Origin: Owenia fusiformis
Lineage: Eukaryota; Annelida; Polychaeta; Sabellida; Oweniidae
DNA length: 64,000 bases
Direction: 5' to 3'
NCBI GenBank assembly: GCA_903813345.2
Contig: CAIIXF020000009.1
Location: 498,001 to 562,000, forward strand
The notes under the pieces are model-generated. The model saw only the letters and a program-made list of their open reading frames with translations. It did no database searches and had not been told where the DNA came from. Shown piece by piece: positions 1-64,000 of the stretch. Each line of letters opens with the position of its first letter. Position 1 is the stretch's first letter. Both the position numbers and the translations under genes were made by a program.

Positions 1-1560
1 TGGCCTTAGTTAATGAAGAAATTTAAAATTCGATTAAAAAGAAAATAATTCTGTGGATAGGTAGTCCTACAAAGCTTATAGAAATGTCAAAATCATGATT
101 TAGTCTTTAAGATTAGATATTAGATACGTTAAACCGCACTTGTTACATTTTCTCTTTTTATGCAATCTAAATCCTTTTACAGTAATACAAAAGAACCAAT
201 CTCAGCTTTGCATTTCTAATAGAAGGAACCTAACAATAATTATGAAAATAATTCTGTGTAAAGGTGAGATTCCATAGATTATATAAATGTCAAAACTTTC
301 GTTTATTTATTCAAAATAAAATATTGACACACTCTGCACACCGTTTCCAGTTTTGCTCATTTCATTTACCTTAAAAACACATATGCAATTGAACGCAATT
401 GCTTTAAATACACCCTTGAAACGTGTGTCTGGTCCAAAATTGCGCATCTCATGGAAGAAACCAAGCAAAAATTATAAAAATAATTCTTTGGAAAGGTGAT
501 ATTCTGCAGATTATATAAATTAAATGTCAAAACTTTAATCTATTTCTTCAAAATTTAGTACACACACACTTGTACGCACACAATACCATTTCCATTTCTT
601 ATTTCATTTAGCTTAAAATGCAATGATCTTAAACTCATTGCTAAATACTTCTTTGATACCCGTGCCAGGTCTAAAATCGCATTTTATCATGGAAGGAATC
701 TCTATATAATGATGATGTTCCATAGATTCTATAAAAGTCAAAACTGTAATTAATTTATTCAATTGAATATTCACACACTTCGACGCACACATAACCTTTT
801 CCGCTATATTTTTATTTTATTCATTGCTAAATACGGTGTTAGTTCTTAATCGCATTTTCTCGTCGGAGGAACCAAACGATAACTATAAAAATAATTCAGT
901 GTTAACGTGAAGGTGATGTTCATCAGATTTCTCGATCTCAAAACTTCAATTAATATATTCAAAGTTGAATATTCCCACACTTTTACGTACACATCCTTTC
1001 CGCTTAAAATTGCTCATTATATTTGCCTTACAAATCAGCGAGACGGAACTCAATGCTAAATACACCTTTGATACGTGTTAGGTCTAAAATCGCATTTTCT
1101 CATGGAAGGGACCAAACAATGATTGTAAAAATAATTCTGTGCAAAGGAGATGTTCTTCAGATTATATAAATGTCAAAACCTTAATTCTTTTGTTGAAATT
1201 TAAATATTCGCACGCTTTTACGCACACATAATCCTTTCCGATTCGCTCATTTCCTTTAATCTTAAAAATCAGTGAATCGGTACCCGTTCCTAAAAAAATA
1301 TTTGATACGTGTCGGGTCTAAAAATGTATTTTCTCATGGAAGGAACCAAACAAACATTCAAAAATAATTCTGTGTTAAGGCAATGATCCAAAATTACAAA
1401 AATGTCAAAACTTTAATTTATCTATTAAAAATCAAATATCCTGGCGCTTTTACGCACACATAACCTTTCCACGTGTCGCTCATTTCATTTCTCTTAATAA
1501 TCAGTGAATCGGCTTAAACGTCTTTGATACGTGTCAGGTCTAAAATTATACCTAACCGTT
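1..1560. repeat. Degenerate ~230-bp tandem repeat array
   Basis: A unit containing AAAATAATTCTGTG, then a 'tgttc..agattatataaatgtcaaaac' block, a 'cacacttttacgcacacat' block and 'ggtctaaaatcgcattttctcatgg' recurs at about 45, 246, 476, 700, 888, 1127 and 1361. Spacing is about 190-240 bp. Copies are clearly diverged with indels. The array is cut by the left edge of the window. No coding potential is seen. It lies upstream of the PKS start. Confidence 0.8.
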
Positions 1561-2873
1561 TTCGCAGAAAATGTAACAAATTAAGGCATTTCATCGGAAC
1601 AGGCTGATATTTGGTACTTACAAAATATTGAATATCCTTTAACTTTTGAGCAATTTAGATATTTAAAAAATTGATATTTATTTCGCACGAATACAGGGTA
1701 CAAAATGAGTGAAAGTCTTTCGTTTTCTATTGCATTTTACATCCATTTATGTGCATTTTTCTAAAAAGAAAATCAGATGATTAGAAAGACGAGAACAGTC
1801 TTAACTTTAATTTTCAAATTTATAAATGTTTACTGTTTCAATGGACCCCATATAAATGGTAGCCAACGGACCAAAACAATTAGTCTGTTGACGTCTTATA
1901 TCGTTACACCACTTTGGTTTGGTAAACAACATTTGTTTTTTTTCAAAGTGTCGTTGTTATGAATTGTTTTACGTCGTATTGTACTTCCCCGTTCACATTT
2001 TAAAAAACTATTATAAGGAAAAATGTTTCGTTTTTCATACAATATATTTTATTAGTTGTAAGGCGTTTGAATGTAAATACCTCTTATATACAAACGTTTC
2101 AATACATCTATAGCATTCAATTGATATATATTCTACATATTTGTCATTGTTTTATGGTTTATAAAATAATAATGAAATAAATAATTATAAAATATTGTAT
2201 TTCCTAAGATATACCCTGTATCAAAAACCTCCCATTTAATAACCTCTAATGTACGAACCTGTTTCATAAGTCAAAATTGTTCAAAATCGATACCCGTCTG
2301 GCGTCTTCAGTATCAGCACATAAGAACGTGCTTTAAACAAAAATCCCTTATTTCGACAAATGTGTTTACGTAACAAATTCTATTTACGTTTGCTCCTTAT
2401 ACTCTGCGTGTTTCTTCCACAGATATTCCCCTCAGGTTATACCGCTGCTTCTCGAAGATATAATTTCAAAATGGTTTCTCGGAATCAAACGTCAATTCAG
2501 ACGACGAAATCCAAATATGGTGCTGAGGGGTGTTGTCTTACTATTATCTCATTCGATGACGCTATTGCTATCAAGTTATTTTTCATATTTATTTTGACGA
2601 TTCGTTGTCATTTCTGATCCCTTGAACGAGGTTTGAATACGTTTCAATATTAAAAATAATACAGCCTTTGCGCAATAATATGACATTTGCAACTTGATTG
2701 GCTGCCATAAAATGACGAATATGGCATTTTTAACATAATATGAGGTATTACAAAAAGTGCTGCTTATTTGACATATCAATTCAAACGTTTTAGTTGTCTT
2801 GAAATTAAAACGTTGAGTACGATTTTACCATTTACTTACTTCTCAACGCTAATGATAGTGCGGGGATATTGTC
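1561..2873. other. PKS upstream region, no gene recognised
   Basis: AT-rich sequence with only short open frames that resemble no family. It should contain the PKS promoter, but I cannot point to a convincing TATA box or initiator. The only useful signal is the context of the PKS ATG at 2874, with G at -3 and G at +4. An untranslated upstream exon is possible. Confidence 0.4.
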
Positions 2874-3082
2874 ATGGATTTGACAAAGGCTGTTGCCATT
2901 GTCGGTATATCCTGCAATTTTCCCGGAGGCGAAGGCATTGAGACATTTTGGGAGACATTGGTGAAATCAAAAAATCATCTCAAAATTATTCCTAATGAGC
3001 GTTTCAATATTGATGCTTTCTACGATTCCAACAGAGATGCAAAAGGAAAAACATATACAAAACATGCTGCCTTTTTGGATAG
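2874..3082 (+). CDS. PKS exon 1 (KS N-terminus)
   Basis: Starts [19 protein letters not shown], the usual beginning of a KS domain, and continues through the conserved 'FWE.L' and 'ERF..D.FYD' blocks. It ends GATAG before GTAAGG, a strong donor, in phase 2. The ATG has a good context and no better upstream Met is seen. Intron 1 is about 10 kb. Confidence 0.85.
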
Positions 3083-6000
3083 GTAAGGGCTATACTAATC
3101 ATATATTTTCTGATATAATTCATTTAGGGTATGTTGATGATTAAATAAATATCTTTCTTTCAATTTTATCTAGATATTTTAATATTATTAAGAGTAATGC
3201 ATACGAGGGTGATTTTTAATGTCTATGCTAAAATATAGCTTCAAAAATAAAATCAAACTATTTCGATCAATATTTATTTATTTATTTATTTAGCCTCCAA
3301 TACTGAAGAATAGTTTGACAATTAAAACAATCTCTCACTATACCTTATGCTAATTAAACAATTACAATATCATGAATTATACATGTATACATGGGCAAAA
3401 TTTAGACCCAAAATAACAATGGATACATTGCAAAATCAGCCAAAAATTCTTCTTTGGTACATAATTGAGACATTCTTACATGAAATAATCAAAACATTAT
3501 CCCAATTTTTCATTGGAAACTCCATGCCTAAAATAATGTTTTATAAAACCTCACTTGAAAGTTTCTTAAATGTAGAATTTTCCTTAATCAAATTTTCAAT
3601 CATAATCTTTCTGATATCAACATAATTATCACAACCCATAATGAAATGATAAAGGTCCTCTAATGAGTTGTTTTTACAATTCTTACACTCCCTATTTTCT
3701 CTAGGTAAAGAATGGTTGTTTATTTCTAAATTATGTATACCACATAGTAACTTAATCATCATATTACATTTTTGCTTAAGTTCAGGATGTTTGAGTCCCA
3801 AGTAATACCATATAGAAGGAATGTCAACATGCAACTGTACAGTTCTAAAATCTTGAAGTTGAATACTCATTGATAAAGATTGACTCCAACTATTAAATTC
3901 AAAATCTCTAACATTGTTCTTACATATTTTTTTCCATAGAAACTTTGACACATTTATACAACCATTGTACATGAAGTTGACAACATTGTCCAACAATTCA
4001 TATTTGTTTAGAATAGTAATATACTCTTTACACTCTTAAAAATGAATTACTCGAGTATTTCCCAAGTATAAAAATTACTTAAAGTTAAATACTTAGTTTT
4101 ACTTCATTTTACTTAGGTTTAACTATATTGTCATCTTGAGTTTTTTAATTGCTTAATTATGTAAATGAGTATTACAATTACTACAGTAAGTATTTCAATT
4201 TCTCTCCTTGCATTAGTAAATTCACCATAAATGAATTACTTAAAAATTAATTAAAAATTATTCAGTAGTTCAAGATTATTTAAGTAATTTTTGACTTAAA
4301 ACGAGTAGTACAATTTCTCAATATAAGGAATCCAAGTAATAATTTTTAAGAGTGTAGTAATACCACCTGCTTGATGATTCACTAAACATTCAAACACTCT
4401 AAATATAAAAATGTTTCTATGAATATTGCAGGCACCCAAGGACAATATGTTGAAACAGAACATTAGCTTACATAGCTCAATATTATATAATATTCCTTTC
4501 CACCCCAATAATGCCAAACATGCATCATTTGGTGTATTCTGAGGTAAATTCTGAATCGATTTACACATGTGTTTATGAGTTTTTTCATAGAGATCAACCT
4601 CCTGCTTATTAAAAGATCGAACTTCTGCTCCATATAGCATTTTAGGTATCATTACAGATTGGTAAACCTTAGAAAGTATTAAGGGGTTTAAACCATCATT
4701 CCTCATTCTGGCTCCTACACATGCATAAAAATTACATCTTGCATCACTTATTGTAGCATTAACATTCCTCAACTTATCAGAATTATTATTTGCATAGACA
4801 TTAACACCAAGATGCTTATATGAATTCTCCTCATTAATTACAAGGTTTTCAATTGTTATTTTGGTACATTCAGAGTGTTGTCTCTTCATTTTCTGACTTT
4901 TTGTCTCTCCAAAAACCATAATTGCACTCTTGGAAGCATTAAATTGAAATCGCCACTTATTGGCATACAAAATATATTCAGATGAATATAGGAACATAAG
5001 AAATACGATGCACGTCGGATACTGTTTATCACGGCGTAAAATTTATCTTGCTAAAACTCAATTTCGCGTCATAAATGCAAATACACTCAGCGTTTTCAAT
5101 AGGGACTATGAAAAGTGAGTCCCGGGGACCCAGTGTTATAAAAATTTGGGGTCCCTCCCAAAAAAAGTGGGTCCCAATTGAAAAAAGAGAAACACTTAAT
5201 AAACATGCACATGTATTCTTTATGTTGCTTTATCATGTTTTTATTGCATGTATTTAGACCCTGGGGTCAGATTGTACAAGTGTAAATGATGAATAAGTAA
5301 CGTTTATACACAAGGCGTTACAGAATGTCACATCCAAGGCCATTTGAAAGCATTTGCACCCATTTGGGCTGATGAAAATGTTCCTCTTTCCAGCCCTGAT
5401 GCATAAACTGCACCGCATTCCTTGGCCTGCAACATACTGCAGCCAGGGGTATGTGTTTTCCCATTCTGGGAGGTACCTCTTAACTTTAGGAGGGCGTGGC
5501 ATGATAATACCCTTTACCTCGTGACTTTATGATTCAATTAATAATACTCAGATTCTATCCTAAAATTAAAAATTATTTGCAAAAACATTAATTATATAGA
5601 CCCAATTGACCCAATTCATGCAAGCGAAGCGAACTCTAAAGACATGAAAGAGGGGCCTGAGCCTCCCCACAGAAATTTTCTATATTTATACCTTCAAAAT
5701 TGAGCAATCTAAGCATTTCCAGGAAGTCTTTAAACAGCTTGCCTTGATGCATTTCTAAATTTCAATTTTAATATTTTGTATTTTCACATTTTGTATATCC
5801 TAAATAATCATCATATTTCATCATTCTAAACCCCAGTCAATGCAATTCAATGTAATCACAGCTGTATATCTGAATATAGATGGCACGTGTGTAGACTGAT
5901 TTCTCTAAGCAAAAAACTAACTATAAAATCCAAAAGATGGCAGTGTTTATATCACTTCTCACATTGAAATCTTTTTGCAAAGCCGGCCACATTTTGACCA

Positions 6001-9000
6001 AAATGTACCGGTTTTATCATATTGTTTCAGCAAAATAAGTATTATTAAGGTAAGTTATACTATATTTTTTAAGTTTAAGTTGTATAAGCTTGATTTATTG
6101 GGTTAAACTTGGAGAAAATGCCGTTTGACCTAAAATAATTTACTTTCTATTTTTTTCATTCGACAATTTTATTTCTGATATGTTTTCGCCAATTAGGGAC
6201 GTTTTTCATATAAAATAACATTTGTTTGCAACCTATGGTGAGTAATGCGTCCCAAGAACGCACCAACAATTTTTTTCTGCGTCCATGACTATTTATTTAC
6301 GTCCTCATAATGGGAGGACGGCGTTGTTAAAAACCCAGACACTAAAATCGATTAGTAAACAAAACTCCTTGAAATCAATGGAACGTGTAACTGAATATTC
6401 AACAATTTCAAGTTCAACTTGTTTTTAACATTAATATTTCAAGAAGTACTACAAATAACAATACCAATTAGTGATGTAGTAAGATAATAGATAAATGCTG
6501 ACTTATTATTGTTTCATTATAATTTCGGTCCTTGATTTTCGCTAGCAACCACAATAGCAACGGAATATAAATTGAATTGGTGAAATTGAAAAATCGGGGG
6601 AAGGGGAAAATAAAAAAATACATCTTAAATTGGGAGAGGTTTATGATTATAATTCTGGTACCACAGTTTACATAAGCATTACGGAACATGCACAAAAATT
6701 AACTAAAATCGATTTTCATGAAATAAAGCATGTTGGAAAGAGAATTCGATCTATTAAATGAGTACTATCTACCAAACACATAATGATTAATTTGCATTTT
6801 CTACAGTATTCGAAAGAATGTGACTATCAATATTTTACGAATTTCATTTTTATTGGCTTAAACTTCCGACTATCATAACTTTGACCCTCTACCCTTAATC
6901 ACCTTGATTTTTACGCCAAAAGGTGCCATTTATCTGTGGCCAAAGCTAGAAAATAACAGAGACACAAAAAACTTGCAAAGATTACTATTGAAAAAATGGA
7001 ACATAATGGTGTCCAAAAACATATCTTAAGTGTGCTCGAGAGCACAAACTTTGCAATTCATTAACAATGAGGAAATATGACTAAAGAACATAGGGAAATG
7101 AATAAGCTTCTTTATTCTAGCTTTTCGACGCAACGCATTGGCTTTCCTGGAAATCTTTTTTCACTTGTCTATATTTCCGGCATATCTCATTTTCACTATT
7201 CCTTGGTTTTCCTGCATCTTTCCAAAATAAGAAATGTTCGAAGCAGCTCAAATGCGTAATTATATGCATGGTAATATAAACAACAACTAAATATGAGAAA
7301 CTTATGTGGTATATGTCAGGGTGTGTGTCTGATCATATAAGTTTAAAATTATCCGTCAATTTTTAAGAAAGTGACGACGAAATTAAAGAAAATAGAAGAC
7401 ACATTTGATGAAAGGGCGGTGGCTGTGTGAAATACTCCTGCACTAACGAGGCGTATATACACGTCGCACGAAATAGGGGACATTTAGAGTAACATTATGG
7501 CGTCAAAATACAAAAACAATACAATGGGCAGTATAGGGCGCAATCAGAATTATAACGTCAAAAACGACAAGCGTTACATTTTGTCAAGATTAGTCAACCT
7601 AAAAATAAGATGCTTTATTCTTATTCAATCCTGGTGAAATTCACAGAGCAAGAAGATCTCGAGGACAGTATTTCTAAAATGTTTTTGATTTTTGAAAAAC
7701 GGTCAGGAAATCCACTGGGGGCGTTAGTAAAAATTGATATGTATGGGATTCGTGGTAAAAAATCGATGTGTTACATTTTTTCAAGTCTCTAAAAGCAACT
7801 CTTATTCTCTTATTATTTGAAAAATAAAGAAATCGGTTATTGTTTTGTAAATTTTGCCATGACAATATTGTGCAGTTAAATTTTTTTTGAAATTAGACCT
7901 AAATTAGAAGGTTAAATAAAGGTAAACTCATTGCTTGTCTCCTTCGCCTTCAAAACCTTACACAATTTTGAAAATCTTAAAAGCGTTCATATAAGACGAT
8001 TTGAACTGTAGCCGCTAGGCAATTGTGACGTCATGAAAGCACATGTTTCAATGAATAAAATGTGAAATTTTAGTAAAATTCTGATCAGTATTTCAAAAGT
8101 TATTCCGATTTCAACGAACCGTGTAAGCGTGAAATGTTACGCCTTACAGCGTATCTGACGATGTCGGAGTACATTTAACTTAAAAAATATGGTAGATCCC
8201 ATCATACTTTTCAAGGAAAAATAATTTCAGTGAAATGCTAATAAAAAATACTTTAAAATGATATATAATACACATAGTTAGCTTTTTAAATAAGGCAGAT
8301 ATTAACGCTTAAAGCTGAGATTAGCCCGTATTTCCCGAATTGTCCCCAGGTCCGTGCACGTCATAATAACCTTTTTATTTTTTCGTTTAGCCACTCAGTA
8401 AAATTACGATTTCTCTGCAACCTGATGTCCAATCAAGATCATTCAAGTATCTGACAAGTTTGAGCGTCCGGAACGTCTACCCAAAGTTTGCATGCAAAAT
8501 TGACGTAATTCATGACTGAAATCGGGAGGACAAACAAACAAACAAAATTGCTTATGAAAACCCTTACAAAAGTGTTCCAGAGACCCTAATCTACTTGGCT
8601 AGGGTTTTATTTGAAGATACACTGCCTTATTAAGCAGGTAGAGGGGCATACAAAACACGGAAGCAAATGCTATGTTGACAATTTTCAGTTTGAACATGCT
8701 ATTTGCCCGTGCTGAGGCAAGAGCCATATCTCACTTGGGTTTAGTAGTAAGTGATAACGGCAATGGACTGAGGTTTAAACGTTAGTTTACTCGTAGAAAA
8801 CCTGATGGGTTAATATTTATTGATGAAAATGAGTTGATTCCTCGAGCAAAAGTTTAACCCTAAGGTGTTAGTTTATAACAAAATTGCGTTAGAGAGGGTT
8901 TCAAACGACATATAGGCAATTTTACAACAACACCATGAACACTGTGCACTGATTTTCGGCAACATGATTTCCTAAATACGACAGAAATACGAGCGACTTC

Positions 9001-12000
9001 TTGATTTAGAATTGTGAACAATTTACAGCATTAAAAAAACTCCGAACAACTATTTTATTAATATCTATGGAGAACGAGAATCAAATTGACCCATCTTCAC
9101 TTTTTGATATGTTTGGATGTTTTCAAAGAGGTCCAGGTACTCAGACCTTCACAATTTAAAGATCTTAATCATTTAAAAATGTTCGGATTTTTTCTACTTT
9201 TGCCGTTCGGTAAATTACAACCGCGTTAAAAGTAAGCTTGGTAATTTACTTATACAATGTAACTTGACCTAGAAAACACTCTTCTTTTTTATAATATAAA
9301 TAATAAATTATGTAGTTCACATATTTATAATCAAGTTTTACATCTTTTTTTATCTTGTGTTATATTTTCATATCCCTTTTTATCATTACAACACTGCAAA
9401 CATCTCCTTCACACGAGCCTTCATTTTTTAAAATGTTCTCTTGTTACATGTCACGTAGGCCAGTGTTTTATATGAGGATTACATGTACTTTACTTGTTAA
9501 CATGAACGTAAATCATTACATGAAATCTTCAGTCTTCCGGGTTTTATCTGGGTTTGTATTGTCTTATTGGGGCTTTTCGACTTTAAAACAAACCTTACCT
9601 AATTGGATTTGTGCCTCGGGAACATTTTTGTAAATAGTTATTATAAATAATTCTGAAAGAATATCACATATTTTTGTCTTCCCGATTTCAGTCATAAATT
9701 ACGTCAATTTCGCGTGCAAACATCACTGTTGATCCACTCGATTACGCTGGTTACCAAACGGTTCGTTTTGGTAACAAAGTGTCGGAACATCGAAGGAACG
9801 ATTTTTCTTTTTTCCTTATTTCACGCGTTGTAGGCAGAATCCCCACGACGTTTTTTCACACAAACGTGTATCAGTATCATATGTTTCAGAAAATGTTCAT
9901 GTTTGCGAGAAATAGCTCAGAAGACAACAGACTCGTCGATTTTATTCCTCACTTAAGTTACATAAGCATTAACTGTTTTTCGAAAAACCGTTTATGTAAC
10001 TTAAGTGAAGAATTAAATCGACGATTCTGTTGTCTTCTGAACTATTTGTAAGCACATAGGTACATTTTCTCAAACATGTGATACTGATACACGTTTGTGT
10101 TAAAAAATGTCGTGAGAATTCTGCCTACAACGTGTGAAATAAGGAAAAGAGAAAAATCGTACCTTCGATGTTCCGACATTTTGTTACCAAAACGTAACCA
10201 GCGTAATCGAGTGGATCACCAGTGAACATTGGGTAGACGTTGTCGTTAACGGATGCCCAAACGTGTCAGGGACACATATATACTCGAATAATGTTGATTG
10301 GACATCAGGGTGCAGAGAAATCGTAATTTTACTGAGTGGCTTCACGAAAAAATATACGATGGAAAGGGGGATTTATATGTCTTTACGATGGAGCAAATTC
10401 ACAAGAATTCGTGTATTTAAAAAAAGAAAAAACTCAGTACCCCAGTAAGAAACTGGATATTATATCTCTGGAGAATGAAAAATGGGAAAATTCGGAGTCA
10501 TAAGAATAAATTCAAGTAGCATGTCTTCTCATGTCTTATAAACACGTTATCCCCCCCCCCTCCATCCGTCCCCCCCCCCCCTCTATCCGATATTAAATTA
10601 TTTCGATTATTTTTGTATAACGCTTAGAAACTAATTTCAAAAAGTGACTCTAAAGACACCAAATACTAATAACAAAGTTTAAAGGCTAGACTTTAACATT
10701 TTTACATCGTCCTGTTTAATTCTATAAGCCCCCCCCCCCCCTATCACACAAAACTAGTTCTCGACCGTTCTTTCCAGTCCGGGCTAAATCTGGCTGTGGT
10801 CGGGAAATATGTCTAAAATAATTAGCTAGGCCTACTTTGTTCATAAACAGTCTTCAATACGTCCATCTCATTCGCAGTTCGTTCAGATCGCATCATGTAG
10901 GTGTGCAGACGTATTGAAATTGATATCCGATTGTACAACGTTGTATAACACGTTGGTAGGGTTGAAGTACGGCAATTACGTCCCTGGTCTAGTAGGTCAT
11001 CTCGTTTGAAGTACGTTGTCACATGATCTGATTACAGAACGGTATGGTCGCCATCGAATATTTTGAATCATTTCAAAATTTTAAAATCACCTTCCTGTCT
11101 GAGAAGTTGAGAACGTTCGTGAAGTTCGTAAATAGACCTTAGAAAGTTGCAGCTACGTTCATTGCGTTCGCACACCGATTAAAACCAGTTTTGAAAAACA
11201 CAATGGCAACTTGTTTGGTGTGATAGCTATATTTTGAAAACTCGTTCATAGGCAGTCTTTAATACGTTCTTAATCAGTTTAAACCCGTTTGCAATTAGTT
11301 CTACCTCGTTCTCAATACGTCCTCCGTCCCAAACCCCTGTACTTATTTAACATATTCGTAGACTTGGACAATGGACACACATTTAGCTTTATTGAAAAAA
11401 AAAATTTGACATTTTTTTATCAATAATAAATAATCTTAATTTCTTTTGGTTTGACAGTGGTAAGGAAAGCTAATATCCACGCCCCTAGTTTCAAATGGGC
11501 CTTGTAAGTATTTCAAATCAACATTTAATATATTTTACTAAAACTATACGAGTTTATCAAATGTATTCTTTAAACAGCATCAAAAATGTTACTAGTAATC
11601 GGGGCATTTTAAATGGGTTTGCATCATCAGAAAAGTATCATTTTTTATTAATTCTAATTAGCCAATTGAACAGGAAGTTAAGTAGTTTTTTCAGCAACAA
11701 TGCTATACAGAGATATGTATCATAATGTTTTACCTTATTCATGAGAATATTGCCATTAGTTCAACTCGTTGTAAAATCGTCCCTTGTAGGATTGAAGTAC
11801 GACGGTTCCGTTCATAGTACGTCCAGCTCGTCGTTAGTACGTTGACCTGATTACAGAACGGTATGGTCGCCATCGAATTTTGAATCGATTCAAAGTTCTA
11901 AAATCACATTCCCGTCTGAGAACGATCATAAAGTTCGTAAATAGACCTTAGAAAGTTGCAGCTACGTTCATTCCGTTCGCACACAGTTTAAAACCAGTTT

Positions 12001-15000
12001 TGAAGAACGCAGTGGCAACTTGTTTGGTGTGATAGCTATATTTTTGCTAACTCGTTCATAAGCAGTGTTAAATACGTTCTTAACCAGTTTAAACCCGTTT
12101 GCAATTAGTTCTACCTCGTTCTCAACACGTCCTCAGACAGTTCAACTCGTTGTTAAAACGTCCCTAGTAGGATTGAAGTACGACGGTTCCGTTCGTAGTA
12201 CGTCCAGCTCGTCGTTAGTACGTTGTCACTCGTTCTAATTGTAGAACGTGACGACCACGAGAAAATTTTGAGCATTGTCTAAGTTCTAGAGGACCTACCC
12301 GTCCGAGTACGTTCGATGACGTTTGTAAATAGATCCCAAACGGTTCTTAGTAGGTCCAGTCCGTCCGTACACAGTTGAATTAGCCCGTTTTCGAGAACGT
12401 AGTGAGAACTAGTTTGGTGTGATAGTAGGGTAACACAACGCAATCTTATGTATAATATATAGCTAGATCTACGAATTAGTCATGAATATTTTAAATAATT
12501 TAGCCTGCTCTGTCCAAATATGATACATCTTTGAATTTTTGAGAATACGAATGTCACTTGTGCCCCATTATTGGAGAATACGGTTGTGAAATGTCTTCCA
12601 TGACATTTCACAAGCGTATCTTCTGGGAAAAGATAAATCCTTCTCTTGCTCACTCTACGGGGATCATATAAACTGAGATTTGGAGATCTTGTTCAGGTTA
12701 GCCATAAAAAGGTTTGGGATTTGTTTTTTTCTACTGTGATATTAATGATTTGGCTCTAAGGCGAGAAATCTGTACTTTCTGATTGATATTCCATTATGAA
12801 CAGTTACATTGCTAAAATAGCTCATGTTTAACAATTTTTTGTTACATTACTATTAAATACAGCATAAACTATATTCAACAAACATAATTTCAAAAAGGAT
12901 AATATAGAAGTTAACCTTTATTTTCCATTTTTAAGCAGCTGTGCCTCTCATGACTTTCCAAAACAGGTCATATTCGTAGCCTAAGAACCGGTCATACTCC
13001 ATATACGTGGAAACTCTAGTAGCCCGTGTTAAGTGTGATAGTATGTTTACGATAAAATACATACTAACTACTCTTTGACATTTTCAGCGTGTTTGACTTC
13101 GACAATCGTCTCTTCAACATGAACGAGATCGAGGCATCTAGGGCCGACCCCCAGCATAGAATAACACTTGAATGTGTCTTCAAGGCTTTCGAGGACGGGG
13201 GGTTTCCTTTGAATGAAATGAGTGGCTCCAACACTGGTGTTTATATAGGTATGGTAACATATTTAGTGTAATACAATTAACATAAGATTATTAAACCTCA
13301 ATGGTCCACCTCAATTCACTTTTTAGTATTGTCCATACAGTGTATATGATATTCAAATGAAAATTCGAAATTAAATAAATCAAAAATTATATTACCTAAT
13401 TAAAAATATATATTTAGCCCCATATTATATAATATTACGTAATATTGTTTTTATTATATAATATTACGTAATATTGTTTTTGTATTTGGCTATATACATG
13501 TATGTTGTTAAATATATGTATAAATGTAATTCATTATTTGTGAAACATTAATACAAGCAAATTAAGCCACCAACCGCATTGTTACATGTTGTTCTTTCTA
13601 ATAGGGTAACGTTATAGTATCATATATGATAGCGTGATATAAAATATTGTAAATGGCAAGTTTTGGAAGATATTAAAACATTTGGTTAATTTATTATCAA
13701 AATAATATTTTGCATACTATTATATATTTTTTAATTTTTTAGCATGTTAAAGCAATTGCAAAAAAACAATACAATACAGTTACATGGTAAACATACATTT
13801 TACAATTTTACAATACAGTATTGGTTAAGCGTTATTCTTTAAGAAATATTATAACAGTGGCAATCCTTTTATTTAAAGGAAAAATCATCAGTATCATTTG
13901 TTTGATTTTGATGCTATGATATTATGAAGATACCATTGCAGTTCAGCAAATTAATTTTTATCTGCTCGTCAAAATACTTGTATGTCATGTAACGTCTTAT
14001 CAAGAATTCAATTACGTACACTGTAACCAGTAGTATATGAAATGTTTCAAACGCAAGCAGATTGAAACAGTCCAAGGACTATTTAAAAGGGAGATTGAAT
14101 ATATAGCCGTTTACTCATTTTACGGACACTCCCTACGAATGTATTACAATCTTAAAATCTCCTTTGTGCCAAAAATGCTACGTTTCATAAAAGGATGATC
14201 TGTGATCTTTCAATAAACCTATGCTTATGCACTTTCAAAATTGAATAATCAACAATTTCAAGATCAACTTGTTTTGTCTTTAGCATTCATAGTTTCAAGA
14301 TCTACAACAGATACCAGTCAGTGATTTAAGAAAATTGATAAATGCTTGACTCGGTATTATTTCGAGATAATTTTGGTCCATAATTTTGCCTAGCCACCAC
14401 CTAGCAGCGGCATAAACATCTTATTAGTGGAATTGAAAAATTATTAAAAAAATTATTACTTAAATTTGGAAAGGGGTGTCGTCATAATTATGTTGCCACA
14501 GTGAACATAAATATTCAGATATATGCGAAAACATTTTAAGGGTATTCATTGAGTAAACGTTTTTCAATAAAATTGTCAAGAGAACGCGATTCGCAAGTAC
14601 TCTAACGATTAACTTTTTTACCTTTAAAAATTCATAACATAGTCAATAGTGACTCGATTTCCATGCAATGAAGCATTTTAGAAAGGAAATACGATACTCA
14701 ATGACAGAGCAATAATCATCGTTTTGGATTTTCTAATGCAGACGTTAGGTTTAAAAATCGCACGCGTGTTATGTACTGTGTTAATATGTTGACGCTTGAT
14801 CACATATTCTATATATTATATAGAAATATTATAAATGTTGATATCTGAATGAACAAGATAGGTCATAAAAAGGGGAAACTATATAAGACAACATAGATGA
14901 ACCATGTGTTAAATGCCATAAAAAGGGGAAACTATAAAAGACAACATAGATGAACCATGTGTTAAATGCCATAAAAAGAGGAAACTATATAAGACAACAT

Positions 15001-18000
15001 AGATGAACCATGTGTTAAATGCCATAAAAAGGGGAAACTATATAAGACAACATAGATGAACCATGTGTTAAATGCCATAAAAAGGGGAAACTATATAAGA
15101 CAACAAAGTTGAACCATGTGTTAAATGCCATAAAAAGGGGAAACTATATAAGACAACATAGATGAACCATGTGTTAAATGCCATAAAAAGGGGAAACTAT
15201 ATAAGACAACATAGATGAACCATGTGTTAAATGCCATAAAAAGGGGAAACTATATAAGACAACATAGATGAACCATGTGTTAAATGCCATAAAAAGGGGA
15301 AACTATATAAGACAACAAAGTTGAACCATGTGTTAAATGCCAAACGATGAGAAGTAAAATGGGCTTTTAGATGTCGCTTATATTTTATGCTGAAGAATTT
15401 ATGACAATTTTAAAACTATGGAAGCATGCATCATTGGACTTAGCATAATATTTATATATTTTAAGACTCTATTCTTTATTATTAACTTCCATGACATTCG
15501 TTTTATAAACACTCTTTTTAACTAGAATTCATGTGAATTTCCCATGTTCTGACCCACCCTGTATATGCACCTTGAGTGTTTTTGTTTGCTCCGAGATATC
15601 TCAAGATAATGTGCCTTCAAATTGACATGAAGCAAAATTACTTAAACTTCATTTGACAATATGTCAAGATACCACATTCTCGTTTATTGTGGTAGTGTCA
15701 ATTTGCTTTTACAAAGTTAATAACAAAGACAATAGATTACTGATATAAATTCATGAGGATTGGCTTGCATAGTAAATGAAGGTTGAAGTTATCAGATATA
15801 GCAAGCATGCTAAACAAAAATTGTCTCAATTTTAGAATATTTTTTGGCTCATGTGATTCATTGTCATGTCTATTTCCTAAAAATCACAAAAGTGCAATAC
15901 TAACGATTTTTTACAATAATGTATTATATTTCTATAAGAATGGTTACCATTCTTATTATTTGGGAGAATTTAAACATTTTCACCCACTTTTGCACTTTGA
16001 ATCATTAAAGCGGCTACAAAGACTGTGGAGAGAAAAATTGATAATTTTTACCTTTTCTGAGCTATCGGGGCGAAGTTTGGTCTAACATCTTCTTCCTTAT
16101 TTCTATTTCGTCGACGTCGAGTATTTTATGAAAACCTTTCTTACAGAAATTACATGACAATTATTAGAAAGCATTAAAAGTTGAATCCAAAGCGTAATCT
16201 GAAATAAAAAAGAGAAAAAACATTGCGCGGACACTAGAGAACAAACTTCCGGTTTATTAAAAAATGGCGGAGACGAAGGAGAAGACGAAAAATTTAAGGA
16301 TTTTCTTTTGCCACTATCGATCGATATAAGGTATGTGCACAAATTCTAGTTGCATACATGGAAAATAGATACATTTTAAAGGCTATAACATATTAAAGAT
16401 TTCATTTTACGATAGGCCCAGAATCACTGGATACGACTCGGCAGTCCATACTGCTGCTTTAATAACTTTACCAATTTATAACATATTGTGATTCTTTTGG
16501 GAGATATTGTATTTGAGATTGTAGATAAATTGGTAGTCAATTGTTGCTTGTAATTTTGTTACCCCTATATATCTGATTCTGGCTTTTAAGTGCTGAAATA
16601 ATGCCTGGTCACATTTGCTCCGATTCATCGAGAAAGAGTCGAAGGCATGCGAGGCGAATCCTGGAAACCCGGGTTCAGGAAAGCAGGGTTCACTGTTTGT
16701 TTCCGTTGACAACTGTGCGAAACTACATTCATAATTCATACGACAGTGAACAGGAGGTTTACAGTCAGACCCGGGTGCGCCAATCCCGGACCAGGGTTTA
16801 AGGCCATTCCAAACGAAATAAGTGTTTAATGAGGCCACGAAATATAAAAGTTATTTTTATTAGAATTTTATACGTGTTATTTTTATCTACCAAGACGTTA
16901 AACATATTAGAAAAAGTTATGTATTATGTTTAGTCTAAAATGTGCAAAGCTAGAAGACCCCTTATATTCGTCCGTTCTCTATTTAGACTAATACCTTGGT
17001 CACATTTACATTTGCTCTGATTTTCACTACGGCGCCCGACCGATTGAGTATTTTGTTCGAAATTGAATACAATATTGAACATAACACTCAATCGGTCGGG
17101 CGCCGGCCGATGGATCGGATCATATGTGATAGGCATAAGATAATGTATCAGGTCAACGGCTACTAAAGCAAGGAAAATTGACCAGTAGAGATGAGGAACT
17201 TGACATACTATTTTTATTCATAAATATGGATAATATTTGATTTAAATACAATTACGAGCTGCTATTACCTATTACGTATTACCATCCTCCAGTGTTGACA
17301 ATTTCTGTTGTGTCAGTCTTGGCCAAAATCTTACAATATTACAATTGATAACAAGGAACTCTTCAAATAAAAGCAATTAAATCCAGGTTTGAAAACTCCC
17401 GAGAATAACACGAATGACTCTAATTATGAACCGTTCACATTTTTGCAAAGGCGGATTTGGATGACGGCAAACCCGGGTTTTGAGGGCGCGACTTATGGCA
17501 ACGAGTGCTTCTGGATTCATCGACCGGCGCCTGGCCGATCAAGGGCGAACGTAATACCCAGAACGTTCGCAAATTGGCGTTAAGTGAATTTCGGTCACGA
17601 ACCATTCAGAAACAGTTAAAACGAAGATTGGCCGCGTCAGATTTGATTAGAAACCAATGGGGTTTTCTCATTTGCATAATCAGGTCAACTTATACCGCGC
17701 TGTGGGAGCTGGATAAGGGGGTGACACTGACTGACAGAAAACACAATCGCCACTTCAAGTACATTTTCCTGTTTATTCTGTTCGTATCAAGCCGTTTTTA
17801 CATGTCATATATTTAAGTTAATCAATTATGTAGCTCATGATGTGAACAGATTCCAATTCTTTGGAGTAAAATAACCGCAAAACGGTACAAAAAAAGGTAC
17901 CTAGGTCTAAGAAAACCTACTCCTCTATACCATTGTCTAATGAAGACCAAATAAAGCCCCGGATATCGTGCTGTTTCTCGTTTCGTTCGGTACACAACTA

Positions 18001-21000
18001 AGCCCCGGGTCTTAAATAAGCCCTTGGGCCGATTGAGTGTTGTGTTCAAAATTGTATTCAGTTTGGAACAAAATACTCAATCGCCCGGGCGCCGGCAGAT
18101 GAATCGCAGCAAATGTGACCAGGCATAAGAACCTACATAGTCATTCATTGAAATTGATGATGAGTGTTATCACTACTTATTATAACGTCCCTGGATATTA
18201 ATTATCAGCCTTGTGTAAATATGGTAGAGGGTATAATAAATAAAAAATATATATATATCTTTAGGATCTCTTCCAAGAATTGCATTATAGACCAGAAACT
18301 GACTACTACCAAACATAATGCTGAAAAAGATAATTTTTAAGTTAAAAAAATATGCGAACTTTTCTTGATATTCTGCCCATTTTATTGGACGTTTCAGTCC
18401 CATGATAATATCAAGAGTGGCAAAGATCACTTTCAATGACACCCAAATATCAAGTGCGATATCTTTTGAGGTTATGATAACATTCGACAGTACTTCATTA
18501 ATCAATTCTCAGTAATTGAATCTGGTAAATCTATTGTTTTGCGGAATATTATCTATGTTTAAAGTGGTTGTCCGGCTAGATCATAAGTGGAGGTTATAAG
18601 TGACAAGAGGAAATTTCTAGAAATATGTTCTTCATATTTTTCTTCGAACATTGACATTGATAAAATATTTAGCTCAAGGTTCCGACAACACGTTATACCC
18701 ATGCAATAAATTATAACACACTCGAAATCAACAATAGATATTGATATCCTGGATACAATGTACTGTACGCTGCTGTATTTACAAGTCATAAATACCGAGC
18801 AAAAATTTGTTTGTGTTATGGCTCATATTTCAATATTAATTTTACATTTGATGTATTTCAAATATCATAAATAATGTTTAAAACATTAAACAAGAAAAAG
18901 TCTGTCACATCTGAAAAAAGAAAATGAAGGCAATTTTTCCAAAACATCAAATAATATGCTGAGAACTTTAAATAAGAAAAACGTGTGGAATAAGAAAAGT
19001 GATATGTGGAACTAATTGTTCTACAGTCCAAATAGTTCAAAGTAATAAGTACACGACATCGAACTATTTTTTATGCACAAATTTTTGTACACTTTTCTTT
19101 ACATTTCCATTTTCCTATTCAGACAGTTCGGTATTCTTAATCTTTTTTTACGCATGCGCAAGAATCTGATTTGCCCAATGGAACAGATCCGCATGGGTCG
19201 ACTTAAAATACATCAAAGCATGCATGCGCAGATTCCACAATCCCTAACTGTTTGAATAGAAAAATGATCTTGCAAGTGCAATGTTGATTTCTATGTTCGA
19301 ACTCTTTGTATCACGATTTTGGTTCGAACTTTCAGTACATTTTTTATTTAACACGTAAATTGAATTAACTATACATCGTGTCAGAAATGGCTCAAAATCC
19401 AATGTTAGTTTTACATTTGATATAATTTAAATTTTCGAAATACATCTAAAACGTCAAATAAGAAAATCAAATTAAAAAAGATGTAAAATCAAAGCAATTT
19501 TTTCAAAAACATTAAATAAGGAAAATTAAATTCAAAGTAAATGTTGAGAACTTCAAATTAAATGTATGTCGAATAAGTAAAATAATACTGTTAAACTCAT
19601 TGTTCTATAGTTCAAAGTAAAAAGTACATGACATCAAACCAACTTTTATGTACAAACTTTTATTCATTTTTCATATTTGAACTTTTCATTTTGGTATTTG
19701 ATACATACATTTTTCTTATTCGAACTTTTCATTTTTCTATTCAAACTATTCGGTATTTCGTATTTTTCTATTCAAACCGCTGTTATATCGTGAAAAGCAT
19801 ACTCATATATATATACAGCTAGCACGTGTAGTCGCTATTTTTGGTATTTGGGAATGGATCTGCATGGGCGTACTAATAATATATAACATCACATATAATA
19901 TAGTATAATAATATATAACATCATTTGTAACATTTTGGTTCGAACAATTTACCAGTTTTTCCATTTTTTCGCAGTTTGATAGATGTGCAATAACTTATTT
20001 AAAACATCACACACTGATATTGATTTTTAAAACAAATAATACTAAAATTGAATAAAAACTTGAAAATTTAAATTAAAAAGTGTAATATCAAACAAGAAAT
20101 ACGAATTATCAAACAGAGAATTGAAAAAATCGGACAAACTTGTAAAAGTTTGAATTGATAAGTGGAAATCCAAATAAAGACGCTGAAAAAATCCCATAGA
20201 AAATTGTACATTTAAGCTACAATTGATCTTGCAATTAAAGTTTTATTTGGACAACAGCTGAGGCCTTTACACAGTCACCATACCCCAGTATGTCCTCTGT
20301 AAGTCAAAAAAGTTTTAACCAAAACTCCCCACGAAAATCAAAAGATCTCATCTGTTGAATACGCCATCTATAGAAAGTGTCAAAAATTGTCACTCTGATT
20401 TTGACAGATGGAGGCATGTCAAAAAGGTCAGATATCTTAAAGAAAATGCACCTCAATCACACCAAACCATGTGTTAGAGTTGGTCCATACATACACTTTT
20501 TCATTCATCTATCTATTCGTCTTGTGTGACCCCCCCCCCCCTAACTGACAAGAGGTGGGCACAATGTCCTTTTAATTTACCTTTGATCTGCAGACCTCAA
20601 AATATGCCGCATCAACCCCGTGATATAGACCAATCATTCCACATCAGTTGTGAAAAAACGAGTCACCAAATCGTTCGCTGATATTCATGCAATATGGTAA
20701 TTTGAATTACCCGACGCAAAATATTTGATCATGACTAAATTGATATGAGATGAAATGAGAATATTAAATATCAAAATATACATTAATTTTCCAGTACTCG
20801 AAACCCTAGTTGACGAAATACCCGTTTAAGGAGACTCATCTCTAACCCTTACGACAATGTTGATATGTTTGCCAATGACAGAAATAGAAAATAAATATCT
20901 CTAGGTTGAGAGGACGTTTTGAATGGATTGTAACCATTTCACAATAGCTTTTCCTCTAATCATTTCATGTCAACATGAAGTTATAATTATGACTTTATTT

Positions 21001-24000
21001 ATGAATAATATCCAATTTAAAGGTTCGATGAACGATGATTACAAAGGAGTGACTGGAGAATCATTTGACTCTGACAATTATATGTCTACTGGTACGGCAA
21101 GAGCTATTCTTGCGAACAGAGTGTCGTATACGTTTAACCTGCTAGGTCCATCGCTGACTGTAGACACGGCATGCTCTTCCTCGTTGGTTGCCATACACTT
21201 GGGTAGACAGGCCATATTGACAGGTGCGTATTCGTTTTATTTCATTATAGTTATCAGAGAGTCGTTCCCAATAGTTTGCATTACGTGATGCTTCTAAGAG
21301 GGTAGCCAGGTGGGATTATATATTTCAAGAGATGCATTAAACGGCTTATGTTATTTCACACCACGGTGTCATATTGACATTGTCATAGTCTCCAACTTTA
21401 ATTTTATGTGGACGATGTTTGGCGGTTACAACTTATTACAACTATTTTTCTCACGTCTTCAAATCCAATTAGGCCAGTGAGGGTTAATAGAGATTTTACA
21501 TTTTGGCATGCCGTCTTCTGTTACTATTGTGAACTAAGGTGAACTAAGGTCATATGATCATTTATATCCAATCAGAATGCATTTCTGCCACTTTGTAACA
21601 CTATAGTGATCCAAAGCTAAACCAAGCTGTAGGGAGGGTTTATTTTTATCATATAGAAGGGGTGCACTCTTAGATTGGACATTCTTGACATGCATATTTG
21701 CAAACTTAGTACTGACATATTTCATTTTTCAGGATATTCAACACTGAATGCCAATCACTGATTTAGTACGCAGATGTATGAATGTGGATTGCCCACCCTC
21801 CCCCCCCCCCCCATACATACATTGGAGTTAACTATAAATGTCTGTAATAATAGAAAAATTCATAGTGATTTTTTGGGGAAGTGAGCACCTTGGTAAAGAC
21901 TTCGGCTTGTATTGGGAAGATCGTCTTTATCACTAGAATTGTTCTGCATGGAGTCTTTTGCACATTGATAAATTATATAGTAAGAGTTTGCAATTCTAGG
22001 TTTTGATTCCCGTAACTGAATCCACTGAGTGCATATTCAAATGTTGTGCTTGTAAAAGGTAAAGTATACTACCTTTTGAATGAAAATAAACTCTTCCAAA
22101 AGTGATGGGACCTTAGAACACCCATGCCATCGCAAGGGCCTTAGGTTCGGCATGCCAAAATGTAAAATCTCTATTACTCCAAATGGAACCATAATTTTAC
22201 ATGACTTCGTGCGCGGAACATTGCTACTATCAGGTTTTAAAATGTCTCCCAATTGTATTTTTTCATGAAGGAGAGTGCGATATGGCTGTTTGTGGTGGAA
22301 CAAATGTCCTGCTGAGCCCCTACATGTTTATTAACCTTTCGAGTGCACGTATGTCATCCGAAAAAGGCCAATGCCACGCATTCTCAGAAGATGCCGACGG
22401 GTATATAAGAGGGGAAGGGTGTGGCATTGTGATCTTGAAATCAGTGGAGCAGGTACAAGTATATCTTTCATATTTTTATTGAGTTTGTATTTATCTTGTT
22501 TATTTAGATTTCACAGCGTTGTAACTATAGTGTTATACTACTAAACATCATTCCGATACTAATCAAATCAAAAACTAAAACTTACTATATATGAATTTAG
22601 AAATATTTTGTTATGCGACTTAATGCAATATTTAGAATTGCATTAGAGTCTACCTATTATAACCATGATACGGACGGGGACCCTCCGCCGGATTCTCCTC
22701 GAGTACTTTTCTGCAATGAAAAAATGTTTTGTAATCATAGTGGCTATATATCTTAATAAAATACCACGTTTGGTGCAAAAATTTAGATGATCGGGGGTAT
22801 AGTGTCTGAGTTGAAATGGTGGAAACTTGTTGTTTTTTTATTTAAGATATTGCTTGAAACTCCCACTATCTCTTTGTTTCATAAAATGAAAATATAAGCT
22901 GGTTCTATTTGTTTCCTTATTTGAAAATAAACCATATTACAAGTTAATCGAGTTTTGAATGACCTATAATATGATACCGTTAGTTGTTAAATGTACCATC
23001 AACTCTGAGAACACCTTTGGTATTAAGAACATTCATTTAGAAATCCTTTCTTTTTTCATTCACTAAGGCTCTAAGAGACAACGACAAAATATGGGGATAT
23101 ATTGGAACTGGAATAAATTCAGATGGTCGCATGGTAACGCCGATGACAGCCCCGTCCATGGAAAGACAACAGCAACTTATGGAACATGTTCTGGCAAGAA
23201 TGGATGTTGATCCAAAATACATAGATTACGTCGAGGCACACGGTAAGATACTTCAGATGTTTTTTGCACACAAATTACCTTCAGATTTTACTTTCTCCCT
23301 AAAAATGGTGTCTCGTTAACATAATCTAAAAAGGTTCAAAATCAAAGTATTTCCATCGAATACTGTATACAGTAAATACATAAATGTAGATAAATCGTTG
23401 GGGTGTGGGCTTTGGGGTATTTCCGTTGGGTACAAGCGGTTTAGTTGTTGGTATGTGCACTTTTTATCGCACCCCTGGGTGCTATATTGTGATCAATTTG
23501 ACGAGCGGTCGGGCAGGTGGGCGTCTCGATTAATCTTGTCTACATGTTTCCAGCCAAACTGTTTCGGGGATTCATCTGGTTTCGACCTATGTTTCGACCT
23601 ATGAAAGTGTAGAACTGATTAGTTTTTGAGCATTCTAAGTAAATATTAAGTTGGCCATTTTGAATTTTCCGTCCTAAAATCTTGTCTGTCCAGGCTTGTC
23701 TACAGGTTTCCTGCCAAAACGTTTCAGGGATCCATTTGAAATTTTCAGTTTCTACCTATGAACGTTTAGAACTGGCTAGTTTTTCGCTTCTTGGTAAATT
23801 GTTAGGCGGCCATTTTGGATTTTCGTCCGAAAAATCTTTTCTGTCCAGGCTTGTCTTCAGGTTTCTAGCCAAACCGTTTCAGGTATTTATCCGAAATTTC
23901 CAGGGATGTTTCTAAGTATAGAAGTCTAGAACTGATTTGTTTTTGGGCATTCTGAGTAAATGTTATGGCGGCCATTTTGGAGTTTCCGTCCCAAAACCTT

Positions 24001-27000
24001 GTCTGTCCGGGCTTGTCTACACTGCTACAGGTTTCAAGCCAAATCATTTCAGGGATTCATTTGAAATTATCAGGGATGTTTCTACCCATAAGGTGTCACT
24101 ACGGTAATTCATTGAAAAATATTGAAAAAATTTACAAAATTCAAGTTCTGGCCGGGGTACATATCGCCATTTTCGAACGAATTAACCCATACAATGACTA
24201 TATTTCTGTGTTCCCGTATACAATAACCTTCATCTTGAGACTATATTTAACATAGGGTTTGCGTCTCGATTTTTAAATATCACTACGCCAACGTAGAGAA
24301 TTATTTTTAGGTAAAATCCCTGCTTTACCCATGAAAATTAACGAATAAAGTAGTTCCAGTTTGCGGGACTATATTCTTGCGATTTGTTTCTAAGAATTGT
24401 ACATTCAGAAAGTACTTGCCCTCAGCTTTACATGAATACCTAACCTGAAATGGCCACACTACATGCACTTGAACCTACTATACACACCACCCGGAATCCT
24501 ACCCGGAAGTGGTATTTAACGTAGTGACACCTATGAACGGTTAGAACTTAGATTTTTGGCAGTCTGGACAAATGTTAAAGTGTCCATTTTGGATTTTCCG
24601 TCCTAATTTCTTCTCTGTCGAGGCTTGTCTACAGTTTTCCAGCCAAACCGTTTCATGGATTCATCTGAAATTTCAGGGATGTTACTACGTATGAAAGCCT
24701 AGAACTGATCAAATGGGTCATTTTGGATTTTTCTTCCTAATATATAGAAAAGCCGTCCGTCCATCCGTTCGTATGTCCGGGCAATAACTCAAATACCGGT
24801 TGACGGATTTCATTCAAATTTTATAGGCTTATGCCTTATGGGTGTAGGACCTCCGCTCGAGAGGAAATTTTCAATATAGCTGCTAAATTTAAAATGGCGA
24901 CCATTTTTCGAAAAAAATATAATCTTTGCTAACTCTAATACTAGTGGATGGATTTGGTTCACATCTTATATGCTGTTGCCTGGGTAAAAAGAGCCGTGCT
25001 CAAGAAGACACTTTTAAGATGGTCACCATATTTCAAAATGGTGGCCATTTTTCGTAAACAACGTTATCTTTGATAACTCAAATACCATTGAATGGATTTG
25101 GTTCAAATTTTACATGCTGATGCCTAGGGACATAGGAGCTCTGCTCGAGAAGGAATTCTCAAGGTGGTAGCTAATTTTCAAAATGGCTGCCATTTTTCAT
25201 AATAGAACGTAACCTTTGATAACTCAAATACCGGTTGATGGATTTGGTTCAAATTCTATATGCTGATGCCTAGAGACAAAGAAGTTCTGCTCAAGAAGAC
25301 ATTTTAAAGATGGCTCCTGACTATCAAAATTTTCGAAAAAAACGTAATTATTGATAACTCAAATACCAGTGGATGGATTTGGTTCCAATTTTATATGCTT
25401 ATGTTTAGGGTTTCTGCTTCAGAAGAAATTTCAAAGGCGTTAGCTGAATTTCAAAATGGCTGCCATTTTTCATGAAAAGGGTAATCTTTGATAACTCAAA
25501 TACCATTGGACGGATTTACTTCAAATTTTATATACTGATGCCTAGAGATAAAGGAGCTCTGCTTGAGAAAAATTTTCAAGGTGGCTGCTATTTATCGAAA
25601 TCTCCGCCATTTTTCACTAAACATGTAATCCTTGATAACTCAAGTACCAGTTGACGGATTTGGATTAAATTGGATTTGCTAATGCCTTGAGACATAGGAG
25701 CTCTGCTAAAGAAGAAATCTAAAGATGACAGCTGAATTTCAAAATGGCAACCGTGTTTCATAAAAACATAATCTTTGATAATTCAAATACCAGTGGATGG
25801 ATTTGGCTCAAATTTTATATGGCCGCTATTTATAAAAACATGTTTTGTCCGGTGGGATTTGCTACTCTGTGGAGTTGCTATTGTTCTAGTTTGTCATTGT
25901 CTTCTGTCATTTCATTTCCCCTAAACCTGTATTACTTCACCACCAAGGTGACACACTGTTATGATGTCCAACTTCTTTGTGAATTGTGTTGGGCGGTCGG
26001 CGTCAATTCTTGTAGCAAATGTAGTGACATTTTACATGTCAATGTCCTGTAGTTTTATTTTGGTCTGATTATTCTTGTCAGTTGGTACGAGAGATGATGA
26101 AATCCATGGTATTTGCATTCTTAAAATCCGTCTGTTACTGGCTAAAGTAACCTAGATTGCTGTTTTACCGTTGTTAGGTATAGTGAATAAATCTTTTCCT
26201 CATCGGCATTGCCAATGTTTGATTAGAATCAAATTGTGACTTGGATAGTGACTTGTCCCGGTACATATGCTGTAGGCTGTTTGCATGCATTCCATGTCTC
26301 ATTATTAATTCGACTCGGCCTTAATCCACTCCATCTCATTTAAGTATTGCCAAAGGTGTTTAACATATCCATGCCATGCAGTCCTCAGTTTACTAGAGAA
26401 TCCAGATTGCCCAAAGCAAGCACATGCACTTGTTTCGAATGCTTTTTCATTTTTACTTCCTTTGTTATTCTAATTAGTGCTTGATATATTGTTGTAATTA
26501 TACTCAGAGATAAATTGTTACATCATTCCTTTCGATGTGATCGATGTGCTAAATGAAGAATGTCTTTATTAGGAACTGGAACTGAGGCTGGGGATCCAAT
26601 AGAAGCGAGAAGTGTGGGGATGGCAATAGCAACAAAACGTCCAAACGAATTCGGTCCTTGTCCAGTTGGATCAGTTAAAACAAATATCGGGCATACAGAA
26701 TCTGCAGCTGGTGTAGCAAGTCTCATAAAGATTCTACTAATGATGAAATACAACACAATTGCACCTACCATCGTGTTTAACAGGCCAAACCCTAACATTG
26801 ATTTTGTAGCGCTAAATATACGATTGCCGACAGAGGTCGAAGTTTGGACCAAGCAGAATGACAAACCACGGCTCGCTTCACTGAACTGTTACGGATTTGG
26901 AGGAACAAACTCTTTTGGCGTAGTTCAACAACACATCCAAGAGGAGGAGTCAATGAGTCATATTATGGAGCAAGAGATTGTTGTTCTTTCAGCCAACAAC

Positions 27001-30000
27001 ACATTCTCTCTAATGGAATCCATTAGAGACCTTTTAGCATGTCTAAATACAGTGGATATGAAACTTGAGCACTTGGCATACACATCAACAATCAGACGTA
27101 CACACTTTGATAAAAGGATTGCTGTCGTAGGAGCTGACATTGCAGAGATAAAGAAAGGACTGGAAGTACGATTGGACAGTGTTGATGCTGTACATATACG
27201 AAGGGAAAGGCTAAGAATAATATTTGTATTTTGCGGAATGGGGACACATTGGGTCAGTATGGGTGTTGAGATGCTCACAAACCACGTAGAGAGTGTTTTC
27301 TCACAAACTCTCTTGATTGTTGATCAGCAAATTTCGAAGCAAGAAGGATGGTCATTGATCAACAAGCTGAAAACCAAAAGTGATTTGTCTGAGCCGTCAA
27401 TAGGTCAACCAGCAATATTTGCAATACAAGTGGCACTTGCACGACAGTGGATTGAGTGGGGGATCAAACCAAGTCATATAATAGGTCACTCTGTCGGAGA
27501 GGTAGCAGCGTGTTGTATCGCTGGAAGACTCTCTTTGGAAAGTGCCACCAATGTAATTGTAGCACGAGGAAAATGTATCCAGGAAGCAGGCGGGGGTGGA
27601 ATGCTAGTTGTTAGCAACTACGAAATCGAAAATATAAAAAGAGAGGCCGAAAAAATTGATTTGGAGATTGCTGCAATAAATAGTCCAATATCGTGTACAC
27701 TGTCCGGAGCAAGGGACAATGTTTCAGCAATATTGGATCAGCTCGATAGCATAAAACAGGCGGAAAATGTCAACATATTTTTGCGAGAGCTGGATGTTTC
27801 AGTTGCTTACCATAGCAAATTCATGGATCCTATCTTGGGAAAACTGAAAAGGGAATTGCATGCCATTGACTTAGATGCTCCAGAGGCTAAAGAACCGAAT
27901 CCCCAGCTCATTTCATCTGTTACTGGTTTGGCTGTAACTGAAAATGATTATGTCAAACCCGAGTATTGGCTGCAAAATGTACGACAGACTGTATTGTTCC
28001 GGGAAGCAATGGGTGCTGCAATGGATTCCTCGTGTCACAACCTTATTTTAGAGGTCGGACCACGGCCAGCTCTAAGAAAGAATATCCAAGACAACATTGG
28101 ACAACATCCTCATACTATTTTACCCTCATTCAGGCCAAACAAAGAATGGTCAAGCCTGATGGCGTCCCTGGGACGAATGTATGAACACGGATTGGATATT
28201 GATTGGGAAAAGGTATCTTCTTCCCAACATACTCCAATTCCATTTCCGAGGTACCAGTTTAAAAGAAACCATGTTAAATATTACCCAGACGTGGCAGAAT
28301 CAATTTACAAAACTGGGGAAAAGGGAATATTTGGTAATGTACAAACGCATCCATTCATAACAGGTGGTCTAGATGGGCAACACTTTGTGTGTGATGTAAA
28401 GATAGACAAAATGCCATTTGTATTTGACCATAAATCATCGAATAGGATTCTTGTTCCCGGTGCAACATATGCAGAGCTAGGCATTAGCTGCTCTATGCTT
28501 TTTGACAAAAGACTCGGTCTTTCAGAATGTGTATCATCCTCAGTGAGGTTTCTTAGTCCATGCACACTTGAGAGTGAGAGTGCTACAACTAAACTCGACA
28601 TACACATCTCATCTGAAAAACCTGATTTTGTGTCATTCACAATCAGCTCTGAAAAAAACAAACATGCAATTGGATCAACAACGTTTTCTGATTGCTACAT
28701 AGGTGAAACAAACATCGACGTTAAACAAATAGAAGCCAGATGTCCAGATGAGTATGATGGAAATGTGATGTATGAACAATTGGAGAAATACAAGTTCACT
28801 TATGGACTGAGTCTGAGAGGAATAAAGAGCTACAAAACCAATGGCAATGAATGGCTCTTACAATATTCAATGCCAGAATCTGTTGTGGATAGCAAGGATA
28901 GGATGCTTATTCACCCAGCAGTCCTCGATAACATCCTTCAAGCCCTGGCACTTGTGCCAGAAGATGGTGAAACTGCATTTCCTTTCGAAATCAGAAAATT
29001 GACAATTAGAAAAAGTTTACCTTCCGAGGCTCTCATCTATATACAATCTGAATTGGTCCAGGAGGATCGCATCGTTTGCCATGCAGCACTGACGACTGAG
29101 GTTGGAGAGGTGGTCATTGAATGCAAAGATATAACATTAAAGCTACTCACAGGAAAGCAAATATCTCACCAGGTGGACGTTTCGTACTCTGTATATTGGG
29201 AAAAGTTGCAAAATCCAGACAATAATTCAGAACATGTGTCACAGAAATGTCTCATTCTCAAAGATCCAACAGGAATAATGGAGAAACTGAGACCGTTTAT
29301 CAATTCAGACTCCACATTCATCTCTCCCCCTACAGCAGATTTATACGAGGACTTCATTTCTAATAGTCAGTCTTTAGAAAACATTCTGAATTGTCACTCA
29401 GCCTCGTTGAACAGATACGATTTGGTCATCTTTGCCTGGGGAATTCAAGATGTAAATGAAATTAATGTTGCATCAATGATGGATGAAGTTGAAACCCCCA
29501 TTCTATTTGCATGTTCAGCATTGAGACAGCTTGTCCAGTGGCTTTATAGAATGTCCCCCGAGACTCCCCTCTACATCGTAACTAATGGTTCGCAGGTCTT
29601 TCCCGATCGGAAAGGACCTATTAGTCTTTGTGGCAGTTCCATCTGGGCAATGACTCGAACTCTTGCAAGAGAAAAAGTCTTTAATAATCTCTTCCAAATT
29701 GACTTATCCACTGGAAGTGACTTTGAAGTTGAAAGTCTCAGTAGCCATATAAACAAAGCACCTGACCATCCTGAGTTGTTATATAAAGCTGATGACGTTT
29801 ACGTCAATCAAATCAAACCATATGCTAATCGCTCAGTTGAACATCGATTGCCAATCTCAAACATCAACAACACCAAGAGAGTACTCATATCCGCTGCTTC
29901 TGGGAAAATAACAGACCCGACCTTTATGATCCAGTATCAAAATTGCCCAACTGGATTAAGCAATTCTGAATGTTTAGTATATATCGATTCATTTAGAATA

Positions 30001-33000
30001 TGTAATAGTGGTCTCTTTGGTCTTGTTGATTTGAATGCCATAGTTACAAAACCATGGGGAGTATCATCAAACAAATACGGCTACCCTGTCAATGCAATTG
30101 ACTTCATCGGCCATGCCAAAATCCAAAAAACAAACAAATTTGAAAAGGTTCTTGTTTGTTACCCGCATGTTGTTGAGACAACTCTCGTTGCTCCTAGGAG
30201 TTGTGTTTTCTCTTTGAAAAAGATTCCATTTGAGACGGGGTCGCTTTACATTTCTATGTATGTCATCTGTTGGAATATAATAACCAAGCACCTTAAACTC
30301 AAACACGGTTCAGCCATTTACATGTCAGGGTTTGAGCAACACAGGGATTTAGGTCACCTCTTATGTGGTCTTTTAGAAGCATCTGATATACAAGTTACAA
30401 CTAATGTGACCAGGACAAGCCATGCAATCATTCTCGTCGATGGCCATCTTGACATGGAGAAAATCCAATATATGCAAAAGGCCGAAACGGTCAAGCAAAT
30501 TGTTCTGATAGAAACAATGAATTCAACCAAAAACATTGATATCTTGTGCCAGGCTTTCAGACACAAATCTGAAATATCTGTTCTACAAACGAATTTGGTA
30601 CTCAGTCCATATAACTTACAGAAAACCCTTAAAAAGGTAATCGAGTGGACAAAGTCTGTAAAACTATTTCAAAATCCACTTCCCATTCACAGACTTGAAG
30701 CACAAGTTGACTTTGATGCCCTCAATAAGCCTGATCTTGACAGTAACGCCATATACATCTGCAACCTACGGCGATATCCTGCATGTAGTTCCTCGGGACA
30801 GAGAAATAATCATCTCGGAAAAAAATGGCAACCTGATTCAAGAAACAGTATCACTGGGCAATTTGACGGATGTATGACTTCAACATGTGATATGACGAAA
30901 AAAGAACTCCTGAACCACATACAACAAACTACAGCCATGGAGCAATTGGAACATGAACATCAAGGTCTTGGAGAATTCGCGGGTCATTGTTTCCCAGTTT
31001 ATGTAGGAAAAGATCAACTATTCCGGCCCGATGCAGCTTACATTCACATTGGGAGTACAAACGGACTCACCTCAGAATTGATGAAGCACATGGCAATGAA
31101 GGGAGCTGGATATCAAATTATTCTATCGAGGTCTGGGGGAAATCAAACACAGGATATGTTGAATATTGAAAGGGAATTTGGTGTCAAAATAATCACCATC
31201 TCTGCAGATGTAACGAAAATTGAAACACTGCATCATGCAGTTGAACATTTTTACAAGATTCACCCAGACGTACCAATAAAAGGAATATTTAATGGAGCAG
31301 TCATCGTGGAAGATGGACCATTGACAATTATGGATGAGATTCGATTCCAGAGAGCAACAAAACCCAAAATCAAGGGCTCTTGGAATCTTCACCTGCTGTC
31401 CTTGGATATGAATCTTGATTTCTTTGTGATGCATTCTTCAATGGCATCTATATTTGGAAATCCTGGTCAGAGCAATTACTGTGCTGGTAATGGTTTCCAA
31501 GATGCCCTATCACTTTTCAGACGGCATCATGGGTATCCCTCGTTGACGATTAACTGGGGGGCAATGGATTTGGGAACCCTGAAGAGCAATGAGAAAGTCC
31601 AAAGGATGCTAGAGAAGGATGGTATAAACACGTTGGATGCTAACTGTATTGCTGAATGCTTCGATTTTGCATTAACAGCAAATCCTGAACAAATCACGTT
31701 TGTAAATGCCAACTGGAAGAAAATATTCAAATCAAGGCTTATAAAGGTAAGAAATATCTGGACCAGATTTGAGGACTTGATGAAAATACATTCTCCAGAA
31801 ACGTATGATGCAATTTTGAAAGGTGCCCATAATCAGACCGAAAACGAATTGATGGCTGGTGATGTTACAGAAGCAACTGGAGTACGTGTAGAGCTGAAAA
31901 GACTACTTGCAAAATTAGTTATGACCGACGAAGACGAAATGGATGACTCAACATCAATTCTCGAATTAGGAATCGACTCGGTAGTTGTTGTTGCCCTTCA
32001 GTCAGAAATATCAATCACCTTTGGCGTAGATATCCCTATAGTTGACTTGCTGAATGAAACTACGACTATTTCACAACTAGTAGAAAAATTAGGTGGCGAC
32101 TCTGATGGTGTCAAGAATATTCACGAGGTCAACATATACGACACAATCGGTCCTCATAATCGAACAAGAGATTTGTATAATGATGTCAAATCTAATGGCG
32201 CTCTCGAAGGATCTAGCTTTAACTCAACTGGCGAATCAAGTGTCATTCCTTCAGTTAATGGCAATTCTAATTCACCAGGTGACGTTGCGACAACGTCCCA
32301 TTCTACACAGGACAAAGAAGTGACCATTCGTGAACCCATGCACATTCCTTTTAGAAATCGCGATGGAAGGCCAGCCCTGGTATACCACAATGACCACATA
32401 ACTGATCATCAGAATCTGAAGGGATTGAACCTTGATTTACCGACTCTCGAGAAAGGTATACAATAATCCAAAACACAGTTTCTTGTTTTGTTAAAATGGA
32501 TCGGGGTTCAATTTTGATCTATTAAAACTATCTCAAAGTAATTAATTACGTATTTACGTAGACAGAAGGTTTAGCTTAACAGATTTTCAGAAAGCTGTTG
32601 TCAAGTACCATAAGCCATAAACCACATGTTATTCACCGATGTGGTCAATACTTGTGTCAGAGGTCTGGATCAATGACTCTGCAGTGTTAATGTACTGATA
32701 TAATTGTTCTAACGAACAAATGCATGCGTTTATTTTCTTAGGTGATGTCTTTGACAAGAAAACACGACATGGCTTGAAAAAGAAAAAACAGGTGGTGCTG
32801 AAAGTTATTAGGGATGCTTCAATGGATTCCATCGTATATGCAATATCATGGAACAGTAGAAAACATGGCCTGGTTCTTATATCCGAACTAACATCTGTGA
32901 AATATAGAACCGATGAAGGTACATAATGACAATACTATAGTATAGTACTTTAAACCTTATGTAGGTAACACATTGAATGACATGAACAGTTAGAAGCTGT

Positions 33001-33238
33001 TTATCTGTAAGTTGTTTAATAATGTGATTCAAAGAAAACAAGGTTGGTTAAAAACTCTTGTCCACTTATTGACATATATCATTTACATGCAACAACTATT
33101 TGGTTTTCAGAGTTCTATCTTTTGGACATAGAAACAGCAAAAAGAACATTCACCTTTTCTACAACAATCAAAGATACTGCGACCAAATGGTACAATGGGC
33201 TAACTGAGTTAGTTAACGTAGACACAACTAGATTATAG
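2874..33238 (+). CDS. Animal type I polyketide synthase (FAS-like PKS) with C-terminal PH-like extension, 8 exons
   Basis: Large multidomain synthase that loads acyl units, condenses them and partly processes the beta-carbon on a carrier protein. Exons: 2874-3082, 13088-13248, 21023-21223, 22271-22452, 23068-23242, 26573-32455, 32742-32918, 33111-33238, all with GT/AG borders and matching phases (2371 aa). KS about 1-430: Cys174 in DTACSSSL, His309 in VEAHGTGT, His350 in [10 protein letters not shown] about 528-850: Ser616 in GHSVGEVAA and a YHSKFM His. DH about 900-1180: His929 (HxxxNxxxxP, normally G) and Asp1095 in [10 protein letters not shown]. About 1200-1700: pseudo-KR and ER-like region without a GGVG-type loop. 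KR about 1830-2040: Tyr1945 in SNYCAGN, but cofactor loop GSTNGLT. ACP Ser2112 in LGIDSV. About 2271-2371: PH-like end. No thioesterase. Closest in kind to animal FAS-like PKSs. Product unknown. Confidence 0.9.
3083..3271. other. Start of PKS intron 1
   Basis: Donor GTAAGG at 3083 followed by plain AT-rich intron sequence up to the LINE tail at 3272. Confidence 0.6.
3272..4997 (-). mobile_element. 5'-truncated LINE remnant (RT C-terminus and zinc finger), split by a MITE
   Basis: On the minus strand, reading from 4997 down, there is the RT C-terminal region including [11 protein letters not shown] and [10 protein letters not shown], typical of jockey/CR1-like LINEs. After the MITE at 4031-4354 comes the tail domain with a C-x2-C...H-x4-C finger ([19 protein letters not shown], about 3640-3690). 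The 3' end is a (TAAA)n-type tail near 3272-3296. Removing the MITE plus one TA rejoins the reading frame as G-I-T-K-E-Y-I-T. The 5' end is truncated inside RT. It sits antisense in PKS intron 1 and is not functional. Confidence 0.8.
4031..4354. mobile_element. MITE with CACTCTTAAAAAT terminal repeats and TA target duplication
   Basis: Left end CACTCTTAAAAATGAATTAC and right end inverted CACTCTTAAAAATTATTAC. TA flanks both sides (4029-4030, 4355-4356). Non-coding and AT-rich. The TA duplication fits a Tc1/mariner-type mobiliser. It interrupts the LINE frame cleanly. Confidence 0.8.
5254..5502 (-). pseudogene. Fragment with TTF/ZNF862-like zinc-finger segment (hAT-related)
   Basis: An 82-residue open frame starting [20 protein letters not shown], followed by [16 protein letters not shown] and GCKCFQMAL. 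The pattern K..L.EWE..YPWL...GM.C.LC...K.N.F...GC..F is that of the zinc finger found at the start of ZNF862-like proteins and hAT-derived transposases. The later part loses the family pattern and no hAT catalytic domain follows, so it is probably a decayed fragment or one captured exon. No splice site was settled. Confidence 0.5.
6385..6810. repeat. Dispersed repeat, copy 1
   Basis: The stretch from 'gaatattcaacaatttcaag' through 'acttgttttt', 'accaattagtgatgtagtaag', 'aaatgctgactt' and 'cattttctacagt' matches a second diverged copy at about 14235-14745 in the same orientation. Both copies lie in PKS introns. No coding capacity. Confidence 0.6.
8372..10358. mobile_element. Inverted-repeat element with ~150-bp ends; right end interrupted by a foldback element
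   Basis: The left end at about 8372-8535 (CACTCAGTAAAATTACGATT at 8394, then 'ctgatgtccaatcaa', 'gtctaccc', 'gacgtaatt', 'gactgaaatcggga') matches the right end in inverted orientation. That right end is split into about 9672-9723 and 10225-10358 by the element at 9724-10224. The interior 8540-9670 has no recognisable transposase. Target duplication not resolved. Confidence 0.7.
9724..10224. mobile_element. 501-bp foldback element with 5-bp target duplication AACAT
   Basis: Nearly the whole element is one palindrome with its centre near 9974 and arms of about 240 bp. It begins CACTGTTGATCCACTCGA and ends with the inverted CACTGGTGATCCACTCGA. AACAT flanks it at 9719-9723 and 10225-10229. The open frame inside it is a by-product of the palindrome. 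Confidence 0.85.
10551..10581. repeat. Poly-C tract
   Basis: Two C-runs of 10 and 12 separated by TCCATCCGT. Similar C-runs occur at 10731-10741, 20529-20540 and 21800-21812, all in PKS introns. Confidence 0.9.
10936..12425. repeat. Three diverged direct repeats rich in GTTCGT/ACGTCC motifs
   Basis: Units begin near 10936, 11758 and 12139 with 'caactcgttgt..aa..cgtccc..gtaggattgaagtacg'. They continue with 'cgtcgttagtacgttg', 'gtagaacg', 'aaatagac', 'gttgcagctacgttc', 'aacttgtttggtgtgatag' and 'ttctacctcgttctca'. Units 1 and 2 are most alike (11030-11335 versus 11835-12130); unit 3 is more diverged. Non-coding intron sequence with unusual CpG-bearing words for this AT-rich region. Confidence 0.7.
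12426..13087. other. End of PKS intron 1
   Basis: AT-rich, no gene or repeat recognised. Ends with the acceptor TTTTCAG at 13081-13087. Confidence 0.5.
13088..13248 (+). CDS. PKS exon 2 (KS)
   Basis: Follows acceptor TTTTCAG and reads [20 protein letters not shown] then [18 protein letters not shown], the conserved KS block normally read as 'FF.I...EA...DPQ.R..LE..w.A.ed'. It ends TATATAG before GTATGG, phase 1. The GVYIG end is the beta-strand before the KS lid region. Confidence 0.85.
13400..13486. repeat. Short tandem duplication of an AATATTACGTAATATTG unit
   Basis: 'Attatataatattacgtaat' followed by 'attgttttt' appears twice in a row. The unit is itself palindromic (AATATTACGTAATATT). 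AT-rich intron sequence. Confidence 0.7.
14235..14745. repeat. Dispersed repeat, copy 2
   Basis: Diverged direct copy of the 6385-6810 repeat, recognisable by 'aatcaacaatttcaag', 'accagtcagtgatttaag', 'aaatgcttgact', 'gaaattg' blocks and 'gattttctaatgcag'. Located in PKS intron 2. Confidence 0.6.
14862..15338. repeat. 53-bp minisatellite, 9 copies
   Basis: Unit begins GCCATAAAAAGGGGAAACTA and ends ACCATGTGTTAAAT. The array is exactly 9 x 53 = 477 bp with very little divergence. Variant positions: copy 2 'actataaaag', copy 3 'aagaggaaac', copies 5 and 9 'acaaagttg' instead of 'acatagatg'. The first unit starts GTCAT and the array ends at GCCAAACG. It lies in PKS intron 2. Confidence 0.95.
15339..16597. 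other. PKS intron 2, unannotated portion
   Basis: No gene supported. An ATG in good context at 16263 (AAAATGGCGGAGACG) is followed by a possible donor AAG/GTATGTG at 16330, but the frame stops just before it. The frame at 15783-16085 matches nothing known. Confidence 0.4.
16598..18128. mobile_element. Inverted-repeat element with CCTGGTCACATTTGCT ends
   Basis: The left end at 16598-16630 (TGCCTGGTCACATTTGCTCC then GATTCATCG) is repeated inverted at about 18096-18128. Motifs CCGGCGCC and ACTCAATCGG recur inside at 17035, 17090, 17520 and 18060, showing that several copies or ends of one family are nested here. No transposase seen; open frames inside are not convincing. Confidence 0.65.
16986..17139. 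mobile_element. ~150-bp foldback MITE nested in the element above
   Basis: Palindrome with arms reading GGTCACATTT...CGGCGCCCGACCGATTGAGT and their inverse, centre near 17069. Same end sequence as the surrounding element, so probably its deletion derivative. Confidence 0.7.
18129..18895. other. PKS intron 2, no gene seen
   Basis: AT-rich sequence with short unrecognised open frames on the minus strand (18173-18505, 18559-18789) lacking motifs or splice support. Confidence 0.4.
18896..19790. repeat. Two diverged direct repeats (~300 bp)
   Basis: 18896-19140 and 19450-19790 share 'aataagaaaa', 'gcaattttttc.aaaaacat', 'ttgttcta.agt', 'caaagtaa.aagtac', 'acatc.aac..actttttatg' and a run of 'ttcatttttc' pyrimidine blocks. 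The same vocabulary continues weakly to 20200. Confidence 0.55.
19791..21022. other. End of PKS intron 2
   Basis: AT-rich intron with a C-run at 20529-20540. No gene seen. The acceptor is TTTAAAG at 21016-21022, weaker than the others in this gene because it lacks a pyrimidine tract next to the AG. The protein join is well supported by KS homology. Confidence 0.5.
21023..21223 (+). CDS. PKS exon 3 (KS active-site cysteine)
   Basis: Reads [20 protein letters not shown], then [20 protein letters not shown] and [17 protein letters not shown]. The nucleophile Cys174 lies in the DTACSSSL motif (codon 21172-21174). Both borders are phase 1 (G before GTGCGT). Confidence 0.9.
21224..22270. other. 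PKS intron 3
   Basis: 1.05-kb intron with a C-run at 21800-21812. 22103-22200 repeats parts of 21480-21520 in inverted sense ('attttgcatgccg'-like words around TTTTACATTTTGGCATGCC), suggesting a small foldback. Acceptor TTTCATGAAG. Confidence 0.5.
22271..22452 (+). CDS. PKS exon 4 (KS)
   Basis: Reads [20 protein letters not shown] then [20 protein letters not shown] and [13 protein letters not shown], the standard KS block with F.A.ADGY.RGEG. Phase 1 in, phase 0 out (GAGCAG before GTACAAG). Confidence 0.9.
22453..23067. other. PKS intron 4
   Basis: 615-bp intron, no feature seen. Ends with a pyrimidine-rich acceptor TTCATTCACTAAG. Confidence 0.6.
23068..23242 (+). CDS. PKS exon 5 (KS first histidine)
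   Basis: Reads [20 protein letters not shown], then T.PS...Q..L block and YIDYVEAHG. The first catalytic His (309) of VEAHGTGT is here, and the motif is split by intron 5 in phase 1 (CAC G before GTAAGA). Confidence 0.9.
23500..24720. repeat. ~160-bp tandem array, 5 copies, interrupted by a MITE
   Basis: The block 'cttgtctaca.gtttcc.gcc' recurs at 23537, 23695, 23851, 24012 and 24626, with 'ggccattttgga.tttccgtcc', 'tttcagggat.cat' and 'tagaactga' blocks between. The 442-bp gap between copies 4 and 5 is the MITE at 24091-24532. Confidence 0.8.
24091..24532. mobile_element. 442-bp MITE with AGGTGTCACTACG terminal repeats
   Basis: Starts AGGTGTCACTACGGTAA and ends with the inverse TTAACGTAGTGACACCT. 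It splits the word 'ctacctatgaacg' of the surrounding tandem repeat, so the insertion border is clear. Non-coding. Confidence 0.8.
24750..25870. repeat. ~142-bp tandem array, about 8 copies
   Basis: 'Gataactcaaatacc' followed by 'ggatttgg.tcaaatttta', 'atgc.gatgcctag', 'gagctctgct' and 'caaaatggc.gccatttttc' recurs at 24781, 24937, 25073, 25217, 25354, 25491, 25634 and 25777. Copies are diverged. It begins with a GTCCGTCC-type microsatellite at 24753-24775. Confidence 0.85.
26573..32455 (+). CDS. PKS exon 6 (end of KS, AT, DH, pseudo-KR/ER, KR, ACP)
   Basis: A single 5883-bp exon codes residues 310-2270: from the TGT of VEAHGTGT through the whole AT, DH, reductive region and ACP. Key sites: GHTESAAG (His350), GHSVGEVAA (Ser616), [12 protein letters not shown] (His929), [10 protein letters not shown] (Asp1095), [14 protein letters not shown] (structural KR-like part), [10 protein letters not shown] where an ER would have GGVG, GSTNGLT in the KR cofactor loop, QSNYCAGN (Tyr1945), [11 protein letters not shown] (Ser2112). 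After the ACP come about 110 residues of low-complexity Ser/Asn/Thr-rich linker. It ends GAGAAAG before GTATAC, phase 1. Confidence 0.92.
32456..32741. other. PKS intron 6
   Basis: 286 bp, donor GTATAC, acceptor TTTTCTTAG. Reading through the donor meets a stop (TAA at 32464-32466) within three codons, so retention would give a normal PKS ending after the ACP and linker. Confidence 0.7.
32742..32918 (+). CDS. PKS exon 7 (PH-like extension, first part)
   Basis: Reads [20 protein letters not shown], then [20 protein letters not shown] and TSVKYRTDE. Alternating hydrophobic strands with a basic KKKK patch look like the first strands of a PH-type barrel. Phase 1 on both sides (G-GT in, GAA G before GTACAT). 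The exon is 177 bp, a multiple of three, and has no stop. Confidence 0.75.
33111..33238 (+). CDS. PKS exon 8 (PH-like C-terminal strand and helix, stop)
   Basis: Follows acceptor TTGGTTTTCAG. Reads [20 protein letters not shown] then [16 protein letters not shown] and ends TTRL with TAG at 33236-33238. The F.L....R.f.F.......A..W..GL..L pattern is the usual last strand and helix of a PH domain, with the near-invariant Trp. Confidence 0.75.
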
Positions 33239-33489
33239 TTCCCAGAGAATACTGTCCCTACAACCATGGATTTGTCATTTGAAGCCCATGCTACAACCGA
33301 ACACTATCCAGAGGTTGGGAGTGGCAGAAAAAAACATTTAATCGATATTTAAGTGCAGCCAATATTAAAAAACTACTCATATTGATCCATATATTTTATC
33401 TATACATATTATTTAAAAATATTTCCTCGATGCAATATAAATTATGACATATTTTAGGATATGGTACACATTTAATTGTATATATATGA

Positions 33490-33700
33490 TTATCCCACCC
33501 TAAGTGCTTTATATGATTGTATAATAGCATTGTATAACTGCGATATAAAACCAACACTCATCGTATACAACTCTTGAGAACAATATACAACTCCTGGATA
33601 GCGTATACAACTCCTGGGCAGCTTATACAACTCTTCGACTTGATATACAACTGCTGAATTTAGATTAACCTTTTATTGATTAAATATTAGGGTGGGATAA
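33490..33700. mobile_element. Small MITE-like element with TTATCCCACCCTAA ends and internal 23-bp repeats
   Basis: TTATCCCACCCTAA at 33490-33503 is repeated inverted at 33687-33700. Inside are about five degenerate copies of 'tatacaactcctgg' (33562-33655). Non-coding, just downstream of the PKS stop. Confidence 0.65.
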
Positions 33701-33949
33701 TAAGATCATATAATGGTTGATTTTGTATATCATTATACTCTCGTGAGTATATGATATATTCACTTGTTCCCTTCAGTCACTCGTGAATATATCATACACT
33801 CACTTGAGTATAAACATGATATACGGAATCAAACATTATATAACCTCATAATATACGCCATACATACCTGCACAGGTAACTACATGACGACATTATTTGC
33901 AATTATAATTACGTCATACTGCGATATTCTGTTACTTGCCTGAGAAATA

Positions 33950-34882
33950 AAGGAGGATTGGCTCCCAGGAGGGACCATCGATATTCAATAATGAAAACGT
34001 CGAAATGGCATTATTATCTCAAATTAAAACCGACTATAAATTCAAAAATAACAGTCCAAAAGATTCACACCAATATCTGGATCATTTCTTGTAAGTTTTG
34101 GAATTTTTCGTAAAGGAATAAGAGCAGAATTCACGATTCAAATGTTGAAGTGAACAAAATGGCGGCTGTTTGAATTCAAATTTTGAATCACGACATATCT
34201 GTTACGCGGAATATGGCATACATTCATGGTTGTGCGGTATTTGTGATACAGGTGAATATGCCATACTCACCTGTGGTGTATGGCATATTCCGCAGGTGAG
34301 TATGCGATATTCCGAAGTGAATATGCGATACATTGATTTCAGTGAATACCCGATACTCACCTGCAGAATATGTCATACTCACTTGCGGAATATGCCATAT
34401 ACAGCAGGTGAATATGACATATTCCGCAGGTGAAAACGTGATACAGAAAGACTTGGTTTGATTTGTTGCGAAAATCGACTCTAAATGTAAAACTACGCTG
34501 GATTACCAATATTGTTAGTGCGTCGAGTACTAATATAATGAATCCTGGATTGATTGGGTTAGTTTATTACGTGAGATTGGTGAGTGATGCTTCTGCATAC
34601 GTTGATATATTCGATAAACTGTATTGTAGATTCAGTAATCATTATAATAATTAATAAAGTTTTACTTGTTCGTTCAATCGATGCAATTGACAATTGCGTA
34701 CTTCCGTATCACGTTCTCATTGGTTATTGTGTTTGCCATATACCGCAGGTGAATCTGTTATACACCGCAAGTGAATATGCCATATTCGTTGCGGAATATG
34801 GCATATTTTTGTATCGTGTTTACCGCGTAATAATATCCATATATGGGAGAATATCAATGTATCGATGGAGCCAATCCTCCTT
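33950..34882. mobile_element. ~930-bp inverted-repeat element filled with GGAATATGGCAT motifs
   Basis: Ends: AGGAGGATTGGCTCC at 33951 and its inverse at 34867-34881, each followed by CATCGATA. Inside, at 34190-34440 and 34730-34820, the words GGAATATGnCATA and CAGGTGAATATG, with their inverses, occur about a dozen times in both orientations. No coding sequence is supported, although short frames exist. Confidence 0.7.
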
Positions 34883-35600
34883 GCTGAGGATTTGAACAAG
34901 AAACTAGTTGCAACGAAATGAAATCATCTTATGTTTTTATTTTAAATTTCATTATAAATATATTTATTATAAAGAAACACAAGACAATTTTTGGTTGCAA
35001 CAACAGTAATTTATTTAAAATTATCCAGGCAACAGACAAAAAATATATCGCAAAATATATTTATTAATGTATATTATTCTATGTCATAACAATGCAAGCG
35101 TAACTGGTATTCAACAAAATAATGAAATTTATTATTTCAATGCTGTCATACTTGTTCTCTCATTGGTCATTTAGATACCGCTTGACTAAAAATATATAGA
35201 GGTATTCAATGTCTCGATGCATTTATTGAATGCTAATAAAAATATTAATTTCTTAACCTCAGTATGTATCGCACATAACTTTATAAACATGGAGAAAACG
35301 TGTGAAGAGTGTATTCACCGGCAGTGACGTCATATTAAGTGAATATCACTATATTCAATTAAAATGACGTCACATCACTTAATTCCCGAGAATTTAGTAA
35401 AAAGTATTTTCATCCAATATGACAGACAGTGAAGTTGTATCAGGAAGCCGTCTCAAGAAAAGTTCACAATTGTATTACAAACACGAGATAAAGATTTACA
35501 AATGTATTCAAAAAGTCAACCAAACGTTTGGAAATACGTTAAAACTTAACGTCATATCATAACAATATTGTGTATTTCTAACTTTTATATTGTGTACTAC
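34883..35600. other. Intergenic AT-rich stretch with a CRE-like inverted repeat
   Basis: No gene seen. At 35327-35374 two TGACGTCA octamers face each other as part of an imperfect palindrome (GTGACGTCATATTAAGTGA and its inverse). Whether it is a regulatory site or the end of an element is not known. Confidence 0.4.
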
Positions 35601-35612
35601 TTTAATGGGGAA

Positions 35613-35758
35613 TAATAAAGCAAATATTGAATTCTGTGATCTTTTGATATCTGTATACATTTCTGAGAGATGTATTCACCTCGCTTTTCGGGCTGCGGTG
35701 AATACAGCTTCAGAAATATATACAGATATTCAACTCCACAGAATTCAATATTTGTATA
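35613..35758. mobile_element. ~145-bp foldback
   Basis: CAAATATTGAATTCTGTG at 35619 pairs with CACAGAATTCAATATTTG ending at 35756, with inner arms 'gatatctgtata' and 'tgtattcacc' also paired. Short open frames on both strands here are by-products. Confidence 0.7.
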
Positions 35759-35814
35759 ATAGGATATCCTATGATTTTGAGAGATATCATATTTATCCAC
35801 GAGTCTGAACGAGT

Positions 35815-38800
35815 GAGCGATGAGATATCGTTACCAATTAAGACACAATTACATCTTTTTGATACGCTTGTTGCCCCCATTTTGTTATATGGGGCTGAGG
35901 TATGGGGCTTTATCAACAATACAAAGATAGAAAAGTTACATTTAACGTTTTTAAAGTATATCCTTAAAGTCAAAGCATCAACACCAAACGTTATGGTTTA
36001 TGTACGTTGAGTTAGGGAGAATGCCATTAAGGGTAAAATTTGATTTATGTATAAAAAAATATTGGTATTGATTAAGCTCTAACAATGAAAAAACGCTCTC
36101 AGCAAAGATGTAGAAAATATATAGAAGTTTTTTTTTGATAAAAATCTTGTGAAGTCTGACTGGCTGAATTATGTCAAGTAGTGACAAACATTTGGTTAAA
36201 TCCTAGTAGTTCGTATTTTTCAAAATTTGTTAAAACGGCAAAATTAAGGCTAGAAGACCAATTCAGGCAATCATGGGAAAATGATATAAGTAATAGTAAC
36301 ATAGGTTTTATCTATAGAATTTTTAAAACAGCATTTAAGTTTGAAGACCACTTATTTTCACTGCCTCAAAAATATAGAGTCATTTTATCAAAATACAGAA
36401 TGTCCAACACAACACATTGAGAGGGGTAGGTATAGAAATGTAGAAAGAAATAGAAGATTTTGTGAACTATGTAATAACAATTCATTAGGAGATGAATTTC
36501 ATTTTATATTAGAATGTAAGTCTGTTAAAAGCATTAGAAAACAATATTTACCCCAATATTTTGGTAAAAACATTAGTACTTTTAAATATACCAAGCTGTT
36601 ACAATCTGATAGTAAAGTATTGTTAGCATTATCACTGGGGATGAACTGGAAACGAGGGAGGTTTTGCCTCGTATCAAAATGGCGGCGCGTGAAAAAATTT
36701 CATTCGGTAAGATTTTTGTTTTTTACAATTTTCGTGCTTTTATCCTTCAAATTAAAACTTAATATTTGGCAAGTAAATAGTTCATAAGTTCCGGTTTTAT
36801 AATATGATTACAAATTAGAAATCAATACTGGCATTGCTGAGATATTTACATATCAATTCTCTCACTTAGGAAACGAGGCATGTTTCTCAAGGAAACGAGG
36901 CAGCTATATAGCATTCTTAAGAATGAAACGAGGCAACCATATTTAATTAAAAATGTTTTGTTTTTATTACAGAACGGGGCCTACAAAAAGAAGCATCCCT
37001 GTTCAAATGCTATTTCTGTAACAGGAAACGACAACGTTGCTGATATTGTTATGTTGAAGCTTCCTAAAAAGCAAAAATGTTATGTTGAATAGGGAAGCAG
37101 ATATAGACAGTTGTGAACAAAGCTTGCTTTTATTCTACCTTGAAACATCATTTATTTTAATTCACGATAGCGACATCATAATATTTATGCCATCGACCAT
37201 TAACATTTTTCATATGGCTAATAATCTAGAAAATTTATGAATATTTCATTTACAAATGCATTACCATTTCTAGCATTTAGAAAATACAAGGCATTAACAT
37301 ATGACACGTGTTGTAACTTAGTAATAACAAATAAGTCCATTTATCTGCTACCATGGTAACATATGTTCTAAGAAATACTTGAAAGTCATAATAAGTTTAT
37401 AATTGTTCAAAGTAAAATATGATGTCAGTCTAAGCGGTACGCATTTGTTCAGTTTTTGAAAGTTGCTAAAGAATTTGCTATTGACGCAAAACGCCAGACG
37501 CCGAACTCCAGACGTCAGACGCCGAACATTTCCACATTTCGTTGGACTATATGCAGAATAACATAATTGATAGTGACATAATAAGGAACATACAGACATT
37601 AAAGAATACAAAGAGTAAAATCCAATGTACACCAATGAGACAATGCCAGTGTGCTCCTTGACTCTGCTATTTTTGTAATATAGGCGAGTCATTTAATTAT
37701 TACCATGGTCATTCTTTTTTTATCGTATCTGGAATTATATTCTATCAAATATAGCCATCTCGAGCAACAACAATGCCCCATTTGCGTACGATTAGTAGGG
37801 AGGTTTAACGACACATGTTTTAAAGAGAAGTGTACGTAAACGTGTAAAATTGCAATCTTCAGAGAACTAGTTCTTGTCTTCAACGTCTTTATTTGCATGA
37901 ATGATTACAAAGGTATCAGTTAAACTGTTTTAATTGGGTCTTTGTATAAGTCAATCCAGAACGGAACTATAGTTCCCAGGGGTCATTTCACGTTTACGTT
38001 CGCCATTTCTAAAATACGTGTAGCTTAAGCTCCCTATTAAAATAGCACTTCTTTGAACGAGATTTTTCTTATATGAGAGAACATTTTGACGATATATGCG
38101 CTACCATTGATAGCTCGGATAGCTGGCTCGTTTATTGGAATTGACACTCAAAACAATGCTATTTAACGTTTTCGAAATATTTAGGTAGGAAAAATTTCGA
38201 ACGGAATGCGTGACATATACGTAATTCGCCTGAAAAGTCCGAACGAAATGCGTACGTTTTTTTCGGCGTTTTGGACAGTATACATCACAAAGGAACTTAT
38301 CGTGTCACTTGTCTATTGTGATGTCATAGAGACAATTAGAAAAATTGAAGAATTTGAAGAAAAATAGCCACCCAAAGACACTTACACCTGCTAATTGCCA
38401 TTTTACAAAGAGTTTATTCGAGCAAGAAAACTGTTTGGAAAAACGTAATTTCGGGTTGAACCAAGGGAAAGATCAATACCCGGTGATTTCAGCGGGAAGT
38501 CGCGTTTCGTTCAGTGGATGAGCTGCGCGCGCACGCATAAATGTGATTATCCAATATAATTAGGGGAGGGCTATTTGAAGTAGTTTTTGGTCTCAGGCGC
38601 GACCCAGGGCTGTTGTCTTAAGGACATTTCGTTGAAAATGAGCTATTCGGCTGATAATTGGTAAGAGTTTGCGATCTTATAATGTATAACTGTTACTCAG
38701 ACACATATTTTGACACGATTCTGTTGGAAATAAGCTTTGAACCGAGAGATATTCACGATTGATATGCACATTTTTGATTGTGCCATTGCTTTTCTATTGC

Positions 38801-40381
38801 ACAATCCATGTATTGATAGAAGAAACATTAATAATGCAGATTGGTTTACCTTCAATACATGGCAGACACTACATATCGGTCTATTAATACCAGTTTGTGC
38901 CTTAAATAGTTTTATATTTCCATCCAGGGCCTGGAGCCTGGGTGTGTTTGTCTCTTATGTGTTTGCTTGTGCATGGACTTCTAATCACTAGCAGAATTTA
39001 ACATGATGCAAACTCGACATTATAACTCATGCTGTAACATTTTGACTTCGCTGGAAAACAATAGGAATTATTTTTCTTGCCAATCAATCATGAATCACAA
39101 TCAAAATTTCAGAATGATCAATCAGGCAATGGTCCAAATCAAGTTATAACATTATATGATATTCAGCAAGAAGTCCGGTAGAAATACAGAATATTTAAAC
39201 ATCAAAGCTGAAAGTTAAAAGCTAATCTGTCAATTTTCTGTCTGCAAAAGAGCGTTTACATTTGACACAATAACAGACTGAGGCTTTGAAATCTAGGATT
39301 CCCCAGGAAAATATGACGTCATACTAATTAGCATAAGGATTTCCCTATTGGTCTGGGTCGTGCCTTGTATGTTCGAAAACACAATCCATAAATACATGCT
39401 AATTTCTAAGGAGATAGGAAGTGTATAACGTGTTTATCGATTTTGTTTAAAGATTTAATCAATTATCAAATTGTTTAAGTGGATAAAGTGGTCACACTTG
39501 CTTCAATTCATAGCGAAATCGACGGATAGAAACTGACCGAATTCCCGATATCCTACCCCGTATATTACTGTAGGCTATAAGCACAGTGACCTACAGAGGG
39601 CGCTATCACAAACAAGTACTGCACGAACCGATAAATTCCCGGGTATTGTAACGCCCTTGGTTGAACATGGTACCCACCACTCTGGTTACCATAGCAACCA
39701 TATCTCAAGAACCAATCAAAATTGAGGTTCCAAATTTTACCATATATAACACATATGTGTACCAAGTTTCATTGCAATAATACTATTTTCCTTGAAGTTA
39801 TGACATCAAATGCAAAACTTTTTGAACCACCTAAGTATATCGTGTAAAACGTAATCGGTCGTATGTGACCAGAACGGTGGAAATAAGATCATTAAATGTA
39901 GACACTATCACAGAAAGAATAGTTGCCTCGTTGCAAGTCAAACATTGCCTCGTTTCATTGTTACAAAATGTAGACAGGTGCCTCGTTTCCTAAGTGAGAG
40001 AATTGAAATGTAAATATCTCAGCAATGTCTGTATTGATTACTAATTTGCAATCATATTATAAAACCGGAACTTATAAACTATTTACTTGCCAAATATTAA
40101 GTTTTAATTTGAAGGATAAAAGCACGAAAATTGTAAAAAACAAAAATCTTACCGAATGAAATTTTTTCACGCGCCGCCATTTTGATACGAGGCAAAACCT
40201 CCCTCGTTTCCAGTTCATCCCCAGTGATTATGTAAGTTTCTAAATGAGGCTGGGAAGCAATTGTAAATTATGTTTGTTAAGAAATACTTGATTGTTATTG
40301 TATACTTATTTACTGTATGTACTTTTGCCTAATACCCTTTATTTGGGTGATGGTATAATAAATAAAATTGGAATTGAAATT
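35815..40381 (+). mobile_element. 5'-truncated LINE remnant split by a 3.6-kb inverted-repeat element
   Basis: 35815-36632 encodes, with frameshifts and stops (for example TGA at 36008), an RT C-terminus: LFDTLVAPILLYGAEVWGF, then LRLEDQFRQSWENDI, then a C-x2-C..H-x4-C finger (CELCNNNSLGDEFHFILEC, 36459-36515). The rest is 40232-40381, ending in AATAAATAAAATTGGAATTG. The finger resembles that of the LINE at 3272-4997, so both belong to one family. Not functional. Confidence 0.75.
36633..40226. mobile_element. 3.6-kb inverted-repeat element with CACTGGGGATGAACTGG ends and ATTAT duplication
   Basis: About 290-bp inverted ends: 36633-36930 and 39920-40226. Termini CACTGGGGATGAACTGGAAA. The 5-bp duplication ATTAT is at 36628-36632 and 40227-40231. 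GAAACGAGGCA repeats lie in the subterminal region on both sides (about 36870-36935 and 39925-39985). The 3-kb interior has no recognisable transposase. Possible exons at 36970-37091 and 38637-38660 have splice-like borders but no recognised product. Inserted in a LINE. Confidence 0.85.
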
Positions 40382-40414
40382 GTGATTTTTCAATGGTCAA
40401 AAATGATGTTGAAA

Positions 40415-40694
40415 GTGGGGTATAACGGCCCATGAGTGGGGCAAAACGGCCCACCCTCTGTTACATGGGTTTTAAAATCAAAATTAATCAATTACAAGAC
40501 TGGTCCACACAAATCTTATCTCAGACGTTCAAACCTTTGACAGATAAAGTATTCTTAACGCCTACCATAATTCTAGTCATTCGGTATGTGTCGGAAGGAA
40601 ATAGTTACAAACCAAATGTTAAAATCGTTATATTTGAAAATCAATTGTTCTTAGATTTTTGTATGTTATAACCTTTGTGGGCCGTTTTGCCCCA
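40415..40694. mobile_element. ~280-bp element with GGGGCAAAACGGCCCAC ends
   Basis: GTGGGGCAAAACGGCCCAC at 40436 pairs with GTGGGCCGTTTTGCCCCA at 40677-40694. A second diverged copy of the end word (GTGGGGTATAACGGCCCAT) precedes it at 40415. No coding sequence. Confidence 0.6.
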
Positions 40695-40902
40695 AAGACG
40701 TGTGAATTTTCAAATAGACATCGATTTAATTTGCCTGATATTTGAAGCTCGAAATTTTACAAATAAAGAACAAATATGCATACTCTATGTAAAATGTTAA
40801 ATCAAAACGATATTCTATTGTTGTCGGATTTTTTAGAGATTCTCGTGGGAGGGGTAATTTGCAAAAAAAGAGAGTGAAAAGTTGAATTACCTCTTACGTA
40901 AA

Positions 40903-41752
40903 CACCCTATGCAGACAGAGCCTGTGGGAAATATTGGGTGCGGCGCAAATGAGCGGAGGGTGCGGAGCTAACGGTCATTTTTGAATTTAAAATTGGGATA
41001 TTTCTGAAACTAAGCCGTTTTGGGACTTCAAATATACCAAGATATGTGTATTTGACACCAAATATCAATAAAATTGTGAAAATAGTAGTGCAATTCATTT
41101 TATAGCGACGCAGTATGCCTTAAACTTTTCCCAGACCTATATATTTTGAGACTATCCTTTTAATACTGCGTCCCCAGCATTCATAAAAAATGGTGTTCAA
41201 GATACACTACCCATGCAAATTATTTTTGCATCTTGAAAGCCAGGCAGTATCTGTGTGATTTTATAAAAATTCGGAAATGTTCTTCAGATATGAGCCCCCT
41301 CTAAATATTGGGTGCGGAGCTACGTTTATGGAGCTGCTCCGCACCCAATATTTAGAGGGGGCTCATATCTGAAAAAAATTCCGAATTTTTATAAAATCAC
41401 ACAGATACTGCCTGGGTTCCAAGATGCAAAAATAATTTGTATAGATAGTGCACCTTGAACACTATTTTTTATGAATGCTGGGGACGCAGTATTAAAAGGA
41501 TAGTCTCAAAATATATAGGTCTGGGAAATGTTTAAGGCATACTGCGTCGCTATAAAATGAATTGCACTACTATTTTCACAATTTTATTGATATTTGGTGT
41601 CAAATACACATATCTTGGTATATTTGAAGTCCCAAAACGGCTTAGTTTCAGATATATCCCAAATTTAAATTCAAAAATAACCGTTAGCTCCGCACCCTCC
41701 GCTCATTTGCTCCGCACCCAATAATTTCCACAGGCTCTGTCTGCATAGGGTG
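40903..41752. mobile_element. 850-bp near-perfect palindromic element with GTAAA duplication
   Basis: Arms of about 415 bp meet near 41327. Ends CACCCTATGCAGACAGAG and its inverse. GTAAA flanks at 40898-40902 and 41753-41757. The two arms differ at few positions, so insertion or gene conversion is recent. The minus-strand frame at 40907-41098 is contained in one arm and is not a gene. Confidence 0.9.
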
Positions 41753-41757
41753 GTAAA

Positions 41758-44700
41758 GCGAGACGATGCTGGGCGGTCGAGAAGGTGACGGAAAGGAGCA
41801 CGTAGGTTATCGCAAACAATTTCAAAAGATTCTAACTTGAATTATGAATATTTTCTGATCATGAACATGGGTGTATCTTTTAGATCCATTCATTATCTTC
41901 AAGAAAAGTATATACAATGATAATTTAATTAATCAGACCTAAGTGATATTGAAGGGGCAATGGACCAATCAACATACTTTTTCAAAAAGTTTCACTAAAA
42001 AAGCAACCTTTTATTAAATTGTTGAATGCATAATTAGAATGTGCTTTGAGACATGTTCGATTTCCTAAAAGGAAAAGATGATTGCTCCAGTGACTTTAAA
42101 GATACTGAATTGGAATGACCAAAATGAATTGAAACCAATGGATTCAATTCAAACGAATACAAAGGGTATGGAATCACAGGAATGACTTCTGACTTTAAAA
42201 TAGGAATCTTGACCCAGGTTTGACTGGCTGAGAGACAAATGGACAAATCAATATCGACTAAAATGGCTGAAAATAAAAAATGGATATCATTTTTTGCAGA
42301 TTTTTTCAAACTAAATTATTTCATACAACTACTCTCTACAGTGATATGGCATTTTACAATGCAGGACACCTGAAATTATTTAAAAAGCTACCAAATGGTC
42401 CAAAAGTGAATTTCGCGAGACAAAAAATGGCAGCCATTTTGGAAATAGGCAAGCTTTTGAAATAACAGGAGTCATATTGGGGTTTTCTGTATTGATGTTG
42501 AACAAAAATAACTTAAAATTGGAATCCTATCGACCATACATGTAGGTTCTGCTATCGACAAAGGTTTTAAAAGAAATGGTCCAAAAGTGGATTTCGCGAG
42601 ACAAATGGACAAATCAATGTTAACTAAAATGGCTGTAAATAAAAAAACGAATATAGCTTTTTGCCGATTTTATGTAACAGAATTATTTCATACGTATGAT
42701 TTAATATTTGTTTTGCTATACGTATGGAGGGGAGTGTATATCTAGGTTGATTAGTCATGGGTTGAAACGAAAATGAAATAAAAGTAGATATCCGATTCAA
42801 ACTAACAAGGATTCAAGTCACTGCTAATATCCACTTCAAATTTTTGTAATTTTCATCATATGATTAGTCATCATATAACATTAAATCCCTTCTGGGATGT
42901 AGAGGTTTCTTTGAAAATATGTCTAGGGTGATGAGCCATAAGCTGAAACGAAAATGAAACATCCATTTAAAACTAACAGGGAAGTTGACCAGGGCTTCAT
43001 TTCAAAAACTTGTATTTTGTTTGAAAGGATAGGTATCGATATGGTGAACTGAATTCAACAATGTTTTTCTCTTATACCAATTATTGAAAACATTCTGTAA
43101 AAAACACGGTAGTTTATGTAATGTTGACTGATCGACAACGATTTAATGCAAAAATTATTTAGTAATATTTTATACATGATACCAAGAACAAAACAAGTGT
43201 TCAAAAAGTTCACCATATCGATACCACTCGTTTGACCACATGATAAAAGTTTGTTCTCATATAACATTTAACATCTGGTTGCTGGTCGGTTGGTTGAAAC
43301 GAAAATGAAATTCATACATCCCTTGAGATCCAACAAGGAAGAATCTGTGTTGATTTTGACTTCCAGGAACCTATGTGTTAGTTTAAAACATCACCATAAT
43401 ATATCTAGGGTTTCCTATTATTCTGTATCAACACAGGAAGCTTTGCATATTATTTTTGGTTTCATTTGATTTTGTTTATCTAAGAGAGTAATTATGTATC
43501 TGACTCATACATATAATTGAATTCTGTGTAATCTTCAGAAGGTGAACCAAGTAACTTGGTCAACTTGGTCATATAACTCTGTTGCAAGCAACTCTTTTAG
43601 TAGCACGACTAGGCAAGAGGGGGGGGGACATATTTGTAAAATGGTATCATAAGACATTATTAAACTTGTTAAAGTGTGTGCGAATCAGAGTGCATGGGTG
43701 TCCATACTTGGGGACTATAAATAAGCTCAGCCAAAGTTTCGCTCAGATAGGTGTGAGAGGACAGACAAAACAAATGCTAAACAATAATCCATATGTATTT
43801 GCAAGTCTAGCTATGTAAGAGATTATATTGCAAACATGTATTCAAGATGTTACTCGTAAGGTATATTTTCATCTATTGATATAGTCTTGCGTATATATTT
43901 TGGATAAACATTGAAAATATATACTGCATTATTTATCAGACCAATACATACATGTATAAAATATCAACATGTGGATGATTGTAAACCAAGATACGTACAA
44001 TTCAATCGCTTCAAAGATATGATGTTTGACCTTCGGCTGACCTTCTTTTTGTCAAAAATGCCTACGGGCCCTTTGCTTGCAATCTTGATCTAGTTCTAGT
44101 TCTTGATCTGATCTAGTTTTATTATATCACTGTCTAGCTAACAATTGTTTGATTGGTCAAATCCGGGTTACATGTCATGGAATATCTGGTGGTATTCAAT
44201 GGCAATGCTGATCAGATAAGACAACCATGGGATATCAAGTGATATCTCACACTCTCGGAATTACAAAAAAAACTAGATGTGCATGAACATTTAAAAACCC
44301 AGGACATATGTTAAATGGGAAGAGTTTGATATGCCATATACACATTTTTGGCAAAAGATAATTATGGTGGCTCCTTAAATATTTAAAACAAGAAATGTGT
44401 TTTACGTCACTTTACGGTGAAGGTAAAAAATTTGACCTAATTTACTATTTAATTTACTATATAAGTTTAGTGTAATACGATAATACCAATTTGGAATCAG
44501 TTTGAGCGATTTTACGATTTGAACTTTTCAGGGTCACCCAGAGGTCAAAGGACCTTATACACCCTCCATTAGAATCTCCCCATGGGAAAAAATAATTCAT
44601 CTAATTTTTCAAAATGAGTATTCTGCTTCAATTATTACATCAAAATCCATTTACATCCTACGCATCCCTGCATCTTATCCAAATATGTTACTACATAATG

Positions 44701-46681
44701 AAATATAATAGTATAATCTTTGGTTTTACAAACTTGTATGATATTTGATAAGTGTAAAAGTTGTTTTTGGAGCATTTGTCTATAGCCATTTTGTAGGGGA
44801 AAAATGATGAAAAAATGTACAATCTTTTAACTTTAAGTATGACCTGAATCGATTGCAAACTTCATATTTGCACATTTGATGAGATAAACCATTTGTGTCG
44901 TATTGTGAAATTATTAAGTTTGCAATCGATTCAGGTCATAGTGTATTTTTGGTATTTCTGTGATAATCAATGGAAACCAATGGCCTCTATTGGGATCTGC
45001 TGATATCCTCATGTTAAGTCAATGGTGCACAGCCCCATGTAAGTCGATACAACCTTACTGAACGAAATGATCCCTATCTCAGCTTATGTGTGTCCGAGCA
45101 CTTTAATATTTTCCAAAGTATTATATGACATTTTATTCTTCATGTTACACCTACGAATGATTCATTTTGACCATAGGGATATTTGCCAATAATTGCACCT
45201 TGTCCTTTCAAAACCGAAAGCATAATGTGGCGTCCATACTTCATACTTGTAAAGAATTGGAATGAATCCTAGTTTTCAACTTAGAGGTCAAAGGTATATT
45301 TTGAATCAGCGGCTTTTCTACTTTATATTTCCTAAGAATTAGGATGTAATTCACAGTTTTCAAAGGTGGTTCTGAAAATATTTGTTGGTTAGATCAATAA
45401 ATGCAGTAAAGGATTCCTCAAAAACTAACCTACAATTGTGATCGGAGCTTTCGAGACCAACTGGTCACTTTGTGGGCATCTTGTACATCTAAAGGTGGTT
45501 TCAATTATTTCCCATCGTGCACTGACCCAGTCAGTTGCTGCTTATACAAAATGTGTTATCTTATTAGGAAACACTAGAATTGGAGAAATCATATTGTCAA
45601 AAGTATAAAATTGATGACAAAATGATGAAAAAGAGTTGAAACCAATTAATGGTTTCCTACAAGTGTGGATAATTATTATCAACTCAGACATATTTGGCAG
45701 TTTACATTGAAACCAATTAATGATGTTCCTACAAGTTAGGATTATATTTGGTAGTTTACATATGATTGGTAAGCGCTGCAGGGATAGGAAGAAGGACGAA
45801 TGACATGTTCATTGAAGAGACACAATACAGAGAAAATACAGTTATGATAGATATATTCAAACTAGACATTAAAACATCTTACAATATTTACACAATTAAA
45901 TAAAAGAATTATCAGTCAGTAATAAATGTAAAGAAACTAAATTCTATTTGAACAATCCCATTTTCAAGTACAGAAGTGAAGCATACTTTCCATATTTGTT
46001 TACAAAATGTTTTTAATAATAATACAAATTCAAGTTTTAGAACATGTTGAAATTCCAGGATTACAAAACAAATACTTCATTTTTTCCCTTTACCCAATAT
46101 GGTGATTTTTAATTAATTTCTAAGTTCACAGATGTAAGGCCAGTTTAGTCTGAAACGACTAGGTCTACATCAAATAAACAATAAAATATACATGTACATG
46201 TAAATATGTATCAACAACTATATTTTATTTATATTTATGCCATAAAAACAATAGAGAATTGAAGACATGGATTTCGATAAGATGAAAGTAAAGATACCAA
46301 TTTAGTATCCTTTTTATAATAAAACAATAGAAGTATTGAAGATCTATTTTCAGAAAAAATGAAAGAGGTATTATATAATCAGTACAAACAAACAATAAAT
46401 CTACTATATAAACAATGTATACTTTTATAATGCATATCTAATCTGGCACACTTTGTAAATGTAACTTACTTTTTCAATACAATGTCATGAGTGGCTTTCA
46501 TTTCATATTTTTATTTACTTTATATTATAGATTTCTATTTTGATCATAATGAAGTTAGAAAAAATGTGAATCTGAAATTTTATTAAACAAAGGTATTGAA
46601 ACAATACGAGGGGCATCTCAAAAGTTCGATAACCAGTGCAATAACATATTCACAATATGTACAAATAACAATTTTGTAATC
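41758..46681. other. Intergenic region, no gene recognised
   Basis: AT-rich. 42234-42330 and 42600-42690 are diverged direct repeats ('gacaaatggacaaatcaat' then 'actaaaatggctg'). A G-run lies at 43619-43628. The hairpin at 44838-44940 is listed separately. Short frames (for example 43582-43818) show no motif. Confidence 0.5.
44838..44940. repeat. 103-bp hairpin with perfect 25-bp arms
   Basis: The left arm, starting TATGACCTGAATCGATTGCA at 44838, is exactly inverted at 44916-44940. The loop is 53 bp. It may be a tiny MITE or a structured RNA; nothing decides between these. Confidence 0.85.
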
Positions 46682-46683
46682 TA

Positions 46684-48622
46684 CAGGGCGTTCAGTAAGT
46701 AAAGCTAATTTTGCTCTCAAACTTTTATTTTTTGTCATTTATCTTTCAAATTTTCAGTGAAGAAGCATTTGACATTTTTCTAACTACCCTGAAAAATTAA
46801 ATAAGATATGATGAATAATAGCAAAACAATGGTTGTCATAGTAACGTGAATATGGGTTCTGCGGAGCAATTTCTTACTTTAATAAAAATGTTATAATACA
46901 ATGAAATTGATTAAGATTAATGCTGCATATGTCTTTGTTTGCTATGGCTGAAAGTCACGACAAACATAACAACAACATACACAAATATGATACCATGGCA
47001 ACAGTAGTCTATGACATCACAGACAGATGATACAACAGATGGAATGATCCAGAATGATCCATCAGACACTGCTCCATGACATCATCAAAATCATGGCTGC
47101 CAGGATTGCCAATGGAAGCAAAATGAACAATGAAATGAAACAACAATTGAGAAGTAGCATCAGATACAATGTGTTGCTAGGGAAATCCAAGCAGGATACC
47201 ATTAGGGATATCCAAAAAGCATATGGGGACAGTGTGCCTAAGTACACAATCTACAAATGGTATCAGAAATTCCGCAAGGGGAGAAAAACAACAAGTGATG
47301 AGCCAAGGTCAGGGAGGCCAAAACTTCTAACCAAAGAGGCTAACATGAATCATTTGAGGCAATTGTTAGATGAAGACCGCAGTATAACTGTTAGGGAACT
47401 CTCAGAACTAGATCTAACCAATATCAGCCTAGGATGGGTACATTATCTGATTCACAATTCTCTAAATATGTCCTTGGTGTCTGCGAAATGGGTACCAAAG
47501 AATCTGACCGACGAGCAGCGTAGAAATCGCCTGGAAGATTCAGTTGCATTCTTGCGCCGTTACAAAGATGAGGGAGATGACTTTCTAAACAATCTTCTCA
47601 CTTGTGATGAAACTTTTGTTCGATACTTTGAGCCAAATAGTACAAGACAGAACAGTGCGTGGCAAACAAAGAACTCTCCAACACCCGTGGGGATCGTTGC
47701 AAAGCTAGCTCTTGGAGCATCAGCGGGGAAAGTCATGTTTATCATTTTAAATAGACATCGAAGGTCCATTGTTGGCTCATGCCGTGCCAGAAGGGCAGAC
47801 TGTTAACAAGGAATATTATGCCATGGTAATTACATTTTATGAAATATATCTTTCTAATAATTAGCTTGGTTTGAGTACTAGGGCTACCTCTAAAATAATA
47901 CAAAGAAAACATTTTAACTTAAACATCAAATGATCAAATTCACATTTCATTTTCAGGTGCTGCGGCGCCATCTTGTGAACGCGATTCGCAAGAAGGACTC
48001 TCAACTCCTACATATTCCATCAAGATAATGCGCCATCGCATAGGTCGCAAATGGTGCAGGATACTATCCAGAAAAAGCTGGAGATGGAGGTTCAAGGCCA
48101 GTCAGCGTATTCTCCTGACAAGGCACCGTGCGATTTTGGGGTATTTTCATGTTTGAAAAATGATCTGCGTGGTAAGATCCACGCAAATATCCATGAGCTT
48201 CAGAATGCCGTTCAACGTTCGCTGACAAAGAACTTTCCAGATGGCTTCCACAGGATATATCAGAAGTGGATAGAACGACATCAGCTGTGTGTGAAAGCTA
48301 AGGGAAACTACTTTGAACATGAAATAGAATGCTAACTTGAAAGTAGAAATGTGGAGTAGCCACAGAACTATGGTTGAAATATAGACAGGGCAGAAACTAA
48401 CGTTAACAAAATCTACTATGCTGTGAACTTATAAAATTGCTCCGCAGAACCCGTATTCGCGTTACTATGACAACCACCATTTTGCTGTTATTCATTATAT
48501 CTTGATCATTTTTTCAGGATAGTTAGAAAAGTGTCTGATGCTTCTCCACTGAAAATTTGAACGATGATAGACAAGAAATAAAAGTTTGAGAGCAAAAGTA
48601 GCTTTACTTACTGAACGCCCTG
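46684..48622 (+). mobile_element. Mariner-type transposon with ~190-bp terminal inverted repeats
   Basis: TIRs at 46684-46871 and 48434-48622, both starting CAGGGCGTTCAGTAAGTAAA and extending to GTTCTGCGGAGCAATTT. TA flanks at 46682-46683 and 48623-48624. The TIRs are long for mariner, where about 30 bp is common. It carries one decayed transposase gene. Confidence 0.9.
47054..48335 (+). pseudogene. Mariner transposase, broken by two frameshifts and a 131-bp intron-like insert
   Basis: Cut-and-paste transposase. N-terminal HTH region (IRYNVLLGKSKQDTIRDIQ; SGRPKLLT), first catalytic Asp in LTCDETFVRYFEP (about 47608). The frame shifts near 47750, after which DIEGPLLAHAVPEGQTVNKE follows at 47754. 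At 47826-47956 a GT...AG segment of 131 bp separates EYYAM from VLRRHLVNAIRKKDS. A further shift near 48003-48009 leads to YIFHQDNAPSHRS (second Asp) and AYSPDKAPCDFGVF (third Asp). I count 35 residues between the last two Asp, one more than the mariner DD34D standard. Not functional as read. Confidence 0.88.
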
Positions 48623-48735
48623 TACATATAAATATTCATAATATTCATAAATAATTCTATATTCTATAACAAAGAAGCATTCAAATAACCTGTATAAGCA
48701 GGTTCTATGATATACAGTGCATCGTGTACTATAAG

Positions 48736-48872
48736 TTATTGAATGATTTGAAGTGTAATACAGGATATATTCTGCTCTACAAATTCTGTATTGGTACAAG
48801 ACGAAGTCAAGTGCCAATACAGAATATCGAGACAGAATATATATCATGTATTGCACTTCAAATCATTTAATA
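48736..48872. repeat. 137-bp foldback
   Basis: TTATTGAATGATTTGAAGTG at 48736 pairs with CACTTCAAATCATTTAATAA ending at 48872, with inner arms around ATTCTGTATTGG. It follows the mariner end closely. Another weak inverted pair, TACTGAGATT/AATCTCAGTA, is at 48954 and 49020. Confidence 0.75.
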
Positions 48873-49670
48873 ACATTTTTATCGTGTGATCTTAGGCCAA
48901 AACATTTTACTCAGGAGATAATCCCTAAGAATTATTCTGTATTCTCTGTATTACTACTGAGATTTTCCCCACCTCCGTACCAATATTTTCTGTATTGCTA
49001 TGGAGATGATCAATGGGGACAATCTCAGTAGCAAAACAGATTGGTGCAGCACAAGAACTGAACAATCAGAGGGCTTCATTTTACAGATCATACGATAAAT
49101 CTTAATATGCTACAAAAAATTAATATCAGATTTTATGGTGATTTTGTATCTCATATGTCACCACTCACCATTACATCTTCAAAAACAATTGACACTACAA
49201 ACATTGTCATACACTCCCCTTCATAAGTTTGACAACTGGAAGTTTTAGTTTGAAATCATATCAAAGTCTGTCCATGTCTGAATCTTAATTTTGCTCCTTA
49301 ATCACAAAAGTTCTGATATTTACAACAAAATACATTTTTTTAAAATCCCAAAACATAAACAGGCATTAATAGTGATCCAAAAGGGAATTTCCAGTTGCAA
49401 AACATATTGAAGGGGAGTGTACTTTATATATTATATGCTCTGTGAATTCAATCAATTAATTCTCAACCTTGAAATCATACTAGTACTCGTATATTACATG
49501 TATCCACTATCCATCAAATTTTATGAAAATGGTTGAGTCCTGGTTGAGTCCCTGGTGCATAAATATGTCTGGTTGACAGTTGAGCCTCTTAATCAATATG
49601 CCTGGCTGATTCAGAGGACAAAACAGTCTGGTCAAGAAAAATATGTCTGATCGAGTCCATAAATGACAAT
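48873..49670. other. Downstream of MICU1 (3' UTR region)
   Basis: AT-rich. It should include the 3' UTR of the minus-strand MICU1 gene, but no canonical poly(A) signal could be assigned with confidence. Confidence 0.4.
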
Positions 49671-49825
49671 TTAGTGCTCATATAGGGAGGGTGTATTCTG
49701 TCTGGCACACTTCACCATTGATGATAACAACTTTACTAATCCAGTATCTTTCGGCTTTTCCAGTCCCCGCATCACACGTTGCTTCATGACGGAGACAAAC
49801 TCCTTATTGCTTAACTGCCCGTCAT
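49671..49825 (-). CDS. MICU1: MICU1 last exon (canonical EF-hand and C-terminus)
   Basis: Acceptor TTTTTCTTCAG (minus strand) precedes 49825; stop TAA at 49671-49673. Phase 1. Encodes (N)[18 protein letters not shown], then [20 protein letters not shown] and [11 protein letters not shown]. The residues after KPKDTG differ from vertebrate MICU1 at the very end, as expected for a variable tail. Confidence 0.92.
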
Positions 49826-52800
49826 CTGAAGAAAAATATCACATGTTTAGGTTAACATTTTGAATTTTGATCTGCAGAATGTTTCCCAAATTTGCATGTT
49901 TTGCACAATTTGGTAACAGTAATAATCTAACAACAATTAGAGTGCAATGAAAAGTATATGCAAAATGTAAAAGATTTCAAAAGGTTTCATCTAAAGGATG
50001 CTATTGTTTTTGACAAGCTGTATATTAAGAAATAGAAAAAGAAAATAAACAGGATGCAACTTTCAATTTTTTAAAACATAACATGTATATTTGTGTACAC
50101 TTTTTTTAATGTCATTCAGTTAACACCCCTGACTCGGCACTTAGCTAAAATGTGGAGAAATATCACATAATATGGGAAGGAGGGTTTCCATTGGCCAATA
50201 ATGAAAGAATGCACAACACAAAGATTATGTTTAATGAAACTTATTTTAGGTACCCTTAAAGCTTCTTAATAAATCACTAACCAGTGTGTTACAAAATTGT
50301 AGAATAAGGCATAATGCACGTGTATATAAATAATGTATGCCAAAAATCATAGTACCAAACATCATAGTACCACATATCATACATGTAGTACCATATATCG
50401 TATGTAGTACCAAATATATCGCTTTGTCACAGACTTTTATTTTATTTATAAATTTTTTACAAGAATATACATCTGAAATGAACTAAAATATCAAATTCAG
50501 AGCTCAATTTTGTATGAGATACTAATCCAAAATAGGCTCTGAAATTGAAACTATTATATTTCGCATTTTTGCGATTTTGAAATTTTGCGGATTCGCTAAT
50601 TATCAGTTTTAAAAATTTTGTCACTATTAATTTTCACGGATTTGTGACCTTGTAAAATTTTGGAATTATTGGAATTCTACAGGTATTATGTTTTGAGAAG
50701 TTTCAAAAATTTGCAGTAACAGTTCCATAGGGAAATCCTATGCAAATGTAATGATCATTACAATACAACATACATTTCAAAATCCAATAGAACAATATTC
50801 AACAGATTATTAAAATTTCTATGGGTGAATAAAATATGCTATACGCCAGCGCATATGTGAAATCATTGAATTTATTGTATGCCTTATATTACCATATATA
50901 TCGATGCGTAGTTTGAGACCTCCACCAAGTAAGTTTAACTATTTTATCTAGTGATTTGTATATGTCTTTAACATAAAATTATCATTTACAGTGTATATTA
51001 ATATTTAAACATGTGGTCTTAATCAATGTTGACAAGTTACAATAAACTACAACAGTTTTCATCTTATTAGGAAAGTTACAATATTTTTTATCTTATTGGG
51101 AAATTCTTAAAATTTAAAGTAATTTTAGTTTTTATTAGTAAACCATACTTACCTAATATTGCCACTATGTGCTAACATCCACCATTGAATCTATCTATGG
51201 CCAACTTCCCGGGAATTTCTTGAGCATATTACACTGTGCACCCCCGCACACATGCCCGGATATTCCTCAATTATTCCGCTATAACATTTATGAACATTCT
51301 GCTGTAAGCGGAGGAGGAGGGAGGGACATATTTGTAGTGGCAATATTAGGTAAGTATGGTTTACTAATAAAAACTAAAATTACTTTAAATTTTAAGATTT
51401 TACTACGCAAACCTTTACTACTTACACTAATATTGCCACTATGTGCTGAATCCCAGCCAAGTAGGCGGTGGGTTAAACAGCAGAAAGACCACGGGAATAG
51501 AATAAATTTGCAACAAACTACAAATTGATCAACCCTACAACTTTAGGTAACCCAACTTTACATCCTAAAGCCTTCGGGACTAAGGAACTTAATAACATAG
51601 TACAAGTTCTGGGGTGAAATGTTTAAACTGTGTTAAACACTTAACAAAACTAATTATTCAGATTCACTATGCTAAAAAACTACTGAGTATTATTTCATAT
51701 ATGACTCAATTGGCCACTATGATAAAAAACGGACGTCTATCTATGGCGGGGTAATTCAACCACCAAAGGTCAACAACGAACTTATACCACAGTACAAATT
51801 CTGACATTCTGATTGGCCATAAAGTTAAGAAAAATGTCAGAATATTTTCTAGCATAGTCTTACATGTCTTAGACTTACATACATGACTTGGAAGTAATTT
51901 AAGCTGCCCATTGTGCCTGCTTTAAACATATCTTCCACTCGACTTCTAGAAACAAAGATTGAAGAAGTAGTTACTGGTCTTGACATAATGTTTTCGACCC
52001 TTCTTTAACAGCTACATGTGTATACTTCTGTATACCTTGTACGTGTAAAGAAGCTTTGAGTAAAGGTGAGACGAAGTACTACATCGGTTACCATATGTTG
52101 GACTCTTTATGATCTTCGAACTATGAACACCAGTTGTTTAAATATTCTTGGAATTGTGATAACTCCGAAATCCCAATTACATCTTAAATATTAAACATCT
52201 GGTATAAGTGCTTCTGCAAAGCATTGTAACCCTTAAAGGCCAAGCTGTGTCTGAATGATAAACTACGTAGAGATTCATCATTTACTCATTGCCATTAGGA
52301 TCACATGTTCAATCATTGAAGAACCCATGTACACCCTCCTTATTAGTCGAGTATGCTTGGTTGTTTACAATTCAACAATAAAACTGTGCATATTACCGAA
52401 CACTTTCTGAAAAAATCGGTAAATTAAAGATAGTCATGTATCCAAACATGTCTAGATGATACCTGCTGAATACAATCCTAGATCTTGGTACAAACCCAAG
52501 AAAGAGATTATAATGGTTAAGAGTGAATAAGTTCAACTGAACCACAACACTAACTCAAAACCTTAAAGAATCATTCGACTCTAGAAGAAGTTATCAGGAC
52601 AAGATCATTTAGGAACTGGTTCTGAAAACCCTCCTCTGATATATGCTGACAATTTACTAGAACAAATTGTACGATATCATGATAGAATATATCATTAGAG
52701 AGTTCCAATTACAACAATTACAGGTAAATAAGACGACTACCAAGTAATTGAGTGGCATTCTAGTCTTATAGCATATATAGTGTGATAAAAAATTCTGCGT

Positions 52801-55800
52801 CTCTTGATAAGAAAAACCTGCAATATATTTATCCACAAAGTTGCTAGGGAAGATATACGTTTCATGTATCTTCTAATATTGCTGTTTAGTCATACACAAA
52901 CATGTATACTATGACTAAAATATGAGTAAATAAACTCATTAGAATGCAATGGAAATGCAAGCTCACATTAATAAGACTATGATGTTCTAAACATCAATAT
53001 TCTTTGAATCTGGAACAACAAACAATTCAAGTGAGACGTCTTGATGTCTAATAGTTACTAGTGTTACACATCAATTGAACTGTAGTGTCAGATGTCACAG
53101 TATTGCTTTCTTGCAATATAGGTGTTAAAAACCCCATCACGCTTCTCATCCTTAAAATCAACAGGTGTTTCACTTTCTCTTGTTGAAAATGAACCCTGAT
53201 TTTGAAGGATAGTCTAGCTGTCAAGCAACGTGGATATTAACAACTACGTTATGGTTTGCATCTTTGAACACAAAAATGTTCTTGGGCAAATTCATCTACC
53301 TTGTAAGTGTTCAAGAACCGTTCCCATATAACATGTATAAATAAAACGAGAATTATTCTCGTATTGAAATCCTCTGTTAAACACCTCAAGAGGTTGACCA
53401 CCATCTGCCTCAATTATGAATGGTACAGAGGAAAATAAAGCAACGTTAAAAGCCTTATTCAATTGCCAAATAGAATAGGCAAACACCACTAAACTACAGT
53501 AGCTAATAGGAATCGAACCGATGACTATGTGGTTCCTGAGAATTTACATTCCTGTGACAGGGCACCAAAATGCCTTGTTAATTACTTGGAATCTTGACAT
53601 CATAAACCTTAGATGTATATTTGTCCTATTAAGGGGGTAGTGACATTACTAGTCTCAGGACAGGACGATTCCTTAATTCAGTGTTCTACTCAGAACAACA
53701 TCTGAAAAAATATACTGTCTCAAAAATGAAACTATTTGATAAAGTATAGATGGAGTTGAAGATAATTCGTATAGAAATATCTCCAAAACCGCACGGAAAC
53801 GACTGTGATTTCCGTTAAAGAACATATGTATAACAGTCAGCAGAAAATGTCTGTGATTCTTAAAATCATGAGACTGTTACAAAAATAACGTGGTCACAAT
53901 TTGATCACGACAATTTTTGGCATATGTGTGAAAAATTGCCAATGTTAATATTAATTGACCAATGCTTAAAAGGTAAGTCTGAATCTCTTGCTTGGAAGAG
54001 CTCATGTGAAGACAAACGAAACCATGTCTATAACAAAGAGTACACTAGCTCTCGAGTATATAGTACTTCAGTACCACTAAATGATGTTTTGAGGTTCTAC
54101 CACCAAGGAAACATGGTAACAAGTGATTCCATGGTGAAAAAACATAAACCTCTAATCAACATGTAAGATCTCTCAAAAAGTGATTGAACTGAACACTGAT
54201 GCTACACTGATATAAAGTAAACGTGTGGCTATTCAAGACACAAATGTTTACACAGAAGCATGGCACGACTGTGAACCTGTTGAAGATGATACTGTCATGA
54301 CTGAGGCTGGCTCAGTAAAACACTCTTCAAAACAGTGATTAAACTTAAACCGTGTTTAAAAACTGAGCAACCTGAACAAGGTCAAAATAAACAAAAATTC
54401 ATTCTGTGTGTGATGTGGTAGCAAACAGGCCAATGGTCTGGATATACAGATATAGGGACTTGTTATAAGTAAGTACAACTACTTCCCCTCGTCACAAAAT
54501 AAAACCATTGGAATAACACCCAAGGTTGTAGTGAAAAACACAGAATTTGATTTACAGTCTCTTGAACTGACTTACCAAGAGATCTGAAAAGTCATCTTAG
54601 ACTTCAATAATCAACTTTTGACTTCAAAAGCTGTCAAGGCTAAGAAAAATAAAGGAAACAAAACATTTACTGAGGTGATGTTTTAGACATAACCTTACTT
54701 TAACTGGCAAACTAAAAGCCGCCAAATGTTTAAGTTTTCAAAAAACCTCGACTGTAATCTTAATTCCTCAAACAATTAACACTGAGTTGAATGCTTTATG
54801 AGAAGCATCTGGAGAAAGTAACCTATGTCAAAGATACTTCCGCCAACTCAACTCTGAACGTTATTATTCCAGGAATAGAGTCTAAATAGGAGTATTCAGA
54901 AATGATTCTTGTAGAATATAAAGATTTCAGTCAGAAATGACAAGTTCATGACATTGTCATTTGTCAACGCATACAACACTTCTTATATGAATAAGTACTT
55001 GTGTTGTTCAGTTGTTGGCTAATATAGCTAGAAGGATAGTCTAGTGACTCAAAACTAAAACAATCTAAGTCACCTTCTACTTCTCTGTTGAAGAGACGGA
55101 ATCAACCAATAACAGGATGATTGTGATCATCCGTGAATTGTTTTCTTCAGCATATAGTAATAGCAACATCTACAATTACTTGGAGAAAAACAGAAACGCA
55201 CAATCAGAGACAATAACTTATAGGTCTCTGATTCGAAAAGATCTACTTGGAAGATGAGTAGGCTAAAAAGCTATATTGGTCTTTTCTGTGAAGAAGATGA
55301 CGACTTCACAGTAGGCCTACTGTAAATCTTACAGTTACTTTTGTTAATCTTTAGCCTATCCTTTTTCTGAACAGTAGACAAACAACTCAGTCCAGAAATA
55401 ACTGTACCAAATGCATAAGTGACAAACTTATCCTGCTGCGTATAACTAGTATAAAAACTAAATGGACTAAATAAACTAATTATACTGTGGTCAGCATACG
55501 TGTTCTATGTATGAATACTACACCAGGTTTTACAACATACAGTGTTATTTTCTAAATACATTTAAATGTATGTGAACCAATTAAGTGTCTTCATCTGAAC
55601 ATCATCGTGATCACGCTACTGTAAGGAAGAAATATCTTCTGTAAGATGAAGAAATATCTTCTTCATCCTAGGATCATACAGTCTATGCTCGACACATGTC
55701 AAAACCTGAAAGACAAATTTACTGGTGTATTTATTTCTTCATGTTTACATAATCATGTTTAAATATCGGGACTGGAGTCCTTTTATAAACTATGCATAAA

Positions 55801-58800
55801 GAAAAGAGATAACTGCGTTCTAATGAACACGTATGTGTTTTCATTGTGGACTTACAACCCAAAAACATATGAGCAGTAAAGAAGCCATCTTCAGATGTAG
55901 ATGTAGATATTTTTCAAATTTCTCATATTCATCTGGAACTGAACATTTACACATTTTATGTGATAAATACAGAGACGAAGAATTGAGAGCTATGTAAACT
56001 TGAACAGTTAATGTTTTCTTTATGGACTGACAACCAAATGAAAGACCTCAATATAAGGCAAGGTACTGTAGGCATAAACAGTGTCTACCTTCTTCGGGCT
56101 TCCTTACTTTCTTATCTGGATTGAAAACCTCTCATGTAACATAACACAGAGAAGAACATTACGTTCTCTGTACATGATGTCTTCTGATGGTCTAATGACC
56201 CCTGTGAAATTGTCATTTATATATGACAAATTGTCTGGAAAAAGGTCAATTGTACACTAGAGACCTTTTCCATATGCTTACTATAATCTCATGTCGGGAC
56301 TGAAGACCCTATATGGAGTAAGCAAAGATAAAACGAACGAGGTAAGATCTTCGACATTTTATATATCAGATGTTTTCTTTGTGGACTAACAACCCAAAGA
56401 AAAAACCTTGAAAACTTGTCTTATAGTTCCATATGATCTATTTTCCTCGTCCTCTTACTTTCATTTGTAACTGATGAACCTGTAGAACAACTAACTTCCT
56501 AGTTCCGTGTCCATAGTCACAAGTTAATTGTAAATTTATTGCGATTCTAAAATTTCCGACTTTACAGAAGGAAAATGGCGGAATAATTGAGGAATATCCG
56601 GGCATGTGTGCGGGGGTGCACAGTGTAATATGCTCAAGAAATTCCCGGGAAGTTGGCCATAGATAGATTCAATGGTGGATGTTAGCACATAGTGGCAATA
56701 TTAGTGTAAGTAGTAAAGGTTTGCGTAGTAAAAAGATTGGGTTTGTTTGACCTATATATCATAATACCTCTTTCTAATTATCCTTTTCATTTTCAAAACG
56801 CTAAAGTGAGAAACAAACAAGAAATTATCAAATTTTGTAAGATCAATAATTGTTAAATACAATGACATCATTTTAAAAAACAAATCGAACAAAGATTTCA
56901 GTGTTGTACAGCTTTAATATACTCTAAAATGAAATACAGCATTATTATAGCTTTTATGTTAACCCAATTCCTATTGGTTAATTTCTAGCAAGCTCCTGGA
57001 AATCTGGCCAATGAAAAACCTCCTACCTTCTCATCAATCCATGGGACAACTCTGTTACCCCAAGCATTCCCTAACATTTTCAAAAATGTTTTAGAAAGCT
57101 TCATTTCCCGAGGACGGGTGAAACCAAATGTCGCATGAGGCTTCAATGCAGACATGAAGGCTTTCCCAGACAATTCATTTGTGTCTAAAAAGGCAGCCAA
57201 ACATTTGGATTAAAATAGAATAGTGAAAAAAAGGGTGACTTGAATCAGATGTATAAGATGTATAAATAATGTAAAAAGGAAAAAAGAATACAGAAAAGAA
57301 GCTCAATACACTACAATGCAGTGACGAAATAGTACACATCAGAAATTCTAAAATGCAGTCAAATCTGAACTATTAACAAGCCAGACAGAAATATAAATCA
57401 TAAAAATATTCTAAAGTAAAATCTGTAAGAGCTAAACACAAATCAACTTAACAATGTGATGATGAGGCTCAGATTAAAACTAGATAATGGCAACTCCGCG
57501 GAGTAGCAAATCCCAACGAACAAAATATCAATTACCGAATTCCAATCAATTTTACTCATTACTTTGGTTAAAATTGAAAAATTTAGATTTTAGAATTGCG
57601 AATTCCTGCAAAGCAGTCATTTTGAATTTTCTGAGGTACAAATCTGAAAAATAATAGCATAATTGTGATCTACTCCAAAATTCCTTCAATTTGAGTATAA
57701 TATAGCCATACTTTGAAGGGATCGAAAAATGATTGCGAAATTGTACATTAGATGGCCATTTTGAATTTCACGAGGCTCGAATCAGAAAAAAGATACAATA
57801 TTTGCAATCTACTCTTAATTGCCTTTCATTTGAGTATAATAAAGCTATACTTCAGAAAGATCTAAAAATTAGCGAAAATTTCTGTTTTCCTGACCCCCCA
57901 TACACAGCCCCTGGGGGTCAGGATGAAAATCAAGGAATATATGTGAAAAAGATAGATGTTGCGAATATACTACCAACATTTCAAACAATAATATAATTAC
58001 TTTGGTTTAGAATGAAAAATTTATGATTTTTGCGAAAAAGTCCCGTCATTTTTAAAGCGGCGGCCATCTTGAAAAATTTTTTTTTGTGTAAAACTATTCA
58101 TCAATATACATCTTTCCACCAAATATGAAGAAAATCTGTCTGCTAATATTTGAGTTATCTTCCGGATGGACAGACGGACGGACGGACGGATGGACTGACT
58201 GACTGACGGACTGACAGACTGACAGACGGAGGGCTTCACTATATCCCTACCGAACTTCGTTCGTTGGGATAAAAATGATGAGATTAAGGGGAGTAGCAAG
58301 GGCTTAAATATTGCTAAGGCAATAGTGGAGACAATTTCACCCATGAGTTACAATATTTACATGTGCTACTTACTATCCTCATCAAATATGGTGAACACAA
58401 CGTTTACAATATGGTCACTGAGCGTTACATGGGCCACTGTAGAAGCTACATGTTTTAAGGTGGCTGAAATATAAAAAATATTTAAATTGAATTTTCTAAA
58501 AAGTAAAATGTATTGATACGCTTGTTAAATTCTCGGCATGAATAAGTTGCTTTGGTAAAAGACAAGACGAGGCATGATACAATCCATAAAGGTTTTAAAA
58601 GGAGTTATTATATTATTTTCTTTGAAAGTATTTCTTGTTCAATATTGAAGGTACCGAGTCTTTAGAGCATTTTTTTATTATTTATTCAAAATTCTGTATT
58701 TGGATTCATTTTAGATTGCTTCTTAACAGGTAGCTTCATCTGCAATTTTATGTACAAGAGAAAATTAATTTATAACTAACCTCTAAATCATAGTAACAAA

Positions 58801-59060
58801 AAATAGTTCACATAAAGCCATCCAATATAATTCAATTCAAATGCAGTTCTGAGGAACATAGTAGTTACCACCCAACCAACCCCCCCCCCCACACACACAC
58901 CCTCCCATCACTCCCCCCACACCCTCCCATCCCCCACACCCTTCCTCATACCTTGATCAATTGATGCTCCAGCTACATGATAGAAAGTCAATGCTGTATC
59001 AACATCATTGATGCTACTCAACAAACTGAAGAAATCCTGGAACTCTCTGAAGGATATTCC
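49671..59060 (-). CDS. MICU1: Mitochondrial calcium uptake protein 1 (MICU1), 3' part, three exons
   Basis: Calcium-sensing gatekeeper of the mitochondrial calcium uniporter, acting in the intermembrane space. Minus-strand exons 58952-59060, 58374-58463 and 49671-49825 join in frame. Exon A encodes [20 protein letters not shown] and [16 protein letters not shown]; exon [21 protein letters not shown] and FDED; exon [21 protein letters not shown] and GLEKPKDTG. The join [12 protein letters not shown] makes a complete 12-residue EF-hand loop (D, D, D at 1, 3, 5; G6; E12), split by the last intron. The [13 protein letters not shown] tail is diagnostic for MICU1 rather than MICU2/3. 5' exons (signal, first EF-hand) are not found up to 64000 and probably lie outside. 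A possible alternative last exon is at 56985-57184. Confidence 0.9.
49826..51103. other. MICU1 last intron, 3' portion
   Basis: AT-rich intron sequence. 'Atagtaccaaa.atcat' words repeat at 50340-50420. No gene recognised. Confidence 0.5.
51104..51396. mobile_element. Foldback with 63-bp arms enclosing part of the large element's end
   Basis: Arms 51104-51167 and 51335-51396 are almost perfectly inverted (TTAGTAAACCATACTTACCT and its inverse). The 167-bp loop (51168-51282 part) matches the inner right end of the 5.3-kb element at 56573-56690 in inverted orientation. It abuts that element's left end at 51397. Confidence 0.75.
51397..56734. mobile_element. 5.3-kb hairpin-rich inverted-repeat element in the MICU1 intron
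   Basis: Left end TTTTACTACGCAAACCTTTA...CACTAATATTGCCACTATGT at 51397-51442, inverted at 56694-56734. The right end continues the match inward to 56573 with the adjacent foldback. The interior has no convincing protein. It is crowded with short perfect hairpins, for example AATCAGAGAC/GTCTCTGATT (55202-55233), TTTAGTCAT/ATGACTAAA (52885-52918), TCTGACATT/AATGTCAGA (51800-51842), GATGAAGAA/TTCTTCATC (55645-55668), CAATTTTT/AAAAATTG (53911-53938), ACGAGAAT/ATTCTCGT (53346-53362). A stem-loop word 'ttttc.ttgtggact.acaaccca' recurs near 55837, 56012 and 56378. Confidence 0.75.
56735..56984. other. Possible 3' UTR of the alternative MICU1 terminal exon
   Basis: Downstream (minus strand) of the TAG at 56985-56987. 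The word ATTAAA, a common variant poly(A) signal, occurs on the minus strand at about 56915-56920. Otherwise plain AT-rich sequence. Confidence 0.3.
56985..57184 (-). CDS. MICU1: Candidate alternative terminal exon of MICU1 (EF-hand loop lacking key ligands)
   Basis: Minus-strand acceptor GGCTGCCTTTTTAG precedes 57184, followed by an open frame of 65 codons and TAG. It is in phase 1, the same as the canonical last exon. Joined to exon B it gives [19 protein letters not shown], then [20 protein letters not shown] and [12 protein letters not shown]. This lines up with canonical [27 protein letters not shown]...LVKLLSSM. The loop has T, N, A where the canonical exon has D5, G6, E12, so calcium binding by this EF-hand should be lost. 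It lies between exon B and exon C on the same strand. A donor (AAG/GTAGGA at about 57023) exists but would join exon C out of frame, so a terminal exon is the simpler reading. No transcript evidence. Confidence 0.6.
57185..58373. repeat. MICU1 intron with degenerate repeats and a GGAC/GACT microsatellite
   Basis: 57490-58000 holds two to three diverged copies of a ~170-bp unit ('ttttgaatttc..gaggc', 'gatctactc.', 'tttgagtataat', 'gccatactt'). 58168-58230 is a GACG/GACT/GACA tetranucleotide run. TCCCAACGAAC at 57511 is inverted at about 58259. No gene. Confidence 0.65.
58374..58463 (-). CDS. MICU1: MICU1 penultimate exon in the window
   Basis: 90 bp, acceptor ATATTTCAG, donor GTAAGT after GATGAGGATA. 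Reads (A)[18 protein letters not shown] then [11 protein letters not shown], the helix and first loop residues of the C-terminal EF-hand. Phase 1 at both borders. Confidence 0.92.
58874..58945. repeat. C-rich tract (G-runs on the MICU1 sense strand) next to a donor site
   Basis: CCCCCCCCCCCACACACACA followed by repeated CCCTCCCAT and CCCCCCACA. On the minus (transcribed) strand these are many GGG runs, 7 to 78 bases downstream of the donor GTATG of exon 58952-59060. Confidence 0.9.
58952..59060 (-). CDS. MICU1: MICU1 exon upstream of the EF-hand exon
   Basis: 109 bp, acceptor ATATTTCAG, donor GTATGAG. Reads [20 protein letters not shown] then [16 protein letters not shown], matching the MICU1 block '[15 protein letters not shown]'. 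Phase 0 in, phase 1 out. Confidence 0.92.
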
Positions 59061-59103
59061 CTGAAATATAATACAGACAAGATTTTAATAAGGGAAAACA
59101 TTC

Positions 59104-59302
59104 AGTGCTGAGTAATTCATATGTCAGTTAGAAGAATATCACCAGGGCTGAGTAATTCATATGTCAGTTAGAAGAATATCATCCAAGTTTGTAAGGGCTA
59201 GGCAATCTATTTTTCAATAGGCAGAATATCACCAAAGCTTGCCAGGGCCGAGTAATTTAATTGTCATTGGAAGAATGTTACTAAAGTTTGTCAGGGCTGA
59301 GG
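59104..59302. repeat. ~60-bp degenerate tandem repeat, 4 copies
   Basis: 'Gggctgagtaattcatatgt' followed by 'cagttagaagaatatcacc' recurs with rising divergence at 59104, 59151, 59205 and 59247. Intron sequence. Confidence 0.75.
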
Positions 59303-59533
59303 GATAGTTTCAAAAGGTTGGGTAAAACAAGATTTCAATATGGGAGATGGGCCAAACAACTTTTGATAAATTTGATGTATAGAGTTTTGGCTTGGAGAGG
59401 GAATTAGACTAAGATTGAATGAATATTGTTTCACAAAACTATAAACATTTGGACACCACCCCTGAATAGATAATTTTATATGGCAACCAAAATTATTCTC
59501 ATATAAAAGGTTGATATCCAACCCTATTCAATA

Positions 59534-62149
59534 TTTTTTTTTTTTAATTTTATTTATTTATTTATTTATTCATACATATTTCAACATCAATGTACAGTAA
59601 ACGGGTGACACTTCTCGTGTATATTCCCGTGTTTATAAACAAACATGAAATGTACAGATTGGGGATCTGCTTGTGTGATGAATGCTACTATCTATGTCTG
59701 ACTAAGAATGTGTCATATAATGCCCACTATAGTTAACTGAAATTGATATTATTGATTGATAAAATATTTTTTCAATTCTTTTTTCATAATAAAAATACTT
59801 CCAGATGATGTTATTTCAATAGGTAATGATTCCAAATTGATGGTGCAGTAAAAGATATCAAAGCTTTTCCATAATTTGTTCGAATTTTGGGTTTGTCATA
59901 GTTTACCCTATTTCGGGTGTTGTAAACATGTCTCTCTTGGATGGTACTGAAGAGGTTTGGAAAAATTTTATGATAATTTGGAGTTTATTAATCCATTTGT
60001 ACATGAAAAGGCATTTCAACTGCTTATTAATATCAAATATATTCAAAATGTTCAGTTGTTTGAATAGGGGAAGGGAATGTGCTCTGTAGTTACTGTTTGT
60101 TGCAATACGTGTAAATTTTTTCTCCAAAATATGAAGGGAGTTTAACAAACCACTACCTGCTTCACCCCAGATAAGATTGCCATATATCAAATAAGAGTAA
60201 ATAAGGGAATAATAGATGCTCAAGAATGCTTTATCATTTAACAATTGTTTGACCCTATATAGAATACCAATGGTTCTGGAGATTTTAGCATTTACGGACA
60301 TAATATGACGTTTCCAGTTTAAGTTTTGATCAATTTTAATACCAAGAAAATTAATGTTATCAACCTGCTGAAGCTTCTTTTTATTAAGATAGATGTTTAT
60401 GTTATTTGCATTATATCTTTTTTGACTCGGGGTGAAAATAATATATTTTGTTTTAAGTGATAATTTATTAGTGATAAGCCACTCCTCTATTAGTTTTAGT
60501 TCAGTATTAAGAATATCAGCAAGTTCAGTTAGATTTTTACCTTTTATCAATAAATTGGTATCATCCGTGAATAAAACAAAAAACAATCGTGGAGAAGAAA
60601 GGTAAATGTCATTTATGTACAGAATAAAGAAAAGTGGTCCAAGAATTGAGCCTTGAGGGATTCCGCACGTGATAAATTCAGGCTCAGATAAGGTATTGTT
60701 GTAAAATGTTTTCTGAATTCTGTGTGTAAAATAGCTTTTGATCCAACTGAGCGCAACACCACGAATGCCATAAAATTCAAGTTTACTAAATAGGATGTTG
60801 TGATCAATTGTATCAAAGGCCTTGGAAAAATCAAGAAACAATCCAATGGTAAATTCGCCATCATCAATCGCTTTTCTAATCTTTTCAATAAAAGTTAGAA
60901 CAGCCATTGAAGTCGATCTTTTTTCCCTAAATCCAAATTGGTTAATGTACAAAATATCGATAGAGTCTATGAATGTAGAAATTCTATGATGCATTATTTT
61001 TTCCAGGATCTTGGAGAACACGGGTAAAACTGAGATTGGGCGATAATTAGTGAAAAAATGTGCATCATCTTTTTTGTATATAGGAATAACTTTTGCTATT
61101 TTAAGCCGATCCGGGAAAATTCCGCTTTTAAGAGAGAGATTAAAGGTATGTAAAAGAGGATGGTGAAATAACAATCCACAATCTTTAATGATAAAAGGTT
61201 TAAAATCATCATGTCCTGCTGCAGAGGGTTTTAAGTTGGTAATTATTTTATTCAATTCATTTGCTTCAACGGTATCTAACAAAAGAGTTTGAGCTTGTCT
61301 TCCTATTGATTGCATAAAGTCCAAAGAATTTCTATTTGATTTTGGTATTTTACTTGCTAATTTTTCACCAACCTTTACGAAAAAATTATTAAATTGATTA
61401 GCTATTTCTTGTTTATCAGTTAATTCAACATTATTATGAATAAAAGAATCTGAAATATTATTATTTTTATTTTTCCTCTGGAGTATCTGATTAATTATTT
61501 GCCAATTTGCTTTTATATTTCCCTGATTATGTTCAAATTTGTTATTGTAATACTGCTTTTGTGAAAATTTTATTGTGGTTTTTAGCTGATTTGCAAAAGA
61601 TTTATATTGCTTTTTATTTTGATCGTTGGGATTTCGAAGGTATTTTTTGTAAAGTTTGCTTTTATTGCTAATTGATTTAAGTATCGCTGATGTTAACCAT
61701 GGCTCGTATTATTATTATATAATTTGATCGTGACTTGTTTTAAAGGGAAACATTCATTGTAGAAATTTGACACCTTATCTTCAAACTTATTATAAGAATC
61801 ATTTGCATTATTGACATTAGTAATATCATCCCAGGTGTCATGTGAGAGGAGTTCTTTGAACTTTGATATATTTTCTACTGTATATTTTCTTATTGATCTT
61901 TTTATAAATTTAGTTTTGTTGATAGGCTTATTAGAAGTAGCAAAAATTGGGAAATGATCTAAGGTCAGGTCTCTCTTTAGTTTTTAGTGCACCATCAATA
62001 AAAAGAGCGGTCCCCCCTCCCCTGGTAGTACGAGATTTGAAAAAAAACTGATAATTCATGAAGTTAGAAAATGAGTCCTCTTGATCCTTATATAGCCAAG
62101 TTTCAGAAAGTGCAATAATAGAAATTCTCTTGTCAATTGATGCTAAAAA
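59534..62149 (-). mobile_element. Non-LTR retrotransposon (LINE), 5'-truncated, with 9-bp target duplication
   Basis: TATTCAATA flanks it at 59525-59533 and 62150-62158. The 3' end on the minus strand is an (AAAT)n/A-rich tail (59534-59572). The 5' end begins within the endonuclease domain (ISIIALSETWLYKDQEDSFS at about 62110, RTTRGGGTALFIDGAL), then jumps with a frame change to DLTLDHFPIFATS. Much of the central endonuclease is therefore deleted. Confidence 0.88.
59903..61708 (-). pseudogene. LINE reverse transcriptase ORF fragment
   Basis: Open from EPWLTSAILKSISNKSK near 61705 to the stop at 59903; tandem TAA stops in a TTA-rich microsatellite cut it off upstream. RT blocks in order: VIPIYKKDDAHFFTNYRPIS, NQFGFREKRSTS, LFLDFSKAFDTIDHNIL, GIPQGSILGPLFFILYINDI, then LFTDDTNLL (catalytic motif, usually F/YADD), thumb NKLSLKTKYI, and C-terminal ILYRVKQLLNDKAFLSIYYS. 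The RT core itself looks intact; the element is dead because of its endonuclease and 5' end. CR1/jockey-like. It sits inside MICU1 or between MICU1 and the Mab-21-like gene, in the same orientation. Confidence 0.88.
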
Positions 62150-62225
62150 TATTCAATAATCAATGTACAGAGATTATCATGTATGAGATACAGGATATTG
62201 GAATTATCCCAAGGATAATAGTAGA

Positions 62226-62327
62226 ATAACGTAATTTCTAAGGGCAATATAGTGAAATATTGGACCGAGGGCCAAAGGCCCAAGGTCCGATATTTCACTA
62301 TATTGCTCGCAGAAATGACGTTATTAT
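62226..62327. mobile_element. ~100-bp foldback
   Basis: AATAACG...GGCAATATAGTGAAATAT...GGACC at 62226-62266 pairs with GGTCCGATATTTCACTATAT...CGTTATT at 62283-62327; the loop is GAGGGCCAAAGGCCCA, itself palindromic. A further inverted pair, TATTATTACCACC (62331) and GGTGGTAATAATA (62525), encloses the next 200 bp. Confidence 0.8.
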
Positions 62328-62858
62328 TAGTATTATTACCACCGTTAACGACCACTACTGAAACAGCAATTTCCTAATTTCCCGGGGAAAATTGCCGGTC
62401 CAGAATATATTCTAGACTGGTCCATATGGACCACCACTATGACATCACACATTTCTCAGGTCGATATAGTAAAATCAATGCCTTCTAAACTAGCACTAAA
62501 ACCCCTAGAACTGGCCCGGCAAGGTGGTAATAATATAATATATCTGCCTGCTCAGCCAGGACTAAAGCTACATCTTGCCTGCTAATGAAAATACAGTCAT
62601 ACAAACCTGCTTTATGATCTTCAAACACATCCAAGCATGGGATAAAATAGTGTATATCCTGCATGGTGTTTGTGAGTATATTCCATAGTAAGTTATTGTT
62701 CATGTCTATATTCTATGGATGGAATATAGTTTATCTCATAGCTAGTGATTGTTCTTTTTGATGCAATATGAATTCTATATAATTGTTTAATGAAGTAATT
62801 CCAGTGCTGTGTTTTATATTATTCACATCAATGTTCTGGTATTGTTAGACAGTTACAA
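62328..62858. other. Downstream of the Mab-21-like gene
   Basis: No gene recognised. A 72-residue minus frame (62485-62703) matches nothing. It probably includes the Mab-21-like 3' UTR. Confidence 0.4.
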
Positions 62859-64000
62859 TCAGGTGATAGTTAGATGTGTCCTTTTGCCATCCTCATGCTG
62901 CCAATCTAGGGGCTCATGTTGTCTAATTGCATCCCTCACATGTTTGACTGAATCTAACAAGGATTGTAATAAGACATCACCACTGGAAACATTGTTTGGG
63001 AAGTCATCATCCAGTAGTTTCTGCCACCATTGTGTATCACTGCTGTGTTTGACATGTTTCAATACCCATAGTAGTACAGTCAGTTCCACACTGTTGCCAT
63101 AACCATCCACAACCTCCACCTCCCTATCAGGGTAATATGTATCTGGTAGATAAATGAACTCACCACCTACACCTAGTCTGTATTGATTTGAGTCATCTTC
63201 ATCTCTCCTAAATTGATTGAAAATGTATTCTACTACATCTTCAAAACATCTTCTTATACTAAAGTCAGATCGTGTGCAACATTTCTGATGATTCATGATG
63301 AGCAGTTTGCATGAGTAGGATGAGATGAGACCATATGGTGGGGGCTCATTGTAGATATGCCAGTGGATCCTGCTATACAGATGTGAAATGTATTTCAATA
63401 CAAGGAAAAGCTGTTTATGATGTCCAGTAGGATTGTGTAACTGGTGATCAGGTGCTGGGTGTGGAGTCTGCACTATTGATTCAGTCCAGTGGATAGCAAA
63501 AGGACACTTACTACAATATGGATCTATAGGTACCAATACAGATCCCTCTGTCCCCTGCATACAGAAACAGAGATCTATATCTGTGGTACCTAATGGTCCT
63601 CCCACCCTCAGCCACACACTGGGTCCATGTAGACCTACATTCATGGAGAATTTCCCCAGTGTGTAGCTAGGGTGCTGTTCCTTCTTATGATATCTCTCGC
63701 CAATGTAGTGTGAACCATGAGTGTTCTCTAGGTAGGTGTGCATTGCAGCATGGAGACTTCCACTTATATTTGTTGTCAACCAGGAGACATCACCAGGAGC
63801 ACCAAGGGAATCATGTGAGGAATGAGGAATTACTTCATAGGGAGAGTGCTTGATAAGAACATCATAAAATTTTGTAGAATGATGATCAAGTAGTAGTTGC
63901 TGCAGTTGTCCAGGGTGAATATTAACAACTCCATATCCCTGTCCTGCTAAGTCACAATCACCTCTAACATCACATACTTGAACTGAGGCATCATCAGACA
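62859..64000 (-). CDS. Mab-21-like / cGAS-like receptor-type protein, partial (C-terminal 379 residues)
   Basis: Minus frame open from the window edge (64000) to TGA at 62859-62861, without introns. Seen: SWLTTNISGSLHAAMHTYL; NVGLHGPSVWLRV followed by TDIDLCFCMQGT (about 63575), which fits the third acidic strand of the Mab-21 nucleotidyltransferase core; then the helical half, FLVLKYISHLYSRIHW, SSYSCKLLIMNHQKC and RCFEDVVEYIFNQFRR. This helix-rich half with a 'SY.LK...LH' type helix is characteristic of Mab-21 proteins. The first active-site motif (GS..EG) lies outside the window, so catalytic competence cannot be judged. Members include cGAS and invertebrate cGLRs, which sense nucleic acids, and many of unknown role. 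The last 130 residues are acidic and unassigned. Confidence 0.72.
   Translation of the reverse strand, partial: SDDASVQVCDVRGDCDLAGQGYGVVNIHPGQLQQLLLDHHSTKFYDVLIKHSPYEVIPHSSHDSLGAPGDVSWLTTNISGSLHAAMHTYLENTHGSHYIGERYHKKEQHPSYTLGKFSMNVGLHGPSVWLRVGGPLGTTDIDLCFCMQGTEGSVLVPIDPYCSKCPFAIHWTESIVQTPHPAPDHQLHNPTGHHKQLFLVLKYISHLYSRIHWHIYNEPPPYGLISSYSCKLLIMNHQKCCTRSDFSIRRCFEDVVEYIFNQFRRDEDDSNQYRLGVGGEFIYLPDTYYPDREVEVVDGYGNSVELTVLLWVLKHVKHSSDTQWWQKLLDDDFPNNVSSGDVLLQSLLDSVKHVRDAIRQHEPLDWQHEDGKRTHLTIT

Follow-up and report, generated by a model that had tools for sequence, protein, structure and literature searches.

The mutually exclusive EF-hand exons of alpha-actinin, reportedly described by Waites in 1992, are a pair of internal exons. 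Calcium sensing exchanged by exon choice has precedents in alpha-actinin, in P/Q calcium channels and in OGDH, as set out in the part of PMC9177970 that deals with it, where EF-hand splicing of the cytoskeletal alpha-actinin is described as limited to chordates; calcium affinities of ACTN1 are given in the corresponding part of PMC4435478. The sections on OGDH in PMC7969005 and PMC9177970 describe duplicated exons, 4a and 4b, through which a mitochondrial calcium target exists in one form that is sensitive to calcium and another that is not. Alternative splicing of MICU1 itself is described for mammals in the pertinent text of PMC8909990, and is also named in that of PMC10853796: cassette microexons give rise to MICU1.1, MICU1.2 and MICU1.3, and MICU1.1 and MICU1.3 alter the calcium response of the uniporter. 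As for invertebrates, the Drosophila section of PMC6506686 presents two isoforms, MICU1-A and MICU1-B, both of which rescue the mutant. Among the matches listed from the open-licence literature on splicing, isoforms and contacts, none of the excerpted texts describes a duplicated terminal exon of MICU1.

The locus described here lies in a stretch of Owenia fusiformis DNA, 64,000 nucleotides long, which was analysed as a whole and is referred to as the window. It contains a candidate second terminal exon of MICU1, which may be compared with the systems above. As in alpha-actinin, a pair of exons would swap part of an EF-hand region, with the difference that here the protein is mitochondrial and the exon is terminal and lies beside a poly(A) signal. 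OGDH shares the duplicated exons and the mitochondrial calcium target, whereas its exons, according to the same sections of PMC7969005 and PMC9177970, are mutually exclusive and non-terminal and concern a DADLD site rather than a classical EF-hand. The mammalian MICU1 variants arise, in the account of PMC8909990, from very small cassette exons (one inserting EFWQ behind residue 181, another TE), and they concern neither EF-4 and the C-helix nor a duplicated terminal exon. With a probability of roughly 0.6, we consider the candidate to be an alternative terminal exon that gives a MICU1 with a dead EF-4 and an altered C-helix. If it is used, exon-swapped calcium sensing, as in alpha-actinin and OGDH, would extend to the mitochondrial gatekeeper.

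The MICU1 gene and the candidate terminal exon

A 476-residue human MICU1 sequence was used as the tblastn query, and three MICU1 coding exons were found in the window, all on the minus strand; the remaining matches were weak, with E values of at least 1.4 (matches were reported up to E 20), and EF-1, the other canonical hand, was absent from the window in this search. The first of the three (58952..59060) corresponds to approximately residues 358-393 of human MICU1 (59% identity, E 1.6e-10), is entered in phase 0 and left in phase 1, and has AG/GT borders. The 90-bp penultimate exon (58374..58463; 59% identity, E 4.5e-5) is in phase 1 on both sides and ends at 58374 with the donor GATA/GTAAGT; in the joined frame it encodes the E-helix of EF-4 and positions 1-3 of its loop. 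The coding part of the canonical last exon (49671..49825; 67% identity, E 1.6e-13) completes the joined frame with ...SLYEH-stop. When joined, the canonical exons match human MICU1 with an E value of 1.4e-27 (phmmer).

An earlier note on this DNA had claimed a 200-bp open segment with an acceptor between the penultimate and last exons, in the phase of the last exon and with its own stop, and such a segment was indeed found at 56985..57184 on the minus strand, within the last MICU1 intron and 1.2 kb past the penultimate exon. The acceptor GGCTGCCTTTTTAG directly precedes 57184, and phase 1, that of the canonical last exon, fits. The segment holds 65 full codons and a split N codon, and the joined frame is open over 66 codons (...RPREMKLSK...FPGAC) up to the TAG stop at 56987-56985, with no frame damage. 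The canonical counterpart reads ...KPKDTGLVK...LYEH-stop. The EF-hand is continued and the helix following it can be aligned in the joined frames, RPREMKLSK against KPKDTGLVK, which agrees with the earlier reading.

A canonical EF-hand loop has its ligands at positions 1, 3, 5 and 12 and a glycine at position 6, position 12 being a bidentate ligand. Comparison of the two EF-4 loops bore out the changes claimed beforehand, D to T at position 5, G to N at position 6 and E to A at position 12, and revealed two more, Q to E at position 7 and N to G at position 10. D1 and D3 are kept in the alternative loop, which nevertheless departs from the rule of ligands at 1, 3, 5 and 12 with Gly at 6; the leucine at position 8 and the phenylalanine following the loop are unchanged. 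Further downstream, R440 is replaced by H, R443 by F and C463 by N (463 being a count on the human sequence of 476 residues), K438 is retained, and all four residues are present in the canonical exon. Neither these replacements nor the nearby poly(A) signal described below figured in the earlier note.

Similarity to the canonical last exon

To place the resemblance on a common scale, frames that follow AG sites in the same phase were scored against the canonical last exon by anchored, ungapped BLOSUM62 comparison on both strands, which gave 4,122 AG-led frames of at least 8 residues (2,014 on the minus and 2,108 on the plus strand). The true exon scored 260 against itself, the candidate 57, and the next best frame 23. 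Against human MICU1, the anchored score of the candidate was 53 and that of the next frame 18. The best anchored stretch extends over 38 residues without a gap. Altogether 14 of 51 residues are identical between the alternative and canonical exons, with different codons at 12 of the 14, and codon positions 1, 2 and 3 match at 25, 22 and 11 of 51, respectively. The contrast of first and second against third positions (Fisher 0.0002-0.0024) is taken as support only, since sites chosen for high identity give a similar pattern.

When the alternative residues alone were compared with the PDB, no MICU protein appeared up to an E value of 10, and two PARN chains were matched at 0.79 and 1.5; hence the case rests on the anchored comparison. 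An AlphaFold model of the alternative exon was poor (pLDDT 51, a two-helix outline only) and was given no weight. Judged from its sequence, the segment 57184-56985 very probably arose by an old duplication of the last MICU1 exon. A scan of viral and prokaryote contigs with the joined canonical exons yielded no relative of MICU1, nor did one of prokaryote genome contigs with the alternative exon. One match of the alternative exon in a viral contig (L001:4902-5201), KMLGNAWG, lies in a long open frame that by eye resembles a phage structural protein, and is probably due to chance.

Selection and decay

The main rival explanation is a relict exon, that is, a duplicate which was formerly used under selection and lost its use recently, so that the broken EF loop represents decay; we regard this as unlikely, if a serious contender. 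Several observations are what such a relict would leave behind. D5, G6 and E12 of the EF-hand are gone, and the joined alternative protein touches three Pfam EF-hand models without reaching the cut-off in any of them, its best score being 14.8 bits against 28, compared with 33 for the canonical protein. Residues conserved in the family are not clearly preferred: 10 of the 28 residues common to human and canonical MICU1 are kept in the alternative exon, as compared with 4 of the 16 others. The length of the open frame is no strong argument either, because 66 open codons in the same phase follow 7 of the 486 AG sites of the intron, the candidate included.

The comparison of synonymous with non-synonymous change, which the earlier note had proposed, was run pairwise. 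The codon model gave an omega of 0.016-0.024 for the alternative against the canonical exon, dS being saturated and not estimable. An omega of about 0.5 is expected if one copy is neutral and the other constrained; it was rejected in favour of lower values, with 2dlnL of 12.5 when the first 32 codons were used, 9.2 with 41, 10.5 with 45 and 8.3 with 51, in a test that presupposes homology and uses a stretch chosen for similarity. Neutral change was also simulated with today's last exon as the ancestor, using substitutions only and the same divergence at codon positions 1 and 2. Out of 3000 neutral copies, 68 were open over 51 codons, one reached the score and none did both, and the softer measures were reached more often (identical residues in 2.3%, positives in 6.5% and GC in 9.3%). 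With stops forbidden, the anchored score was reached by 1/4000 copies, the full-length score by 7/4000, the number of identical residues by 99/4000, that of positives by 533/4000 and the GC content by 524/4000. The score thus argues against neutral change, while positives and GC do not.

The decayed duplicate, which the earlier note had named as the alternative outcome, is disfavoured by the codon model and by the score-based simulations; the positives and GC, which lie within neutral reach, speak for it. The relict also has to account for an acceptor, a phase and a frame that are all intact and for the presence of a poly(A) signal; moreover, by the codon model and the simulations based on the score, much of the divergence took place under selection. 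The duplicate was very probably once selected, and these comparisons suggest to us that past selection maintained it over a large part of the period since it arose. Codon usage, trained on a 5.9-kb polyketide synthase exon of the window, was tried as a further measure; the alternative exon scored 0.059 per codon, a value also attained by two of the 87 open stretches of non-coding sequence. It was given no weight because MICU1 exons also score near zero (the canonical last exon -0.016 per codon), and synonymous-only codon usage gave no signal.

Splicing and polyadenylation signals

As far as signals alone are concerned, those of an alternative terminal exon are in place: an acceptor, an open frame with a stop, and a poly(A) signal. 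The acceptor region (57185..57310, minus strand) is rich in pyrimidines and contains five YCTTTT motifs, with starts from 57299 to 57193, out of the 15 present in the entire last intron. The pyrimidine score of the alternative acceptor equals that of the canonical one, a level found at 57 of 545 AG sites. The GC content is 0.43 in the alternative exon and 0.45 in the canonical exon, compared with 0.31 and 0.24 in the flanks, and 1.4% of 200-base windows of the intron are as high. The poly(A) signal ATTAAA (56913..56918, minus strand) starts 67 nt past the alternative stop and is followed by the T/G-rich TTTGTTCGATTTGTTTTTT. It is the first of nine AATAAA/ATTAAA hexamers that a transcript meets in the 8,548-bp intron, and the sole one with a downstream 12-mer containing at least 11 T/G; the threshold (11/12) was set after the sequence had been seen, which makes the corresponding chance figure of 0.9% post hoc. 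The patterns used for RBFOX and MBNL motifs had no match on this strand of the last intron.

Some of these signals would equally serve an exon that is used without acting as a coding switch, either as an internal, poison-type exon or as a trap for early polyadenylation, with less full-length MICU1 as the result. The poly(A) signal itself fits such a trap. Furthermore, a donor-like GAGAAG/GTAGGA lies within the alternative exon (57025..57029, minus strand); the last exon base would be 57027, and joining it to 49825 would continue the frame by a short MTGS before a stop. We nevertheless hold this explanation to be improbable, as protein similarity has been retained despite saturated synonymous sites, which points to a translated product.

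Origin of the probable duplicate

A last exon that strayed in from another MICU-type gene copy, instead of a tandem duplicate of this MICU1, would explain the deep divergence (the 14 identities in 51 residues) and the two residues, E427 and M451, at which the alternative form agrees with human MICU1 and the canonical exon differs. At four other residues, however, the alternative exon is like the canonical one where human MICU1 differs, and strand, phase and place all agree with a local duplication; tblastn found no additional MICU1 exon beside the alternative exon in the window. When joined to the penultimate exon, moreover, the alternative exon finds its best PDB match in MICU1 (E 1.7e-10), ahead of MICU3 (9e-4) and MICU2 (0.25), to which the shared exon contributes much. 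A stray copy is in our opinion very improbable.

Chance similarity in an open stretch, suggested by the shortness and low identity of the match, by a nucleotide identity at codon positions 1 and 2 of 32/64 against 30/64 at the best unrelated of 3,114 minus-strand AG sites (identity by nucleotides alone being insufficient to detect the candidate) and by a smaller contrast in local alignment (57, with 35 as the highest value among frames other than the two exons), is hardly credible given an anchored protein score far beyond the null; in 200,000 shuffles, moreover, the alternative residues never reached 57 or 53.

Proposed mechanism and its meaning for the uniporter

From these results, a hypothesis may be put forward in which the last MICU1 exon was duplicated in tandem long ago and the copy acts as an upstream alternative terminal exon. 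Joining 58374 to 49825 would yield the normal protein; with 58374 spliced to 57184 instead, and with cleavage past the ATTAAA at 56918, the transcript would terminate early and encode a second form. We infer that this second form is expressed; it would be identical to normal MICU1 as far as position 3 of the loop in the fourth EF-hand and would then carry a loop that lacks D5, G6 and E12, for which no calcium binding at EF-4 is expected. It would also lack the counterparts of R440, R443 and the C-helix cysteine and have a longer tail with a terminal cysteine. Such an isoform could still pair through its unchanged upstream parts. With EF-4 unable to switch and the anchoring of the C-helix altered, the uniporters that hold it might respond less steeply to calcium, and we would guess that the subunit is less responsive to calcium. 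The fuller version of this hypothesis, in which an old and selected pair of terminal exons supplies a normal gatekeeper and an EF-4-dead form with a different C-helix, so that tissues could adjust the calcium threshold of the uniporter, and how it is assembled, through the choice of splice and poly(A) sites, is put forward tentatively and at somewhat less than even odds.

The earlier note had proposed a switch between calcium-sensing and calcium-blind MICU1. A homologous second terminal exon with an EF-hand loop broken at key positions is well supported; its use and a switch of this kind are putative. 'Calcium-blind' proved too strong a term, as EF-1 would be unchanged: being common to both forms, it would leave at least one of the two calcium sites in place. 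Considering also the C-terminal changes, the product is better described as EF-4-dead with altered C-terminal contacts. The retained leucine at position 8 and the phenylalanine after the loop suggest that the alternative hand may fold like EF-2 and EF-3 of MICU1, which are treated as non-binding in the structural literature.

The residues concerned have been discussed in the literature. In the human EF-hand mutant presented in the relevant passage of PMC7434445, E432, which equals loop position 12, was changed together with residues in both hands. R440 and R443 belong to a proposed MCU-binding patch (the DID residues, among which K438 is also counted), and their direct role in tight binding is doubted in the passage of PMC6347451 concerned with it. 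The C-helix cysteine is tied to disulfides between MICU proteins in the corresponding part of PMC7055370; the alternative exon, which is without it, has a terminal cysteine of its own. In the blocked complex, as described in PMC7442490, the C-helix rests against the membrane with EMRE subunits on either side, and the structural account in PMC7895871 reports that the C-helix density is not optimal and that MICU1 contacts EMRE and not MCU directly. If the exon is used, it would provide a natural MICU1 in which one of the two calcium sites and the C-terminal contacts are replaced, and it would permit direct tests of EF-4, R440/R443, the cysteine and the C-helix in uniporter gating, which is a debated matter.

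Other elements in the window

Within the last intron, between the penultimate and alternative exons, lies a 761-bp element (57510-58270) that contains internal repeats and has inverted ends of 15 nt (ATCCCAACGAAC...); it looks like a non-autonomous DNA transposon. Upstream of exon 59060, an open frame on the minus strand (59903-61708), probably within an intron, has a reverse transcriptase domain (Pfam RVT_1) and is LINE-like by eye. Past the end of MICU1, the region 47048-48335 of the plus strand contains two open frames; the second has no Pfam match at 1e-5 and by eye resembles the rest of a broken mariner-like transposase, and the first matches the HTH of Mos1-type transposases (Pfam). Finally, a 1,969-codon open frame on the plus strand (26557-32466) contains the Pfam ketosynthase C-terminal, acyltransferase, dehydratase, ketoreductase and carrier-protein domains and, by these domains, belongs to a gene for a synthase of the polyketide or fatty-acid type, the exon being very long.
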